In this document: one piece after another, positions 1-64,000 of the stretch
How the letters are laid out: every line of letters begins with the position of its first letter
How positions within the stretch are numbered: position 1 is the stretch's first letter
From: Pandoraea oxalativorans
GTDB lineage: Bacteria > Pseudomonadota > Gammaproteobacteria > Burkholderiales > Burkholderiaceae
Length of the DNA: 64,000 nucleotides
Reading direction: 5' to 3'
Assembly: GCF_000972785.3 (NCBI RefSeq)
Contig: NZ_CP011253.3
Coordinates: forward strand, 3,286,001-3,350,000
Position numbers and translations under genes: made by a program
Notes under the pieces: generated by a model
What the model was told of the DNA's origin: nothing
The model's database searches: none
Seen by the model: the letters and a program-made list of their open reading frames with translations, nothing else

Positions 1-633
1 CGTGGTCGCTTGCGACGCCATGAGCGAGAGCGCTGCGTTTTCCGTCTGCGGATCGAGGCGTTGCAGCGACGTCCAGACCGGAATCACCATGAATGGCAGC
101 ATCACGTGCGCCAGCGCCACGACGATGGCGAAGTTGGTGTACTCCATCTTGAAGGGTCCCATGCCGACCCACCCGAACGCCTGATTGATCAGGCCGCCCG
201 AACTGAGCAACATGCTCCAGCCGAACGCGCGCACCACGATGGACACGAGCAGCGGCGAGAGAATGATCAGCAGGAACAGCGAGCGCCACGGGTCGCCCAT
301 GCGCGAAAGCACGTAGGCTTCGAACGTCCCCACCACGGCGCAGATCGCGGTGACCGTGAGCGAGATGCCGAACGTGCGCAGGAAGATCGTATGGAAGTAC
401 GAGTCGAACAGGACTTCCCTATAGTTCTCGAACTGGAACGCCGCAATCGGGCCGCTTGCCGGATCGAACTGATAGAACGTGAGCGCGAGCGTCATGAGCA
501 ACGGGATCAGCACCAGCGCCACGAACAACAGCATGGCGGGCGCACTCATCACCCACATCGGCAAATAGGCGCTCCACGGCGCGCGCGCGACCGGCGCGGC
601 GTCCGTACGCGGGACTTGCAGCGTCTCAGCCAT
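1..633 (-). CDS. ABC transporter permease, PotB/binding-protein-dependent type (partial, runs off left edge)
   Basis: Inner-membrane permease of an ABC importer; only the first 211 codons are in the window and no stop is reached. The start is the ATG at 633, which overlaps the end of the ATPase gene by 8 bases, so the two are translationally coupled. After a cytoplasmic N-terminus of about 20 residues (MAETLQVPRTD...) come long hydrophobic stretches near residues 25-50, 75-100 and 110-135, as in the first half of PotB-like permeases. The partner ATPase resembles polyamine/phosphonate/Fe3+ (PotA-type) ATPases, so the substrate is probably a small cation or organic solute. The substrate is not decidable from this sequence. 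The binding protein and second permease presumably lie beyond the left edge. Confidence 0.85.
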   Translation of the reverse strand, partial: MAETLQVPRTDAAPVARAPWSAYLPMWVMSAPAMLLFVALVLIPLLMTLALTFYQFDPASGPIAAFQFENYREVLFDSYFHTIFLRTFGISLTVTAICAVVGTFEAYVLSRMGDPWRSLFLLIILSPLLVSIVVRAFGWSMLLSSGGLINQAFGWVGMGPFKMEYTNFAIVVALAHVMLPFMVIPVWTSLQRLDPQTENAALSLMASQATT

Positions 634-1720
634 TCGAGCACGCTCCTGCGGAAACGAAACGCACCGCTTCCGGTTGCCAGTCCAGACCGACCGGCGCCCC
701 TTCGCTCAACGGCTCGCCGCCTTCGTTCTGGCAGCACACGAGCACTTCGCCCAACGCGCTGTCGACGCGGTAGAGCCACTGGCTACCGAGGAAGAAGCGG
801 CTCGTCACCGTCGCCGACAGTCGGCCGGTCGACGGGGCACACAGACGCACCTTCTCCGGACGCAGGCACATGGTGATGGCGTCGCCCACCGCCATGCCCC
901 GGTCGCGCGGCGCGAGGTCCGCCAGCGCGGCACGCTGCGTGAGTTGCGCGCCCAGCTCGATATGCAGATGCTCACCGTCGCGCGCGGCCACCCGACCGTC
1001 GAGCATGTTCGCCTTGCCGATGAACTGCGAGACGAACGGCGTTTCCGGACGCTCGTAAGCACGGTACGGCGTGTCGACCTGCGTGATGCGCCCGGCTTCC
1101 ATGACCACGACGCGATCGCTGATCGACAGCGCCTCGGACTGATCGTGCGTCACCATGATGGTGGTCGTGCCGATCTTGCGCTGGATCGAGCGCAGCTCGA
1201 ACTGCATGTCTTCGCGCAGCTTGGCGTCGAGATTGGACATCGGCTCGTCGAGCAGCAGCACCGGCGGCGCGATCACCACGGCGCGGGCGATGGCCACGCG
1301 CTGCCGCTGGCCGCCCGAGAGCTCACGCGGGAAGCGATGGCCGAGCGCTTCGAGCCGAACGAGCGCGAGCGCCTCGCGAATGCGGTCCTTGCGTTCCGAC
1401 TTGTCGACGCCTCGCATCTCCAGACCGAAACCGACGTTATCCGCCACGGTCATGTGCGGGAACAGCGCGTAGCTCTGGAACACGATGCCCAGACCGCGCT
1501 TGTTCGGCCGCATGTTCGTGATGTCGCGCCCGTCGAGCGTAATGCGCCCGGTCGTGGCTTCGACGAAGCCCGCGATCATCTGCAACGTGGTGGTCTTGCC
1601 GCAGCCCGAGGGGCCGAGCAGCGAGACGAACTCGCCCTTCTCCACCGAGAGATTGACATTCGAGACGGCGTTCAGCTCGCCGAACGTCTTGGAAACATCC
1701 GTCAAAGTCAGAAAAGACAT
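626..1720 (-). CDS. ABC transporter ATP-binding protein, PotA-like
   Basis: 364-residue ATPase that would power the adjacent permease. Visible motifs: Walker A GPSGCGKTT near residues 36-44, Q-loop VFQSYALFPH, signature LSGGQRQR, Walker B VLLLDEP, H-loop VTHD. A C-terminal region of about 120 residues fits a TOBE_2 domain (CLRPEKVRL...), which marks the PotA/FbpC/2-aminoethylphosphonate group. The reading frame is open a further 31 codons upstream, but ATG at 1720 is chosen because a GAAGGTAG ribosome site precedes it and the family begins MSFL-TLTDVSKTFG. It is divergent from the IclR regulator gene across a 297-base region with a candidate operator. Substrate unknown. Confidence 0.93.
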   Translation of the reverse strand: MSFLTLTDVSKTFGELNAVSNVNLSVEKGEFVSLLGPSGCGKTTTLQMIAGFVEATTGRITLDGRDITNMRPNKRGLGIVFQSYALFPHMTVADNVGFGLEMRGVDKSERKDRIREALALVRLEALGHRFPRELSGGQRQRVAIARAVVIAPPVLLLDEPMSNLDAKLREDMQFELRSIQRKIGTTTIMVTHDQSEALSISDRVVVMEAGRITQVDTPYRAYERPETPFVSQFIGKANMLDGRVAARDGEHLHIELGAQLTQRAALADLAPRDRGMAVGDAITMCLRPEKVRLCAPSTGRLSATVTSRFFLGSQWLYRVDSALGEVLVCCQNEGGEPLSEGAPVGLDWQPEAVRFVSAGACSNG

Positions 1721-1806
1721 GGTCACTACCTTCGGACGCTCGCGCGTCGCATGAAATGCAATTGCATCGAACAGTAGCGAGCCAAATTGCATGTCGCAAG
1801 ATAACG

Positions 1807-1853
1807 ATTCCATGAAATGAGATAAATTTTCAGCTTATTCCGTTTAATGGAAT
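1807..1853. promoter_or_regulatory. Candidate operator in the divergent ABC/IclR promoter region
   Basis: ATTCCATGAAA at 1807-1817 and its near-perfect inverse TTTAATGGAAT at 1843-1853 match in 10 of 11 positions. They flank an AT-rich core in the only sizeable gap between the transporter operon (minus) and the IclR gene (plus). On the minus strand the right copy also carries a weak -35/-10 pair (TTAAAC, 17 bases, TATCTC). IclR proteins usually bind such dyads in their own divergent promoters; binding here is inferred. Confidence 0.45.
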
Positions 1854-2017
1854 GTTTCACGGATGGGCAACGCCTTTCGTTTCGCGTCAACGTCTCGGGA
1901 TAATCCCTAACTTATGCCGAATATTGATTATTTTTGCGGGTTTCGACGCATCGCAGTAGTTTTCAAGATGTAGCGGCTTACGCTAGTATTTCACTTGACG
2001 GAATATTCGAGACCCTG

Positions 2018-2887
2018 ATGACTACCTCAGATTCACCTCGCGCAACGGCGAACTCGCCAGCGGAATCCGCCGGCGCGGGCATATTGCAACGCACGTTTGC
2101 CGTCATTCGCGCCCTCGGTGACGCCAAGCCCGAAGGCGAGCGCGTCACCCACATTGCCAAAGCCGTCGGCCTGAGTCAGGCGACAGTGCACCGCATTCTT
2201 CACGCGCTCATCGCCGAGCAGGTCGTGGAACAGGACGAGTCGTCCAAGCTGTATCGGCTGAGCATCGATTTCTTCGCGATGGCCGCGCAGGCAGGCAACC
2301 CGAGCGGCATGCGCACGTTGTGCCGTCCGTCGCTGCTGCGGCTGTGCGCGAGTCTGGGCGACACGATCTTTCTGCTGGTGCGCAGCAGCTTCGATGCCGT
2401 CTGCCTCGACATGTGCGAAGGCCCCTTCCCGATCCGTTCGTTCACCGGCGATATCGGCGGGCGTGTGGCGCTGGGCGTCGGCCAGGGCAGTCTCGCGATT
2501 CTGGCGTTCCTGCCGGAGGCCGAGCGCGAGGAGATCATTCGCTTCAATGTGCCGCGACTGCGGGGCTACGGCGTGCTGGACGAGGTGTATCTGCGCACGG
2601 AGATCGAGCGGGTGCGTCAGTTGGGCTATGCGGGAAGCAACAGCGGTGTGCTCGACGGCATGGCCGGGGTCGCCGTACCGGTATTCGACCGCATGGGGCA
2701 TGCCGTGGCTGCGCTGAGCGTGGGCACGCTGGCCGCGCGGCTGTCGCAGGATCGCTTGCCGATGGTGGTGGAGCTGTTGCGGCGTCAGGCCGAACTGATC
2801 GGCCCGCAGACGAATCCGTTCGACGTCGCCATGCGTCGCCCGATGCACGGCCTCACGCGCGCGCTTACGACGGAGCCGCTGGCTTGA
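2018..2887 (+). CDS. IclR family transcriptional regulator
   Basis: 289-residue DNA-binding regulator. A winged-helix HTH lies at about residues 22-85 (ILQRTFAVIRALGD...HIAKAVGLSQATVHRILHAL), followed by the IclR effector domain (RSFTGDIGGRVALGVGQGSLAILAFLPE ... GVLDGMAGVAVPVFD). An upstream TTG at 1934 would add 28 residues unlike the family, so ATG 2018 is preferred although its ribosome site is weak. It is divergent from the ABC importer genes, which are the likely targets. The effector would be a metabolite of the imported substrate; this is inference from context. Confidence 0.92.
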   Translation: MTTSDSPRATANSPAESAGAGILQRTFAVIRALGDAKPEGERVTHIAKAVGLSQATVHRILHALIAEQVVEQDESSKLYRLSIDFFAMAAQAGNPSGMRTLCRPSLLRLCASLGDTIFLLVRSSFDAVCLDMCEGPFPIRSFTGDIGGRVALGVGQGSLAILAFLPEAEREEIIRFNVPRLRGYGVLDEVYLRTEIERVRQLGYAGSNSGVLDGMAGVAVPVFDRMGHAVAALSVGTLAARLSQDRLPMVVELLRRQAELIGPQTNPFDVAMRRPMHGLTRALTTEPLA

Positions 2888-3068
2888 CGTCAGACGCGTC
2901 TGATGGACCTCCACTGAAGGTGGCGTCGAGGACGGAATCCGTCCTTTTGATGACCGAAAATGGCCAGCATTTCACGCGCGGGACGGCGAAAATCGCGAGC
3001 GGCCCGGCCCCTCGTCCCCACGTTCCTTTTTTTTCCTCATCGGCCGAGGCCCTCAGCGGAGAGCAGAC

Positions 3069-3545
3069 ATGGCATCAGGCGAACACGAGTACCGCGTCAA
3101 CGTGGAATGGACCGGCAATCAGGGCAGCGGCACGTCGGGCTATCGCGCGTACGGGCGCAATCACGAGATTCGCGTCGACGGCAAACCCACGATCCCCGGT
3201 TCGGCGGATCCGGCCTTTCGCGGCGATGCGGCTCGCTGGAATCCGGAAGATTTGCTGGTCGCGTCGGCAAGCGCCTGCCACAAGCTTTGGTACCTGCATC
3301 TGTGCGCCGAGGCCGGGATCGTCGTCGAACGGTATGAGGACAACGCCGTTGGCACGATGCTCGACACACCCACCGAAGGCCGCTTCACCCGCATCGTCTT
3401 GCGTCCGCACGTGACGATTCGTGCAGGTGGCGACGTCGCGCTCGCCGAACATCTGCATCACGCCGCGCACGAGAAGTGCTACATCGCCAACTCGGTCAAT
3501 TTCCCGATCGATTGCGAACCGGTCATCGAGACAGTCGAGATTTGA
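3069..3545 (+). CDS. OsmC family peroxide-reducing protein
   Basis: 158-residue OsmC/Ohr-superfamily protein, expected to reduce organic peroxides in the cytoplasm with a pair of cysteines. The two family cysteines are Cys70 (SASACHKLWYLHLC) and Cys137 (HEKCYIANSVNFPI). An extra Cys79 is present. The N-terminal strands around NHEIRVDGKPTIPGSADPAF match the substrate-side region. A GGAGAG ribosome site sits just before ATG 3069. The LLVASASACH spacing is closer to the YhfA/OsmC-like branch than to Ohr, so the physiological substrate is uncertain. Confidence 0.92.
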   Translation: MASGEHEYRVNVEWTGNQGSGTSGYRAYGRNHEIRVDGKPTIPGSADPAFRGDAARWNPEDLLVASASACHKLWYLHLCAEAGIVVERYEDNAVGTMLDTPTEGRFTRIVLRPHVTIRAGGDVALAEHLHHAAHEKCYIANSVNFPIDCEPVIETVEI

Positions 3546-3616
3546 GGCAGCGATGATCCCGCCAGTCCCGAGGTCATTGGCTATCCGACGTCTTCGGTAC
3601 TCGGCGCAGATGTCCG

Positions 3617-4513
3617 TCATGCGTCCAGCAACGTCATGAGGGTCATGGCATTGCGCTGCCCCTGATCCTCGTAGTTGTTGTTGAACACGACGTACACGCG
3701 CGCAACGACTTTGGCGATGACGCGGATCGGATCGACCAGCGCCGCCAGCTCCGCTTCGCGATACTCGTAGTTGAAACGGTCGGACGCCGTCGTGCTGTCG
3801 CGCACGTTCCACGTCTGCTGATTGCGTCCGTGCAGACGCACGACCGCCGCGAGCGGCGACGTCGTCTCCCAGACTTGCGGGACGCTGTTCGTGAAGCCCT
3901 GCGGCTCGTCCACCGTCGTGTTGACCCAGCCCATCTCGCGTAACCACGCCAGCGTCTTGTCGCAACGCTCGCCGTCGAACCATCCGCGATGCCGGAACTC
4001 GGCGGCGATGCCGTACCCGGTCATGCGTCGTGCGCAGGCTTCGACATGCTCGCGGCTGGATTGGTCGCCCGTCAGCCACGGCGGAAACTGGAAGTGCACC
4101 AGACCAAGCTTTCCTGCCTCGCGTAACGGCTCGATGGCCTCCAGATAGCGCCGCCAGATCTCGTCGATCAGCTCGTTCGGCAGGTCTTTGTAGTAGACGT
4201 TCGCGCGCGGCCCCGGCGGCAGCGCCGACTGAAGATCCTTGGGAAAAGCGATGCGCGGGGTCTGGTGGCCGGTGAGCAGACGGAATGCCTTGATATTGAA
4301 GACGAACGCATCCGGGGTGCGCTCGACCCACAGCCGCGCATTGGATCCCGAGGGCATCGCGTAGTAACTGCTATCGACTTCGACCATCGGAAACTGACTG
4401 GCGTAGAAGCGCAGACGCGCTTCGGCCGACGTGTGCCCCGGCGGATAAAACCGCTTGCAGGCAATCAGCGATTTGTCCGTCCACGACGCTGTGCCGACAT
4501 AGACATTGCCCAT
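3617..4513 (-). CDS. DUF72 family protein (YecE-like)
   Basis: 298-residue cytoplasmic protein of the DUF72 TIM-barrel family, function unknown. It opens with the typical GNVYVGTASWTDKSLI and carries the conserved FPKDLQSALPPGPRANVYYKDL and VYVVFNNNYEDQGQRNAMTL blocks, the last being a hallmark of the family's C-terminus. The frame is open 26 codons further upstream, but ATG 4513 is chosen for its GGAGG ribosome site. A minus-strand TATACT at 4598-4593 is a plausible -10 element. It converges with the OsmC gene. Confidence 0.92.
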   Translation of the reverse strand: MGNVYVGTASWTDKSLIACKRFYPPGHTSAEARLRFYASQFPMVEVDSSYYAMPSGSNARLWVERTPDAFVFNIKAFRLLTGHQTPRIAFPKDLQSALPPGPRANVYYKDLPNELIDEIWRRYLEAIEPLREAGKLGLVHFQFPPWLTGDQSSREHVEACARRMTGYGIAAEFRHRGWFDGERCDKTLAWLREMGWVNTTVDEPQGFTNSVPQVWETTSPLAAVVRLHGRNQQTWNVRDSTTASDRFNYEYREAELAALVDPIRVIAKVVARVYVVFNNNYEDQGQRNAMTLMTLLDA

Positions 4514-4649
4514 CGCGGAGCCTCCCATTGGCGCGACATGGCTCGCGCTTCGGCCGGTTCGCCGTCCCGATATTCCGGCAGCGTTTCGCACAAGTATAGG
4601 CGCGAGCCACGGGGGTTACCGCAGCACGGCGTTCGACGTAAATTGCTCG

Positions 4650-4784
4650 GTGACGCAACGCCCGTCGGACGGGGACTGGACTGGGACGAACGCATGAAAT
4701 ACTGCGCGCACATCTGATCCGGCACGCGCTCCCCGCTGCGTGCCGTTTGTACGGCCCGCAGCTGACCCTGCGGGCCGCTTTTTC
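4650..4784 (+). ncRNA. Candidate small RNA or 5' leader ending in an intrinsic terminator
   Basis: In the 352-base gap between DUF72 (minus) and the flavin reductase gene (plus) there is a weak plus-strand promoter: TTACCG at 4616-4621, a 17-base spacer, TAAATT at 4639-4644. It is followed by three hairpins: CCCG/CGGG near 4659-4672, CGGCACGC/GCGTGCCG at 4720-4745, and a 10-bp GC stem with a T-run at 4752-4783. No gene on the plus strand lies upstream to use this terminator. The region could be a free small RNA of about 135 nt or an attenuator for the downstream gene. The family is not recognised. Confidence 0.35.
4752..4783 (+). terminator. Intrinsic terminator, plus strand
   Basis: Perfect 10-bp inverted repeat CGGCCCGCAG/CTGCGGGCCG (4752-4761 and 4768-4777), 6-base loop, then CTTTTT. 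The T-run exists only on the plus strand. It lies 82 bases before the flavin reductase start with no plus-strand gene between it and DUF72. Confidence 0.75.
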
Positions 4785-4865
4785 GGATGTCTTGCCGCGC
4801 GCTATCATGGTCCGCCATCAATATGCGGCCCGACAACGGATCGCCGCCCGCACGGACCTCTTGCC

Positions 4866-5438
4866 ATGACCGAACGTCTGCCTGTCGAACTTCCCAAAGC
4901 CTACCGTCTGCTCAACCACGGCCCGACCGTCCTCGTGGGAAGCGCGCACGACGGGCGTCGTAACGTCATGGCCGCCGCGTGGTCGATGCCGCTGGACTTC
5001 TCGCCGCCGAAGGTCGCCGTCGTCATCGACCGCAATACCCTCACGCGCGAGCTGGTCGAAGCCTCGGGCGAGTTCTCGCTGAACGTGCCCGCACGCGCAA
5101 TCGCGCGTGAAACGCTGGCCGTCGGCTCGGTGTCCGGACGCGACGCCGACAAGTTCGCCGAGGGCACCGGCGTGACAGCCTTCACCGGATCGCACATCGC
5201 CGCGCCACTCATCGACGGCTGCCTCGCCTGGCTCGAATGCCGTGTGATTCCCGAGCCGCACAACCAGGATCGCTACGACCTTTTCCTCGGTGAGGTCGTT
5301 GCGGCCTGGGCCGATCCACGCGCGTTTCGTGACGGACACTGGCAGTTCGAGCCCGGCACGTCGCGCAGTCTGCATTACATCGCCGGTGGCAACTTCTTCG
5401 AGACCGGCGAAGCCTTCGAAGTCAAACCCGGCACCTAG
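4866..5438 (+). CDS. Flavin reductase-like FMN-binding protein
   Basis: 190-residue protein with the split-barrel flavin reductase fold. Visible family segments: an N-terminal RLLNHGPTVLVGS, AAAWSMPLDFSPPKVAVVID (FMN-phosphate side), GEFSLNVPA, and GCLAWLECRVIPE followed by the LFLGEVVAAWAD strand. Such proteins use NAD(P)H or serve a partner oxygenase to reduce FMN; no partner oxygenase lies beside it. ATG 4866 is the first Met that fits the family start. It follows a terminator at 4752-4783, which could attenuate it. Confidence 0.85.
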   Translation: MTERLPVELPKAYRLLNHGPTVLVGSAHDGRRNVMAAAWSMPLDFSPPKVAVVIDRNTLTRELVEASGEFSLNVPARAIARETLAVGSVSGRDADKFAEGTGVTAFTGSHIAAPLIDGCLAWLECRVIPEPHNQDRYDLFLGEVVAAWADPRAFRDGHWQFEPGTSRSLHYIAGGNFFETGEAFEVKPGT

Positions 5439-5465
5439 CCCGACACTTCTTTGCGACCACCCGCC

Positions 5466-7052
5466 ATGAGCCACACCTTGCCGCCGCGCCGCGCGACCGA
5501 CAGCATCGATAGCATCGATAGCGTCCACAGCAGCGATCGTCCCGCACAGACCGCACACGCCTTGTGGCGAACGGGGGCCATGGGGGGTGTGGGCGGCGTG
5601 GGCAGTATGAGCAATGGGGCCGACAGGCTCGACGTGGCGGATGCCGCTGCCATCGCGTCGCCCTATTTGCCAAGTAGCCTCGCGCGGAGCAGAATTGACA
5701 GCGTTACGGACGTTTTCGATCGTGAGTCCACGTGGCTCCGCGCCCGTTCCCCCGGAGCACCTGAACCGGCTGCGACGTCTGCGTCGAGCGCATCGCCTTT
5801 GCTGGCCGCCGCGCCCGGCGCGTCGCTCGCCTGCGCAATGCGCTTCGAGCATCACGAGTCGTTCGAACCTTTCGTGCAGTTGCCGAATTCGCGGCCCGAA
5901 GCCTCTCCGTCAACGGCACTGCTGTCGTCCACCCGCCGGGCCCTGCCCACCCGTCGCGACGTGACCGCATCCGGCCACAATCCATCCGACGCTAACGATC
6001 TCAACGACGCCCGCGCCCGTCTCCTGCGCTCTGCAGGCTCGCAGCCCGGACGCCCCCCCGGTGTGGGCCTCGACGAGGCAGAGCGCCTCGCCGCGCTGCG
6101 TCGTTACGAGATTCTCGACACACCGCCCGAACCCGCCTTCGACCGTATCGTGCGGCTCGCCTCGCACGTGCTGGGCGCGCCGATCTCGCTCGTCTCCCTG
6201 ATCGACGAATCGCGCCAGTGGTTCAAGGCGCGCCGCGGCATCGATGCCTCGCAAACGCCGCGCTCGATGGCTTTCTGCGCGCACGCCATTCTCAGCGACG
6301 ACGTGCTTGTCGTGCCCGATGCGCGCGCCGACCGGCGCTTCGCCGACAATCCGCTCGTGACCGGCGACCCGAACATCCGCTTCTACGCGGGCGCGCCGCT
6401 GCGCACGCCCGAAGGGCACCGGCTGGGCACGCTGTGCGTGATCGACCGCCGTCCCCGCGATCTCGACGACGAGAAACGCGGCCTGCTGGCGGACCTGTCC
6501 GCGCTTGTCGTGGACGAACTCGAACTGCGCCGCGTGAACCGGGTGCTCGGCGACATGGCGATGCGCGACGGCCTGACCGGCCTGCTCAACCGCCGGGCTT
6601 TCCTCATGCAGGCCGACCGGCTGTTCGCGCTCGCCCGCGCGCAACAACGCCGCCTGTCGGTGCTGATGCTCGACATCGACCACTTCAAGGGGATCAACGA
6701 CACCTGGGGGCATGCCATCGGCGATCGCGTGATTGTCGAGTTGACGCTGGTGTTGCGGGCTGGGCTGCGCAAGAGTACTGTGATCGGCCGCCTGGGCGGC
6801 GAGGAGTTCGCCGTGCTGCTGCCCGAGGCGGATGCGCAACGTGCCTTGCAGGCGGCGGAGCGCATGCTCGTCGCGATCAACGGTGCGAGCGTACCGGGTC
6901 CGAACGGGAGCGCGCCGGTGCGCTTTTCCGCCAGTATCGGGGTCGCCAGCCTCGGCCCGGACGACGCCGATTTCGGCACCCTGTTGCAACGTGCCGACCG
7001 CGCGCTTTATTCGGCCAAGCAGAGCGGCCGCAATCGCGTGGCCGTGCTGTGA
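5466..7052 (+). CDS. GAF-GGDEF diguanylate cyclase (start uncertain)
   Basis: Predicted soluble diguanylate cyclase making c-di-GMP. A GAF sensor domain (ERLAALRRYEILDTPPEPAFDRIV ... RLGTLCVIDRRPR) occupies about residues 200-350 and a GGDEF domain about 365-528. The active-site motif is GGEEF, and substrate-side LDIDHFKGINDTWGHAIGD is intact. The inhibitory RxxD site is altered (RKST). The first 150 or so residues are low complexity, with 9-bp repeats in the DNA, so the real start may be later, for example ATG 5838. TTGACA at 5695-5700 could be an internal promoter. Coordinates assume ATG 5466. Confidence 0.85.
   Translation: MSHTLPPRRATDSIDSIDSVHSSDRPAQTAHALWRTGAMGGVGGVGSMSNGADRLDVADAAAIASPYLPSSLARSRIDSVTDVFDRESTWLRARSPGAPEPAATSASSASPLLAAAPGASLACAMRFEHHESFEPFVQLPNSRPEASPSTALLSSTRRALPTRRDVTASGHNPSDANDLNDARARLLRSAGSQPGRPPGVGLDEAERLAALRRYEILDTPPEPAFDRIVRLASHVLGAPISLVSLIDESRQWFKARRGIDASQTPRSMAFCAHAILSDDVLVVPDARADRRFADNPLVTGDPNIRFYAGAPLRTPEGHRLGTLCVIDRRPRDLDDEKRGLLADLSALVVDELELRRVNRVLGDMAMRDGLTGLLNRRAFLMQADRLFALARAQQRRLSVLMLDIDHFKGINDTWGHAIGDRVIVELTLVLRAGLRKSTVIGRLGGEEFAVLLPEADAQRALQAAERMLVAINGASVPGPNGSAPVRFSASIGVASLGPDDADFGTLLQRADRALYSAKQSGRNRVAVL
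5502..5537. repeat. Short 9-bp tandem repeat
   Basis: Two perfect copies of AGCATCGAT (5502-5510, 5511-5519) followed by two degenerate units. They are in phase with the reading frame and would encode Ser-Ile-Asp repeats at the doubtful N-terminus of the GAF-GGDEF protein. Confidence 0.6.
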
Positions 7053-7113
7053 ATTCCAACCTTCATTAACCGATTTCGACCGATTTCGGCCGAAGACGCA
7101 AGCCACCACCGCA

Positions 7114-7692
7114 ATGGGTAAAAGCCGACTCGAAGCATTCAGCGATGGCGTAATCGCCATTATCATCACGATCATGGTGCTGGAGATGAAAGCGCCGCAC
7201 GGCAGCGAACTGGCGGACCTGCTGCCGGTCGCGCCGACGTTTCTCACTTACATCCTCAGCTATGTCTATGTCGGCCTTTACTGGAACAACCATCACCACC
7301 TTTTCCAGGTGGTCCAGAAGGTGTCCGGCGGGGTCCTGTGGGCCAACCTGCACCTGCTGTTCTGGCTATCGCTGATCCCGTTCGTCACCCATTGGCTCGG
7401 CGAGAACCATTTCACCGCGTGGCCGACAGCGCTCTACGGTGTGGTGCTGTGCATGGCCGCCATTGCCCACTACATTCTGTCGCGAACGCTGCTGGCCGTG
7501 CACGATGGCGGCAACAAGAAGCTGGCCGACGCCCTGGGGCGCGACTACAAGGGCAAGCTCTCGGTGGTGGTCTACGCGGTGGCCATCGGGCTGGCGTTCG
7601 TGCTGCCGGCGGTCTCGCTGGCGCTGTACGCGCTCATGGCCGCCGTGTGGCTGATTCCGGACCGCCGCATCGAACACGTGATCGAAAAGTGA
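7114..7692 (+). CDS. TMEM175 family (DUF1211) membrane protein, putative K+ channel
   Basis: 192-residue membrane protein with about six hydrophobic segments. The family signature is at the N-terminus: RLEAFSDGVIAIIIT, with the FSDG motif at residues 9-12, and WNNHHHLF follows in the loop after helix 3. Bacterial TMEM175 proteins have one six-helix repeat and assemble as tetrameric K+-selective channels; that activity is inferred by family only. It starts 61 bases after the GAF-GGDEF gene on the same strand, with a poor ribosome site, and could be cotranscribed. Confidence 0.88.
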   Translation: MGKSRLEAFSDGVIAIIITIMVLEMKAPHGSELADLLPVAPTFLTYILSYVYVGLYWNNHHHLFQVVQKVSGGVLWANLHLLFWLSLIPFVTHWLGENHFTAWPTALYGVVLCMAAIAHYILSRTLLAVHDGGNKKLADALGRDYKGKLSVVVYAVAIGLAFVLPAVSLALYALMAAVWLIPDRRIEHVIEK

Positions 7693-7758
7693 CCCCTTCG
7701 GCACGGTGCGCGGTGGCAGTCGACGCGCACCGGGTTTTTCCGTAGTATCCGCACCACT

Positions 7759-7977
7759 ATGCAAAACGTAACTTTTGAACTGACAGGCGAATTCGTCGCC
7801 CTGAACGACCTGCTTAAACTCACCGGCGTCGTCGATTCCGGCGGCGCGGGCAAAGTCATGGTGGCCAACGGCGCGGTCAGCGTCGACGGTCAGATCGAGA
7901 CTCGCAAGACCTGCAAGATCCGTGCAGGTCAGACGGTCGCTGTCGATGGCGTGCGTATCCGGGTGAAGGCCGCCTGA
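7759..7977 (+). CDS. Small S4-domain RNA-binding protein, YbcJ-like
   Basis: 72-residue protein consisting of one S4 RNA-binding fold: FVALNDLLKLTGVVDSGGAGKVMVANGAVSVDG, followed by basic residues in TRKTCKIRAGQTV. YbcJ-type proteins are ribosome-associated RNA binders of unknown precise role. It lies 66 bases after the TMEM175 gene on the same strand. Length and motif are full for the family. Confidence 0.88.
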   Translation: MQNVTFELTGEFVALNDLLKLTGVVDSGGAGKVMVANGAVSVDGQIETRKTCKIRAGQTVAVDGVRIRVKAA

Positions 7978-8303
7978 GGAGCACGTGAGGGCCACATGGG
8001 CGCCAGATGAGCACCGCTTAAGCTGAACTGAGCCCGGCCTGCAAGGATCCCCCGGGCCTGGTCGAATCGCCCGGCCGCGCGGCTCGTCCGTAGTCATCGT
8101 CCGTTTTTGCCCCTCATTCTCGACTCAGCGACGGTTTTACCCCCGAATCCCCGACTTCCCGGCACGGCGCCGTCGCATGACGCCCTCCCGGTTTCTCCCA
8201 CGTGAGCCTGCCCCCGCAGGTCGCTATACTTGAAAGCGATTTTGGCGTGTCAGCCCCAGTCACCCCCGAGAATGATTGCAGGACGTCCCAGGAGGCCCTT
8301 GCG

Positions 8304-10940
8304 ATGGTCGTGCCCGGTTCACCGTCCGCCACAGGCGCCACACCGGCACCGGGGCGCGAAGCGCTGCTCGAGGCTCTCGACCGGTCGTTGGGCACGCTTA
8401 CGCTCACGCCGGACGGCCTCATCGCCGACGTCAACGACAAGTTCCTCGGTGTCTTCGGGTACACACGCGATCAACTGATCGGCAAGCCGCACGCCACGCT
8501 GTGCGACCCGGCCGACCCGACGTGCGGCGATTCCCTCGCGCAGGTGCTCACGACATTGCGCTCGCACACCGATCACGTCCGCCGCCTTCGCCACGACGGC
8601 AGCACCGTCTGGCTCGAAGCCACCTACAACCCCATCTTCGACGACGTCGGCAAGCTCGCTTTCGTGATCAAGCTGGCCGTCGACGTGACGGCCCGCGTGG
8701 CGCGTCAGGCCGCCGACGACGCGCGTCTGCATCTGCTGTCGCTGGGCGTCGACGAAACGGACAACGCTGTCCTCATCACCGACGCCGAGAGCCGCGTCTG
8801 TTACGTGAATGCCGGCTTCACACGCATGCTCGGTTACGCAGCGAGCGAGGTCGTCGGCCAGTCGGTGCACGTGTCGTCCAGCGACAGCACGATGGACGAA
8901 TTCGCGAGCGGCGCCGCGGCGGTGGAGGTCAAACAGGCCCTCTCCGGGTGCCTCGTCTCCGCGCGGGACGGCCGCAGTTGCCATTGCGAAGTGCTGGTCC
9001 GCACCGCGCAGCGTCAACCGCTGTGGGTCTCCGTCGTGACGAACCCGATTCTCGACGCCCACGGCAAGCTCGTGAACGCGGTGGTGCTGTTCACGGACAT
9101 CACGCAATCGAAGATTCAGGAAGTGTTGCAGCACAAGGCGCTAGCCGCGATGGTGCGCGATGCGCCGCTTGTCGAAGTGCTCACGCTCGTGTGCCGCGAA
9201 CTGGAGCAGATCGCGCCCGAGGTCATGGCCTCGGTCGTGCGGGTGGATGCCGACGGCAAGCTGCGTCCGCAAGCCGGGCCCAGTCTGCCGGCGCAATATC
9301 ACCAGTCCATCGATGGCATCGCTATCGGTCCAACTGTGGGCACGTGCGGGACAGCGGCATTTCTGGCGCGGCCGGTGATCGTGACCGACATCGCCAACGA
9401 TCCGCGCTGGGCCGATTATCGCCAGATGGCGACCGAGTTCGGGCTGGCGGCGTCGTGGGCGATGCCGATCATCGCCAACGACGGGCGGGTGCTCGGCGTA
9501 CTCGCGTTCTACTACCGCACCGCACGCGGCCCGGACGCCTTGCATGAGCGGCTGGTCGACGTCTGCGTGCATCTGTGCAAACTCGCCTTCGAGCGCGACG
9601 AATCGCGCACGCGCATCCGTCAACTGGCGTTCTCCGACAGTCTGACCGGGCTGCCCAATCGCAGCATGCTCGGCGTGCTCGCCGCACAGGCCATCGCGAG
9701 TGCGTCGGAGTTGAACACGCGCATGGCGGTCATCTTCATCGATCTGGATCGCTTCAAGCAGGTCAACGATTCGCTCGGCCATCAGGCAGGCGACGTCTTG
9801 CTACGAACGATTGCCCAGCGCCTGCGCCGTTCACTGCGCGGCGCGGATATCGTGGCGCGGCTCTCGGGCGACGAGTTCGTCGCCGTGCTCACCGAATGCG
9901 ATCCGGAACGGCTCGACATCGCCATCGAGCGCATGCGCACGGCACTCACCGCCCCGTGTCAGGTCGATGGCGTGACGCTCGTGCCGTCGGGCAGTTTCGG
10001 CATCAGCCTGTATCCGAATCACGGACGGGAATTCGACATCCTGCTGCAACGCGCGGACATGGCGATGTATCAGGCGAAGATGACGAGCCCGGGGAGCGTG
10101 CGCTTTTACCACGAGGACATGAACGTCCACGCGCAAGAACGGCTGGAGCTGGAGACCGCCATGCGCGACGCGCTGCGTCTGGGCAAGCTGCAGTTGTTCT
10201 ATCAACCGCAGATCAATCTGCTCGACGAGTCGGTGTACGGCGCAGAAGCCCTGTCGCGCTGGACGCACCCGCAGTACGGCGAAGTGCCGCCGTCGCGCTT
10301 CATCGCGCTGGCCGAGGAGTGCGGCCTGATCGGCGAACTGGGCACGTGGACGCTGCGCGAATCGTGCCGTCAACTGGCCGACTGGCGGCGGCGCGGTGTC
10401 GGTATCGGCAACGTGTCGGTCAATCTGTCGCCAACCAATTTCCACGATCACGACCTGCCGCACACGATTGCCGAAGCGCTGGCCGATCACGAACTGCCAC
10501 CGTCGTGCCTGGCCATCGAGATCACGGAAAGCGTGCTGATGGATCACAACCCCAGCACGCTGCGCATCATCGAGGAAGTCCACAACTTGGGTGTGCGCCT
10601 GTCGATGGACGACTTCGGCACCGGGTATTCGAGTCTCGGCTATCTGCGCCGACTGCCGGTTTCGGAACTGAAACTCGACCGCAGCTTCGTGCACGACATT
10701 GCGCGCGACGAAACGGTGCGTGCGCTGACCAATGCGATCATCAGCATCGGTCGCAATCTGCATCTCACCGTCGTGGCCGAAGGGGTGGAAGACGAAGCGC
10801 AGCGCGACTTGCTGGTCGCGCAGGGCTATCGCGTGGCGCAGGGGTATCTGTTCTCCCCCGCGCTGCGTGCCGACGATCTGGAGCGTTGGCTCGAGCGCTG
10901 GTCAGCCCAGCGACGCTCGCCCGACCCTGTTCAATCCTGA
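8304..10940 (+). CDS. PAS-PAS-GAF-GGDEF-EAL c-di-GMP signalling protein
   Basis: 878-residue soluble c-di-GMP enzyme. Order: PAS at about 17-135, PAS at about 150-275, GAF at about 290-435, GGDEF at about 440-600, EAL at about 620-870. The GGDEF motif is SGDEF (first Gly replaced), with RGAD as a possible inhibitory RxxD site five residues before. The EAL domain keeps its catalytic set: EAL in YGAEALSRW, Asn in SVNLSP, EITES, DDFGTGYSS, KLDRSFV and AEGVED, so phosphodiesterase activity is likely. The start at 8304 has AGGAGG at 8290-8295; a GTG at 8202 lacks such a site. No membrane segment is visible. PAS/GAF ligands are unknown. Confidence 0.93.
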   Translation: MVVPGSPSATGATPAPGREALLEALDRSLGTLTLTPDGLIADVNDKFLGVFGYTRDQLIGKPHATLCDPADPTCGDSLAQVLTTLRSHTDHVRRLRHDGSTVWLEATYNPIFDDVGKLAFVIKLAVDVTARVARQAADDARLHLLSLGVDETDNAVLITDAESRVCYVNAGFTRMLGYAASEVVGQSVHVSSSDSTMDEFASGAAAVEVKQALSGCLVSARDGRSCHCEVLVRTAQRQPLWVSVVTNPILDAHGKLVNAVVLFTDITQSKIQEVLQHKALAAMVRDAPLVEVLTLVCRELEQIAPEVMASVVRVDADGKLRPQAGPSLPAQYHQSIDGIAIGPTVGTCGTAAFLARPVIVTDIANDPRWADYRQMATEFGLAASWAMPIIANDGRVLGVLAFYYRTARGPDALHERLVDVCVHLCKLAFERDESRTRIRQLAFSDSLTGLPNRSMLGVLAAQAIASASELNTRMAVIFIDLDRFKQVNDSLGHQAGDVLLRTIAQRLRRSLRGADIVARLSGDEFVAVLTECDPERLDIAIERMRTALTAPCQVDGVTLVPSGSFGISLYPNHGREFDILLQRADMAMYQAKMTSPGSVRFYHEDMNVHAQERLELETAMRDALRLGKLQLFYQPQINLLDESVYGAEALSRWTHPQYGEVPPSRFIALAEECGLIGELGTWTLRESCRQLADWRRRGVGIGNVSVNLSPTNFHDHDLPHTIAEALADHELPPSCLAIEITESVLMDHNPSTLRIIEEVHNLGVRLSMDDFGTGYSSLGYLRRLPVSELKLDRSFVHDIARDETVRALTNAIISIGRNLHLTVVAEGVEDEAQRDLLVAQGYRVAQGYLFSPALRADDLERWLERWSAQRRSPDPVQS

Positions 10941-10941
10941 A

Positions 10942-11175
10942 TCAAGGCGCCAGCCCCAATTCCATCTGATGCAGGGCCGTCTCGATGGCCCGGCTCTGCT
11001 CGCCGTTCAGGGCATCGGCCGCCACACTCGTCTCGCGACGATAGATCATCTCGCCATAGATGTTCGCCAACACGCGCGCTGCCGGACACAACGACAGGTT
11101 GCTGTCTGCGGCCTGATGACTGGTCCAGTAGTTGATCGCCTGCTCGATGTCGGCGATGGAATAGTTGGCTTTCAT
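10942..11175 (-). CDS. DUF3717 protein under a LexA-type box
   Basis: 77-residue protein of the DUF3717 family, which to my knowledge is found mainly in Burkholderiales and has no known role. Sequence begins MKANYSIADIEQAINYWTSHQA and continues with a helical LCPAARVLANIYGEMIY segment. No signal peptide or membrane segment is seen. ATG 11175 is chosen because the promoter lies directly upstream: on the minus strand a TATAAT is embedded in the LexA-type box at 11205-11224, giving a 5' leader of about 25 bases. It converges with the PAS-GAF-GGDEF-EAL gene, their stop codons being one base apart. Confidence 0.8.
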   Translation of the reverse strand: MKANYSIADIEQAINYWTSHQAADSNLSLCPAARVLANIYGEMIYRRETSVAADALNGEQSRAIETALHQMELGLAP

Positions 11176-11204
11176 GAGATGTCGTGTCTCGCCGTGGAGT
11201 GGAA

Positions 11205-11224
11205 TACTGTAATTATATACAGTA
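11205..11224. promoter_or_regulatory. LexA (SOS) box
   Basis: TACTGTAATTATATACAGTA fits the CTGT-N8-ACAG LexA consensus used by gamma- and most beta-proteobacteria. The surrounding inverted repeat is perfect over 10 bp per arm (11202-11211 and 11218-11227). On the minus strand it contains TATAAT, so a bound repressor would block the promoter of the DUF3717 gene starting at 11175. The next plus-strand gene starts 240 bases away and is a less likely target. Confidence 0.75.
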
Positions 11225-11467
11225 TTCGGGGAGTCTGAGAATGGTCCTTTCCCGGACCCATTGGCGTTAATTCTCAGGCGCACGTTTCGGAACTGCAACA
11301 CTCGATGCCCGGTATCGCATGCCGGGCCGCCGACATGCGCCAACAATTCACGAAAAATCATTTACTTAGCAACTCCGGCACGATATTGGCTTAAGGCGGA
11401 GGAAACGCCGCGCAACGTCCCCCCGTTCGCAAAGCGCCCCCTCACGATTGCCCCGACGGAGCCCATC

Positions 11468-11929
11468 ATGCCGCCGAGACACCTCACACCCCGCACCCAC
11501 GTTTGCCCGGTCGGCGTTTGCCTTGTGGATCACGAGAGACGGCATCGCGTCGATGTCCTGCGATGGTCCACGTCGCTGGCGATCGGGCTGCTGGCCACCA
11601 TGGCCGCCCCACGTGTCCCCGCACAGTCGATGCCTCCGGCGACCGCAAAACCCGTCGACGCATTTCATCAGCCTTGCGTGGCCGTCCGGACGCTGCCGGA
11701 CGAGGCAGCACGTGACGTTTCGGGCGCCGCGAGAGCATTCGTCTTCATTTCGCGGTCGCGCAAACCGCTTAAACAGTACGTCGATCTGGATGATCGCTGT
11801 GCGACCCCACCCGCGTTCGCACCGACACGCGACGTCGACTCGACCTCCGTCTGGTATGTCGACGCGTACGCCGCCGGTGGGCATGCACCGTCCCCGGGTG
11901 AACTGACCTTGCACGGCGTGACGTCCTGA
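11468..11929 (+). CDS. Hypothetical exported protein
   Basis: 153-residue protein not recognised as a known family. After a rather long charged N-region comes a hydrophobic stretch (WSTSLAIGLLATMAA) and a signal-peptidase-like PAQS, so export is plausible. The mature part of about 100 residues has two cysteines (HQPCVAV and DDRCATP) and ends in a TLHGVTS tail. ATG 11468 is preceded by ACGGAG. The frame is open further upstream but without supporting features. Confidence 0.55.
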   Translation: MPPRHLTPRTHVCPVGVCLVDHERRHRVDVLRWSTSLAIGLLATMAAPRVPAQSMPPATAKPVDAFHQPCVAVRTLPDEAARDVSGAARAFVFISRSRKPLKQYVDLDDRCATPPAFAPTRDVDSTSVWYVDAYAAGGHAPSPGELTLHGVTS

Positions 11930-12029
11930 GCGACGCGCCGCCGCGTTTGTTATGCTGCGAGTTTCGTGCATCGGTTGTGCGTATGTTTGCGCATGTCGCC
12001 GTCGCGCTTTCCGATTCTCCCAAAACGCA

Positions 12030-12356
12030 ATGTCCGCCAAGATTCCCGAGCCCCAGAAAACCTCAGCCAACGCCACGGGTAACGCCCGCAACAAACCGGC
12101 AGCCGACGTGTCGCCGCCCCCGCCGGGCGCCATTCCGCTGGCCTGGCTCGGCCTGCTGGCCGCGGCGGCCTGGGTGCTCAAGAGCCCGAATCCCACCCGG
12201 GGCGTCGGCGTGCTGTGCCTTTGCGCCGGACTGATTTCCTCGTTCGGCGCTCGCCGTCGTAGACGCGCGCCGTGGCCCGCGTTCTTCACGGGATTGCTGC
12301 CGGTCGGCGTCGCGCTGTTCTTCGCGCTGCTCATGCTTCGTCCGCTGCTGCGATGA
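12030..12356 (+). CDS. Small hypothetical inner-membrane protein
   Basis: 108 residues, family not recognised. A hydrophilic, Pro/Ala-rich N-terminus of about 35 residues precedes two or three hydrophobic segments (IPLAWLGLLAAAAWVL; VGVLCLCAGLISS; PAFFTGLLPVGVALFFALLML). A basic patch GARRRRR lies between them, consistent with a cytoplasmic loop. It lies 100 bases after the exported hypothetical protein. Function unknown. Confidence 0.6.
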   Translation: MSAKIPEPQKTSANATGNARNKPAADVSPPPPGAIPLAWLGLLAAAAWVLKSPNPTRGVGVLCLCAGLISSFGARRRRRAPWPAFFTGLLPVGVALFFALLMLRPLLR

Positions 12357-12415
12357 CGTTTCACGTGCGGGTCACGGCAATGACACCTGCCGAGATTCGC
12401 ATGGTCCCACTTAAG

Positions 12416-12528
12416 TTACCCACAACTTCTGTGGATAACCCACTGGATAACCCCACATCACCCTCCCGAGACGCCCGTCGTTACACGCTGTCAAGAGGAT
12501 TGCCCGTTTCAGCATCAGCATTGGATAA
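12416..12528. promoter_or_regulatory. Cluster of DnaA-box-like nonamers in a 398-base gap
   Basis: The gap 12357-12754 holds a perfect DnaA nonamer TGTGGATAA (12430-12438). It is paired with an inverted near-match TTACCCACA (12416-12424) and direct partial matches ACTGGATAA (12442-12450) and ATTGGATAA (12520-12528), the last leading into an AT run. The rest of the gap shows a C-run near 12600 and no convincing coding region. It is not the chromosomal origin as judged by neighbours; binding is inferred. Confidence 0.45.
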
Positions 12529-12754
12529 ATTTTTTGCGCTTGACGTTTTGCGTCGCTTCTGTACGGAAACGTCACGGGTTGACATGCGATCGGACGACGC
12601 TGCCCCCCCCCTCCTCCCCCGGGTTGCGGAATGAGTAACGAGGGCGCCCGCAGAGGTCGCCGAGGGTTCGCAGCCCCGGTGAATCGGCCTATGATGGAGT
12701 CATGCGACGCGTCGCAATGCATCTTTTCAGTGACTTTTGGGGAGAACGTCTCGT

Positions 12755-13111
12755 ATGACCCAATCCGACAAGCCGTCTGTGAACCCGTCTGTAAACCTTA
12801 CGTCTGCCGATGCCAACACTCGCCAGACGGGACAATCCGAACCCGCCGGTGGCCCCGTGACCGAAGCCGAGCGCGTGCATCTGGATGAGTTGCTGGCGCG
12901 CCACTCGGTGACCGAAACCGTCGACCGGGCCTCGGTCATCGATCTGATCAACCGTCTACGCGAGCCGGACATCAAAACATCCGAAGACCGTGACCGCGTC
13001 GTCAAGGAAAGCCGCTTGTGGAAGGAAGTGTCGCACCGCGACACCGCCATGTCCCTGCTCAACTCGCTGGCGCAGATGGCCCCCATCTTCCTCAACCAGA
13101 TTCACTGGTAA
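12755..13111 (+). CDS. Hypothetical protein
   Basis: 118-residue cytoplasmic protein, family not recognised. The first 40 residues are Ser/Thr/Asn-rich and likely disordered. The rest is helical and charged (EAERVHLDELLARHSVTETVDRASVIDLINRLREPD ... MSLLNSLAQMAPIFLNQIHW). A GGGGAG ribosome site precedes ATG 12755. It stands alone between the DnaA-box cluster and the rubredoxin gene. The regular codon pattern and ribosome site argue that it is real. Confidence 0.65.
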   Translation: MTQSDKPSVNPSVNLTSADANTRQTGQSEPAGGPVTEAERVHLDELLARHSVTETVDRASVIDLINRLREPDIKTSEDRDRVVKESRLWKEVSHRDTAMSLLNSLAQMAPIFLNQIHW

Positions 13112-13322
13112 CGCCTGCCGCGCCGGCACCCGCCGGCGCACGTCCCTTCTCCATCCGCTTACCGCTTGCCCCCTCAGTCGACGGCCAACCCGTCGGCGAT
13201 CCCAGGGCCTCCCGATTGATCTGGATTAAGTTCGTTCGCAGACGCGCGTACCCGAGCGGGACGTTGTCGTGCCCGTGCCTTACAATGCGGGTCGCGCAAG
13301 TTTTCCCCGTTGACCCAAGATC

Positions 13323-13517
13323 ATGACCACCACGCTGGATACCCCGACTGAATTCAAGAGCTGGATCTGCCTGATTTGCGGCTGGATCTACAACGAAGCC
13401 GAAGGCGCACCGGACGACGGGCTCGCTCCCGGCACCCGCTGGGCTGATGTGCCCGCCGACTGGCGTTGCCCGGAATGTGACGTGTCCAAAGAAGACTTCG
13501 CGCTGTCGGAGTTCTGA
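13323..13517 (+). CDS. Rubredoxin
   Basis: 64-residue small iron electron carrier. The four iron-ligand cysteines are Cys16/Cys19 (CLIC) and Cys49/Cys52 (CPEC), with the usual GWIYNEAEG and GLAPGT loops between. Rubredoxins pass single electrons to partners such as alkane hydroxylase, rubredoxin reductase or oxidative-stress enzymes; no partner gene is adjacent. It is complete and the start is unambiguous. Confidence 0.97.
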   Translation: MTTTLDTPTEFKSWICLICGWIYNEAEGAPDDGLAPGTRWADVPADWRCPECDVSKEDFALSEF

Positions 13518-13610
13518 AGCCGAAAGCACGGCGGCAGCTTCAAGCCGCCACCGGGTCATTCGACTGGGGAGACGGTGCGCCATCCGCCGTTTCAGCGCAC
13601 TGCAACGGCA

Positions 13611-13871
13611 TCAGTGGTGCCATCCCCATCCACGGCCCGAACCGCGGCCATGCCAGCCACGGTAGTAGCCCCCGCCGTAATACCCTCCCACGCCCACCGT
13701 CACGACCGGTGCCGGTGCGACGGCGTAACCCGGCGCGTAGTAGCCCGGGGCATACGCGTATCCGTTGTCATATGCGCCGCCATATGCGGGCGCGCCGTAC
13801 GGCACCGCCACGCATCCGGCCAGCAACATGGCGATGGCAGCGCCGCCCGCCAACATGAGTTTGCGTTTCAC
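13611..13871 (-). CDS. Gly/Tyr-rich lipoprotein
   Basis: 86-residue predicted outer-membrane or periplasmic lipoprotein. The start is GTG 13871 with a strong GGGAGAG ribosome site; the open frame upstream has no such signal. A short basic N-region (MKRKL) and hydrophobic core lead to the lipobox LLAGC. The mature part is dominated by Gly, Tyr, Ala and Pro (YGGAYDNGYAYAPGYY...), ending in GRGWGWHH. The His/Trp tail might bind metal, but function is unknown. Confidence 0.8.
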   Translation of the reverse strand: MKRKLMLAGGAAIAMLLAGCVAVPYGAPAYGGAYDNGYAYAPGYYAPGYAVAPAPVVTVGVGGYYGGGYYRGWHGRGSGRGWGWHH

Positions 13872-14137
13872 GATGATCTCTCCCGCACGAATCGATGGAA
13901 TCCGGTGCGACGGCGACCGATGTCGTCCATTCCGCGTCGATTCCGCCTCGATCCGGATCGCACCTGCTTGATTCGTTAGACATGGGAGTTCCCGCGAAAT
14001 GCGGAATGCGCGCACGCTCTTTGGTTACCAAACGTGACATTGGTAACGACGGCGAGTTTCGGTGGATGCGATGCGTGTCGGGATGCCGTCGTCGCTACAT
14101 CCCGAGAATGAGCGACGCACAGAGCGAATTGCGCGAA

Positions 14138-15721
14138 TCAGAAGACCCAGCAGCGGTCGCGCCCGGCGCGCTTGGCGCGATACAGCGCCATATCTGCGCG
14201 CTCGACCATGTTCATCGGCGAATCCGAATCCTGCCACTCGGTAATGCCGAAGCTCGCGGAGAACTGCAGTGGCGGCTCGCTCCCTTCCACCGATTCACGC
14301 TTGCAACGCTCGCGAATCCGGTCGGCGACACGCAGCGCGTCGCGTTCGCTCGCGCCCGGCAGCAAGATGGCGAACTCCTCGCCGCCGATGCGTCCGATCA
14401 GATCGTCGCCACGCAACGTCGACGAGCACACCAGCACGAAACGACACAGCACCTGGTCGCCAATCGCGTGTCCATAAGTGTCGTTGATCGTCTTGAAATG
14501 GTCGAGATCGGCGACGATGAGGCTCATCGGCTCGTTCTTGACTTGCGCGGCTTCCAGCAGTTGCTCGAAGCGGTGGAAGAAGTAACGGCGGGTCAGGCTG
14601 CCCGTGAGTTCGTCGTAGCTGGCTTCGAACGCCAGTTGGTTGTTCGCCGCGCGCAACTCCTCGTTCGACTGACGCACCTCACGATGCTGCGCCCGCTCGC
14701 GCCAATACGTCCACGCGACCAGCGCCACGATGATCGCGCCGCCCAGATACAACAGAAAGCACAGCGCCAGATCCTTGGCGTGCTGACGCGTGAGGGCGTC
14801 CCACGCCTCGACGCCTTCCACCGCGTAGACGATCAGATCGTTGCTCGCGCTCGGGCGCGACGAAATCACGAACGGCTTGCGCAGATCATTGAACTCCGAC
14901 ATCCGGTCGAGCAACTCCTGCGGCACCCAGGCGTTCGAGCGGCCCGGCGCACGTTTGAATTGCGAAATCGGCATGCGTGCGAAATCGTGACGCTGATAAA
15001 GCGCCTGCCGCTCGGCGTCGGAGAGCGAACCGAGCTTGCCGTCGATCATGAAGCTGTTTTCGAAGCGCGGGTCGTTGGCCATGATGACGACGCCGTTGCC
15101 GTCGGTCACGAACGATTCGCCGCTGCCGACCCAGTGGCGCAGACGGGTCAGTCCGATCTTGGTCATGACCACGCCGATCAGCAATCCGTCGCGGTACATC
15201 GGCGCGCTGAAATAAAGGCCAGGTGCCTGATGCTCCCAGCCCGACGCATAGCGCTCGAAACGATCCCCCAGCAGCGCGTTCGTGACATAGGGCATGTCGG
15301 CCACCGATCCCCCGAGCGGTGACGGAACGTCCCGGTAGTTGCTGGCGGCGACACATACGCCGCTCGCGTCGATCACCCACACGCGGTCGACACCAAAGTA
15401 GCTTTGTGCACCGCGCAGGAATTCGTTCGCGCGCCCCACGACATCCGCCGCAGCCGGCTTGCCACCCGCCGCGGGCACGACCTCGCGCAGCAAGTCGACA
15501 TCGGCCAGCGTCGAGGGAATCGCGCGCACCATCGACAAATCCGTGTTGATGGCGTGCACCATGCCGTCGGCGACCCGGTCGGCAACGATTTGCCCGGCGT
15601 CGACGCTTTGCGCAAGCTTATCGCCCACCAGCGACGTGGCAGTGCGATCCGCCGCAACCCAGCAGGCGACCAGCACGCCGACCGAGACACAGGCGGCATA
15701 AAGCCAATGCCTTATCCTCAT
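14138..15721 (-). CDS. Membrane-bound diguanylate cyclase with periplasmic sensor
   Basis: 527-residue sensor. Transmembrane segment at about 7-28, a periplasmic region of about 280 residues that looks like a double-Cache sensor (GVDRVWVIDASGVCVAASNYRDVPSPLGGSVADMPY...), a second membrane helix near 320-345, then a GGDEF domain to the end. The active site is GGEEF and the inhibitory RxxD site is present (RGDD five residues before). Likely an active, product-inhibited cyclase. It lies downstream of the other membrane c-di-GMP gene on the same strand, separated by 463 bases. Confidence 0.92.
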   Translation of the reverse strand: MRIRHWLYAACVSVGVLVACWVAADRTATSLVGDKLAQSVDAGQIVADRVADGMVHAINTDLSMVRAIPSTLADVDLLREVVPAAGGKPAAADVVGRANEFLRGAQSYFGVDRVWVIDASGVCVAASNYRDVPSPLGGSVADMPYVTNALLGDRFERYASGWEHQAPGLYFSAPMYRDGLLIGVVMTKIGLTRLRHWVGSGESFVTDGNGVVIMANDPRFENSFMIDGKLGSLSDAERQALYQRHDFARMPISQFKRAPGRSNAWVPQELLDRMSEFNDLRKPFVISSRPSASNDLIVYAVEGVEAWDALTRQHAKDLALCFLLYLGGAIIVALVAWTYWRERAQHREVRQSNEELRAANNQLAFEASYDELTGSLTRRYFFHRFEQLLEAAQVKNEPMSLIVADLDHFKTINDTYGHAIGDQVLCRFVLVCSSTLRGDDLIGRIGGEEFAILLPGASERDALRVADRIRERCKRESVEGSEPPLQFSASFGITEWQDSDSPMNMVERADMALYRAKRAGRDRCWVF

Positions 15722-16184
15722 CCGAAAATCAAACGCTCGTTCTAATATTTTTCACTTGTTACGTTGGCAAAGTACCCGCTTCAATCGAAATCGCGCTTCT
15801 GTCACTTCCCCGGACAGAACTTCTGGTCGCGACCGGCATTCGTCGTGCCAGCGAATTCCCGCCAATTCTGGTCTGCGCGTCAAACTCTTTCCCTCGTTTC
15901 CGACCCTCGGCTTGTCGCGCCCCGTGCCTTCGGATCCCTGTTGCCACGCCATTGTCCACCCCGACAATGGCAGGCCGTTGACAGCCCCGCTCCCTGCCCC
16001 GGTCTAATGCCGGTTGGGGCGTACGGCCATCCGTTCATGCGTTTCGGAATCACCGCGAGAACCCGATGATTCTATAGTACTCCGACGATCCTGCCGTACG
16101 AAAACCTTCTGATCGTGGATTTATTATGTATAGCTATTTAACCTATTAACTAGCTCGTTCTGGTGTTTCCCATTTACTTCGTCT
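15722..16184. other. 463-base gap between two c-di-GMP genes
   Basis: No convincing coding region. It contains a perfect 9-bp inverted repeat at 15948-15971 and, from about 16050, an AT-rich stretch with minus-strand TAGAAT at 16074-16069. That stretch could carry the promoter of the GGDEF gene starting at 15721. I see no terminator with a U-run after the upstream gene. Confidence 0.4.
15948..15971. repeat. Perfect 9-bp inverted repeat
   Basis: GCCATTGTC (15948-15956) and GACAATGGC (15963-15971) with a 6-base CACCCC spacer. No T-run follows on either strand, so it is more likely a protein-binding dyad or an RNA hairpin in the leader of the GGDEF gene than a terminator. Confidence 0.6.
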
Positions 16185-18455
16185 TTATTGGCAAATACCG
16201 AATCGGGCAATTAGCAAATCCAGTCGTTCGATTTCCACCGGTCGGGAAAACAAATAGCCCTGCGCACTTAGTGGCACAAAATGACGAAGCCAATCGAGCT
16301 GACGCTCGTTTTCCACACCTTCGACAATCAGATCGATGCCCAGGGAGCGCGCAATATTGACGATGTTCGAAATCATCAGACACGACCGAGAAGAATCGGG
16401 AATCGATTCGACAAACGATCGGTCGACCTTGAGCGTATCGACGGGGAAGCGCGTCAGATAGGACAACGACGAGTAACCCGTGCCGAAATCGTCCAGCGCA
16501 ATGCGCAAGCCCGCGCGTTTGAACTGCTCGATCTTCATTTCCACGAGCGCCGGATTCTTCACCATCACCGATTCCGTGATCTCCAGTTCCAGGCGATGGG
16601 GCTCGATCGCGTACTCCTTCACGAGACGCTCAACGAGTTCGCCGATGTCGCCTCGCCAGAACTGCACGGACGAGACATTCACTGCCAGTCGCAGCGACCC
16701 CATCGGCGTGCCGCGCCACGCCACGAGCTGGCGACAGGCTTGCGTGAGCGCGAATTCGCCGATGGCCACGATCTGCCCGGTCGTCTCCGCCAGCGGGATG
16801 AACTCGCCCGCGCTGAGAATGCCGCGCTCCGGATGACGCCAGCGAATCAGCGCTTCCATGCCGCATATGCAATCGCTACCCAGCGAGATGATCGGCTGAT
16901 AGGCGAGGAAGAACTCGCCATTGGCCAGCGCCTGCTCCATCTGGCGCTCCCACACGACAAGCTGGTGCGCCTGATGCGTCATTTGCTGCGAATAGACACG
17001 CACAACGCTCTTGCCCGCCTCTTTCGCGGCATACATGGCCAGATCCGCCTTCTTGATGAGATCCGCCTCGGTCTCTTCCGGCTTCGACCAGAACGTCACG
17101 CCGATGCTGGCGTGCAACGCGAACGACGTGCCGTCGGCCACCATCGGCGACTTAAGCGCGGCCAGCAACGTCTCCCCCAGCGGTTCGGCCTGATCGGGTG
17201 CACCGTCGCCTTCGAGCAACACCATGAACTCGTCGCCAGCGAAGCGGGCGAGCATTGCCCCGGCCGGCATACGCGGAATAAACCGCTCCGAGACCTGACG
17301 GATGATTTCGTCGCCCTGGGAGTGACCGAGCGTGTCGTTCACGCTCTTGAAATTGTCGAGATCGATGTGCAGCAGCGCGACCTTGCCGAGCCGATCCGGC
17401 ACGGACAATGCCCGGCGCAACGACTCCATCAGCGCGTAACGATTCGGCAGGCCAGTCAGTGCGTCGTATGAGATCAGGCGCGTGAGCTGCTGATCACGGC
17501 CGATCAGACGTTGCATCAGATACGCAATGAGCGCGAAGAAGACGACAAGCGCCACCGAGATAAACGTCGCCATCGTCAGATAGACGCGTTCAACGTGACG
17601 ATATTCGGACAGTTCCTCGTCGAGCGACAAGCCGACCTGCACGGCCAGCGGATAATCACGCAAATGCCGATAGGCGACGACGCGCTCGACACCGTCGATC
17701 GGGTCGCGCTGCAAACCGGAATTCCGTTGCTCTGCCGCGAACGGAGGCAACTCGCCAGTGCCGGTGATGGCGACGCTCGCCCCGGTACTGCGCGCGAGCA
17801 ACGCGCCGTCGTCGGCAATCACGGCAATCTGGCCGTACTGCCCGAGCACGGCATTCGTGTAGAAGTCGGACGTGAAGTAGCTCGGCTCCTGCGAGACCAC
17901 CACGACGCCCGCGAAGGTGCCGTCAGGATGATTTAGGCGACGGCTGAACTGAAGCACCCACTTGCGAGACACACGCCCGAATACCGGATGGCTGATGTAG
18001 AGGCCGTCGCTCTCGTCGTCGAGATGCACACGAAAATGCTCGCGATCTGCGATGCTCACCCCCGCACCGCCCGGCATCGTGGCGGCGACCACGTTGCCGC
18101 TCGCGTCCGTCAGGCTCACGAGCACCATGAAGCGCTCGGCGACGGTCCCCTCGGTCAGCGCCTGCTTCAGATCGAAGTCGCCGCGACGGCGCTCGTACTC
18201 GTATTTCACGAAGCGGGTGATCTGGTCGACCTGGCGAATCGCACGCAGCGTCTGTTGTTCGAGGGCGGTCGCGACGGTCGATGCGGAAGCCGCCGTGTCG
18301 CGCAGAATGGCTTTGTGCTCGATGGAGATGCGCCAGAGCACCGCCGTCCACAGAAGGACAAGGATCAGAAAACCGAAAATCAGGATTGCGACGATAGAGC
18401 GATAGGAAGTCGCCCAACGCCCGTGTCGCGCGCCCGTCATGCTCGGTTCCGCCAT
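16185..18455 (-). CDS. Membrane-bound dCache-GGDEF-EAL c-di-GMP enzyme
   Basis: 756-residue protein. Membrane helix at about 21-45, a periplasmic sensor of about 250 residues of double-Cache type (VSLTDASGNVVAATMPGG ... DREHFRVHLDDESDGLYISHPVFG), second helix at about 300-322, then GGDEF and EAL domains. The GGDEF motif is AGDEF, with the first Gly lost, and no RxxD site is evident, so cyclase activity is doubtful. The EAL domain keeps EAL (GMEALIRW), Asn (AVNVSS), EITES, DDFGTGYSS, KVDRSFV and EGVE, so it is probably a phosphodiesterase. A ribosome site AAAGGA precedes the start. Confidence 0.92.
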   Translation of the reverse strand: MAEPSMTGARHGRWATSYRSIVAILIFGFLILVLLWTAVLWRISIEHKAILRDTAASASTVATALEQQTLRAIRQVDQITRFVKYEYERRRGDFDLKQALTEGTVAERFMVLVSLTDASGNVVAATMPGGAGVSIADREHFRVHLDDESDGLYISHPVFGRVSRKWVLQFSRRLNHPDGTFAGVVVVSQEPSYFTSDFYTNAVLGQYGQIAVIADDGALLARSTGASVAITGTGELPPFAAEQRNSGLQRDPIDGVERVVAYRHLRDYPLAVQVGLSLDEELSEYRHVERVYLTMATFISVALVVFFALIAYLMQRLIGRDQQLTRLISYDALTGLPNRYALMESLRRALSVPDRLGKVALLHIDLDNFKSVNDTLGHSQGDEIIRQVSERFIPRMPAGAMLARFAGDEFMVLLEGDGAPDQAEPLGETLLAALKSPMVADGTSFALHASIGVTFWSKPEETEADLIKKADLAMYAAKEAGKSVVRVYSQQMTHQAHQLVVWERQMEQALANGEFFLAYQPIISLGSDCICGMEALIRWRHPERGILSAGEFIPLAETTGQIVAIGEFALTQACRQLVAWRGTPMGSLRLAVNVSSVQFWRGDIGELVERLVKEYAIEPHRLELEITESVMVKNPALVEMKIEQFKRAGLRIALDDFGTGYSSLSYLTRFPVDTLKVDRSFVESIPDSSRSCLMISNIVNIARSLGIDLIVEGVENERQLDWLRHFVPLSAQGYLFSRPVEIERLDLLIARFGICQ

Positions 18456-18769
18456 AGGTCGAGATCCTTTCAGCCTTCGCGCCCCCGCGCGAAAAGGTCG
18501 GTGTTGGCCCGGTTTTCAAGAGGATCGAGGGACGCCGCTGTCGGGCGTCGTAGTTTCCGGCAAGTGTAAGGCAATCCCAGCGCCCCCGGAAGTCGTTCGG
18601 CGTCGTCTCAATCCGGGGATGTATGAAGTTCATCCGGCCAGACGAGCGCGCCCCCGCCTCGCAGCGTGCCATATCTCGGATTACGGAAGTTTCGGCCACC
18701 GCCGTATTAGGAGAATCCCGAAGTCGGGCGGACGGTGGTGACGAGGGGGATCGGAAGTGCGAGGACCGC
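18456..18769. other. 314-base gap between merR and the dCache-GGDEF-EAL gene
   Basis: No gene or tRNA recognised. It should hold the minus-strand promoter of the c-di-GMP gene (a weak TTGCCT/TACGAC pair is the best I see) and the untranslated end of the merR transcript. No clear terminator hairpin with a U-run is visible. Confidence 0.35.
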
Positions 18770-19168
18770 TCAGGACTTCAGCAGATCGATGACGGATTCG
18801 ATACGGCGGCGCAGATCGTCGACATCGAGTGCCGCGTCGCCCGGCTCGCCGGAGGTCGACGCATCCACCTGAGCGCCAGCGGTAGCCGCCGAAGTGCGCG
18901 CGCCGCGCGGCGTGTCGGCTTCGAGACGATTGCGTGCACCATTGATCGTGAAGCCCTGCTCATAGAGCAGCTCCCGGATTCGCCGGATCAGCAGGACTTC
19001 GTGATGTTGGTAGTACCGCCGGTTGCCGCGCCGCTTGACCGGGCGCAGTTGCGTAAACTCTTGCTCCCAATAGCGCAGCACATGCGGTTTGACACCACAT
19101 AGCTCGCTCACCTCACCGATGGTGAAGTAACGCTTGGCGGGAATCGGCGGCAAGGCAACGTGATCCAT
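18770..19168 (-). CDS. MerR family transcriptional regulator next to ihfA
   Basis: 132-residue MerR-type protein. The N-terminal winged HTH is clear (YFTIGEVSELCGVKPHVLRYWEQEFTQLRPVKRRGNRRYY, residues about 14-52). The C-terminus lacks a recognisable metal- or drug-binding domain and is low complexity before a short final helix. Its place directly after ihfA is the standard arrangement in Burkholderiales and many other proteobacteria, where it ends the pheS-pheT-ihfA group. Targets are unknown. The stop of ihfA and this start are 81 bases apart. Confidence 0.92.
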   Translation of the reverse strand: MDHVALPPIPAKRYFTIGEVSELCGVKPHVLRYWEQEFTQLRPVKRRGNRRYYQHHEVLLIRRIRELLYEQGFTINGARNRLEADTPRGARTSAATAGAQVDASTSGEPGDAALDVDDLRRRIESVIDLLKS

Positions 19169-19249
19169 CGCGGCGTTAGCGGAATGGGACGACGGTTAAA
19201 TTGCGGACGAAAAACCAACGGCCGCCACAGAATGCGGCGGCCGGGGGAA

Positions 19250-19642
19250 TTACTTGCTCAGTACGCCGGACTCGACCATCGTCTTGAGCTTCTGGCTGGC
19301 GTGGAAAGTCACGACACGGCGCGCGGCAATCGGAATCGCTTCGCCCGTCTTCGGATTCCGACCCGGGCGTTGCGGCTTGTCGCGCAGTTGGAAGTTACCG
19401 AAGCCGGAGAGCTTGACGCTGTCACCCGATTCGAGCGCGTCGCGGATCGACTCGAAGAACGCCTCGACCATATCCTTCGCTTCGCGCTTATTCAGGCCCA
19501 CATGCTCGAACAGCAACTCGGCCAGTTCGGCCTTGGTCAGCGTCGGCGCCTCGGTCGAGACCTCGTTCACTTCGCCGCGACCCAACGCAATGCGCTGCGC
19601 CGCGAGCATGGCTTCAAATTCACCAGGATTCATTTCGTTCAT
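19250..19642 (-). CDS. ihfA: Integration host factor subunit alpha
   Basis: 130-residue IHF-alpha, the DNA-bending partner of IHF-beta. The HU/IHF fold is complete: [49 protein letters not shown], the DNA-minor-groove arm [19 protein letters not shown], and [13 protein letters not shown]. It carries an N-terminal extension of about 30 residues compared with the E. coli protein, as is common in Burkholderiales. ATG 19642 is preferred over GTG 19651. It follows pheT by 64 bases and is probably cotranscribed with it. Confidence 0.96.
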
Positions 19643-19706
19643 ACGTCCCACGCGATGGCGATGACAGTGCGATAACCCACTCGCACCCGGATTTTTCTAC
19701 TGAGTT

Positions 19707-22145
19707 TTAAGCGCGCAAACGTGCGCCGAACCCTTCTACCCGTTGTACCAGTGCGTTAATGGCGCCCTGGACCGTCTCGTCTTGCAACGTACCCGAGGGG
19801 TCTTGCAGAGTAACACGAAACGCCACGCTTTTGTCCTGGGCTCCCAGGGAGCCCGAAGCCGCACCCGCCTTGGGCCGGAACTCGTCGAACAGGCGCACCG
19901 ACTGCACCACGCTGCATGCCGGATCGTCATGACGTGCAGCCAGCATCGCATCGAGCAGCACCTGCACCGGCTGTGCCTGATCGACCACCAACGCGAGGTC
20001 ACGCGTGACCGGCGGGAACTTCGAAATGTCCTCGTAGCTCGCAACGTCACGACCGAACAGTGCTTCGGCCTCGATCTCGAACAGCACCGGTGCCTGCGGC
20101 AGGTCGTACTTCTGCTGCCAGCGCGGATGCAGCTCGCCGATGAAGCCAACACGCTTGCCGTCCACTTCTATCGCAGCACTTCGTCCCGGGTGCAACGCCG
20201 GATGCTCAGCCTTCACGAATCGCGCGGCGCGCGGTGCCAGCAGCGCTTCGAGGTCACCCTTCACGTCGAAGAAGTCGACCTGACGCGCCGCTGCGCCCCA
20301 CTGCTCTTCGAGCACGGGACCGTAAGCCAGCGCCGCCACGGTCAACGGCTGACGATACCCACCCACACTCAGTTCGCCGGACGCCACCGTGTTGTCACGG
20401 TGATAGGTGCGACCGATTTCGAACACGCGAACGCGCGATGCTTTGCGATTCAGGTTGTAACGCGCCGTCGCGATCAGGCTGCCGATAAGTGTCGAGCGCA
20501 TCACGGCGAGGTGACTCGCGATCGGATTCAGCAACTTTATCGGATTGTCGTTGCCCGCAAAGTCGGCTTCCCATTCCACGTCCACGAAGCTGAAACCGAC
20601 CGTCTCGTGATAGTCGCGCGCGGCCACGGCGTGACGCACGGCATGCTGCGAACGACGGCTTTCCTGCGTCGGACGCATTTCGCTCGCGGCCACCGGCGGA
20701 TTGGCCGGAATACGGTCGAAACCGTAAATGCGTGCAATCTCTTCGATCAGATCCTCTTCGATCTCGATATCGAAACGGTACGACGGCGGCGTGACCTCGA
20801 ACACACCGTCCGTCAACGTGAACGCCAGGCCGAGACGCGTGAAGATTGCGCTCATTTCCTGCTCGGAGACCGGCACGCCGAGAATCTTGACGGCACGGGC
20901 CACACGCATCTTCACCGGCTGACGCTCAGGCAGCTTCGCGATCTGATCTTCCAGCGGACCGGCCTGCCCCCCACAGATGTCGAGGACAAGTTGCGTGGCG
21001 CGCTCAAGCGCGCGCACATTGCCGGCGAAGTCGACGCCACGCTCGAAGCGATGCGACGCATCGCTGGTGAAGTTGTACTTGCGAGCACGCCCCTGAATGG
21101 CTTGCGGGAAGAAGAACGCACCTTCCAGGAAGATGTTCTGCGTCTCGAGTCCTGCCTTCGTCGAATCGCCGCCCATGATGCCGGCGAGGCCGATCGGGCC
21201 GCTGGCGTCGGTGATCGCGAGGGTCGTCTCGTCGAGCGTGACCGTCTGCTCGTTGAGCAGCTTGAGCGTCTCGCCCGCGCGACCGAAGCGCACGTCGATG
21301 CCGCCTTGCAGGCGATTCAGATCGTAGACGTGCAAGGGCTGGCCCAGTTCGAGCATCACATAGTTGGTGATGTCGACGAGCGCCGAGATGCTGCGCTGAC
21401 CGGCGCGCTCCAGGCGCTCCACCATCCAGCGCGGCGACGGTGCCGCAGCGTTCACGCGACGGATGATGCGGCCACCGAAGCGTCCACAACCGTCCGGCGA
21501 GCTGATACGCACCGGCAGCGTGTCGGCGATGGTCGACGCCTGTGCGCCCTGCCCCGGCAGATCCTTGAGCGGTGCGCCGGTAATCGCCGCGACTTCACGG
21601 GCAACGCCGAGCAGCGACAAGCAGTCAGCCTTGTTCGGGGTGAGCTTGACGACGAAGATCGTGTCGTCGAGATCGAGATACTCGCGGATGTTCATGCCGA
21701 CCGGTGCATCTTCCGGCAGGATCATCAGTCCGGCGTGATCTTCCGAGAGCTTCAGCTCACGGGCCGAACACAGCATGCCGAAGCTTTGCACGCCGCGCAG
21801 CTTGCCGATCTTGATCTGGAACGGTGCCCCACCCGCCTCCGCCGGCGGCAAAGCCGCACCGACGGTAGCGCACGGCACCTTGATACCCGGCGCCACGTTC
21901 GGCGCGCCGCACACGATCGTGAGCGTCTCGCCGGTGCCTGCATCGACCTGGCAGACGTTCAGACGGTCAGCATCCGGGTGACGGGCGACTTCGAGCACCT
22001 TGGCCACGACCACGCCGGTAAACGGCGGGGCGACGGGATCGGTTTCCTCGACTTCGAGCCCGGACATCGTCAGGGCGTGCGCCAACGCGTCCGTCGACAA
22101 ATCCGGGTCGACCAGGGTACGCAGCCACGATTCAGAGAATTGCAT
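19707..22145 (-). CDS. pheT: Phenylalanyl-tRNA synthetase beta subunit
   Basis: 812-residue beta subunit of the alpha2-beta2 synthetase charging tRNA-Phe. An N-terminal tRNA-binding (EMAP/OB) domain is seen at about 40-155 ([24 protein letters not shown]), then the B3/B4 editing region, B5 DNA-binding-like domain ([28 protein letters not shown]) and the C-terminal FDX-anticodon-binding domain ([16 protein letters not shown]). Full length for the family. It lies 85 bases after pheS on the same strand. Confidence 0.98.
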
Positions 22146-22230
22146 GGATCAGTTCGCTCGCAGTTAAGTCTTCACTTCCGAAAGCCCGGCGGCAGCGGCT
22201 TTGCGCGCCAGCCAGGGCCCACGGCATCGA

Positions 22231-23244
22231 TTACATGAATTGGCGCAGGAAGCGCAGATCGTTCTCGTAGAACAGACGCAGATCCTGCACGCCGTAGCGC
22301 AGCATCGTCAGGCGCTCCAGACCCGAGCCAAACGCGAAACCGATGTAGCGCTCGGGGTCGAGACCCATATTACGGACCACTGACGGATGCACCTGCCCCG
22401 ATCCCGAAATCTCCAGCCACTTGCCGGCGTTCTTGCCGGTCTCGAACTGCATGTCGATTTCGGCGGACGGCTCCGTGAACGGGAAGTACGACGGGCGGAA
22501 ACGCACCTGAATGTCGTCGCGCTCGAAGAACTTGCGCAGGAAGTCGGTGTACACGCCTTTCAGGTCGGCGAAGCTGATGTCTTCGGCGATCCACAGCCCC
22601 TCGACCTGATGGAACATCGGCGAGTGCGTCGCATCGGAATCGACACGATACGTACGTCCCGGCGCGATGACCTTGATCGGTGGCTTGTTCATGCGCGCAT
22701 AGCGCACCTGCATCGGGCTCGTGTGCGTGCGCAGCAGCAACGGCTTGCCCGCATCGTCATTGCCTTCGACGTAGAAGGTGTCCTGCATCGAACGCGCCGG
22801 ATGGTTCTCGGGGCTGTTCAGGGCAGTGAAGTTGAACCAGTCGGTTTCGATCTCGGGGCCGTCGGCCACGTCGAACCCGATGGAACGGAAAATCTGTTCG
22901 ACGCGCTCCCAGGTAGTGAGCACGGGGTGCAGACTGCCAGCGCCCAGGCCTCGGCCGGGCAGCGTGACGTCGATAGCCTCGGCGGACAGGCGCGCATCGA
23001 GCAGCGCGTCGGCCATGGCCTGGCGGCGCGCCTGCAAAGCGCCTTCGATCTGTTGCTTGGCCGCGTTGATCCGAGCGCCTTCGGTCTTGCGCGTTTCGGG
23101 ATCAAGCTTGCCGAGGCCCTTGAGCAACTCGGTCAGTTGGCCAGTCTTGCCGAGAAAGCGGGCTTTCTCGTTTTCCAGCGCGGCGGCGTCGGGAGCGGCG
23201 GCGAACGCACGCTGCGCTTCGCTGACGATAAGTTCCAGATCCAT
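22231..23244 (-). CDS. pheS: Phenylalanyl-tRNA synthetase alpha subunit
   Basis: 337-residue catalytic subunit, class II aminoacyl-tRNA synthetase. An N-terminal coiled-coil domain (about 1-95) is followed by motif 2 around [25 protein letters not shown], the Phe-site region [16 protein letters not shown] and motif 3 [17 protein letters not shown]. Full length. It is preceded by a terminator-like hairpin at 23321-23350 separating it from rplT, so expression may depend on readthrough or on a promoter in the short gap. No Phe-rich leader peptide is seen there. Confidence 0.98.
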
Positions 23245-23320
23245 ATGCTACAGACTCAAGTTAGGCAGTCGGAATGGCCGCGTGTACCAGCGAAAACAAG
23301 CGGAAAGGCAAGCGAAAAAC

Positions 23321-23350
23321 AAAAGGGGGCTCCGATGAGAGCCCCCTTTT
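23321..23350 (-). terminator. Terminator or attenuator between rplT and pheS
   Basis: AAAAGGGGGCTC/GAGCCCCCTTTT, a 12-bp inverted repeat with a 6-base loop. On the minus strand it is followed by a T-rich stretch (TTTTGTTTTTCG). It would end the thrS-infC-rpmI-rplT transcript before pheST or reduce readthrough. Confidence 0.85.
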
Positions 23351-23393
23351 GGCGAACGGCGCGCATTAAAACGCGCTATACGCTAACTACAGC

Positions 23394-23753
23394 TTAGGCT
23401 GCGACGGCGGCTTTCACCTGAGCGACAATCGCGGCAAATGCCGGCTTGTCGTTGATGGCCATGTCGGACAGCACCTTGCGGTCGAGTTCGATCGAGGCCT
23501 TCTTCAGACCAGCGATGAACACGCTGTAGGTCATACCGTGCTGACGCACACCTGCATTGATACGCGCAATCCACAAGGCGCGGAACACGCGCTTCTTGTT
23601 ACGGCGATCGCGGTAGGCGTATTGCCCAGCGCGCATGACCGCTTGCTTGGCGATGCGGAAGACGTTATTGCGGCGGCCGCGGAAACCCTTGGCTGCTGCG
23701 ATGACTTTCTTATGGCGGGCCCGTGCGGTGACCCCACGTTTGACTCGAGGCAT
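23394..23753 (-). CDS. rplT: 50S ribosomal protein L20
   Basis: 119-residue L20, which binds 23S rRNA and is needed early in 50S assembly. In many bacteria L20 also represses its own operon. Begins [37 protein letters not shown], the usual basic extended tail, with a globular C-terminal half. Located 25 bases after rpmI in the conserved infC-rpmI-rplT order, and followed by the hairpin at 23321-23350. Confidence 0.99.
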
Positions 23754-23778
23754 GTTTCTCTCCTATCTAAGTCGGGGT

Positions 23779-23976
23779 TTAAGCGAAGGGCAGCATTGCG
23801 CGTACGGAGTTCAGATCAGACTCATGAACGCCGACGGCACCGCGCAGGTGACGCTTATTCTTGGTGGTCTTCTTCGTCAGAATGTGACGCTTGAAGGCCT
23901 GACCACGCTTGACGGTACCGCCAGGACGCACGCGAAAGCGCTTCTTGGCACCGCTCTTGGTTTTCATCTTAGGCAT
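23779..23976 (-). CDS. rpmI: 50S ribosomal protein L35
   Basis: 65-residue L35 with the family start [20 protein letters not shown]. The frame is open ten codons upstream of ATG 23976, but the family begins at MPKMK. It lies between infC and rplT, 178 bases after infC. That gap is longer than usual and could contain an operator where L20 binds. Confidence 0.98.
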
Positions 23977-24154
23977 GAAAAACTCCAGGGTTTTTAACAT
24001 GATCACAGGTGTGACGCCAAAATCGCGCCCCTTTTAGAACCTGAGACCACTTATTTTCAGGGCCGGACGGCACCCTGCATCGCTGCCGCGCCCTTAACGG
24101 GCGGCGGCGGCAATTCTTTGCTGCCCGGCGGCATCGTTCGACACCGCCACGGCA

Positions 24155-24673
24155 TTATTTCTTCTTCGGCGCGATGACCATGATCATCTGACGGCCTTCC
24201 ATCTTCGGCATCTGTTCCGGCTGGCCGAACTCTTCGAGATCGGACTTCAGACGTTCCAGCATACGAGCGCCGATTTCCTGGTGGGCCATCTCACGGCCGC
24301 GGAATCGCAGCGTGATCTTGGTCTTGTCACCGTCTTCAAGGAAACGCTTCAGATTGCGCAACTTGACGTTGTAGTCACCGTCGTCGGTACCAGGCCGGAA
24401 CTTGACTTCCTTGGTCTGGATAACCTTCTGCTTCTGCTTGTTCTCGTGCGCTTTCTTCTGTTCCGAATACTTGAATTTGCCGTAGTCCATCAGACGGCAA
24501 ACCGGCGGATTCGCGGTCGGTGCAATTTCCACCAGATCGACATCAGCCTCTTCGGACAGACGGAAAGCTTCTGCCAGTTTCACAATGCCGAGCGGCTCGT
24601 TGTCGACGCCATTTAGACGCACTTCGGGCGCAGTAATCTCGCCGTTGATGCGATGCGACTTATCGGTAGCGAT
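24155..24673 (-). CDS. infC: Translation initiation factor IF-3, AUC start codon
   Basis: 172-residue IF-3, which proofreads start-codon and initiator-tRNA choice on the 30S subunit. Both domains are complete: N-terminal [27 protein letters not shown] and C-terminal [44 protein letters not shown]. No ATG or GTG fits the N-terminus. The codon in the right place is ATC at 24673-24671, with an AGGATAAG ribosome site upstream. Rare AUU/AUC initiation is the known basis of IF-3 self-repression. A GTG at 24622 would cut 17 conserved residues and is rejected. It follows thrS by 52 bases. Confidence 0.96.
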
Positions 24674-24725
24674 GTTGCTTATCCTCGAAAAAAGTCAAAA
24701 ATTTAGCCGCGCTGTCCGACAGGCG

Positions 24726-26633
24726 TTATTGGAACGATGCGCATTCTTGCGCAAGACGTTCGATGAGCGCGTCAACGGGCATCACACCCAGATCCACGCC
24801 GCCACGGGCACGCACGGCTACCGTATTCCCCTCCTGCTCTTTGTCCCCCACTACCACGAGATAGGGAACTTTCTGCAAAGAGTGCTCGCGTATTTTATAG
24901 CTAATTTTCTCGTTGCGCAAATCGCCCCGAGCCCTAAGCCCTTGTTCTTTCAACTTTTTCGTCACTTCCTGGGCGTAATCGGCCGTTTTTTCCGAGACAT
25001 TCATCACGATCACCTGCTCCGGCGCCAGCCAGAGAGGCAATGCACCAGCATGGTGCTCGATCAGAATCCCGATAAAACGCTCGAGCGAGCCCAGGATTGC
25101 GCGGTGAAGCATCACCGGACGCTTGCGGCTGTTGTCTTCGGCCACATACTCGGCGTCCAGACGCTCCGGCATCGAGAAATCGACCTGCATCGTGCCACAT
25201 TGCCACTGACGGCCGAGCGCATCCTTGAGCGTGTACTCGATCTTCGGGCCGTAGAATGCGCCATCACCCTCGGCGATCACGAATTCGCAGCCCGAGCGAC
25301 GCAGCGATTCCATCAGCGCGAATTCGGCCTTATCCCAATTTTCGTCCGAACCGACACGATGCTCAGGGCGCGTTGCGACCTTGTAGATCATGTCCGTGAA
25401 GCCGAAATCCTTATAGACCGCGTGCAGCAGCGCCGTGTAGTTCACGCATTCGTCGAGGATCTGGTCTTCCGTGCAGAAGATGTGGCCGTCGTCCTGCGTG
25501 AAGCCGCGCACGCGCATCAGGCCGTGCAGGCCGCCCGACGGTTCATTGCGATGGCACTGACCGAACTCGCCGTAACGCAGCGGCAGATCGCGGTAGCTGT
25601 GCAGCGCCGAGTTGAAAATCAGGACGTGTCCCGGACAGTTCATCGGCTTGAGCGCGTAGGCGCGGTTCTCCGATTCCGTCGTGAACATGTTGTCCTTGTA
25701 GTTCTCCCAGTGCCCCGACTTTTCCCACAGCGAGCGGTCGAGAATCTGCGGACCTTTCACTTCCTGGTAGCCGTTGTTACGGTAGACGCGGCGCATGTAT
25801 TGCTCGACCTGCTGCCAGAGCGTCCAGCCCTTCGGGTGCCAGAAGATGAGGCCCGGCGCTTCTTCCTGCATATGGAAGAAATCGAGCGCGCGGCCGAGCT
25901 TGCGGTGATCGCGCTTTTCGGCTTCTTCGAGCATGTGCAGATACGCGTCCTGGTCTTCCTTCTTCGTCCAGGCCGTGCCGTAAATGCGCTGAAGCTGCTC
26001 GTTCTTCGCGTCGCCGCGCCAGTAGGCACCAGCCACCTTCATCAGCTTGAAGACCTTGAGCTTGCCAGTCGACGGAACGTGCGGACCACGGCACAGATCG
26101 ACGAACTTGCCTTCGCGGTACAGACCGATTTCGTCCGTCGCCGGGATCGATTCGATGATTTCGGCCTTGTACTTTTCACCCATCGAGAGGAACAGACGCA
26201 CGGCGTCGTCGCGCGACAGCACTTCGCGCGTCACCGGCTCGTCCTTCTTGGCGAGTTCGTGCATCTTCTTCTCGATGGCTTCGAGATCTTCCGGCGTGAA
26301 AGCGCGATGGAAGGAGAAGTCGTAGTAGAAGCCGTTTTCGATGACAGGACCGATCGTGACCTGCGCCTCGGGGAACAGCTCCTTCACGGCATACGCCAGC
26401 AAGTGAGCCGTCGAGTGACGAATGACGTCGAGGCCGTCGGCATCCTTGTCCGTGACGATAGCGAGACTCACGTCGTGATCGATCAGATAGGACGTATCGA
26501 CCAGCTTGCCGTCGACGCGGCCCGCCAGGGCAGCCTTGGCCAGCCCCGTGCCGATCGAACCGGCGACTTGCGCCACCGTCAGCGGGGCTTCGTACTGGCG
26601 TTGCGAACCGTCAGGCAAACGTACCGAAATCAT
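24726..26633 (-). CDS. thrS: Threonyl-tRNA synthetase
   Basis: 635-residue class II synthetase charging tRNA-Thr. TGS domain at about 1-62 ([23 protein letters not shown]), editing domain around [14 protein letters not shown] and [17 protein letters not shown], catalytic core with [10 protein letters not shown] (zinc-ligand Cys), [30 protein letters not shown] and [13 protein letters not shown], then the anticodon-binding domain. Full length. The ribosome site GGGAG lies before ATG 26633. It is the first gene of the thrS-infC-rpmI-rplT group. Confidence 0.98.
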
Positions 26634-26690
26634 GTCGCACTCCCATGCGCAAAAACGTCACGCGCGGCCCACGCCACGCGGCAAACCACG

Positions 26691-26722
26691 AAAAAAAACG
26701 GCCTCGACTGTCGTCGAGGCCG
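26691..26722 (-). terminator. Intrinsic terminator after tRNA-Val
   Basis: CGGCCTCGAC/GTCGAGGCCG (26699-26708 and 26713-26722), 4-base loop, followed on the minus strand by eight T residues (A-run at 26691-26698). It ends the tRNA-Val transcript before thrS. Confidence 0.92.
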
Positions 26723-26870
26723 TCTCTTCATTCCTTGCATCCAGACGAAAAACACCCTCGACTTAACGTCGCACCTTCACTACTGTGAAAGTTCGGGCAG
26801 TCTTCAACATGAGTGTTTTCCAGCGCCTGTGTCTGCGGGGCTTCGCGGACTGTAATGCATTAAATTTCGT

Positions 26871-26947
26871 TGGTAGGCTCGATTGGACTCGAACCAACGA
26901 CCCCCACCATGTCAAGGTGGTGCTCTAACCAGCTGAGCTACGAGCCT
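26871..26947 (-). tRNA. tRNA-Val (anticodon GAC)
   Basis: 77-nt cloverleaf on the minus strand with encoded CCA. Acceptor AGGCTCG pairs with CGAGCCT, anticodon stem CCACC/GGTGG encloses TTGACAT, anticodon GAC, and the T-loop is GGTTCGAGTCC. It is followed by the terminator at 26691-26722. Confidence 0.97.
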
Positions 26948-27131
26948 ACTGCAAGAGAACGAGATTCTAGCAAGGTTTCGGCACATCGCCAAGCGATTAT
27001 TGTGTCTGCCGACGAAAAACCGCGCATCAATCAAGGCTTTCGTGCGGGGGTCACGACGTCGGCGGACGCGTCGCGCTGCCCGCGGCGAGCCCCGGACAAT
27101 CCCCCGGGAGCGCTCACCGCCAACAGCCACG

Positions 27132-29402
27132 TTAACGCCTGCGCGACGACACCACGCCCGTCACGCCGTTCAGCTGCGCCAGGGCGCGCTGCAACTGCCC
27201 ACCGTCGCGCACCTCGACCGTGAACTGCATGAACGCCTGTGCACCGCGCGATTGCGTGCTGACGCCCGTCACGTTTAGCTTTTCCCGCGAAAACACTTCG
27301 GAAATATCGCGCAGCAAACCCTGACGGTCCGTCGCCTCGATCTGGATATTGACCGGGTAAGCCGCAACGCCGCGCCCTTCTAGCACGTCGGACGACCACG
27401 CCGTCTGAATCACCCGCTCGGGCGCGCGCGCCTTCATCGACTGGAAACTGCTGCAATCCTGACGATGAATCGACACGCCCTTGCCCCGGGTGACAAAACC
27501 CACGATCGGATCCGGAGGCGCGGGGCGGCAGCACTTGGCCAATTGCGTCAGCAAGGCGCCGACACCCACCACCAGCACCCCGCTCTTCGCCCCCTGCGCA
27601 ACACTCGTATGGAGACTCTTCTTCGCGACAACCGTGTCGTCGTCCTTCGGCTCGGGCCCCGGCTGATTGCCCGAGAGTGCCTGCTCGACGTGCCGCAGGC
27701 TAAATTCGTCTTTGCCGATCGACGCGTAGAGATCGTCTGGCGCGCGAAAACCCAAACGCGCAGCCAGCTCTTCAAGGTTGACGGACGTCTTGCCCTCGCG
27801 TTGCAACGTCTTGTCGATGATCGTGCGACCGTGCGCGATCGTCTCTTCGAGGTCGATGGCGTTGAACCACTGACGCACCTTCTGACGCGCCCGATGGCTT
27901 TGTAAATACCCGAGTTGCGAATTGAGCCAGTCCCGCGACGGACCACCCTGCTTGACCGTGACGATCTCGACCGTCTGCCCATTTTGCAACGGCGTATTGA
28001 GCGGCACCATCGCACCGTCGACACGCGCGCCGCGACACCGGTGCCCCAGCTCCGAATGCAGGTGATAAGCGAAGTCGACCGGCGTCGCTCCTTGCGGCAG
28101 CGCAATCACCCGCGCTTGCGGCGTGAGCACGTAGATGTGATCGTCGATCGTCGCGCGCTTGAGCTGCTCCCACGGCTGCGCGGCAGCCTCGGCACCCACG
28201 GTATCGGCGACGTCGTCCTTCCACGCGAGCAGCTGACGCAGCCACGCGATCTTCTCGTCGTAAGCGTCGCTCGCCGAAAACGCACCACCGTAACCCCGCT
28301 GCCCGGCTTCCTTGTAGCGCCAGTGCGCCGCAATGCCGTACTCGGCGAAATGGTGCATCTCGTTCGTGCGAATCTGCACTTCGAACGCACGGCCGTCGTC
28401 GCCGATGACGACCGTATGCAGCGACTTGTAGCCGTTCGGTTTCGGACGCGAAATGTAGTCGTCGAATTCTTTTGGAATCGGTTGCCACAGGTTGTGGACA
28501 ATGCCCAGCACCGTGTAGCAATCCTTGATGTCGTCGACGATCACGCGAAACGCCCGAACATCGTAAAGCTCGGCAAAATCGACCGCCTTGCCGCGCATCT
28601 TCTTCCAGATGCTGTAGATGTGCTTCGGCCGCCCCGACACTTCGGCCTTGACGCCCGCACGCGACAGTTCGTCCTGGAGCCGCTGGATCGCCCCTTCAAT
28701 AAAGGTCTGACGCTCGACGCGCTTTTCCTCCAGCAGCTTGGCGATCTGCTTGTAGGTGACCGGCTCCAGGAAACGGAACGCGAGGTCTTCAAGCTCCCAC
28801 TTCAGTTGCCAGATACCGAGCCGATTGGCCAGCGGCGCATAGATTTCCAGCACCTCGTGCGGCATCTCTTCGGGCGGCGCCTTTTTCTCGGCCGCATACC
28901 ACCGCAGCGATTGCAGACGTGACGCCAGCCGGATCATCACAACGCGAATGTCCTGTGCAAACGCCAGCAGCATCTTGCGCAGCCCTTCGACCTGCGACTT
29001 TCGCTCGGCGGTGGCGTCGCGATCGCGGCCATCGGAGGGCATCGCCTGCGCGGCGCGCGCGCCGGCGCCCGAGAGCCGCTGCAACTTGCGCACATCGATC
29101 ACGAGCGCGGCGACTTCGGCGCCGAACTTCTGCGTCAACGTCGCTTGCGGATCGGGGAGAAATTCGACGGCCGAAAAGAGCGCCGCCGCCTGGTGCGTCG
29201 CTTCGTCCACGCGTAGCGTATCGAGAATCGCCATCATGCCGCGCGCGTGCGCCATGATCGGTTCGCCTGACGAGAGAACCTGCTCGCCGCACAGCGTCGC
29301 GGCGAATGCAAGTGCGTCGTCCAGGGTGGCGGGCAATGATGCATCACCCACACCCGGCGTCGGAGGCGACTCAGTGGATGTCGGTGCTTGATGTTGGTTC
29401 AT
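27132..29402 (-). CDS. relA: RelA-type (p)ppGpp synthetase
   Basis: 756-residue stringent-response synthetase that makes (p)ppGpp on ribosomes holding uncharged tRNA. The N-terminal hydrolase region is degenerate: where SpoT has an HD pair this protein reads AALFSAVEF, so hydrolase activity is unlikely. The synthetase domain is intact (GRPKHIYSIWKKM, PNGYKSLHTVV, FEVQIRTNEMHHFAEYGIAAHW), with the acidic EFDD of the RelA class. TGS (DHIYVLTPQARVIALPQGATPVDFAYHLH), a zinc-finger-like CCRPAPPDPIVGFVTRGKG and a C-terminal ACT domain follow. It lies 47 bases after ridA on the same strand. Confidence 0.96.
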   Translation of the reverse strand: MNQHQAPTSTESPPTPGVGDASLPATLDDALAFAATLCGEQVLSSGEPIMAHARGMMAILDTLRVDEATHQAAALFSAVEFLPDPQATLTQKFGAEVAALVIDVRKLQRLSGAGARAAQAMPSDGRDRDATAERKSQVEGLRKMLLAFAQDIRVVMIRLASRLQSLRWYAAEKKAPPEEMPHEVLEIYAPLANRLGIWQLKWELEDLAFRFLEPVTYKQIAKLLEEKRVERQTFIEGAIQRLQDELSRAGVKAEVSGRPKHIYSIWKKMRGKAVDFAELYDVRAFRVIVDDIKDCYTVLGIVHNLWQPIPKEFDDYISRPKPNGYKSLHTVVIGDDGRAFEVQIRTNEMHHFAEYGIAAHWRYKEAGQRGYGGAFSASDAYDEKIAWLRQLLAWKDDVADTVGAEAAAQPWEQLKRATIDDHIYVLTPQARVIALPQGATPVDFAYHLHSELGHRCRGARVDGAMVPLNTPLQNGQTVEIVTVKQGGPSRDWLNSQLGYLQSHRARQKVRQWFNAIDLEETIAHGRTIIDKTLQREGKTSVNLEELAARLGFRAPDDLYASIGKDEFSLRHVEQALSGNQPGPEPKDDDTVVAKKSLHTSVAQGAKSGVLVVGVGALLTQLAKCCRPAPPDPIVGFVTRGKGVSIHRQDCSSFQSMKARAPERVIQTAWSSDVLEGRGVAAYPVNIQIEATDRQGLLRDISEVFSREKLNVTGVSTQSRGAQAFMQFTVEVRDGGQLQRALAQLNGVTGVVSSRRR

Positions 29403-29449
29403 GTCGGAACGCGGGGCGACCAGCGCCCCGGATGTTGCGGGTCGAGCAC

Positions 29450-29806
29450 TCAGCTTTCGCGCTGAGCTGCCACAACCACGATTTCAACAAGCATGGCAGG
29501 GTCGGCGAGCAACGCCTGCACCGTAGCACGCGGGGGTGCATTGCCTGCGGGCACCCACTCGTCCCACACCTGATTCATTTCACCGAAGTACTTCATGTCC
29601 GAGATGAAGATCTGACAGGACAGGATGAGCGACTTGTCGCTGTTTGCTTCGCCGAGCAGCCGGTCGATGTGCGCGAGCACCTGACGCGTCTGACCCGCCA
29701 TATCCTGCGAACGATCGTCGGGGGTCTGACCGGCGAGATAGACGGTGCCATTGTGCACAGCCATGTCCGACCAGCGCTTTTCGACGTAGAAACGTTGTAC
29801 TGCCAT
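29450..29806 (-). CDS. RidA family protein
   Basis: 118-residue YjgF/YER057c/UK114 protein. RidA enzymes hydrolyse reactive enamine/imine intermediates formed by PLP enzymes. Family marks: GTVYLAGQTPDD, a helix TRQVLAHIDRLLGEA, and the conserved Arg in PPRATVQALLADPAMLVEIVVVAA. ATG 29806 has AGGAG upstream; the open frame before it is unrelated. It lies between an alpha/beta hydrolase gene and relA on one strand, so the three could form an operon. Coupling of RidA to relA is a neighbourhood observation only. Confidence 0.93.
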   Translation of the reverse strand: MAVQRFYVEKRWSDMAVHNGTVYLAGQTPDDRSQDMAGQTRQVLAHIDRLLGEANSDKSLILSCQIFISDMKYFGEMNQVWDEWVPAGNAPPRATVQALLADPAMLVEIVVVAAQRES

Positions 29807-29872
29807 GATGTAAGACTCCTGGTGTTCTTTTGACTCTGGATCTACCGCCACGCCACGTCGCACGGACGCGTC

Positions 29873-30751
29873 TCAGTCGGCATATCCCTCATAAAATCGG
29901 CGTGCGATCTCGATCTGATCCGCATGCACAAAGGTCGGCGCGTGTCCCACGCCGGGAATTTCAACGGCGCGCGCGTGTTGCGCGTGCGCCAGCATCTGCT
30001 CGAGCGTCGTGCGCGAAAGCAGGTCCGACTGCTCGCCCCGCACGATCAATGTCCGCCCCGGGAACGCAGCAAGCGACGCCCAGAGCATGGCCTCTCCTGC
30101 CGCAATGGCCTCCGGCGTCACAGCCGAAAAAGCCGCCCCGATCGACGGATCGTAACGCAGCACATAGCCGTCGCCGTCCGCCTTGAGCAACGGCTCGCTC
30201 AACGCAAGCCACTCCTGCCGGGTATGCGGCCCGAACGCCGACGAGATCGACCAGAGGTAATCTGCGCCTTCGTCGATCGATGCGAATCGCTTCGGAATAC
30301 CAACATACTGCCCGATGCGCGCAAGGGCTGGCGCATCTATATGCGGCCCCACGTCGTTGAGCAGCAGGCTACGAATCGGCGTATCCGGCAGCCCCGCGAG
30401 TCCCATGCCGATGAGGCCGCCCATCGACGTACCGAACCAGTCGACGGTCGCGACGCCGAGACGGGCGATAAGCGTCACCATGTCCGCTACGTATTGCGGA
30501 ACAACATAACCCGCGGGATTCAGCAACCACGACGACTGGCCGCGCCCCACCACATCGGGGCACACCACACGGTAGTCGTTTGCGAACGCATTCGCCAGCG
30601 CGTCAAAATCGCGACCGCTGCGCGTGAGCCCGTGCACGCAGACCAACACACGAGGGTTCTCGGGATCCCCCCACTCGGCATAGGCCATGCGATGCAGCCC
30701 GGAAGGACTCAGACACTGAACGTTCGACAGACGCGGCGCGTGACTCGGCAT
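29873..30751 (-). CDS. Alpha/beta hydrolase
   Basis: 292-residue alpha/beta-hydrolase-fold enzyme. Oxyanion region VCVHGLTRSGRDFDALA, nucleophile elbow GTSMGG, acid in RGEQSDLLS, and histidine in GVGHAPTF make a complete Ser-Asp-His triad. No signal peptide. The frame is open a further 81 codons upstream into the divergent bdhA gene. ATG 30751 is chosen as the first Met consistent with the fold (MPSHAPRLSNVQCLSPSGLHR), though its ribosome site is weak. Substrate unknown. It precedes ridA by 66 bases and is divergent from bdhA. Confidence 0.88.
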   Translation of the reverse strand: MPSHAPRLSNVQCLSPSGLHRMAYAEWGDPENPRVLVCVHGLTRSGRDFDALANAFANDYRVVCPDVVGRGQSSWLLNPAGYVVPQYVADMVTLIARLGVATVDWFGTSMGGLIGMGLAGLPDTPIRSLLLNDVGPHIDAPALARIGQYVGIPKRFASIDEGADYLWSISSAFGPHTRQEWLALSEPLLKADGDGYVLRYDPSIGAAFSAVTPEAIAAGEAMLWASLAAFPGRTLIVRGEQSDLLSRTTLEQMLAHAQHARAVEIPGVGHAPTFVHADQIEIARRFYEGYAD

Positions 30752-30915
30752 GGCAGACTCATCGGATCGGTTTCCAGACTCGAATTCTACCGCGCTTGCC
30801 GCAAACCGTAAGCTAGAATGAGGCCACTCATGAGCCGCATCAAACCGCAGTTCGCGGGCCACGCTCGTCGACATCGTATTCCTCCCCCACCCTCCTCCCG
30901 CACGGAGACGATGCA

Positions 30916-31707
30916 ATGCTGAAAGGAAAAATCGCCCTCGTGACCGGCTCGACCAGCGGTATCGGTCTGGGCATGGCACAAGCGCTCGCGGCACAAGGCG
31001 CCACCCTCATCGCGAATGGCTTCGGCGACGCAGACGCTGCACGCAAGGCCATTACGGATGCCGCAGCGAAGGCGGGCCATACGGGCACACAAGTCGGTTA
31101 TCACGGTGCCGACATGAGCCGCGCAAGCGAGATCGAGGCGATGATGCAATACGCCGAGTCGGCGTTCGGCGGCGTGGACATTCTGGTCAACAACGCAGGC
31201 ATTCAGCACGTCGCGGAAATTCAGGATTTTCCGACGGACCGATGGGACGCGATCATCGCCATCAACCTGACGTCTGCCTTCCACACCACGCGACTTGCCT
31301 TGCCCGGCATGCGCACGCGCAACTGGGGACGCATCATCAACATCGCGTCGGTCCACGGACTCGTTGGCTCGACGGGCAAGTCGGCGTACGTCGCAGCCAA
31401 GCACGGCATTGTTGGCCTGACGAAGGTCACAGCGCTGGAAAATGCGCAGACCGGCGTGACGGCTAACGCGATCTGCCCGGGCTTCGTGCTCACGCCGCTC
31501 GTGCAAAAGCAGGTGGACGACCGCGCCGCCCGCGACAAGCTGTCAGGGGATGAAGCCAAGCGCTCGCTGCTCGGCGAGAAGCAACCTTCCGGGGAATTCG
31601 TCACGCCCGAGCAGCTCGGGGCGCTCGCCGTCTTCCTGTGCAGCGACGCCGCCGCGCAAGTGCGCGGTGCCGCATGGAACATGGACGGTGGCTGGACTGC
31701 GCAGTAA
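30916..31707 (+). CDS. bdhA: 3-hydroxybutyrate dehydrogenase (SDR family)
   Basis: 263-residue short-chain dehydrogenase. NAD-binding GSTSGIG at 11-17, NNAG motif, catalytic Ser in NIASVHG, and YVAAKHG (Tyr-x3-Lys). The overall sequence (GKIALVTGSTSGIGLGMA, PGFVLTPLVQKQVDD) is typical of D-3-hydroxybutyrate dehydrogenase, which oxidises 3-hydroxybutyrate to acetoacetate. The role fits its neighbours scoA/scoB, which activate acetoacetate. A TAGAAT at 30814-30819 may be its -10 element, and GGAG precedes the start. It ends at a bidirectional terminator shared with scoB. Confidence 0.92.
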   Translation: MLKGKIALVTGSTSGIGLGMAQALAAQGATLIANGFGDADAARKAITDAAAKAGHTGTQVGYHGADMSRASEIEAMMQYAESAFGGVDILVNNAGIQHVAEIQDFPTDRWDAIIAINLTSAFHTTRLALPGMRTRNWGRIINIASVHGLVGSTGKSAYVAAKHGIVGLTKVTALENAQTGVTANAICPGFVLTPLVQKQVDDRAARDKLSGDEAKRSLLGEKQPSGEFVTPEQLGALAVFLCSDAAAQVRGAAWNMDGGWTAQ

Positions 31708-31790
31708 AGAGACAAAGGCAGCGACAAGGGCAACGAGGGCATTGACGCGGCATTTCACCCGCTAACCAACACTGCTGCCCATCAAGACAA

Positions 31791-31818
31791 ACGGGCGGAG
31801 AAACTCTCCGCCCGTTTT
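31791..31818. terminator. Bidirectional terminator between bdhA and scoB
   Basis: ACGGGCGGAG/CTCCGCCCGT (31791-31800 and 31806-31815) with a 5-base loop, followed by TTTTA on the plus strand and TTTGTCTT on the minus strand. It serves the convergent bdhA and scoAB transcripts. Confidence 0.88.
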
Positions 31819-31939
31819 ATCTCGCACAGACCAACTTCCTACATCATCGACGACCGGGTTCAACGGCCCAGGTCATCCTCAGCAAATCGGTGCCGCGCAT
31901 CGCACGGCAACCCGGGCATCGGCGGCCATCGCATCGACC

Positions 31940-32578
31940 TCAGACAGCGCTCGTATCGAGCTGTGCGCCGGTCTTCTGCGAGATTTCTTCCTTCGTTACG
32001 CCCGGTGCCAGTTCGACGACCTTCAGGCCGTCCGGCGTGATATCGATCACACCGAAGTCGGTAATGATGCGATTGACCACGCCCACGCCGGTGAGCGGCA
32101 GATCGCAGGCCTTGAGGATCTTGTGTGCATCGCCCTTGGCCACATGCTCCATGAGCACCACCACGCGACCGACGCCTGCGACGAGGTCCATCGCACCGCC
32201 CATGCCCTTGATCATCTTGCCCGGGATCATCCAGTTCGCAAGGTCGCCCTTTTCGCTGACCTGCATCGCCCCGAGAATCGCCAGATTGATGTGACCTCCG
32301 CGGATCATCGCGAACGAATCGGCCGACGAAAAAATCGACGAGCCCGGGAGCGTCGTCACCGTCTGCTTGCCGGCGTTGATCATGTCGGCGTCGACTTCGT
32401 CTTCGGTCGGGAACGGACCGATGCCGAGCAGGCCGTTTTCCGATTGCAGCCAAACTTCCATGCCTTCCGGCACATGATTCGCCACCAGCGTGGGCAAACC
32501 GATGCCGAGGTTCACGTAAAAGCCGTCTTCGAGCTCTCGCGCCGCGCGCGCAGCCATTTCATCACGATTCCATGCCAT
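31940..32578 (-). CDS. scoB: Succinyl-CoA:3-ketoacid CoA-transferase subunit B
   Basis: 212-residue beta subunit. It moves CoA from succinyl-CoA to acetoacetate. The catalytic glutamate is Glu47 in [10 protein letters not shown], with [15 protein letters not shown] upstream and the conserved [18 protein letters not shown] block. It lies 23 bases after scoA with an AAGGAG ribosome site. Together with bdhA it forms a ketone-body/PHB-degradation module. Confidence 0.96.
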
Positions 32579-32601
32579 GGTTATCTCCTTGATCTCGGCG
32601 C

Positions 32602-33300
32602 TTACTTGGCACGTACCGTGCGTTGTTCGATGCGTTTCTCCGGATGTGCGTTCAGCACAATGCGCTGAACGAAGATCCCCGGCAGATGCACGTCGTCCGG
32701 ATCGATTGCGCCGGTTTCGACCAGTTCCTCGACTTCGACGATAGTGATCTTGCCGGCCATGGCAGCCATCGGATTGAAGTTGCGGGCGGTGCGGTTGAAC
32801 ACGAGGTTGCCTGCACGGTCGGCCTTGGCGGCTTTGACCAGCGCCACGTCGGCGCGCAGCGAGCGCTCCATGACGTATGTCTCGCCGTCGAACTCGCGCG
32901 TGTCCTTGCCTTCGGCAACCACAGTGCCCACGCCCGTTTTCGTAAAGAATGCCGGAATACCGGCACCGCCAGCGCGCAACTTCTCGGCCAGCGTGCCTTG
33001 CGGCGTGAATTCAAGTTCGAGTTCGCCCGCCAGATACTGACGCTCGAATTCCTTGTTTTCGCCCACGTACGACGAGATCATTTTCTTGATCTGACGCGTC
33101 TCAAGCAGCAACCCGAGGCCAAAACCGTCGACGCCGGCGTTGTTGCTGATGCACGTGAGCCCCTTGACGCCCGAGTCGCGCAATGCGGCGATCAGGGCCT
33201 CCGGAATGCCACATAGGCCGAAGCCACCGACGGCGAGCGTTTGCCCGTCTGCGACGACACCGGCGAGCGCCTCCTTGGCGCTGGCGTATACCTTGTTCAT
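32602..33300 (-). CDS. scoA: Succinyl-CoA:3-ketoacid CoA-transferase subunit A
   Basis: 232-residue alpha subunit. CoA-transferase family I signature [17 protein letters not shown] near the N-terminus, then [17 protein letters not shown] and [12 protein letters not shown]. Full length for the family. It heads the scoA-scoB operon and is divergent from the PAS-LuxR gene, from which it is separated by 227 bases. Confidence 0.96.
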
Positions 33301-33527
33301 CGTTTGTCCCTTTCCCTCGGTTGAGAATTGAAATTATGCCGCGCACTCGCGCGTTGCGAGGCTTGCGACGGCCCGCCAACACCTCGGACCACGCACCTCA
33401 TGCAACCTCAGAGCTTACGGTGGCACGCAAATGGGGCACAATACGTGAAATTACATATCTTCCCGCGTACCGGGCCGCCACACGCGGCGCCCACGCAGGA
33501 GACCCGACCGGATCCGTATCTCCCCCA

Positions 33528-34073
33528 ATGCCGACGTTCGATTACCAGACAGCTTTTCACATCGCCCCCGTCGGTCTGGTCATTTCGCGCCAGCGCATCA
33601 TCGAGGACTGCAACCGCCAACTCGGCAAGATCTTCGGCTACGCGCACGAAACGCTCATTGGCCAGTCTTTCCAGGTCCTGTATCCGTCACCGAAGGAATT
33701 CGAGCGCATCGGCGAACGCATTCCGCCCATCATGAGCACGCAAGGCGTTTATTCGGACGAGCGCATCATGCGACGTGCCAACGGCGAATTGTTCTGGTGC
33801 CACGTCACGGGCCGTTCGCTCGACGTCAAGGATCCGCATGCCGCCGGCCTCTGGACCTTCGAAGACATCTCCGCCACACGCCGCGTCGCCGTCGCACTGA
33901 CCGCTCGTGAACGCGAAATCGCCGCGCAACTGGTGCAAGGCAAGACAAGCAAGCAGATCGGCAAGATTCTCGAGATCAGCCCGCGAACCGTCGATATCTA
34001 CCGCGCCCGTCTTATGCAGAAATACGGTGCCGGCACGGCAACCGAACTGGTGCAACGCCTGCTCGGCAACTGA
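33528..34073 (+). CDS. PAS-LuxR transcriptional regulator
   Basis: 181-residue regulator with an N-terminal PAS domain (about 5-115: YQTAFHIAPVGLVISRQRIIEDCNRQLGKIFGYAHETLIGQSFQVLY) and a C-terminal LuxR HTH (about 120-178: LTAREREIAAQLVQGKTSKQIGKILEISPRTVDIYRARLMQKYGA). There is no phosphoacceptor domain, so it probably senses a ligand directly. The frame is open further upstream to ATG 33336; ATG 33528 gives the clean PAS start. It is divergent from scoA and may control it, by position only. Confidence 0.88.
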   Translation: MPTFDYQTAFHIAPVGLVISRQRIIEDCNRQLGKIFGYAHETLIGQSFQVLYPSPKEFERIGERIPPIMSTQGVYSDERIMRRANGELFWCHVTGRSLDVKDPHAAGLWTFEDISATRRVAVALTAREREIAAQLVQGKTSKQIGKILEISPRTVDIYRARLMQKYGAGTATELVQRLLGN

Positions 34074-34174
34074 GCGCCACCTCCGGGTCAGACACTACTG
34101 CGCAAACACCCACACCGAAGGCGACAGCGAGGGGCCACCGGCAACCACTGCGCCGCCCCCCCTGCCGACCGGCA

Positions 34175-34594
34175 TCAGCCCCCGGCGATCAACGTGCGCA
34201 CGGCCTCCGGCAACGGCACCGACTTCTCAGCCTGATAATTCACCCAGACGATTTTCGCGCCGCCTTCGGCGACGAGAATGTCCGGTGTATCGGCGCGGCG
34301 CAGTTCGAAGCGCGTGTCGATGCTGCTACGTCCCGGCGCACCGATAAACATGCGGCACTCGATATCGCCGGGATATCGCAATTGACGCAGGAACGTCATG
34401 TTGGCATTGACGATGACGGGACCCTCGCCCGTATCACGCTCTTCCGACGCGATGTCCAGCGTTTCCAACCAGGAAATACGCACCTGCTCCATGTAACGAA
34501 AGTACACGGTGTTGTTGACATGCCCGAAGGCGTCCATATCGCCCCAGCGAATGGGCATGCTCATACGAAAGACTTCTTTGTACTCTGACGACAC
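34175..34594 (-). CDS. Acyl-CoA thioesterase, hotdog fold (YbgC/FcbC type)
   Basis: 139-residue thioesterase. Signature MPIRWGDMDAFGHVNNTVYFRYMEQVRISWL contains the catalytic Asp of the 4-hydroxybenzoyl-CoA thioesterase family. An ATG at 34648 lies inside a terminator-like hairpin (34618-34646), so the GTG at 34594 with GGGGAAT upstream is preferred. It hydrolyses acyl-CoA thioesters in the cytoplasm; substrate not decidable. Downstream of the orphan TRAP binding-protein gene but separated by that hairpin. Confidence 0.9.
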   Translation of the reverse strand: MSSEYKEVFRMSMPIRWGDMDAFGHVNNTVYFRYMEQVRISWLETLDIASEERDTGEGPVIVNANMTFLRQLRYPGDIECRMFIGAPGRSSIDTRFELRRADTPDILVAEGGAKIVWVNYQAEKSVPLPEAVRTLIAGG

Positions 34595-34617
34595 TGCAAT
34601 TCCCCATGATGAAAATC

Positions 34618-34646
34618 GACGCCCTGCCTTGAACTGACAGGGCGTC
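34618..34646 (-). terminator. Hairpin, likely terminator of the TRAP binding-protein gene
   Basis: GACGCCCTG/CAGGGCGTC (34618-34626 and 34638-34646), 11-base loop, followed on the minus strand by GATTTTC. The U-run is short, so termination may be partial. Confidence 0.6.
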
Positions 34647-34807
34647 ATGGGGGTAAAGTGTAGCGCTTCGGGTGGGGTGGCGCGCGTCAGACTGCCGAGA
34701 TTTGCCTCGACGAGCCGTCGTTTGGGAATGGCGAACGGCCGTGAATCGGAAGATTCCGAGGCGCCCGAAGCACCGCGCCACCGCCGACAATGCGACGTTC
34801 CCGCGTC

Positions 34808-35872
34808 TTACTTGCGCGTCCCAAGCGACGGCGACTTGCTGCTGATCGACTCGTCCCGGACCGCCGCTTCGGCCTTTTCGACCAGATCGCGCCCGACCAG
34901 CGCCTTCCACTTCACATAGACCGGCCGCGTCGCGTCGACAAAGCGCTGGCGCTGCTCAGGGTTCAGTCGTGCGACCTTCACCCCGCGGGCCTCCAGATTT
35001 TCCCACATGCCCTGCCCGCTGGTGAGCAGATCCTCACGGGCCAGCGTGACTTCGAAGCGTGCCGCCTCCACGGCGGCGTCGCGCACGATGTCGCGATCCT
35101 GCGGCGACCAGCTATCCCAGACCTGACGATTGACGACGAAGACGATGGGGTCTGCCACGTAATCCCATACCGTCAGATAGCGCTGCCCGACGGTATCGAG
35201 CCGCGCATTGTTGAATATCGTGATCGGATTTTCCTGGCCATCGATCTTGCGGGATCGCAATGCGCGAATGGCCTCGCCCCATGTCATCTGAGTGGGCACT
35301 GCGCCAAGCGCTGTGAAGATGTCGTTGAACAGAAGCGAGCCGACGACACGAAAGCGCAGCCCTCTCATGTCCTCCGGCGCGCGAATCGCGCGACGTGAAT
35401 TGGTCACCTGACGAAAACCGTTCTCCCCCCACGCCAGCGGCACGACCCCCTGCTCCTCCACGCGACGGAAGAGTTCGCGACCGACTTCGCCCTGCGTGAG
35501 CGCGTCGAGCGAACGATACCCGCGCAGCAGGAATGGTAGCGAGAAGAGGTTGAATTCAGGAATCGCCGACGACCAATTGATCGTCGAGCCGACAGCCATG
35601 TCGATGACGCCCTGACGCAGCGCCGTGAATTCGCGCGTCTGATCGCCGCCCATGAGTGTGGCGTTGGGGTGAAGCCGGATGTTGATGCGCCCTTGCGTGC
35701 GCTCGCGCACCATGTCCGCCCAGAGCTGCGTGCCCTTGCCCCACGGTGTGCCGCCATCGGGCACGATCGACAGCGTGTATTCGGCCTTGTAAGGTTGCGC
35801 GGCCGCTGGCAGCGCGATTGCGGCGAGGGCAAGCGCGACTCCGACGAGCCCCCGCCAGCCTTGATTACGCAT
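34808..35872 (-). CDS. TRAP transporter substrate-binding protein, DctP family (orphan)
   Basis: 354-residue periplasmic binding protein. Signal peptide MRNQGWRGLVGVALALAAIALPAAAQ with cleavage after AAA/Q. DctP family blocks follow: GTQLWADMVRERTQGRINIRLHPNATLMGG, ALRQGVIDMAVGS, the Arg-containing GLRFRVVGSLL, and the WGEAIRALRSRKIDGQENP ligand loop. Such proteins bind organic acids for a DctQM permease. No DctQ or DctM gene is adjacent, so it either works with a distant permease or has another sensing role. Confidence 0.93.
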   Translation of the reverse strand: MRNQGWRGLVGVALALAAIALPAAAQPYKAEYTLSIVPDGGTPWGKGTQLWADMVRERTQGRINIRLHPNATLMGGDQTREFTALRQGVIDMAVGSTINWSSAIPEFNLFSLPFLLRGYRSLDALTQGEVGRELFRRVEEQGVVPLAWGENGFRQVTNSRRAIRAPEDMRGLRFRVVGSLLFNDIFTALGAVPTQMTWGEAIRALRSRKIDGQENPITIFNNARLDTVGQRYLTVWDYVADPIVFVVNRQVWDSWSPQDRDIVRDAAVEAARFEVTLAREDLLTSGQGMWENLEARGVKVARLNPEQRQRFVDATRPVYVKWKALVGRDLVEKAEAAVRDESISSKSPSLGTRK

Positions 35873-36098
35873 GTTGTCTTCGAGATGATTCGGGATCCGA
35901 CGTCAACGCGACGTCCTTCGTGATCCGCTGCGCGTCCATGAACGTCAATAAGCGTTCTGAAGCGCTAGGAAATTATGCGCTCGTCGTCGCTGCGCTGACT
36001 GCCTCGGACAATCCCCGATTGCCGCATTGCAGCGAGCCTGCGCAATCGTCCGCGGCCTTCGAAGACCGCGCCCGGCGGCCACCGGACGGCCGTTGCGC

Positions 36099-36875
36099 CT
36101 AGCCCACCGCAAGACCATCGTCGATGGTCATGATCGAGCCGTTAATGAAGCGAGAATCGTCTGAGGCCAGCAGCAGAATCAACCCATCAAGGTCGCCGGG
36201 TTCACCGACCCGTTGGCGCGGCAACATCTGAATCAGCTTGCGCCCGGCTTCGGTCTGCCAATGATCGTGGTTGATTTCCGTATCGATATACCCCGGGCAG
36301 AGCGCGTTCACGTTGATGTTGTAACGTCCCCATTCGAGCGCCATCGAACGGGTCATGTGAATCACGGCCGCCTTGCTCATGCAATAGACGCCGAGCATGG
36401 AAATCGCCCGTTGCCCGGCGACCGAGGCCACATTGATGATCCGGTGTTGCCGCTGCGGGTCGCCCTTGCTGCGACGGATCATGCGCTTGGCCACTTCCTG
36501 CGCCACGAAAAACGCACCGCGCGTGTTCGTATCGACCACGTAATCGAAGTCTTGCGGCGTCACATCGACCAGCTTTTGCTGGGTGGACACCCCCGAGTTG
36601 TTAATCAGAATGTCGATGGCACCGGCTTCGGTCTCCGCATGCGCCACCCCGGCGCGAATACTGTCGTAGTCGGTGACATCGAGCGGCACAACGTGCGCCG
36701 CGCCGCCCTGAGACTCGATTTCCGCCCGCAATTCCTTGAGTCGCTCCACGCGACGGCTGGCCAGCACGACCTTCGCCCCCGCCTGCGCGAGCACCTTGGC
36801 GAACTGCATGCCAAGCCCGCTCGACGCCCCCGTGACCATTGCGACTTTGCCTTCCAGATTCAGCGAACGCCCCAT
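36099..36875 (-). CDS. SDR family oxidoreductase
   Basis: 258-residue short-chain dehydrogenase. GASSGLG cofactor motif, RRVERLKEL after strand 2 suggesting NADP(H), INNSG, catalytic Ser in NVASVAG and YCMSK (Tyr-x3-Lys). Start ATG 36875 follows GAGGGAGAAG; 16 further upstream codons are open but unsupported. Substrate unknown. It is divergent from the ETF-QO gene, so a link to beta-oxidation (for example 3-hydroxyacyl-CoA) is possible but is inference. Confidence 0.92.
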   Translation of the reverse strand: MGRSLNLEGKVAMVTGASSGLGMQFAKVLAQAGAKVVLASRRVERLKELRAEIESQGGAAHVVPLDVTDYDSIRAGVAHAETEAGAIDILINNSGVSTQQKLVDVTPQDFDYVVDTNTRGAFFVAQEVAKRMIRRSKGDPQRQHRIINVASVAGQRAISMLGVYCMSKAAVIHMTRSMALEWGRYNINVNALCPGYIDTEINHDHWQTEAGRKLIQMLPRQRVGEPGDLDGLILLLASDDSRFINGSIMTIDDGLAVG

Positions 36876-37053
36876 CGTCTTCTCCCTCGTGCCTCGACAC
36901 CCGTTGAGCAACGGCGTCGCCACCCGGCTCGCCGCTAGAGCTTCCTACCTACCAAATCGAACGACCGTACTATTAATATGCGGTTGCGAGGTGTTCACCA
37001 TTCCCGGAAAATGGCCGCACCCACGAATTCTAACGTTTATAACAGGAGCATCA

Positions 37054-38724
37054 ATGGATCCCAAGCTGCTTGAGCAGTACGGCCCGAGGGAGTCGATGGA
37101 GTATGACGTCGTCATTGTTGGCGGCGGTCCGGCCGGCCTGTCCACGGCTATCCGTTTGAAGCAACGCGCACAGGAAGCGGGCAAGGAGATTTCCGTCTGC
37201 GTCCTGGAAAAAGGCTCGGAAATCGGGGCCCACATCCTGTCCGGCGCGGTCATGGATCCGCAAGCCCTGACCGAACTCATCCCCAACTGGAAGGAACTCG
37301 GCGCACCGCTCGACACCCCCGTCGTCGAAGACCGCTTCCTGTTCCTGAGCGAAACGGGGGCGACCTCCACACCCTCCTGGCTGCTGCCTGCGTGCTTCCA
37401 GAATCATGGCAATTACGTCATCAGCCTGGGCAACGTCGTTCGCTGGCTCGGCCAGCAGGCCGAAGCGCTGGGCGTCGAGATCTTCCCGGGCTTCCCTGCC
37501 GCCGAAGTCCTTTATGACGAAAACGGCGCGGTGATGGGCGTGGCGACAGGCAACATGGGCGTCGGCAAGGACGGCGAGCCGACCGAGAACTTTCAGCTCG
37601 GCATGGAGCTGCACGCCAAGTACACGATCTTCTCGGAAGGGGCGCGCGGCAGTCTCGGCCGCCAATTGATGCGCAAGTTCAACCTCGATGAGGGGCGCGA
37701 CCCTCAGGCGTACGGTCTGGGCATCAAGGAATTGTGGGAGATCGATCCGTCCAAGCATAAGGAAGGGCTGGTAATTCACACGGCGGGGTGGCCGCTCAAT
37801 TCGAGCACCTACGGCGGCTCGTTCCTCTACCACCTGCCGAATAATCAGGTGGCCGTCGGCTTCATCGTCGGGCTGGACTACAGCAATCCGTATCTGTCGC
37901 CGTTCGAAGAGTTCCAGCGCTACAAGACGCATCCGTCGATTCGCCACTTCCTCGAAGGCGGCAAACGCATTTCGTACGGCGCCCGCGCCATTACGGCGGG
38001 CGGTTTGCTGGCGCTGCCGAAGCTGGTGTTCAAGGGCGGCGCGCTGGTGGGCTGCGAAGCCGGCTTCCTCAATGTCAGCCGCATCAAGGGCAGCCACGCT
38101 GCGATCAAGAGCGGCATGATGGCCGCCGATGCCGCGTTCGATGCCGTCACGGCAGATCGTCAGCGCGACGAACTGACGACCTACCCGGCAGCGTTCGAGC
38201 AATCGTGGTTGCACGAGGAACTGAACAAGGCGCGCAACTTCAAGCAGTGGTTCAAGAAGGGTTTGACGGTCGCGACGCTCATGACCGGCATCGAGCAAAA
38301 GCTGCTCGGCGGCAAGATGCCTTGGACGATTCATCGCAAGAAGGCCGACCACGAATGCCTGCTGCCGGCCGCGCAATGCCAGCCGATCGTCTATCCGAAG
38401 CCGGACGGCAAGCTCACGTTCGACCGTCTGTCGTCGGTGTTCATTTCGAACACCAACCACGAAGAGAATCAACCGGCTCACCTGACGCTCAAGGACGCGA
38501 GCGTGCCCGTCGGCATTAACCTGAACGAGTACGCCGGACCGGAACAACGCTACTGCCCGGCCGGTGTGTACGAGTTCGTGAAGAACGACGACGATTCCGA
38601 GCGTTTGCAGATCAACGCCCAGAACTGCGTGCACTGCAAAACGTGCGACATCAAAGACCCGACACAGAACATCGTGTGGGTCACGCCGGAAGGCGGCGGT
38701 GGTCCGAACTACCCGAATATGTGA
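37054..38724 (+). CDS. Electron transfer flavoprotein-ubiquinone oxidoreductase
   Basis: 556-residue membrane-associated enzyme passing electrons from reduced ETF to ubiquinone. FAD-binding DVVIVGGGPAGLSTAIRLKQ near residues 15-35, a central region with the quinone-site GEGPR-like EGARGSLGRQL, and C-terminal 4Fe-4S ligands in RYCPAGVYEF and CVHCKTCDIKDP. Full length. AGGAG lies before ATG 37054. It would serve acyl-CoA dehydrogenases of fatty-acid and amino-acid breakdown. A terminator follows directly. Confidence 0.96.
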   Translation: MDPKLLEQYGPRESMEYDVVIVGGGPAGLSTAIRLKQRAQEAGKEISVCVLEKGSEIGAHILSGAVMDPQALTELIPNWKELGAPLDTPVVEDRFLFLSETGATSTPSWLLPACFQNHGNYVISLGNVVRWLGQQAEALGVEIFPGFPAAEVLYDENGAVMGVATGNMGVGKDGEPTENFQLGMELHAKYTIFSEGARGSLGRQLMRKFNLDEGRDPQAYGLGIKELWEIDPSKHKEGLVIHTAGWPLNSSTYGGSFLYHLPNNQVAVGFIVGLDYSNPYLSPFEEFQRYKTHPSIRHFLEGGKRISYGARAITAGGLLALPKLVFKGGALVGCEAGFLNVSRIKGSHAAIKSGMMAADAAFDAVTADRQRDELTTYPAAFEQSWLHEELNKARNFKQWFKKGLTVATLMTGIEQKLLGGKMPWTIHRKKADHECLLPAAQCQPIVYPKPDGKLTFDRLSSVFISNTNHEENQPAHLTLKDASVPVGINLNEYAGPEQRYCPAGVYEFVKNDDDSERLQINAQNCVHCKTCDIKDPTQNIVWVTPEGGGGPNYPNM

Positions 38725-38734
38725 TGTTGTATTT

Positions 38735-38758
38735 CCGCCGGTTCGTCCGGCGGTTTTT
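38735..38758 (+). terminator. Intrinsic terminator after ETF-QO
   Basis: CCGCCGG/CCGGCGG (38735-38741 and 38747-38753), TTCGT loop, then TTTTT. It separates ETF-QO from the MliC-like gene. Confidence 0.9.
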
Positions 38759-38780
38759 ACTTGTACACACAGGAGGCATG

Positions 38781-39095
38781 ATGTCCAGAATTTCCGTATG
38801 GATGTCGGGCGCGACGTTGGCAAGCGCCCTCGCACTGACCGGCGCCGCCGTCCAGGCCAAGACGGTGAGCTACCTGTGCGACAACCGGCACGTTGCCGTT
38901 CTCGTCTACGACGATCACAACCTCGGTGGCGACGTTACGCTGTACTGGATGGGCAAACGCGAGGTCCTCAAACCGGCGCGCGCGGCGAGTGGAGAAAAGC
39001 ACGTCGGGCGCACACTCATCTGGTGGAGCAAGGGTCCCGAAGGCACGCTGTACACCGCCAAAGGCGAGCAGCCCATCACGCAATGTCGCGAGTAA
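38781..39095 (+). CDS. MliC-like (lysozyme-inhibitor fold) periplasmic protein
   Basis: 104-residue exported protein. A signal peptide (MSRISVWMSGATLASALALTGAAVQA) ends at AQA/K. The mature part has the MliC-like pattern: two cysteines near the ends (YLCDN and TQCRE), a GDVTLYWMGKREVL strand pair and TLIWWSKGPEGTLY. MliC proteins inhibit c-type lysozyme, but there is no lipobox here, so it would be soluble (PliC-like). Two adjacent ATGs occur; 38781 is nearer the ideal distance from AGGAGG at 38771-38776. Assignment to the inhibitor family is by pattern only. Confidence 0.7.
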   Translation: MSRISVWMSGATLASALALTGAAVQAKTVSYLCDNRHVAVLVYDDHNLGGDVTLYWMGKREVLKPARAASGEKHVGRTLIWWSKGPEGTLYTAKGEQPITQCRE

Positions 39096-39129
39096 TCGCG
39101 CCAACGGATCTATGAGGCCGTAGAAGTGA

Positions 39130-39158
39130 AAAACGCCAGACTCATTGTCTGGCGTTTT
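39130..39158. terminator. Bidirectional terminator between MliC-like gene and aroC
   Basis: AAAACGCCAGAC/GTCTGGCGTTTT (39130-39141 and 39147-39158), a 12-bp stem with TCATT loop. T-runs lie on both strands. It serves the convergent genes on either side. Confidence 0.92.
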
Positions 39159-39227
39159 GTATGGGTGCAGCGTGTCGGCTCGCGGCGCTTTCCTACGCCT
39201 TACCTCACCCGACTCCGCTTACTCCGC

Positions 39228-40331
39228 CTACTCCGGTACGCGTGCCGGGATGACCGGCGTGCTCACGTGAACATCGCCGCACTGCGCACGATGACGCAGC
39301 GCATGGTCGATCAACACGAGCGCCAGCAACGCTTCGGCAATCGGTGTCGCGCGAATGCCCACGCAGGGATCGTGACGGCCAAACGTCTCTACCGTTGCCG
39401 GTTGCCCGCTGACGTCGATCGACTGTCGCGGCGTACGGATGCTCGACGTCGGCTTGATGGCAATCGAGACGTCGATGTCCTGGCCCGTCGAAATGCCCCC
39501 CAGAATCCCACCGGCGTTGTTGCCGACGAAGCCTTGCGGCGTCAGTTCGTCACCATGCTCGGACCCCTTCTGCGTCACGCTGCCGAACCCCGCACCGATC
39601 TCAACGCCCTTGACGGCATTGAGCCCCATCATGGCGTGAGCGATATCGGCATCGAGGCGATCGAACAACGGCTCTCCGAGGCCGACCGGCACGCCCGTTG
39701 CAATCACACGCAACTTTGCGCCGACCGAATCGCCGGCCTTGCGCAGGTCGTCCATGTACGCTTCCAACCGCGGGACAACCTCTGCGTTTGCTGCGAAAAA
39801 CGGGTTCTGGGGCACTTGCGACCAATCGGTCTGCGGAATTTCGATATCGCCGAGCTGCGTCATACAGCCGCGCACCTGTACGCCAAAGCGCTCCGCGAGC
39901 CATTTCTTCGCCACGGCCCCCGCCGCCACGACCGGCGCCGTCAGACGCGCCGACGAACGTCCGCCGCCGCGATAGTCGCGCACGCCGTATTTCTGCAGAT
40001 AGGTGTAATCGGCGTGCCCGGGACGAAACGTCTGCACGATGTTGCCGTAATCCTTGCTGCGCTGATCGGTATTGCGGATGAGCAAGGCGATGGGCGTGCC
40101 CGTCGTCACACCTTCGAACACCCCCGAGAGAATCTCGACGGCATCCGGCTCGTTACGCTGCGTCACGTGGCGCGACGTACCCGGACGGCGGCGATCCAGC
40201 TCCACCTGAATGTCGGCTTCCGTCAGCGCCATTCCCGGCGGACATCCATCGATCACACAGCCGATGGCCGGGCCATGCGATTCGCCGAAAGTGGTAACGG
40301 TAAACAGGGTTCCAAGCGTATTGCCAGACAT
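39228..40331 (-). CDS. aroC: Chorismate synthase
   Basis: 367-residue enzyme converting EPSP to chorismate, the last shared step to aromatic amino acids; it needs reduced FMN. Family signatures [18 protein letters not shown] near the N-terminus, [13 protein letters not shown], and [24 protein letters not shown] are intact. Full length. A minus-strand TATAAT at 40372-40367 overlaps the stop of the upstream gene and is the likely -10 element, giving a short leader. Confidence 0.97.
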
Positions 40332-40366
40332 ACGGGGATCAGATTGGGGTGTGACGGGAATTGTCT

Positions 40367-40372
40367 ATTATA
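40367..40372 (-). promoter_or_regulatory. -10 element of aroC
   Basis: Minus-strand TATAAT, 36 bases upstream of the aroC start and overlapping the stop codon of the LplT-PlsC gene. The -35 region is poor. Confidence 0.5.
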
Positions 40373-42287
40373 CCGGCCAGGGGCCGCGAAGCTTGAGTAC
40401 CTTGTCGCGCAACGATTCGGGCGTCGCCTGCGCCGGCGCGACCGGCTCGCCGATCACCAGCTCCAGCCGGTTCAGAACACCTCGCTTGAACGGACGCGTC
40501 ATCGCTGCCCCGCCGTGCCGCGAGAAGAAACTTCCCCACAGTCCGCGCAGCGCCATCGGCACCACCGGCACAGGCGAACGCTCGACGATGCGCTGCACGC
40601 CCTGCCGAAACACTTGCAGGTCGCCCGACGCCGTGAGCTTGCCCTCCGGGAAGATGCAAACCACATCCCCCGCGTCGAGCGCCTTGGCGATCCGCGCGTA
40701 GGCGTGCTCCAGACCTGCCGCGTCTTCGTGCGCCGGCGCAATCGGAATGGCGCCTACGGTTCGGAAGAACCACGACAGCACGGGAATTTTGAAAATCCGA
40801 TGATCCATCACGAAACGCACCGGGCGACGGATCGACGCGCCGATCACCACGGCATCGGCAAAGCTCACGTGGTTGCACACCAGCACGCAAGGCCCCTCGT
40901 CCGGAATCTGATCCGCGCCTTTCACGTCAATCCGATAAATGGTGTGAAGCATTAACCACATCACGAAACGAATCAGGAACTCGGGGAGCAAAGAATAGAG
41001 ATAGACGGCGACAAGCGCGTTGAGAATACCGGTAACGAGATACAACTGATCGATGGTCAGCCCGGCTTTGGTGAGCATCATGGCCATCAGCGCAGAGACG
41101 ACCATGAACAGCGCGTTCAGAATATTGTTCGCCGCAATGATGCGCGCGCGATGCGACGGCGCGCTCCGGCTCTGAATCAGCGCATACAGCGGCACGCTGT
41201 AGAAGCCACCGAACATCGCCAGCAGGAACAGATCGACCAGGATGCGCCAATGCGCGGGTTGCGAAATGAACTGCCCGACCGTCTGCAACGCCCCGCCGGG
41301 CGCGCCGCCCCGGCTCGCAAAGTACAAATCGACAGCGAATACCGTCATGCCGATCGACCCGAACGGCACCAGCCCGATTTCCACCTTGCCACCCGAGAGC
41401 CGCTCACAAAGCAGCGACCCCATGCCAATGCCGATTGAGAACATCGCCAGCAGCAATGTCACGACGTCGGGGCTCGCCCCCAGCACGTCGCGAGAGAAAT
41501 TGAAGAACGATGCAAGGAACGTGGCCCCAAGAAACCACAGCCACGAAATACCGAGCAAGCTCTGAAACACGGCGCGGTCCTTGCGCGCGATGCGCAGATT
41601 TCGCCACGTCTCAGTGAGCGGATTCCAGTTGATTCGCAGGTCCGGTTGTGCGGCAGGTGTTTGTGGTACCCAGGTGGAGACCAGCCGTCCCAGTAACGCC
41701 AGACCGATGCACACGCCGCCGATCCAGGGCAGTGCGCTTGCGCCCGCCCCCGCCAACTCGCCGCCGATAATCGTGCCGACGAGAATCGCCACGAACGTGC
41801 CCATTTCAACGAGTCCGTTGCCGCCGACCAGCTCATGATTGGCCAGATGCTGCGGGAGATATGCGTACTTCACCGGCCCGAACAGTGTCGAGTGCAAGCC
41901 CATCAGGAACGTGCAGACGTACAGCAACGGCGCGCTCGTCCAGACGAACCCGGCAGCGCCCACGACCATGATGGCAATCTCCAGCGTCTTGACGAAGCGG
42001 ATTAGCCGGGCCTTGTCCCACTTGTCGGCAATCTGCCCGCTGGTCGCGGAGAACAGGAGAAACGGTGCGATGAAAATGGCAGAGATCAGGAACGCCGCGG
42101 TCTTGCCATCGACGTCCTGAAAAAGCGATGCGTGATACGTGACGAGCGACGTGAACGCGATCTTGAACACGTTGTCGTTCATCGCGCCGAGGAACTGCGT
42201 CCAGAAGAACGGCGCGAAACGGCGTTCCTTCAGGAGTCGTGATTGGTGGCCGTCGCCGCGAGCCTCGCGCTGACTGGCCTCACTCAC
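40368..42287 (-). CDS. LplT-like MFS transporter fused to PlsC-type acyltransferase
   Basis: 639-residue inner-membrane fusion. Residues about 1-420 form a 12-helix MFS carrier resembling the lysophospholipid flippase LplT (FWTQFLGAMNDNVFKIAFTSLVTYHA, LFGPVKYAYLPQHL). Residues about 445-639 form a PlsC acyltransferase with NHVSFADAVV (His473, H-x4-D) and IFPEGKLT near 545. E. coli splits these tasks between LplT and Aas; Aas also has an acyl-ACP ligase domain, which is absent here. Likely lysophospholipid import and re-acylation. It starts with GTG 42287 overlapping the TGA of the CBS gene (GTGA), so it is coupled to it. Confidence 0.88.
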   Translation of the reverse strand: MSEASQREARGDGHQSRLLKERRFAPFFWTQFLGAMNDNVFKIAFTSLVTYHASLFQDVDGKTAAFLISAIFIAPFLLFSATSGQIADKWDKARLIRFVKTLEIAIMVVGAAGFVWTSAPLLYVCTFLMGLHSTLFGPVKYAYLPQHLANHELVGGNGLVEMGTFVAILVGTIIGGELAGAGASALPWIGGVCIGLALLGRLVSTWVPQTPAAQPDLRINWNPLTETWRNLRIARKDRAVFQSLLGISWLWFLGATFLASFFNFSRDVLGASPDVVTLLLAMFSIGIGMGSLLCERLSGGKVEIGLVPFGSIGMTVFAVDLYFASRGGAPGGALQTVGQFISQPAHWRILVDLFLLAMFGGFYSVPLYALIQSRSAPSHRARIIAANNILNALFMVVSALMAMMLTKAGLTIDQLYLVTGILNALVAVYLYSLLPEFLIRFVMWLMLHTIYRIDVKGADQIPDEGPCVLVCNHVSFADAVVIGASIRRPVRFVMDHRIFKIPVLSWFFRTVGAIPIAPAHEDAAGLEHAYARIAKALDAGDVVCIFPEGKLTASGDLQVFRQGVQRIVERSPVPVVPMALRGLWGSFFSRHGGAAMTRPFKRGVLNRLELVIGEPVAPAQATPESLRDKVLKLRGPWPV

Positions 42288-42739
42288 TTTGCGTTTTCCG
42301 CTTCCTCGGCCGGCCAGTCGCGAATATAGGCCTTGAGCATACGGTTCTCGAAGGATTGCTCCTCGACGACCGCGCGGGCCACGTCGTAGAAGGAAATGAC
42401 GCCCATAAGCGTGCGGCTTTCCATGACCGGCAGATAGCGCGCATGGCGCTCGAGCATCATGCGACGCACTTCATTGACGTCCGTCTCGGGCGTACAGGTC
42501 AGCGGATGGTCGTCCATGATTTTGCGAATCGTGGAGCCGCCGACCGTGCCACCGTTCTTGCTGATCGTGTTGATGATCTCGCGGAACGTGAGCATGCCCA
42601 CGAGATCGCCGTACTCCATCACGACGAGCGAACCGATGTCATGCTCCGCCATCGTGTCGACGGCATCCGCCAACGACGTCTCCGGGGTCACGGTGAAAAG
42701 GGTGTTGCCCTTTACTTTCAGGATGTCAGACACACGCAT
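42284..42739 (-). CDS. CBS-domain pair protein
   Basis: 151-residue cytoplasmic protein of two CBS motifs (about 1-60: VSDILKVKGNTLFTVTPETSLADAVDTMAEHDIGSLVVME; about 75-135: MDDHPLTCTPETDVNEVRRMMLERHARYLPVME). Such pairs bind adenine nucleotides and regulate partner proteins. Its stop overlaps the GTG start of the LplT-PlsC fusion, so the two are made in a coupled way and may act together. That link is inference. The start could be two codons earlier; the MRVSDIL start at 42739 is preferred. Confidence 0.92.
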   Translation of the reverse strand: MRVSDILKVKGNTLFTVTPETSLADAVDTMAEHDIGSLVVMEYGDLVGMLTFREIINTISKNGGTVGGSTIRKIMDDHPLTCTPETDVNEVRRMMLERHARYLPVMESRTLMGVISFYDVARAVVEEQSFENRMLKAYIRDWPAEEAENAK

Positions 42740-43114
42740 GGCGCACACTCCTCATTGTGTTGCTCCGGCAATCGTGGCAGAACGCTGCCGCCGACGTTGC
42801 CGGACTCGACTTGCGAGACGGATGGCCGGCGCGTACGCCCGCTGTCCCCGTGTCAAATAGTGATTGGAACCTGTTCGATGGATGCTATCGGAAAGCGCCC
42901 CAAAAGGAAAGGCGCAGAACGCCGACATGGCCGTACCACGCGGGTTTTCAGCCGATGCCGCATCCCCTCTCGGACAACACCTTACCCCCGACATAAGACA
43001 ACACCGCAATTTCCCTGATCACCCCCGTAATGCCTGCCGGGGCGCACGAAGGTGGTGCTAGGATTGCCGCATACGTAAAGTTCACGTCACACCACCTGCG
43101 AGGCCATCCACGAC
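42740..43114. other. 375-base divergent gap between CBS gene and metY
   Basis: No coding region supported. It must contain promoters for both directions. A plus-strand TAGGAT near 43058 may be the metY -10 element. I looked for a SAM riboswitch before metY and did not recognise one. Confidence 0.35.
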
Positions 43115-44422
43115 ATGTCAGTCCCGCACTTCGATACGCTTGCCCTGCACGCCGGTGCGGCCCCCGACCCCACCACGGGAGCGCGTGCCACACCGATCTA
43201 CCAGACCACGTCCTTTGTGTTCTCCGATGCCGATCAGGCTGCCGCGCTGTTCAATACGGAGCGCGCCGGGCATGTGTATTCCCGGATTTCCAATCCGACC
43301 AATGCGGTCTTCGAAGAACGCATGGCAGCGCTGGAGAACGGCGTCGGCGCGATCGCCACGGCGAGCGGACAAGCCGCGCTGCATCTGGCCATCGCGACAC
43401 TCATGGGGGCGGGTTCGCATATCGTGGCGTCAAGTGCGCTCTACGGCGGTTCGCACAATCTGCTGCATTACACGTTGCGCCGGTTCGGCATCGAAACGAC
43501 GTTCGTTCGCCCCGGAGATCTGGCGGGCTGGCGGGCGGCCGTTCGCCCCAAGACGCGCCTGTTTTTCGGTGAGACGCTCGGGAATCCCGGCCTCGACGTG
43601 CTCGACATCGCGCAGGTCGCGGGCATCGCGCACGACGCGGACGTGCCCCTGCTCGTTGACAGCACGTTCACGACGCCGTGGCTCATCCAGCCCTTCGAAC
43701 ACGGTGCGGACCTCGTTTATCACTCGGCAACGAAGTTCCTCGGCGGCCATGGCACGACCATCGGCGGCGTGCTGATCGACGGCGGCACGTTCGATTTCGA
43801 GAAAAGCGGCAAATTTCCCGAGCTGACCGAGCCCTATGACGGCTTCCACGGCATGGTCTTCGCGGAGGAAAGCTCGGTCGCGCCATTCCTGTTGCGCGCA
43901 CGACGCGAAGGGTTGCGCGATTTCGGCGCTTGCCTTCACCCACAGGCCGCCTGGCAACTGCTTCAGGGAATCGAAACGCTTCCGTTGCGCATGGCGCGCC
44001 ACGTCGAGAATGCGCGTAAGGTGGTCGAATTCCTCGCGGGTCACGATGCAGTCGAGAGCGTCGCCTACCCCGAGTTGCCATCCCACCCCGATTACGCACT
44101 GGCGAAACGTTTACTCCCGCGCGGTGCTGGGGCCGTGTTCAGTTTCAACCTGAAAGGAGACCGCGAAGCGGGTCGGCGATTCATTGAGGCATTGCAGTTG
44201 TTCTCGCATCTCGCGAATGTGGGCGACGCGCGCTCGCTGGTGATTCATCCCGCGTCCACCACGCACTTTCGCATGGACGCCGCCGCGCTCGGCGCGGCGG
44301 GTATCGGGGAAGGCACGGTACGCCTGTCCATCGGCCTGGAAGACGCCGACGACTTGATTCAGGACCTCAAGCGCGGCCTCAAAGCGGCGGTGAAATCGTC
44401 TTCGAAGGGGCAGGCACGATGA
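43115..44422 (+). CDS. metY: O-acetylhomoserine (thiol)-lyase
   Basis: 435-residue PLP enzyme of the Cys/Met metabolism family, making homocysteine (or methionine) from O-acetylhomoserine and sulfide. The PLP lysine is in SATKFLGGHGTTIGG, the aspartate in LLVDSTFTTPWL, and YSRISNPTNAVFEERMA is the phosphate-side loop. The length and the extra loop around EPYDGFHGMVFAEE favour MetY over the shorter MetZ or MetB. Its stop overlaps the next start (ATGA), so an alpha/beta hydrolase is coupled to it. Confidence 0.92.
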   Translation: MSVPHFDTLALHAGAAPDPTTGARATPIYQTTSFVFSDADQAAALFNTERAGHVYSRISNPTNAVFEERMAALENGVGAIATASGQAALHLAIATLMGAGSHIVASSALYGGSHNLLHYTLRRFGIETTFVRPGDLAGWRAAVRPKTRLFFGETLGNPGLDVLDIAQVAGIAHDADVPLLVDSTFTTPWLIQPFEHGADLVYHSATKFLGGHGTTIGGVLIDGGTFDFEKSGKFPELTEPYDGFHGMVFAEESSVAPFLLRARREGLRDFGACLHPQAAWQLLQGIETLPLRMARHVENARKVVEFLAGHDAVESVAYPELPSHPDYALAKRLLPRGAGAVFSFNLKGDREAGRRFIEALQLFSHLANVGDARSLVIHPASTTHFRMDAAALGAAGIGEGTVRLSIGLEDADDLIQDLKRGLKAAVKSSSKGQAR

Positions 44423-45234
44423 ATTTCGACATTGCCGACAATAACGTCTACGCCTACACCGCGGGCAAGCCGATCCAACCGACGCAGCCGACCGTCGTCT
44501 TCCTGCATGGCGCACAGCACGATCACAGTGTCTGGGGACTGCAGAGTCGATATCTGGCGCACCACGGGAGGAATGTGCTTGCGCTCGATCTGCCGGGGCA
44601 TCATCGCAGCACCGGAACACCGTTAAAGACCATCGGCGAGATGGCGGATTGCGTGATCGCAGTGCTCGACGCGGCGTGTGTCGAGCGCGCAACATGGGTG
44701 GGCCACAGCATGGGGTCGCTGATCGCATTGGACGCGGCGGCACGCCATCCGGCACGCGTCTCGCGCATCGCACTGGTGGGCACGGCCTATCCGATGAAGG
44801 TCGCCGATACGTTGCTGAGCGCCGCCGCCGAACGGGAGCCCGAGGCCATCGCACTGGTCAATGCCTGGTCGCATAGCACGCTCGCGGCCAAACCGTCCGC
44901 GCCGGGCCCCGGGTTCTGGACATGGGGCGGCAACCAGCGATTGATGGAACGTGTCGCTCAACGGAATACGGCCAAAGTGTTTCTCACGGATTTCGAGGCT
45001 TGCAACGGCTACGATCAGGGCATGGACGCCGCCATGCAGATCAAGTGTCCGGTGCTTGCCGTGCTGGGACAGCGCGACCAGATGACCCCGCCGCGCGCCG
45101 CGCGCGCCCTGCTCGATGCATTGCGCGACAACGGCGCGCCGGTCACGGTGGAACTCGTCAACGCTGGCCACGCCATCATGACGGAACAGCCGGATGCGCT
45201 GCTCGATGCGCTCAAGCGATTCTTGCGAGACTGA
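44419..45234 (+). CDS. Alpha/beta hydrolase coupled to metY
   Basis: 271-residue hydrolase. HG oxyanion motif FLHGAQHDHSVW, nucleophile GHSMGS, acid in LGQRDQMTPP, and histidine in NAGHAIMTEQPDALLDALKRFL: a complete triad. It overlaps the metY stop by 4 bases, an arrangement that suggests shared function. It is not MetX-like in length or sequence, so it is not an obvious homoserine acetyltransferase. Substrate unknown. Confidence 0.88.
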   Translation: MNFDIADNNVYAYTAGKPIQPTQPTVVFLHGAQHDHSVWGLQSRYLAHHGRNVLALDLPGHHRSTGTPLKTIGEMADCVIAVLDAACVERATWVGHSMGSLIALDAAARHPARVSRIALVGTAYPMKVADTLLSAAAEREPEAIALVNAWSHSTLAAKPSAPGPGFWTWGGNQRLMERVAQRNTAKVFLTDFEACNGYDQGMDAAMQIKCPVLAVLGQRDQMTPPRAARALLDALRDNGAPVTVELVNAGHAIMTEQPDALLDALKRFLRD

Positions 45235-45343
45235 CCCGGTCAGGACGCGGGCTTGCAGCTTCGACACGGCACGATAGGGACGTGTGACGGGGATGTAAGA
45301 AGCGAAGGCGTCACTTTCGCCAACCAGGACAAGGAGACTTGCC

Positions 45344-45676
45344 ATGACCGAGGGCCATGACCCCGCGCCGGCATCACGAACGTTCGACCGGTTCGCGGAC
45401 TTTTACCCGTTCTATCTCGGCGAACACAGGAATGCCACTTGCCGCCGCCTGCACTTCGTCGGCTCGTGGGGTGTGATCGCTTTTTTGGTGTCGTTCGCTG
45501 CGACGGGCAATGCGTGGTGGCTGCTCGCAGCAGTCGTCTGTGGTTATGCGTTCGCGTGGGTCGGGCATTTCTTCTTCGAGAAGAACCGGCCCGCCACGTT
45601 TCGGCATCCCGTCTACAGCCTGATGGGCGATTGGGTGATGTTTCGCGACATCTGCGTCGGTCGCATCGAGCTTTAG
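45344..45676 (+). CDS. Mpo1-like (DUF962) membrane protein
   Basis: 110-residue membrane protein of the DUF962 family, related to yeast Mpo1, an Fe2+-dependent dioxygenase of 2-hydroxy fatty acids. Histidine motifs are in FYLGEHRNATCRRLHFVG and WVGHFFFEKNRPATFRHP, with two hydrophobic segments between (VIAFLVSFAATG; WWLLAAVVCGYAFAW). AAGGAG precedes ATG 45344. Its TAG overlaps the stop of the convergent yihY gene. Confidence 0.88.
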   Translation: MTEGHDPAPASRTFDRFADFYPFYLGEHRNATCRRLHFVGSWGVIAFLVSFAATGNAWWLLAAVVCGYAFAWVGHFFFEKNRPATFRHPVYSLMGDWVMFRDICVGRIEL

Positions 45677-47079
45677 CGCTTGCCCGGCGCGGGACGCCAG
45701 CGCCGCACACCCTGCGTCGAAGGCGTGTCGCCCCCCCGGCGGGTGTCGGCCCTGGCGTCGCCCTCGTCCGAGACGTCCGAGACGTCCGAGACGTCCGATA
45801 CGTCCGATACGTCCTGTACATCCGACGCGTCCGCACCGGGTGACGATGGATCGCGCGGCAGCGCGTCGGCGAGCGGCACGTCCCACTTCCCTTCGCGCAG
45901 GATATCGGCCACGTGCGCGCCGTCCAGCGCATGACGCTCCATCTGCCGGGCCAGTTCGTCGACGTTGAGCGCCAGTTGGGCAACGAGCGGCGACAAGGTC
46001 GTCGTCCGTGGGTTCGCGAGCAGCAGCCAGCGCTCGGCGGGCGGTTGCATGGTCATGCGTCCGACCCAACCCATGCGTTCGAGGCGGCACAGCAGCTCGT
46101 TGGCGTGTTCGAGACTCGTGCGCATGGTGCGCGCCAGTTGCTGCGTCGTGTACCCCCCGCCACCGGCTTCGCGATCCTGATTGAGCAGATGGATGAGTGT
46201 CAGGCCGTCGAGCAAATCGCTGCCGGGAAAGCGCGGATACTGAAAATGTCCAAGGCGCAACGCGGGGAGGACCGACGTAATCGTCGCGCCGACCAGTGCG
46301 ACGAGCCACGACAGGTAGATCCAGAGCAGGAAGATCGGCACGGCCGCGAAGGCCCCGTACACCGCCGTGTAGGACGGGAACTGACGGATGTACATGCCGA
46401 AGCCGCGCTTGGTCAGATCGAACGCCAGCGCCGCCACCACGCCGCCCACCAGTGCGTCGCGCCAGTCGACCTTGCAGTTCGGCATGTAGACGTACATCAG
46501 CATGAACGCCACGCTCGTGAGTGCCAGCGGAATCAGACTGAGCAGCGACGCCACGGCAGGTGGCAAGGTGCTCACCAGCGACATCGATTGCGTGAAGACG
46601 TAGGAACTGATCGACAGACTCACACCGAACAGCAGCGGCCCGAGCGTCAGCAGGCTCCAGTAAATGAGCAGACGCTGGGCCAATGGACGCGGGCGCGGCA
46701 CGCGCCAGATGACGTTGAACGCCGACTCGATCGTCATCAAGGTCAGCACAGAAGTTACGAGCAAACCGATCAGACCGAACGCCGTCAGGCTCGTCGCTTT
46801 CGAGGCGAACTGATTGAGGTAATTGAATATCTGCGCGTTGACGCTCTCGGGCATCAGGTGTTCGAGCAGAAAGCCCTGGAGCGCGTCGCGAAACGAGTTG
46901 AAAATCGGGAAGGCCGTGAACAAGGCGAATGTCACGGCGAACAAGGGAACGATCGACAGAATCGAGGTGAACGTCAGACTGCCCGCCACTTGGGGAATCC
47001 GGTCGTCCTGTACCCGCGCAAGCGCGTACCTCAGCAGTTGGCGAACGTTATTCCAGTTGATGCGGGACAGTTTGAACAA
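45673..47079 (-). CDS. YihY family inner-membrane protein with repeat-bearing C-terminus
   Basis: 468-residue membrane protein of the YihY/virulence-factor BrkB family (once named ribonuclease BN). About six to seven membrane helices over residues 30-290 with family blocks QVAGSLTFTSILSIVPL, YMPNCKVDWRDALVGGVVAALAFDLTKRGF and YGAFAAVPIFLLWIYLSW. A cytoplasmic C-terminal domain of about 170 residues follows, with a winged-helix-like part (YTTQQLARTMRTSLEHANELLCRLERMGWV) and a tail of Asp-Val-Ser repeats. The start is TTG 47079 with AAGGAG six bases upstream, matching the family start MFKLSRINW; earlier codons are unsupported. Confidence 0.88.
   Translation of the reverse strand: MFKLSRINWNNVRQLLRYALARVQDDRIPQVAGSLTFTSILSIVPLFAVTFALFTAFPIFNSFRDALQGFLLEHLMPESVNAQIFNYLNQFASKATSLTAFGLIGLLVTSVLTLMTIESAFNVIWRVPRPRPLAQRLLIYWSLLTLGPLLFGVSLSISSYVFTQSMSLVSTLPPAVASLLSLIPLALTSVAFMLMYVYMPNCKVDWRDALVGGVVAALAFDLTKRGFGMYIRQFPSYTAVYGAFAAVPIFLLWIYLSWLVALVGATITSVLPALRLGHFQYPRFPGSDLLDGLTLIHLLNQDREAGGGGYTTQQLARTMRTSLEHANELLCRLERMGWVGRMTMQPPAERWLLLANPRTTTLSPLVAQLALNVDELARQMERHALDGAHVADILREGKWDVPLADALPRDPSSPGADASDVQDVSDVSDVSDVSDVSDEGDARADTRRGGDTPSTQGVRRWRPAPGKR
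45765..45836. repeat. 9-bp tandem repeat array, eight units
   Basis: Unit CGTCCGAGA repeated from 45765: three perfect copies, two CGTCCGATA, then three degenerate units. It lies in phase within yihY and encodes the Asp-Val-Ser tail. A similar three-unit array occurs at 56905-56931. Confidence 0.85.
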
Positions 47080-47969
<890 letters not shown>

Positions 47970-48150
47970 ACGTCTGCGCCGGATCCCGCGTCGACCGGCA
48001 TTGCGCGTCGCGTCGAAGCGCCGCGAGCCGCACGCCGGTGACGCGTGCATTCGAATCGCTGCAATCCGTGGTGTACAGCACATGCGGGAACCTCCCCCCC
48101 CCGTCGTTGCCCGCCACGTCCCGCAGTAGTACTGGCCACGAGACAAGCCC

Positions 48151-48603
48151 ATGACTGCCACACCGCCCGACCGTCAGCCCGACTTCCCGCGTGACAATGC
48201 CCCGCATGGCGATGTCCGTCCGGCACCCACGCCGGGTGACGCTCAGGCATTGCGGCGGGTGAGCATAGCCAGCTTGCTGGCACTGATCGCGTTGTCGGTG
48301 GCGTGGGAGTTGTGGCTGGCGCCGCTGCGTCCGGGCGGTTCGTGGCTGGTGCTCAAGGCGTTGCTCTTGCTCCTGCCGCTGCGTGGCGTATTGCGCGGCA
48401 ATTTGTATACGCTTCAGTGGTCGAGCATGTTCATTCTGCTCTTCCTCGCAGAAGGCGTGGTGCGTGGCATGAGCGATACAGGCCCGTCTGCCACGCTTGC
48501 CTGGATCGAGACAGCGCTGTCGCTGGTCTTTTTCTTCGCGACCGTCTTTTATCTGCGGCCCTTCAAGCGCGCTGCGAAAGCCCGGGCGGCAGCGGCGCGC
48601 TAG
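48151..48603 (+). CDS. DUF2069 membrane protein
   Basis: 150-residue inner-membrane protein. A hydrophilic Pro/Asp-rich N-terminus of about 35 residues precedes about four hydrophobic segments, with the conserved PLRGVLRGNLYTLQWSSMFILLFLAEGVVRG of the DUF2069 family. Function unknown. Located downstream of wrbA on the same strand. Confidence 0.85.
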   Translation: MTATPPDRQPDFPRDNAPHGDVRPAPTPGDAQALRRVSIASLLALIALSVAWELWLAPLRPGGSWLVLKALLLLLPLRGVLRGNLYTLQWSSMFILLFLAEGVVRGMSDTGPSATLAWIETALSLVFFFATVFYLRPFKRAAKARAAAAR

Positions 48604-48678
48604 CGCGCTCCAATTCCCCTTCAGGCGACGCCCTCCCTGCATTCCAGCCTTCGCCCCGCCCTCGCCCCGCCCTGCCCC

Positions 48679-50100
48679 ATGAATCAAGCCCAATTCCTCA
48701 CTGCCTGCCGCGACCTGCTCGGTCGCGATCACGTGCTGACCGAGCGCGCCGACACCGATGCTTACCTCACCGACCAGCGCAAACGGTACGTTGGCAATGC
48801 GCTTGCCGTCCTACGCCCCGCCGACGCCGCCCAGACCGCCGCGCTCGTGCGCCTGTGCGTCGCCCACGGCGTGCCGATGGTGCCGCAAGGGGGAAACACC
48901 GGCTTGGCCGGTGGCGCAACACCCGACGTCAGCGGGCATCAGGTCGTGATCAGTCTGCGACGCCTCGATCGCATCCGTCAGGTGGACGCCGATAACCTGA
49001 CGCTCACCGCCGAAGCCGGGTGCCTCCTCGCGAATGTGCAGGCCGCTGCGGCCGCAGTCGAGCGCCTGTTTCCGCTGAGCCTTGCGGCCGAAGGCAGTTG
49101 CACCATCGGCGGCAATCTGGCGACGAACGCGGGCGGCACGGCGGTGCTGCGGTACGGCAACGCGCGCGAACTGTGTCTGGGTCTGGAAGTCGTCACGCCG
49201 CAGGGCGAGTTGTGGGACGGTCTGCGCGGTCTGCGCAAGGACAACACCGGATACGATCTGCGCGATGTGTTCATCGGCGCGGAAGGCACGCTCGGCCTGA
49301 TCACGGCGGCCACGCTCAAGCTCTTCGCGCAACCCGCCGCGCGCATGACGGCGCTCGCCGCACTCGACAGCCCGGCCGACGCGCTCGCTCTGCTGACCCT
49401 TGCGCAGCGCATGGCCGGGCCGTTGCTCACGGGCTTCGAACTCATGTCCGATTTCTGTCTGCAACTCGTCGCTCAGGTCTTCACGTCGCAACGCTATCCG
49501 TTCTCGCAGCCCTACGCGCAGTCGGTACTGCTCGAACTGTCCGACAACGAGAGCGAGGCGCACGCGCGCGACCTGCTGGAACGGGCACTGAATACCGCCA
49601 TCGAGCGGGGCATCGTGCGCGACGCCATCGTCGCCAGCAGCCTCGCTCAGTCGAATGCGCTCTGGCATCTGCGCGAGAGCATTCCGTTGGCGCAATCGGC
49701 GACAGGCCTCAACATCAAGCACGACATCGCTGTGCCCGTCTCACAAGTGCCAGCGTTCATCGCAGCAACCGATCCCATCGTGCAGCGCATTGCGCCAGGT
49801 GCGCGGATGGTGACGTTCGGCCATCTCGGCGACGGAAATCTGCACTACAACGTGATGGCGCCCGACGGCATCGACCCGGCCGCTTTCCTCAAGCAGTATC
49901 AGACGCCTGTCACCGCCGCCGTCCATGACAGCGTGCATGCGCATCGCGGCACGATCAGCGCCGAGCATGGCCTCGGGCAGTTCAAGCGCGACGCGGCCGC
50001 TCATTACAAATCGCCCGTGGAAATCGCGCTGATGCGCGCGCTCAAGTCGGCGTTCGATCCGCTCGGGCTGATGAACCCCGGCAAAGTGCTGCCCGACTGA
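48679..50100 (+). CDS. FAD-binding 2-hydroxyacid dehydrogenase (GlcD/D2HGDH-like)
   Basis: 473-residue flavoprotein. FAD-binding PCMH-type domain at about 35-215 (VPMVPQGGNTGLAGGATPD, GSCTIGGNLATNAGG), then the FAD-oxidase C domain with metal/substrate motifs FGHLGDGNLHYNV and SAEHGLGQFKRD. It oxidises a D-2-hydroxyacid such as D-lactate, glycolate or D-2-hydroxyglutarate; single-gene context without GlcE/GlcF fits the D2HGDH/D-lactate branch. Electron acceptor is probably ETF or quinone. Exact substrate not decidable. Confidence 0.9.
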   Translation: MNQAQFLTACRDLLGRDHVLTERADTDAYLTDQRKRYVGNALAVLRPADAAQTAALVRLCVAHGVPMVPQGGNTGLAGGATPDVSGHQVVISLRRLDRIRQVDADNLTLTAEAGCLLANVQAAAAAVERLFPLSLAAEGSCTIGGNLATNAGGTAVLRYGNARELCLGLEVVTPQGELWDGLRGLRKDNTGYDLRDVFIGAEGTLGLITAATLKLFAQPAARMTALAALDSPADALALLTLAQRMAGPLLTGFELMSDFCLQLVAQVFTSQRYPFSQPYAQSVLLELSDNESEAHARDLLERALNTAIERGIVRDAIVASSLAQSNALWHLRESIPLAQSATGLNIKHDIAVPVSQVPAFIAATDPIVQRIAPGARMVTFGHLGDGNLHYNVMAPDGIDPAAFLKQYQTPVTAAVHDSVHAHRGTISAEHGLGQFKRDAAAHYKSPVEIALMRALKSAFDPLGLMNPGKVLPD

Positions 50101-50195
50101 GCCGATCGGGCCATCGCGACAGGCAATCGACGCAACCAAACGCAATCAACGGCCACGCATTAAAAAATCGCCATTTTTTGAAGAAATGTCGACAG

Positions 50196-50260
50196 TTTCG
50201 CGACAAAACGCCGCGAAATCCCGCCATTTTCTTTACAGACGCGCGCCAAATCCCTAGAAT
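50196..50260 (+). promoter_or_regulatory. Strong promoter with upstream dyad, start of a long leader
   Basis: TTTACA at 50232-50237, exactly 17 bases, TAGAAT at 50255-50260; each hexamer matches the sigma-70 consensus in 5 of 6 positions. A dyad TTTCGCG/CGCGAAA (50196-50202 and 50212-50218) is centred about 60 bases before the predicted start near 50267, the classic activator position. A direct repeat CGCCATTTT occurs at 50169 and again at 50222, flanking the dyad. Confidence 0.7.
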
Positions 50261-50290
50261 GGACGCTTTCCAATTACGACGGAGTTTTCC

Positions 50291-50353
50291 GTGGGCAGTT
50301 GCTCTAGTAGCACGCAAGCGTCGGCAATGACCGGCGAGGCGTTGGCCCGGTAA
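50291..50353 (+). CDS. Candidate 20-residue leader peptide
   Basis: GTG-initiated frame reading MGSCSSSTQASAMTGEALAR, ended by TAA. GGAG at 50281-50284 lies six bases before the GTG, and the predicted RNA start is about 24 bases upstream. Two hairpins follow directly (50357-50400). The frame is Ser/Ala-rich, so ribosome progress on it could report serine or general translation status. No homologue is known to me; support is purely positional. Confidence 0.45.
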   Translation: MGSCSSSTQASAMTGEALAR

Positions 50354-50356
50354 CCC

Positions 50357-50400
50357 GCAGTCGTCCCCGACTGCCGCTGCCGGACTCAATGCCGCAGCGG
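50357..50400 (+). promoter_or_regulatory. Tandem hairpins in the structured leader
   Basis: GCAGTCG/CGACTGC (50357-50374, TCCC loop) abuts CCGCTGC/GCAGCGG (50374-50400, 13-base loop) immediately after the leader frame. Further stems lie at about 50506-50526 (CGGATGAC/GTCATCCG) and 50653-50670 (CGCGCCA/TGGCGCG). The whole leader from about 50267 to 50749 has no other supported gene and no obvious U-run terminator. Confidence 0.5.
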
Positions 50401-50749
50401 TAGTGCATCGATCGCACCGAATCACGATGACGTCAGCGTCAACCGAGACTTCGGCAAGCGATTCAGATTTCCCGCACCTGTCACCGCAGTTCAGCGTTTG
50501 TTCGACGGATGACGTCGCGTCATCCGGAACAAGGCACGCTTCTTAGCGCCACGCCGCGGCCGACATGACATCGTCGGTCACCCGAGGCGCGATCAAGCCT
50601 GCCGACGCTTGCGTCGAATTCATGCATCGCGTGACGTTATACATACGCCTCTCGCGCCATCGGTGGCGCGCAAGCGTCCGTCGAGCGCACACGACGCATC
50701 GCCAAGCCCCGGCATCCGCCGTCTCAGGCCCTTGAATCAGGAGGACACC

Positions 50750-51136
50750 ATGACGCTGCAAATGCTTATCCCGTCGCTGTTCGATCGTGCTCGCAGTCGC
50801 CTCGCACCGGCGTCGGCCACATCGAACGCCACGCCAGCGCCCCATGCCACCGCGTCGCATGCGTCGCCCCAGTACCGCCTCGTCGTGCTGACGCTGGCGT
50901 CTCGGGCGGACAGCATCGACACCACGGTGCGCAACGCCCTTCGCTCGCAGCGGATTTCACCGGAAGCGGCGACCCGCACCGACCGCTCGGGCGGCTACCT
51001 GCTGGAGCTCGACTATGTGTTGCGCTGCGACCGCAGTGGTCGCGCCGCGCTCGTCCATCTTGTCTCGACGCTCGGCGACACCGCCGGCGTCCGCGCAATT
51101 CGCTGGGAAACGGCGCCGAATCTGACCGGGCGCTAG
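50750..51136 (+). CDS. Stand-alone MgtC C-terminal-domain-like protein
   Basis: 128-residue cytoplasmic protein. A 40-residue Ala/Ser/Thr/Pro linker precedes an ACT-like beta-alpha-beta unit (YRLVVLTLASRADSIDTTVRNALRSQRISPEAATRTD ... ALVHLVSTLGDTAGVRAIRWE). That unit resembles the cytoplasmic C-terminal domain of the MgtC virulence/Mg2+-starvation proteins. The membrane half of MgtC is missing. AGGAGG precedes ATG 50750. The 480-base structured leader with a strong promoter upstream recalls the mgt leaders of enterobacteria, but homology there is not shown. It could also be another ACT-type small-molecule sensor. Confidence 0.6.
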   Translation: MTLQMLIPSLFDRARSRLAPASATSNATPAPHATASHASPQYRLVVLTLASRADSIDTTVRNALRSQRISPEAATRTDRSGGYLLELDYVLRCDRSGRAALVHLVSTLGDTAGVRAIRWETAPNLTGR

Positions 51137-51259
51137 TTTTTTCCCTCTCCCTCTACTCTCCTCCCGTCGGTCCGGCGAGCCGCAACGTTTCAGACGTCCA
51201 CGCTCCCCGGACCGATTGCCATTTCCGCTCAGACGCCGTCAATGACGCGCCACACCCAA

Positions 51260-51292
51260 ACCTGTACGTTCACGTATAGGTTGTGCTAAGAT
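51260..51292 (+). promoter_or_regulatory. MerR-type operator/promoter
   Basis: Imperfect 22-bp dyad ACCTGTACGT-TC-ACGTATAGGT (one mismatch between arms) at 51260-51281, followed by TAAGAT at 51287-51292 as a -10 element. It lies 31 bases before the merR-type gene, so autoregulation and control of the MFS gene are likely. Confidence 0.6.
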
Positions 51293-51322
51293 CCCGTCTA
51301 TCATTCGATCGGAGGCACGTTC

Positions 51323-51847
51323 ATGCCCGCAGATCTCTCATCGACAGCCCCCGGTGGCGCCACGGCGGACGATGCCTCGCTGCTGACCGTCGGTCAGGCG
51401 GCGGCCGCGCTCGGCGTCACGGCGCGCACCTTGAAGTATTACGAGGAACTGAACCTCGTCGTCCCCGCCCGTAGCGGCGGACGCTACCGCATGTACACGC
51501 CCGCCGATCTCGAAACGTTCGGCCGCATCCTGCGCATGCGCTCGCTCGGCTTCTCGATTGCCGCGATCACCGAAATGCTCAAGCGGCCGCGTCGCATGGT
51601 CGAAGCGGGCAAATCGCGCATGAACGAGGAAGATCTGCAGGTCGTGCGGGACGCACTCACCTCGCAACTCGACACGCTGCGCGAGCGCACCGCGCAGGTG
51701 CGTCGCGAATTGCGCGATGCCGAGACGCTGGAAGCCCAGATCCGCCACGACCTTCGCTACATCGAACAACGCCTTCAGGGCGTACCGGCCGACGACTTGC
51801 TGGCCGAGCGCGCCGCCAAAGTGCGCAAAACGTCCTCGTCGCACTGA
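51323..51847 (+). CDS. MerR family regulator beside an MFS exporter
   Basis: 174-residue MerR protein. HTH at about 21-60 (LLTVGQAAAALGVTARTLKYYEELNLVVPARSGGRYRMYTPADL), then a long dimerisation helix and a coiled-coil-like tail (LDTLRERTAQVRRELRDAETLEAQIRHDLRYIEQRLQG). No metal-binding cysteines, so it probably senses an organic compound. GGAGG ribosome site. The MFS gene starts 18 bases after its stop, so the two form an operon. Confidence 0.92.
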   Translation: MPADLSSTAPGGATADDASLLTVGQAAAALGVTARTLKYYEELNLVVPARSGGRYRMYTPADLETFGRILRMRSLGFSIAAITEMLKRPRRMVEAGKSRMNEEDLQVVRDALTSQLDTLRERTAQVRRELRDAETLEAQIRHDLRYIEQRLQGVPADDLLAERAAKVRKTSSSH

Positions 51848-51865
51848 GTCCCGACAAGGCCTATC

Positions 51866-53470
51866 ATGCCTCCCGCCGTGCCGCCGACCTCGTCTACCGC
51901 ACCACCAAGCCCTCCGCCTGCGGGCAACACTGGTGGCGCGGACCCGCTGCGTCCCATGCGCGTCGAGGCCTATCGTTACGCCCTCGGCCTGATCCCCGGA
52001 CTGGAGTTCTTCGAGAACGCGCTCCTCGTGTATTTCGCCGTGTATGTTTCCGGCGGCGTCGATGCGTCTCCCAAAGAATTCGTATGGATGACGACGGCGT
52101 ATGGCATCGCCTCCGTACTCGCCATTCTCAAGCAACAGTGGTTCGTCGAGCGCATCGGCTACCGCCGTTATCTGACGGGCTCGCTGCTGCTTTACGCTTG
52201 CGGCGCCGTGCTGGCGGGCACCAGCGAAGGCGTGACGCAACTCGTGATCGCACGCGCGTGTCAGGGCTTTTGCGCCGGCAGCTGGATGAGCTCATGCCGG
52301 ATCCTCGCGCAAGTGAGCGTGCCCGCCGAGCGTCGCGGCAAAACGGTCCGGACCTTTGCCTTGCTGCTGTTCACCGGCTCGGCGGCGGCGCCGCTCATCG
52401 GCGGCCTGCTGGTCTCCGAATACACCTGGCGCACGCTCTTCCTGTGCACCGCACCGCCGGCCGTACTGCTCGCCGGTCTTGCATGGTTCGCCATCCCGGA
52501 CGTCGGCCGCCTGCGCGACCGCGCGAGTGGCGGCAGCTATCCGTTCGCACCGTTCATGGCCTTTGCCCTCGCGATGGGCGCATTTCAGGTCGTGCTTCAG
52601 GAGATGCGTTACACACTGTGGCTGCAAACGCCCCTGTTGCCGTTGCTCACCGTCGTGGGCGTGGGCGCGCTGGTGTGGTTCGGCTATCACCAATGGCAAC
52701 ATCCTGCGCCGTTCATCCGTTTGCAGCCGTTACGTCGACGCGAGTTCCAGGTCGGACTCCTGCTCTACGCGGCTTACTACTATCTGGCGAACACGCAAAG
52801 CTATCTGATGCCTCGGTTGCTGGAGCAGGGGTTCGGCTTCACGGTCGAGCGCACAGGGCAACTGCTCGGCTACTCCGCGCTACTCACCGTCATCCTGCTG
52901 CTCGCCTATTTCCGTGTAGCGAAGTTCATCGCGAACAAGAAGCTGCTGATCGTGAGCGGTTTTCTGATGACGATCGCGACCAGCATGTGGCTCGGCGCCA
53001 TGCCACCGGACGCAGGACAGTCGCAGCTCTACGGCGTGCTCGCACTCAAGGCCGTGTTCGGCATCTTCACCGTGCTGCCGGTGGCAAACCTCACATTCCG
53101 CACCTTCGATCACGAGAGCTTCGTGCACGGATATCGCCTCAAGAACATTCTCCGTCAGCTCTCCGGCTCGTTCGCCGTCTCCACCATCGTCGCGTTCGAG
53201 CAGCATCGGGAAGCCCTGCATCGCACCCGGCTCACAGAAGTGGCCAATCCCTACAATCCGATCTTTACGCAGACCCTGGAATCGCTCGCGAATGCGCTCA
53301 CGCATGCGGGCGTTGCCGCTTCGCAGGCACAAGGTGCGGCACTCGCACAGATCGCCCGGATGATCGAGCGGCAGGCGTCGTTTCTCTCGTTCATCGACGG
53401 CTTTCACTTCATTGCCATCGTGGCATTGTGCGGTGCGATTTTTGCGGCAATTCAGAAGCAGCTAAATTAG
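51866..53470 (+). CDS. MFS exporter, DHA2-like
   Basis: 534-residue inner-membrane protein with about 14 helices after a Pro-rich cytoplasmic N-terminus of 30 residues. The motif-C-like region RTFALLLFTGSAAAPLIGGLLVSEYTWRTLFL and the preceding SSCRILAQVSVPAERRGKT fit the DHA2 drug:H+ antiporters. It lies 18 bases behind the MerR gene and is probably induced by the compound that regulator senses. The substrate is unknown. Confidence 0.9.
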   Translation: MPPAVPPTSSTAPPSPPPAGNTGGADPLRPMRVEAYRYALGLIPGLEFFENALLVYFAVYVSGGVDASPKEFVWMTTAYGIASVLAILKQQWFVERIGYRRYLTGSLLLYACGAVLAGTSEGVTQLVIARACQGFCAGSWMSSCRILAQVSVPAERRGKTVRTFALLLFTGSAAAPLIGGLLVSEYTWRTLFLCTAPPAVLLAGLAWFAIPDVGRLRDRASGGSYPFAPFMAFALAMGAFQVVLQEMRYTLWLQTPLLPLLTVVGVGALVWFGYHQWQHPAPFIRLQPLRRREFQVGLLLYAAYYYLANTQSYLMPRLLEQGFGFTVERTGQLLGYSALLTVILLLAYFRVAKFIANKKLLIVSGFLMTIATSMWLGAMPPDAGQSQLYGVLALKAVFGIFTVLPVANLTFRTFDHESFVHGYRLKNILRQLSGSFAVSTIVAFEQHREALHRTRLTEVANPYNPIFTQTLESLANALTHAGVAASQAQGAALAQIARMIERQASFLSFIDGFHFIAIVALCGAIFAAIQKQLN

Positions 53471-53566
53471 AATCGTTGCGTCATTGTTCTTCGCGCGGCT
53501 GCGTCGCCCACTGCGATCCATGGTACGAAACGGTCGCAGCGGCACCCCCGCCCGCCGACGCCCGTC

Positions 53567-54418
53567 ATGCTCAAGACCCTGTTTGCCCGCCTGGGACTTT
53601 CCCAACAGACCACCTCCATTGAAGACGACGTCTGGCACGAGGTCGTCAGCGCCTTGCCGTTCCTTTCCCGACGCAGCGCCGCCGATCTGGAAAAACTGCG
53701 CGCACGGGCGGCCGACTTTCTGGCCAGCAAGCATTTCTCGACGGCACACGACCTGCCGCTGACGCAGGCCATGTGCGTCTCGGTCGCCGCGCAGGCTTGT
53801 CTTCCGATCCTGCATCTGCCGCCGGCGCTGTATCGCGGATGGACCGGCATCGTGCTTTACCCCGGCGAATTCCTGATTCGCAAGACGGTTCAGGATGAAG
53901 CGGGCGTCGTGCACGACGTCGAACAGGAAGCCAGCGGCGAAGCATGGGAAGGTGGCCCGGTGGTGCTGTCGTGGCAGGACGTTCAGGCAAGCGACGTGCT
54001 GGCGTACAACGTCGTGATTCACGAGTTCGTCCACAAGATCGATATGGAAGGCGGGGAAGCGGACGGCGTGCCGCCCATGCTGCGCCGCCTTCATGGCGAC
54101 CTGACCTCCGAGACATGGTGCGATGTGTTCGACCCGGCGTACGAGGCGTTCTGCCACCACGTGGCGAACGTGCCCGACGCGCAATGGGACGCCTTCGCCT
54201 CGACGTCCTTGCTCGATCCTTACGCGACGGAACACGAGTCGGAGTTCTTCGCCGTCTGCGCAGAGGCGTTCTTCGTCGCCCCCGAGGCTTTCCAGCGCGA
54301 GTACCCAGCCCTGTACATGCTCTTTTCGCGCTATTTCCTGCAAGATCCCGCCGCCCAGACGGCATCTGCGCCGGACGCCGCCGTCACCACACCGGAGGCA
54401 CCCGCCGCAACCCTATGA
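53567..54418 (+). CDS. mtfA: MtfA-like M90 zinc metallopeptidase
   Basis: 283-residue cytoplasmic peptidase of the M90 family. The zinc motif is HEFVH at residues 152-156 (VVIHEFVHKID), with a downstream acidic ESEFFAVCAEAFF likely giving the third ligand. In E. coli MtfA binds the glucose repressor Mlc and has aminopeptidase activity; whether a Mlc homologue exists here cannot be seen. The C-terminal 25 residues are Ala/Pro/Thr-rich. Start ATG 53567 has a weak ribosome site. Confidence 0.92.
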   Translation: MLKTLFARLGLSQQTTSIEDDVWHEVVSALPFLSRRSAADLEKLRARAADFLASKHFSTAHDLPLTQAMCVSVAAQACLPILHLPPALYRGWTGIVLYPGEFLIRKTVQDEAGVVHDVEQEASGEAWEGGPVVLSWQDVQASDVLAYNVVIHEFVHKIDMEGGEADGVPPMLRRLHGDLTSETWCDVFDPAYEAFCHHVANVPDAQWDAFASTSLLDPYATEHESEFFAVCAEAFFVAPEAFQREYPALYMLFSRYFLQDPAAQTASAPDAAVTTPEAPAATL

Positions 54419-54423
54419 AAACT

Positions 54424-54453
54424 TTGCGAAAGTTGTTGTTTTCATGGCATAAT
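54424..54453 (+). promoter_or_regulatory. Promoter of rpmE2
   Basis: TTGCGA at 54424-54429, 18-base spacer, CATAAT at 54448-54453, starting six bases after the mtfA stop. The predicted leader to L31 is about 130 nt. Confidence 0.6.
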
Positions 54454-54587
54454 GCGCGTTTTCCAAATCCGGAAAGTGGTTGGCGCGTTTCCCGTCTTCG
54501 AGACCCCTTAAGGTTTAAACGACGGCGATAGCGTTAGCGGGCAAGGGGCTCGCGCAGACTGGCTACCGACTTAACTCAAGGTGCACC

Positions 54588-54854
54588 ATGAAAGAAGGCA
54601 TTCACCCGAATTACCGCGAAGTCCTGTTCCGCGACATGACGCCGGGCGTCGACTTCCAGTTCGTCTCGCGTTCGACGATCAACACGAAGGAAACGGCCGA
54701 GTTCGAAGGCAAAGAGTACCCGCTCGTGAAGCTGGATACGTCGTCGGCATCGCACAACTTCTACACCAACGAAACGCGCATCATGGATACTGAAGGTCGC
54801 GTGGACAAGTTCCGCAAGAAGTTCGGTGCTCGTGCCAGCGGCAAGGCAGCGTAA
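54588..54854 (+). CDS. rpmE2: 50S ribosomal protein L31, type B (zinc-independent)
   Basis: 88-residue L31 of the cysteine-free type ([17 protein letters not shown]...). No Cys is present, so it does not bind zinc. Such L31B copies usually replace the zinc-containing L31 under zinc starvation under Zur control, or are the only L31 in some lineages. I see no clear Zur box in the promoter, which favours constitutive use. A strong terminator follows. Confidence 0.97.
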
Positions 54855-54954
54855 GTTTTACCGGCAACGCGCCGTACAACGCGATGCGGGACCGGACAGA
54901 CGTTTGCCGGTCAGCGCATCTGGGACAAGCTCCCGACGTTGTGAAAAGCATTGG

Positions 54955-54982
54955 AAAGGGGCAGCTCAGGCTGCCCTTTTTT
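54955..54982 (+). terminator. Intrinsic terminator after rpmE2
   Basis: GGGCAGC/GCTGCCC (54959-54965 and 54970-54976) with TCAG loop, flanked by AAAG and TTTTTTCTTT. Confidence 0.92.
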
Positions 54983-55172
54983 CTTTGGTCTGCGCTGCGC
55001 CAAGCCTTCAGTTACTGTCATACTGTCGGCTTTTCAGGGTGCCGCACGTTTCCCTTAGGCCTGCCCTGAGCGTTAGTCGCGGTTTCACCCCGAGCTTCGC
55101 CCCCGAGCCAGTTCCGGCTCAGCCCCTCTGTCTTTCCGATCCGGCTGCCCCGCCGATCCTGTCGTATCGCCT

Positions 55173-56903
55173 ATGAAACGAGTTCGCATCACCGCCTCCG
55201 CCACCAGCGCGCTACCGCGTTCGCTGTTAATCGCCATTTGCGTCATCTATGTGCTGGCAGGGTTGTTCGGTCGCGATCCGTGGAAAAACGAAGACGCTGC
55301 CGGATTCGGCATCATGTGGACGATGGCGCACGGTCATCTGTCCGACTGGTTGTTGCCGAACATCGCAGGCAAACCGATTTACGACAACGGCCCGCTCGTC
55401 TCGTGGCTCGGCGCACTGTCCATCCGCGCCTTCTCGTGGCTCGATGCACCCGACGCCGCCCGCATCGTCACGGGCCTTTGCTTCTACATCACCTGCACGT
55501 TCATCTGGTACGGCACCTATCTGCTTGGCCGCCGCCCGGAAGTGCAACCGTTCAAATACGCTTTCGGCGGTGAACCGGAACCGCGCGACTACGGACGCAC
55601 GCTCGCGGATGGCGCGTTGCTGATTCTGCTGGCGTGCTTCGGCCTGGCCGAACGCGGTCACGAAACGACCGCCACCGTGGGGCAGCTCACGCTGATCTCG
55701 ATGGCGATCTACGGCCTCGTGCGCAGTCTGGACAAACCGCGTCAGGGTGCCGTGAGGTTCGGTCTGGCACTTGGCGGGATGGCGCTGGCGTCGTCCCCAT
55801 TGATGACACTCTCGCTGTGGCTCGCGGGCATGATCGCGGCAGTCGTGTGCCGCGCGCTTCCGCTGCGCATGCTGTTGCTCGTCTCCACCCCGATCACGCT
55901 GCTCATCGCCTGCACCTGGCCCCTCGCAGCGCTGAAATTCGCCGACGGTGCACGCCGCTGGCTCGGCGAGTGGGCCGATATCGGGATGGACGCCTTCAGT
56001 GGTCCCACGATCGCCTCGCTGAGCTACATCGCCAAGAACCTGGCGCTGTTTGCGTGGCCTGCCTGGCCGCTCGCTGCATGGTCGCTGTACTCCTGGCGCG
56101 GCATGCGACGCGCCCCGCACATTGCGATCTCTCTTATCTTCGCCATCACGATCCTGGTGCTGATCGTGCTGCAAGCGCATCAGGGCAATCAGCTCTTCAT
56201 GCTGGCCCTGCCTGCACTCTCGATCATCGCCGCCTTCGGTCTGCCGACGCTCAAGCGCGGCACCGTCAACGCCATCGACTGGTTCGCCGTGCTGTCGTTT
56301 ACCGTGCTGGCCGGCTTCGTGTGGATCGTCTGGCTTGCAGGCATTACCGGCTTCCCGGCATCGACGGCACGCAACCTGCGGCGCCTGGTGCCCGGTTTCA
56401 ATCCGGAGTTCAGCTGGATCACGCTGATCAGTGCGCTGATCGTCACGGGCGCCTGGGTGGCGCTGGTGGCATGGCGCGTGTCGCGCAGCCCGAAGGTGCT
56501 GTGGCGCAGCGTGGTGCTGTCCTCCGGCGGCACGACACTGATGTGGGTGTTGCTCATGACGCTCTGGCTGCCGGTCGTCAATTACGGCAGAACGTATCGC
56601 GACGTGGCAGCGCAGATTGCGTCCCATCTCCCAGCGGACTACACGTGCATTCGCACGGCACGGGTGGGCGATGCCCAGCTCGCGTCGTTCGCCTACTTCG
56701 GCAAGATGCGCTTCGGTTCGGCCGACGACGATTGCGACGTGCTGCTGCGTCAAGACTCCCAGGACTACAGCGAACCGCTCTCGCTCGCGCCCTACGAGTG
56801 GCGTCAACTGTGGGAAGGCCGTCGCGCAGCCGACCGTGACGAACGCTTCCGTCTTTACGTCCTGCAAGAGCGCCCGTGGCGTCGCGCGGCGCGTCCGCGC
56901 TAA
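55173..56903 (+). CDS. GT-C membrane glycosyltransferase, ArnT/PMT-like
   Basis: 576-residue polytopic protein with about 11-12 helices and a C-terminal periplasmic domain of about 80 residues. The N-terminal loop GRDPWKNEDAAGFGIMWTMAHG with acidic residues, followed by PNIAGKPIYDNGPLVSWLGAL, fits ArnT/PMT glycosyltransferases that use polyprenyl-phosphate sugars. The acceptor (lipid A, protein or other glycan) cannot be deduced. The C-terminal part (ADYTCIRTARVGDAQLASFAYFGKMRF) resembles the soluble tail of such enzymes. It is followed 30 bases later by the MATE gene. Confidence 0.82.
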   Translation: MKRVRITASATSALPRSLLIAICVIYVLAGLFGRDPWKNEDAAGFGIMWTMAHGHLSDWLLPNIAGKPIYDNGPLVSWLGALSIRAFSWLDAPDAARIVTGLCFYITCTFIWYGTYLLGRRPEVQPFKYAFGGEPEPRDYGRTLADGALLILLACFGLAERGHETTATVGQLTLISMAIYGLVRSLDKPRQGAVRFGLALGGMALASSPLMTLSLWLAGMIAAVVCRALPLRMLLLVSTPITLLIACTWPLAALKFADGARRWLGEWADIGMDAFSGPTIASLSYIAKNLALFAWPAWPLAAWSLYSWRGMRRAPHIAISLIFAITILVLIVLQAHQGNQLFMLALPALSIIAAFGLPTLKRGTVNAIDWFAVLSFTVLAGFVWIVWLAGITGFPASTARNLRRLVPGFNPEFSWITLISALIVTGAWVALVAWRVSRSPKVLWRSVVLSSGGTTLMWVLLMTLWLPVVNYGRTYRDVAAQIASHLPADYTCIRTARVGDAQLASFAYFGKMRFGSADDDCDVLLRQDSQDYSEPLSLAPYEWRQLWEGRRAADRDERFRLYVLQERPWRRAARPR

Positions 56904-56904
56904 T

Positions 56905-56931
56905 CGTCCGACACGTCCGAGACGCCCGACA
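56905..56931. repeat. 9-bp repeat, three units, directly before the MATE gene
   Basis: CGTCCGACA, CGTCCGAGA, CGCCCGACA in tandem between the glycosyltransferase stop and the MATE start. The unit is the same family as the eight-unit array at 45765-45836. Confidence 0.75.
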
Positions 56932-56933
56932 CC

Positions 56934-58313
56934 ATGTGGCACGACATCAAACGCATTGCCGCGCTGGCATGGCCGGTGCTGATCGGCCAGTTGGCGGTCA
57001 TCGCCTTCGGGGTGATGGACACCGCCATGGTCGGCCGCGCCTCCGCCTTCGACCTCGCGTCGCTGGCGCTCGGTGGCTCGATCTACATCACCGTGTACGT
57101 CGGCCTGATGGGCATTCTCGTCGCCCTCTCGCCCATCGCCGCACAGCTTTACGGCGCGGGTGAGCGCATCGCCATCGGCGAGGAAGTGCGTCAGACGTTC
57201 TGGCTCGCCCTGTTCCTCGCGGTGCCCGGCTTCCTCGTCCTGTCGCATCCGCAATTCATCCTGCGACTCTCCGAAGCGACGCCTGAACTCGAAGCCCGTG
57301 CGACCGCCTATTTGCATATCCTCGCGTACGGCTTGCCTGCCGCCATGCTGTTCCGCGTGTACTCGTCGCTCTCGACGGCCGTGGCGCAACCGCGCATCGT
57401 CATGATGATTCAGGTGACGGGGCTGGTGCTGAAGGTACCGCTCAACCTCGCGCTGATCTATGGCGTGGATCGACTGGGTATCCCGGCGCTGGGCAGTACC
57501 GGGTGCGCCATCGCCACGACCGCTATCAACTGGGTCTCCTGCGGTCTCGGGCTGCTGCTGATGGCGCGGCATCCGAAGCTGCGCGAATTCGGCGTCTTCA
57601 CGAAGTTCTGCTGGCCACAGTGGCAAGCGATTCGCGCACTGCTCAAACTCGGCGTGCCGATGGGTTTGAGTTACCTGATCGAAGTCACGGCGTATTCGTT
57701 CATGGCGATCTTCATTGCCCGACTGGGGGACGTGACGCTTGCCGGCCATCAGATCGCCGCGAACCTCGGTGCGCTCATGTACATGCTGCCGATGTCGATC
57801 GGCATCGCAACCGCAACGCTCACCGCGCAGGCGATCGGTTCGCGCGACTACCAGGCGGCGCAACGGGTCGGACGGCGTGGCGTCGAGCTGGCCGGGACGT
57901 TGGGATTGCTCGTGGCCCTGCTGATGTGGCTCGGCCGCCCGCTGGTCCTTGCCGCCTACACATCGGACCCGCTGGTCGCCGCCGTGACCGCGCCGCTGCT
58001 GACCATCGTCGCTGTCTATCACGTCTTCGACGCCCTTCAGGTGAACGCCGTCTTCGTCTTGCGTGCATGGAAAGTCGCGGTCGTACCGACCGTCATCTAC
58101 GCCCTGTCGCTATGGGGCGTGGGCTTGGGCGGCGGATACGTGCTCGGCTTCGACGTCGGCGGCCTCTCGCCCGCCTGGCTTCACGGGGCTACCGGCTTCT
58201 GGGCCGCCAACAGCGCAAGCGTTGCGGTCGCCGCTATCGGATTGCTGATGTATCTGCGTTGGGTCGTGCATGTCAAAGGCATGGCGACGTCCGCGACAAA
58301 CGCGCAGGCCTGA
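56934..58313 (+). CDS. MATE family efflux transporter (NorM/DinF-like)
   Basis: 459-residue inner-membrane exporter with about 12 helices in two repeats (IAALAWPVLIGQLAVIAFGVMDTAMVGR at the start; LLKLGVPMGLSYLIEVTAYSFMAIFIARLGDVTLAGHQIAANL opening the second half). MATE proteins expel cationic drugs using Na+ or H+ gradients. The ribosome site is replaced by a 9-bp repeat tract, so translation may rely on coupling to the gene 30 bases upstream. Confidence 0.94.
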   Translation: MWHDIKRIAALAWPVLIGQLAVIAFGVMDTAMVGRASAFDLASLALGGSIYITVYVGLMGILVALSPIAAQLYGAGERIAIGEEVRQTFWLALFLAVPGFLVLSHPQFILRLSEATPELEARATAYLHILAYGLPAAMLFRVYSSLSTAVAQPRIVMMIQVTGLVLKVPLNLALIYGVDRLGIPALGSTGCAIATTAINWVSCGLGLLLMARHPKLREFGVFTKFCWPQWQAIRALLKLGVPMGLSYLIEVTAYSFMAIFIARLGDVTLAGHQIAANLGALMYMLPMSIGIATATLTAQAIGSRDYQAAQRVGRRGVELAGTLGLLVALLMWLGRPLVLAAYTSDPLVAAVTAPLLTIVAVYHVFDALQVNAVFVLRAWKVAVVPTVIYALSLWGVGLGGGYVLGFDVGGLSPAWLHGATGFWAANSASVAVAAIGLLMYLRWVVHVKGMATSATNAQA

Positions 58314-58525
58314 GCGAGACACATCCGTCGGCTATCGGCCACTTTGCTCGTTCGGTGAGACGGCCGAGCGAGATGACGACGGGCATAGTTCGAACCAAGT
58401 TGTACGATAACAAAAACGCGACGCACTCACGTCGTGTCCTTCCCGGGTCCATCGACCCGCAGCACATACAGTCAACATCTGGAGAAAACGGGTATACCCG
58501 CAAAGGCAATCCGAGCAACTTTCCA

Positions 58526-58552
58526 TAGAATGTTGTCTGACGACATACAACA
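58526..58552 (+). promoter_or_regulatory. Promoter/operator of glucarate dehydratase gene
   Basis: TAGAAT at 58526-58531 overlaps a dyad TGTTGT/ACAACA (58531-58536 and 58547-58552) whose core reads CTGACGACAT. That is the style of sites bound by FadR-subfamily GntR regulators of sugar-acid genes. The 10-bp palindrome GGGTATACCC lies at 58491-58500. The regulator gene is not in the window. Confidence 0.5.
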
Positions 58553-58600
58553 GAATGTCGCGCCCCTTCGTTCCCTTTGGACTGATCAACGTTCCCTGCC

Positions 58601-59929
58601 ATGAGCCGAACCCCCATCGTCACCGAATTGCGCGTTGTTCCCGTCGCCGGCCGCGACAGCATGCTGCTGAATCTCAGCGGCGCACACGGGCCGTTCTTCA
58701 CTCGCAACCTTGTCATCCTGACGGACAACGCCGGGCATACCGGCGTTGGCGAAGTGCCCGGCGGCGAGTCGATTCGCAAGACGCTGGAGGACGCACGCCC
58801 CTACGTCGTCGGACAGTCGGTCGCCAACGTCCAGGCGATTCTCGGCCAGACGCGTCGCGTCTTCGCCGACCGCGATGCGGGTGGACGCGGCTTGCAAACC
58901 TTCGATCTGCGCACGACGATCCACGCGGTGACCGCGCTCGAAGCCGCACTGCTCGACTTGCTCGGTCAACACCTGGAAGTCCCCGTTGCCGCCCTCCTGG
59001 GCGAGGGGCAACAGCGCAGCGAAGTCGCGATGCTCGGGTATCTGTTCTTCATTGGCGAGCGCAACGCCACCGATCTGCCCTATACCGACAATCGTGGCGC
59101 GCGCGACGACTGGGAGCGCGTGCGCACGGAAGTCGCGATGACACCCGATGCCGTCGTCAAACTGGCCGAAGCGGCACACGCGCGTTACGGCTTTCAGGAC
59201 TTCAAGCTCAAAGGCGGTGTACTTGAGGGTGATGCGGAGATCGAAGCCGTCACCGCCCTTGCAAAACGCTTCCCGCAGGCACGCGTGACGCTCGATCCCA
59301 ACGGCGCATGGTCGCTGGCCGAGGCCATCCGTCTGTGTCGCGATCAGCACGACGTGCTGGCGTACGCAGAAGATCCGTGCGGTGCGGAAAACGGCTATTC
59401 GGGTCGCGAAGTGATGGCGGAATTCCGACGCGCGACAGGGCTGCCGACAGCCACCAACATGATCGCGACGGATTGGCGTCAGATGGGCCACGCGATTCAG
59501 TTGCAGTCCGTGGACATTCCGCTCGCCGATCCGCATTTCTGGACGATGCAGGGCTCGGTGCGCGTCGCGCAGATGTGCCACGAGTGGGGACTGACGTGGG
59601 GCTCGCACTCGAACAATCATTTCGATGTGTCGCTTGCGATGTTTACCCACGTGGCGGCCGCCGCGCCCGGCAAGATCACCGCCATCGATACGCACTGGAT
59701 CTGGCAGGACGGTCAATACCTGACGCGCAACCCGCTGCAAATTGTCGGTGGCAACGTGCAGGTGCCGACCGCTCCCGGGCTCGGGGTGACGCTGGACATG
59801 GACGCCGTCGAGGCAGCCCACGCGCTGTACCTCGAACACGGTCTCGGCGCGCGCGACGACAGCGTTGCCATGCAATATCTGGTGCCGGACTGGAAATTCG
59901 ATCCGAAACGCCCTTGCCTGATGCGCTGA
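58601..59929 (+). CDS. gudD: Glucarate dehydratase
   Basis: 442-residue enolase-superfamily enzyme dehydrating D-glucarate (and often L-idarate) to 5-keto-4-deoxyglucarate. Catalytic features: KxK in FKLKGG, metal ligands in TLDPNGAW and [15 protein letters not shown], and the His base in [17 protein letters not shown]. Full length for the family. No transporter or aldolase partner is adjacent, so it stands alone under its own operator. Confidence 0.95.
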
Positions 59930-60180
59930 TTCATCGGCATCTCTTGCTTCGGTCGGTGCATCGTTCGGAGCGTCGGAGGATCAAAATACCGACGCTCTGT
60001 CACCGCTCGATCGCAATGCGCACGAATTGCAGAATTTCAAAAAACGACGCGAAAATTCCGCAAGGCCATTGAAGGGGAAACGAATAGAGGAAAAATCGCT
60101 ATCGAAACCTTCGAAAGACCTCATTGCGAGACCTTGCGATACCTTTTACGACGCTCGGTAGCCAAGCGATTTCGGACATA

Positions 60181-60211
60181 AAAAAAGCCCAGGCGGTTAA
60201 GCCTGGGCTTT
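60181..60211. terminator. Terminator after the tRNA-Asp genes
   Basis: AAAGCCCAGGC/GCCTGGGCTTT (60184-60194 and 60201-60211), 11 bp, GGTTAA loop. On the minus strand it is followed by a run of T, ending the tRNA cluster; it can also act on the plus strand after gudD. Confidence 0.9.
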
Positions 60212-60218
60212 CTTCGTT

Positions 60219-60295
60219 TGGCGGAGCGGACGGGGCTCGAACCCGCGACCCCCGGCGTGACAGGCCGGTATTCTAACCAACTGAACTACCGCTCC
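60219..60295 (-). tRNA. tRNA-Asp (anticodon GTC), copy 1
   Basis: 77-nt minus-strand cloverleaf with encoded CCA. Acceptor GGAGCGG/CCGCTCC, anticodon stem enclosing CTGTCAC, anticodon GTC, T-loop GGTTCGAGCCC. Identical over its length to the copy at 60395-60471. Confidence 0.97.
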
Positions 60296-60394
60296 AAACT
60301 TGCTGCAGCATCGTGATGTCACTCACTTTGCTTTCCTGCTAGTTGCCCGGCATTGCTGCGTTTTCACGCGCATATCACCGAACTTCGTAGGTTT

Positions 60395-60471
60395 TGGCGG
60401 AGCGGACGGGGCTCGAACCCGCGACCCCCGGCGTGACAGGCCGGTATTCTAACCAACTGAACTACCGCTCC
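60395..60471 (-). tRNA. tRNA-Asp (anticodon GTC), copy 2
   Basis: Same 77-nt sequence as the copy at 60219-60295, separated from it by 99 bases of unrelated spacer. A terminator-like hairpin lies just upstream on its strand (60481-60507). Confidence 0.97.
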
Positions 60472-60480
60472 AAAACCGAC

Positions 60481-60507
60481 AAAAAAACCCGCCTGACTTT
60501 CAGCGGG
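60481..60507 (-). terminator. Terminator-like hairpin between tRNA-Glu and tRNA-Asp
   Basis: CCCGC/GCGGG with an inner TGA/TCA pairing (60488-60507), followed on the minus strand by seven T residues (A-run 60481-60487). It would end or reduce the tRNA-Ala/Glu transcript before the Asp copies, leaving only nine bases before copy 2. Confidence 0.7.
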
Positions 60508-60569
60508 CTTTACGCCACAAACTGCCTGGCATTTTCAAACTGATACCGACTCGCTACCGGCACCAATTC

Positions 60570-60645
60570 TGGCGTCCCCTAGGGGATTCGAACCCCTGTA
60601 CTCACCGTGAAAGGGTGATGTCCTAGGCCTCTAGACGAAGGGGAC
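60570..60645 (-). tRNA. tRNA-Glu (anticodon TTC)
   Basis: 76-nt minus-strand cloverleaf with CCA. Acceptor GTCCCCT/AGGGGAC, anticodon stem TCACC/GGTGA enclosing CTTTCAC, anticodon TTC, T-loop GGTTCGAATCC. Confidence 0.97.
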
Positions 60646-60814
60646 AAAATCGTCAAAACTTTGTCTGTTTCGCTACTACTTACTGCATTTAGCGAAGAAC
60701 GCCATTCTAAACAACATTTCTTCGCTTGTGAAGCTTTATTTTCAAGTTTTTTGCATCGTTTTCGCAAGAATCTTGCTCTTTCGACGCAGCCTGAAAACCA
60801 AGCTTCTGAATCCG

Positions 60815-60890
<76 letters not shown>

Positions 60891-60983
60891 GAACAGAGAA
60901 ATGAGATTCTAATGACAAACCCATTTCCTGTAAATACCCTCCTCGCATTTTTTCCGCATTATTTTGCGAATTCGTGCGAAGAT

Positions 60984-61012
60984 AAAAAAACGGCGACTCG
61001 CAAGAGTCGCCG
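60984..61012 (-). terminator. Intrinsic terminator after pnp
   Basis: CGGCGACTC/GAGTCGCCG (60991-60999 and 61004-61012), GCAA loop, followed on the minus strand by seven T residues (A-run 60984-60990). Confidence 0.92.
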
Positions 61013-61085
61013 TCTTCCTTATCGCGGTCACGGCATGGCGTCACGGCACGCAAGCGCGCCGCCCTGCTTTATGCCGAGGCCCGAT

Positions 61086-63236
61086 TTACTGGGCGTCGCC
61101 TTCGCGCTTGACCAGCAATGCACCGCCTTGCTTCTCTTCCTCGGTCAGTGCCTTGTGCGACAGACGCAGACGACCCTTGTCGTCTTGCTGGATCACCTTC
61201 ACGCGCACGGCCTGACCTTCCTTGACGTACTCGTTGATGTCCTTGATACGCTCGTTGGCAATTTCCGAGATGTGCAGCAGACCGTCCTTACCCGGCAACA
61301 CCGAGACGATAGCGCCGAACTCGAGCAGCTTGAGCACGGTGCCGTCATAGACCTGGCCGACCTCGACTTCCACCGTGATCAGTTCGATACGACGCTTCGC
61401 TTCGGCAATGCCTTCGGCGCTCGGGCTGGCGATGGTCACCACGCCGTCGTCCGAAATGTCGATGCTCGTGCCGGTCTCTTCCGTCAGCGCGCGGATCACC
61501 GAACCACCCTTACCGATCACGTCACGGATCTTTTCCGGATTGATCTTGATCGTGACCATGCGCGGTGCGAATTCCGACAGCTCCGTGCGCACGCCCGACT
61601 GGGCTTCCGACATCTTGCCGAGGATATGCAGACGGCCTTCCTTGGCTTGCGCCAGCGCGACCTGCATGATTTCCTTCGTAATGCCCTGGATCTTGATGTC
61701 CATCTGCAGTGCGGTCACGCCATTCGACGTACCGGCTACCTTGAAGTCCATATCGCCCAGGTGATCTTCGTCGCCGAGAATATCGGTCAGCACGGCAAAC
61801 TTGTTGCCTTCGAGGATCAGGCCCATGGCGATACCGGCGACCGGCGAGGTCAGCGGCACACCGGCGTCCATCATGGCGAGGCTACCGCCGCAGACCGACG
61901 CCATCGACGACGAACCGTTCGACTCGGTGATTTCCGACACGACACGCACGGTGTAACCGAAATCGTCGGCACCCGGCAGGCATGCGACCAGCGCGCGCTT
62001 AGCCAGACGGCCGTGACCGATTTCGCGACGCTTGGGCGAACCCACGCGACCCGTTTCGCCCGTCGAGAACGGCGGGAAGTTGTAGTGCAGCATGAAGCGA
62101 TCGCGGTACTCGCCTTGCAGCGCGTCGATGATCTGCTCATCGCTCTTGGTGCCCAGCGTGGCCACCACGAGTGCCTGCGTTTCGCCACGCGTGAACAGTG
62201 CCGAACCGTGGGCACGCGGCAGCACGCCGGTGCGGATCGAGATCGGACGCACGGTGCGCGTGTCGCGACCGTCGATACGCGGCTCGCCAGCCAGGATCTG
62301 GCTACGGACGATCTTGGCTTCCAGATCGAACAGGATGTTGCCGACTTCGATGTCGTCCGGCGCAGCTTCGCCCTTGGCAGCCGCAGCTTCGCCCAGCTTG
62401 GCGATCACGTCGGCGCTCACAGCACGCAGTTGTTGCGTGCGCGCTTGCTTTTCACGCGTCTGGTAAGCCGCGCGCAGTTGGCCTTCGGCCAGTTCGCTGA
62501 CTTGCGAGATCAGCGCGTCGTTCTTGGCAGCCGGGGCCCATTCCCACTCGGCCTTGCCACCGTCGCGCACGAGTTCGTGAATCGCGTTGATGGCCGTTTG
62601 CATTTGCTCGTGACCGAACACGACTGCGCCCAGCATCACGTCTTCCGGCAGCTCCTGCGCTTCCGACTCCACCATCAGCACCGCTTGTTCCGTACCGGCG
62701 ACGACCAGGTCGAGCTTCGACTTGGCGATCTGCTCACGCGACGGGTTGAGCACGTACTGGCTGTCGACGTAAGCCACGCGGGCGGCGCCGACCGGGCCAT
62801 TGAACGGCAGACCCGAGATGGCCAGCGCGGCCGAAGCACCGATCAGGGCCGGGATATCGGCCGGGACTTCCGGGTTCAGCGAGACGACCTGCACCACGAC
62901 CTGGACTTCGTTGTAGAAGCCTTCCGGGAACAGCGGGCGGATCGGACGGTCAATCAGGCGCGACGTCAGCGTTTCGTTTTCCGACGGACGGCCTTCACGC
63001 TTGAAGAAGCCACCCGGGATCTTGCCGGCGGCGTAAGTCTTTTCAAGGTAGTCGACCGTCAGCGGGAAGAAATCCTGGCCAGCCTTGGCCTTCTTCGCAC
63101 CCACGACCGTAGCGAGCACGACGGTATCGTCCATGTCGACGAGCACAGCGCCGGATGCCTGGCGAGCGATCTCACCGGTTTCCATGCGAACCGTGTTTTG
63201 TCCCCATTGGAAAGACTTGACGACTTTATTGAACAT
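61086..63236 (-). CDS. pnp: Polynucleotide phosphorylase
   Basis: 716-residue 3'-5' exoribonuclease/polymerase of the degradosome. Two RNase PH domains ([65 protein letters not shown]), a KH domain ([25 protein letters not shown]) and a C-terminal S1 domain ([32 protein letters not shown]). ATG 63236 has AGGAG upstream; GTG 63242 is less well placed. The 329-base gap from rpsO holds a terminator and a hairpin that fit the usual rpsO-pnp control by RNase III and PNPase. Confidence 0.98.
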
Positions 63237-63439
63237 TTGCACTCCTATATCGAATCGCGCGAATGCAGCAGCGGCGCGATATCGCTGCCGGGGTGATCCC
63301 GACGCCTTACAGGGGGGAGTGTTATGCCATTCCAGCGTAGCCCGCTGCGAAAATCCGCCGGCGCGCTTCTGAGACGACCCTGGAATGACACAAGCCCTGC
63401 TTGCCGACGAGGCCCCGTAAATCGGTAACGGAGACCGGA

Positions 63440-63461
63440 AACCCGGCGCAACCGCCGGGTT
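63440..63461 (-). promoter_or_regulatory. Hairpin in the pnp leader
   Basis: AACCCGGCG/CGCCGGGTT (63440-63448 and 63453-63461), 4-base loop, in the 329-base rpsO-pnp gap (63237-63565). It may be an RNase III processing site as known for pnp leaders; there is no real U-run. Confidence 0.5.
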
Positions 63462-63515
63462 AATCGTCCCGAAAGAGGCTCTGAGAGCATCGATCGGCTA
63501 CCGCCCAAAAACAAA

Positions 63516-63545
63516 ATGCCTGCATCAGCACGCTGATACAGGCAT
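63516..63545 (-). terminator. Terminator between rpsO and pnp
   Basis: ATGCCTG/CAGGCAT (63516-63522 and 63539-63545) with inner ATCAG/CTGAT, followed on the minus strand by TTTTGTTTTT. Confidence 0.9.
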
Positions 63546-63565
63546 CTCGTCGTAATCGTAATCGC

Positions 63566-63835
63566 TTACTTACGCAGGCCCAGCTTCTCGATCAGGGCGC
63601 GGTAGCGGTCTGCATCCTTGCCCTTGAGGTAGTCGAGCAGCTTACGACGACGGCTCACCATGCGCAGCAGACCGCGGCGGCTGTGGTGATCCTTCATGTG
63701 CGCCTTGAAGTGCGGGGTCAGTTCGTTGATGCGCGTGGTCAGCAGCGCAACCTGAACTTCGGGGGAGCCAGTGTCATTGGCGGCGCGGGCGAATTGCGCC
63801 ACGACGTCCGACTTCTTGATATCTGCGTTCGACAT
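63566..63835 (-). CDS. rpsO: 30S ribosomal protein S15
   Basis: 89-residue primary 16S rRNA-binding protein. Sequence [70 protein letters not shown] is standard, including the [11 protein letters not shown] rRNA-contact loop. ATG 63835 is the family start, with GGAAAG upstream. It leads the rpsO-pnp pair. Confidence 0.99.
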
Positions 63836-63898
63836 TTTCTTTCCTTTGAATATACACGCGGTCACGGAAGAATGGCCGTGCCGTGAACTTACAAAAAC

Positions 63899-63943
63899 AT
63901 GTACGTTGCCGTACATAAACAAAACTGCAAGTGCGCGATTATA
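63899..63943 (-). promoter_or_regulatory. rpsO promoter -10 and leader hairpin
   Basis: Minus-strand TATAAT at 63943-63938 and, in the predicted leader of about 95 nt, a hairpin ATGTACG/CGTACAT (63899-63905 and 63910-63916). S15 often represses its own mRNA through leader structure; that role here is inferred. Nothing further is recognisable to the right edge. Confidence 0.5.
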
Positions 63944-64000
63944 CGGGAACCGGCATCACGACGCCACTTTTTTCCGCGCTTTGCCGCAGCAGGCGGGCTT

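Follow-up and report, generated by a model that had tools for sequence, protein, structure and literature searches.

In the speF leader of Salmonella, the progress of a ribosome over consecutive arginine codons of the small reading frame orf34 is described as setting the choice between a hairpin and a ring, which is closed by a long-range helix and has Rho and RNase G as its outputs (PMC6386406). The mgtA and corA leaders of Escherichia coli, which precede genes for Mg2+ transporters, also contain upstream open reading frames (uORFs; mgtL and corL), adopt two mutually exclusive folds and have a Rho-dependent output, and mgtL is reported to require proline or acidic residues (PMC11552253). The account of CruR in Bordetella pertussis concerns a uORF of the DUF2946 type, whose product is longer and carries CXXC and RAPP motifs, in a system involving copper and Rho (PMC9426467).

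Here we describe a leader of about 480 nt (~483 nt) in Pandoraea oxalativorans which, together with its promoter, occupies positions 50232-50749 of the 64,000-nt stretch of DNA analysed (the window). Its layout is closest to that of speF, with which it shares a long leader, a short uORF in which rare control codons cluster towards the beginning, a hairpin close behind the uORF stop (here P1, 4 nt past the TAA), and a helix between the uORF and a region hundreds of nucleotides downstream that would close a ring-like structure (PMC6386406). It is not a member of the speF/orf34 class, because the codons, the gene and the position of the helix differ. The control codons of speF specify arginine within a conserved DUF2618 peptide, whereas the candidate control codons found here specify serine; the speF gene encodes an ornithine decarboxylase, whereas the gene found here encodes a small ACT-like domain; and the speF helix is described as overlapping the ribosome-binding site, whereas the downstream arm found here (A′) lies 135 nt before the start codon (PMC6386406). 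What it has in common with mgtA and corA is a leader that contains a uORF and can adopt two mutually exclusive folds, together with, here, an MgtC-like gene, but this uORF is without the proline and acidic residues described for mgtL and corL, and no Mg2+ transporter lies downstream (PMC11552253). As with CruR, a betaproteobacterial uORF would control the gene that follows it, although the 20-residue frame has neither a CXXC nor a RAPP motif (PMC9426467).

Results

The leader lies between a gene for an FAD-linked oxidase, which ends at 50100, and a gene for a 128-residue protein, which starts at 50750. The elements that frame it are:

50196..50218, no strand assigned: dyad TTTCGCG-N9-CGCGAAA, centred at about -60
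50232..50260, + strand: sigma-70-type promoter TTTACA-17-TAGAAT
50739..50744, + strand: Shine-Dalgarno sequence AGGAGG of the gene, from the alignment
50750..51136, + strand: gene for the 128-aa protein, a stand-alone domain with the MgtC C-terminal (ACT-like) fold according to a structure model and PDB matches

The sigma-70 promoter proposed in an initial annotation of this DNA was confirmed: TTTACA-17-TAGAAT is the sole such match in 50101-51322, where 0.3 would be expected, and TTTAC(N)-17-TANNNT is present in all 26 loci at which the leader was found, 3-4 nt before the conserved block. The conserved stretch starts at CTTTCC, 6 nt past the -10 box, an onset that fits a predicted transcription start near 50266-50268. 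The TTTCGCG/CGCGAAA dyad named in the same annotation is also there, and 21 of 26 loci keep it with two mismatches or fewer; it is absent from L017, L018, L019, L025 and L026, and is a possible operator. The window does contain the CGCCATTTT direct repeat said to flank the dyad. On visual inspection of the 26 aligned loci, however, only L001 and L002 carry an exact upstream copy, and the repeat is therefore not treated as a feature.

The leader was found in 26 of 32 Pandoraea genomes. A blastn search of 398 genomes of the family returned these 26 matches and four short ones outside the genus (~30-40 nt, E 4e-4 to 8e-4), which we took as chance. A covariance-model search, proposed in the initial annotation as a check, was also made. 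The model, built from the 26 sequences, was run with stricter filters against 399 genomes of the order and matched its own genome only, with no match in another genus; among the genomes shown for that search the genus was represented by G000 and G018 alone, so that it serves as a test of other genera. G018, a genome of 1.2 Mb classed in the same genus, is without the leader, the gene and the oxidase, and its small size suggests a reduced symbiont. Within the leader no family of Rfam 15 reached its gathering score, and raising the E-value limit to 5 added two sub-threshold matches only, in keeping with the initial annotation, which did not recognise a described riboswitch or leader class here. 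A literature search for Pandoraea and leader peptides, which was not exhaustive, returned only a review of lasso peptides. The leader is a real, genus-restricted RNA that could not be matched to a described family.

Leader and gene co-occur in the 26 genomes, and neither has a convincing match in the other six genomes of the genus, where the protein match is either none (two genomes) or weak (four genomes, E 1e-4 to 4e-3). A protein search listed 28 relatives, all of which, where an organism is named, are Pandoraea. A set of 15 named relatives, L031-L045, likewise consists of Pandoraea throughout. Eighteen weak protein relatives were seen outside the genus (E 2e-8 to 0.01); the leader model found no match at the loci of weak relatives that were searched, L083 and L084 outside the genus and L085-L087 within it. 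The gene is followed closely by those for a MerR-type regulator and an EmrB-like MFS transporter (window 51323-53470). Comparison of L089 and L090 shows that G011 has no leader, gene or MerR gene and that its oxidase is followed at once by the MFS gene; in G008 no match to the gene, MerR or MFS was seen in the ~2.1 kb past the oxidase. Further along the window, four tRNA genes are clustered on the minus strand (60222-60890).

The predicted structure of the 128-residue protein is beta-alpha-beta-beta-alpha-beta, with residues 40-120 mostly at pLDDT >90. Its best PDB matches, 7qa5 and 2lqj (23% and 16% identity), are the MgtC C-terminal domains of Pseudomonas aeruginosa and Mycobacterium tuberculosis; the next, within one to two Z units, are ACT domains, some of them from serine-pathway enzymes, and ribosomal protein S6. 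The earlier description of an MgtC-domain-like gene is thus borne out by fold, but not by the Pfam family MgtC_SapB_C (PF21770), to which the protein scores 13.5 bits (E 0.11) against a gathering score of 27 bits. Unlike MgtC (7qa5, 2lqj), the domain stands alone, without the membrane part. Two further loci of the same genome, L075 and L076 (C1:462563 and C1:1738166), encode a full-length MgtC/SapB protein, at 42.8 bits to PF21770, and another small protein with the domain on its own, which at 25.1 bits misses the cut-off; the leader model matches neither locus.

Conservation of the leader is concentrated at its 5′ end, which contains the following features:

50266..50420, + strand: conserved 5′ domain, from the predicted transcript start to P2 and the next stretch (identity, alignment)
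50279..50292, + strand: hairpin H0, ACGGA-GTTT-TCCGT, holding the GGAG of the uORF; 100% of cells paired in 25 species
50291..50353, + strand: the uORF, GTG...TAA, MGSCSSSTQASAMTGEALAR
50357..50374, + strand: hairpin P1, beginning 4 nt past the uORF stop; six pairs invariant in 25 species, loop variable
50375..50399, + strand: hairpin P2, abutting P1; six pairs, one with G-U variation, in 25 species

We used four-fold degenerate sites of the upstream gene as a neutral yardstick. At these sites the four closest relatives are 76-81% identical to the window; the 20 that come next have fallen to 50-58%, and L026 to 48%. The first ~155 nt of the leader stand far above this yardstick: 24 of 25 relatives share 92-99% of these positions with the window, and L026 shares 78%, which argues that the 5′ block is under strong constraint at the nucleotide level. 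The two abutting hairpins predicted after the stop codon were recovered in the alignment as P1 and P2, although P2 does not align in L026. A local fold, in which the stem 50293-50296/50345-50348 surrounds two hairpins, is kept in 98.2% of cells; the pairing of uORF codons 8-12 with 50331-50342, taken together with the closing stem, is kept in 99-100%, with one G-U/A-U alternation in nine species. An alternative partner for 50295-50302 may be the 3′ arm of P1. Since the block hardly varies, it offers no covariation: RNAalifold placed no pair in the 5′ domain with changes on both sides, and its covariation term was only -0.17 kcal/mol. Likewise, H0 has a single C-G to U-G change among 25 species and is otherwise invariant, which leaves it without covariation support.

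The initial annotation had described GGAG followed by a GTG frame of 20 codons ending in TAA, and had staked its reading in part on conservation of that frame in relatives. The coordinates agree, and the arrangement of GGAG (50281-50284), six bases, GTG (50291-50293) and TAA (50351-50353) is kept, with the frame open, in 26 of 26 loci. Over 57 nt, the other reading frames stay open in eight and one of the 26. The uORF has 20 codons in 25 loci and 21 in L026, where a 3-nt insertion is in frame. Codons 3-7 specify Ser-Cys-Ser-Ser-Ser and include the rare codons AGT and TCT, which make up 8% and 5% of the serine codons in 32 long open reading frames of the window, picked by length. Position 6 changes from serine to arginine in L004 and L022, and L026 has asparagine at position 7. 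No locus has consecutive arginine codons in the uORF. Proline is absent from the frame in 25 of 26 loci (L011 has one), and acidic residues are confined to positions 15-16, which vary, and to the L026 insertion, the single glutamate of the window being one that varies. Outside L026, the 25 loci show 15 distinct codon changes, four of which are synonymous; the random expectation is 42 of 171 (25%). As the synonymous share is not above random, importance of the peptide is not supported, and from the pattern of changes most of the constraint on the uORF appears to act on RNA. The proposal of translation coupling accordingly stands in part: the anatomy and the folding model described below are in its favour, while translation of the frame gains nothing from a synonymous share of 4 in 15 against 25%.

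Downstream of the 5′ domain the linker varies in sequence and length among loci. Its elements, listed together with the uORF arm A that one of them complements, are:

50312..50326, + strand: A, 5′ arm of a long-range helix, formed by codons 8-12 of the uORF; pairs with A′ in 99.5% of cells from 25 species, and assessed by shuffles in 11 species
50506..50526, + strand: linker hairpin P4; four of six pairs with compensatory changes on both sides, 93.3% of cells paired
50600..50614, + strand: A′, 3′ arm of the helix, a conserved island amid variable linker; present in 25 of 26 loci, absent from L026
50706..50723, + strand: island C, just 5′ of the ribosome-binding site of the gene, which could pair with 50278-50296; ~99% of cells paired

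A is the exact 15-nt reverse complement of A′, 273 nt further downstream. This complementarity is new here, being absent from the earlier note. In seven of 11 species, 0 of 150 dinucleotide shuffles equalled or exceeded the longest exact uORF complement in the linker; a complement of the same length or longer arose in one of 150 for L024, in four and seven of 150 for L016 and L019, and in 148 of 150 for L026. Among the A:A′ pairs of the 25 species, three vary by G-U and one is a C-A mismatch in L016 and L019, and none shows double compensation. RNAalifold of the 25 leaders placed A:A′ too, and mean modelled pairing, with the uORF placed 1 nt early, was at least 0.60 in 20 of 25 species. The conservation of the leader and its A:A′ complementarity are well supported. 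A can alternatively pair with 50331-50342 inside the uORF, and because A′ resembles this 3′ arm of the local fold, the two are natural competitors for A. Two further candidates were set aside: a local hairpin of A′ (50603-50616), paired in 94.4% of cells and broken in six of 25 species, as against 99.5% for A:A′, and a third A-like copy near 50670, which is not conserved in relatives.

P4 is the element of the leader for which covariation can be cited, since its compensatory changes argue that the linker is structured RNA; for the structure as a whole, 0 of 500 shuffles reached as many. Of the later hairpins that had been proposed before the gene, the one at 50506-50526 is in this way supported. 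Pairing between island C and the uORF start, on the other hand, was matched in L001 by 42 of 200 dinucleotide shuffles, which is within chance; composition shuffles in seven species other than L026 gave fractions of 0.23-0.55, and the pairing was mostly rare in sampled structures. We keep it as a possibility that is strong in L026 only. That diverged locus, whose protein is named Pandoraea terrae, keeps the promoter, uORF and P1 without A′, and its leader is shorter, with 338 nt ahead of the start codon. The uORF start there has a strong complement just 5′ of the ribosome-binding site, at -29.4 kcal/mol, which 0 of 300 shuffles reached. Two readings of L026 offer themselves: its ring may be closed in a different way, or A:A′ may be dispensable.

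The effect of ribosome occupancy was modelled by folding leaders with a 31-nt ribosome footprint, a helix being scored as formed when it was present in half or more of the samples. A:A′ formed in 19 of 25 species without a ribosome, in seven with Ser5 in the A site, in none with Ser7, in 23 with a ribosome at the stop codon and in 19 with a downstream control block. Both extremes are partly built in, as the Ser7 footprint covers two thirds of A and the stop-codon footprint covers P1 by construction (P1 0/26). P1 itself formed in 19 of 26 species without a ribosome as compared with 12 of 26 at Ser7, a drop that does not fit the simplest analogy with speF.

Masking of the ribosome-binding site was considered as an output and rejected. 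In models of 26 species, with the uORF placed one nucleotide too early, mean access of the Shine-Dalgarno sequence was 0.18-0.22 across five states and mean opening energy 12.3-13.0 kcal/mol across four, with no consistent effect of uORF occupancy on either. If a switch exists, these models suggest that its output is probably not simple masking. A search of the leader found no intrinsic terminator, and its excess of C over G is about that of the upstream coding region only, which gives no clear pointer to Rho.

Discussion

The earlier claim of a leader that is structured and conserved and contains a small reading frame is supported by the conservation of the element and by its lack of an Rfam match at gathering score. 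We judge the chances to be about even that it is a cis-acting, translation-sensing leader. The frame open in 26 of 26 loci, A′ in 25 of 26 and the A:A′ shuffle results count for translation sensing, as do the conservation of the 5′ block, the modelled response of A:A′ to footprints, P4, the rarity of the serine codons and the co-occurrence of leader and gene. The lack of double compensation in A:A′, the absence of A′ from L026 and the mismatch in L016 and L019 count against it, as do the synonymous share, the lack of covariation in the 5′ domain, the steady modelled state of the ribosome-binding site, the drop of P1 at Ser7 and the replacement of serine at positions 6 and 7 in some loci. Under this reading the uORF would be translated. 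A ribosome held at the serine-rich codons 3-7 would mask A and so block A:A′, while one at the stop codon would leave A free to close a large ring. Our guess is that the ring would be the OFF state, acting through termination or transcript stability rather than through masking of the ribosome-binding site.

The most specific form of this proposal is rather unlikely to hold in all its parts. In this serine-sensing version, progress of the ribosome through rare serine codons would set a 15-bp helix and with it a ring of ~300 nt, and thereby expression of the downstream gene, whose orphan ACT-type product may have an amino acid or an ion as its own ligand; the arrangement would be speF-like but independently arisen in Pandoraea.

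An unlikely alternative is a riboswitch-like leader in which the 5′ domain is an aptamer, the frame is incidental and a ligand picks either the local fold or A:A′. In its favour, constraint acts at the level of nucleotides rather than codons, the local fold is kept, and the arm A is contested by 50331-50342 and A′. An incidental frame, however, sits poorly with GGAG, GTG, TAA and an open frame in every locus and with an insertion in L026 that is in frame, and no Rfam family reached gathering score. The element is also confined to one genus, which would be unusual among aptamers.

We regard it as quite improbable that the 5′ part is (also) a small RNA, released by processing or early termination and acting on other transcripts. 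Such a role would suit the concentration of conservation in the first ~155 nt and the hairpins at the 3′ side of that block; on the other side, a terminator-like site was not found in the leader, conservation extends to A′ and to the region ahead of the gene, and the element is always found with the gene.

A Mg2+-responsive leader of the mgtA and corA kind, in which translation of an mgtL/corL-type uORF would control an MgtC-related protein, is very doubtful: the downstream fold does best match MgtC C-terminal domains, and those leaders are described as sharing a uORF, exclusive folds and a Rho output, but mgtL is reported to need proline or acidic residues (PMC11552253), and the window uORF has no proline and a single, variable glutamate; there is no Rfam match, and Pfam and structure matches gave no signs of a transporter in the product.

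To return to translation sensing, the parts of the leader amount to a testable switch, in which pairing between two 15-nt islands can be disrupted and then restored. If the reading is true, ring-forming leaders read through a uORF would have evolved more than once, and the signal sensed would hint at what domains of the MgtC C-terminal fold do when they stand alone.
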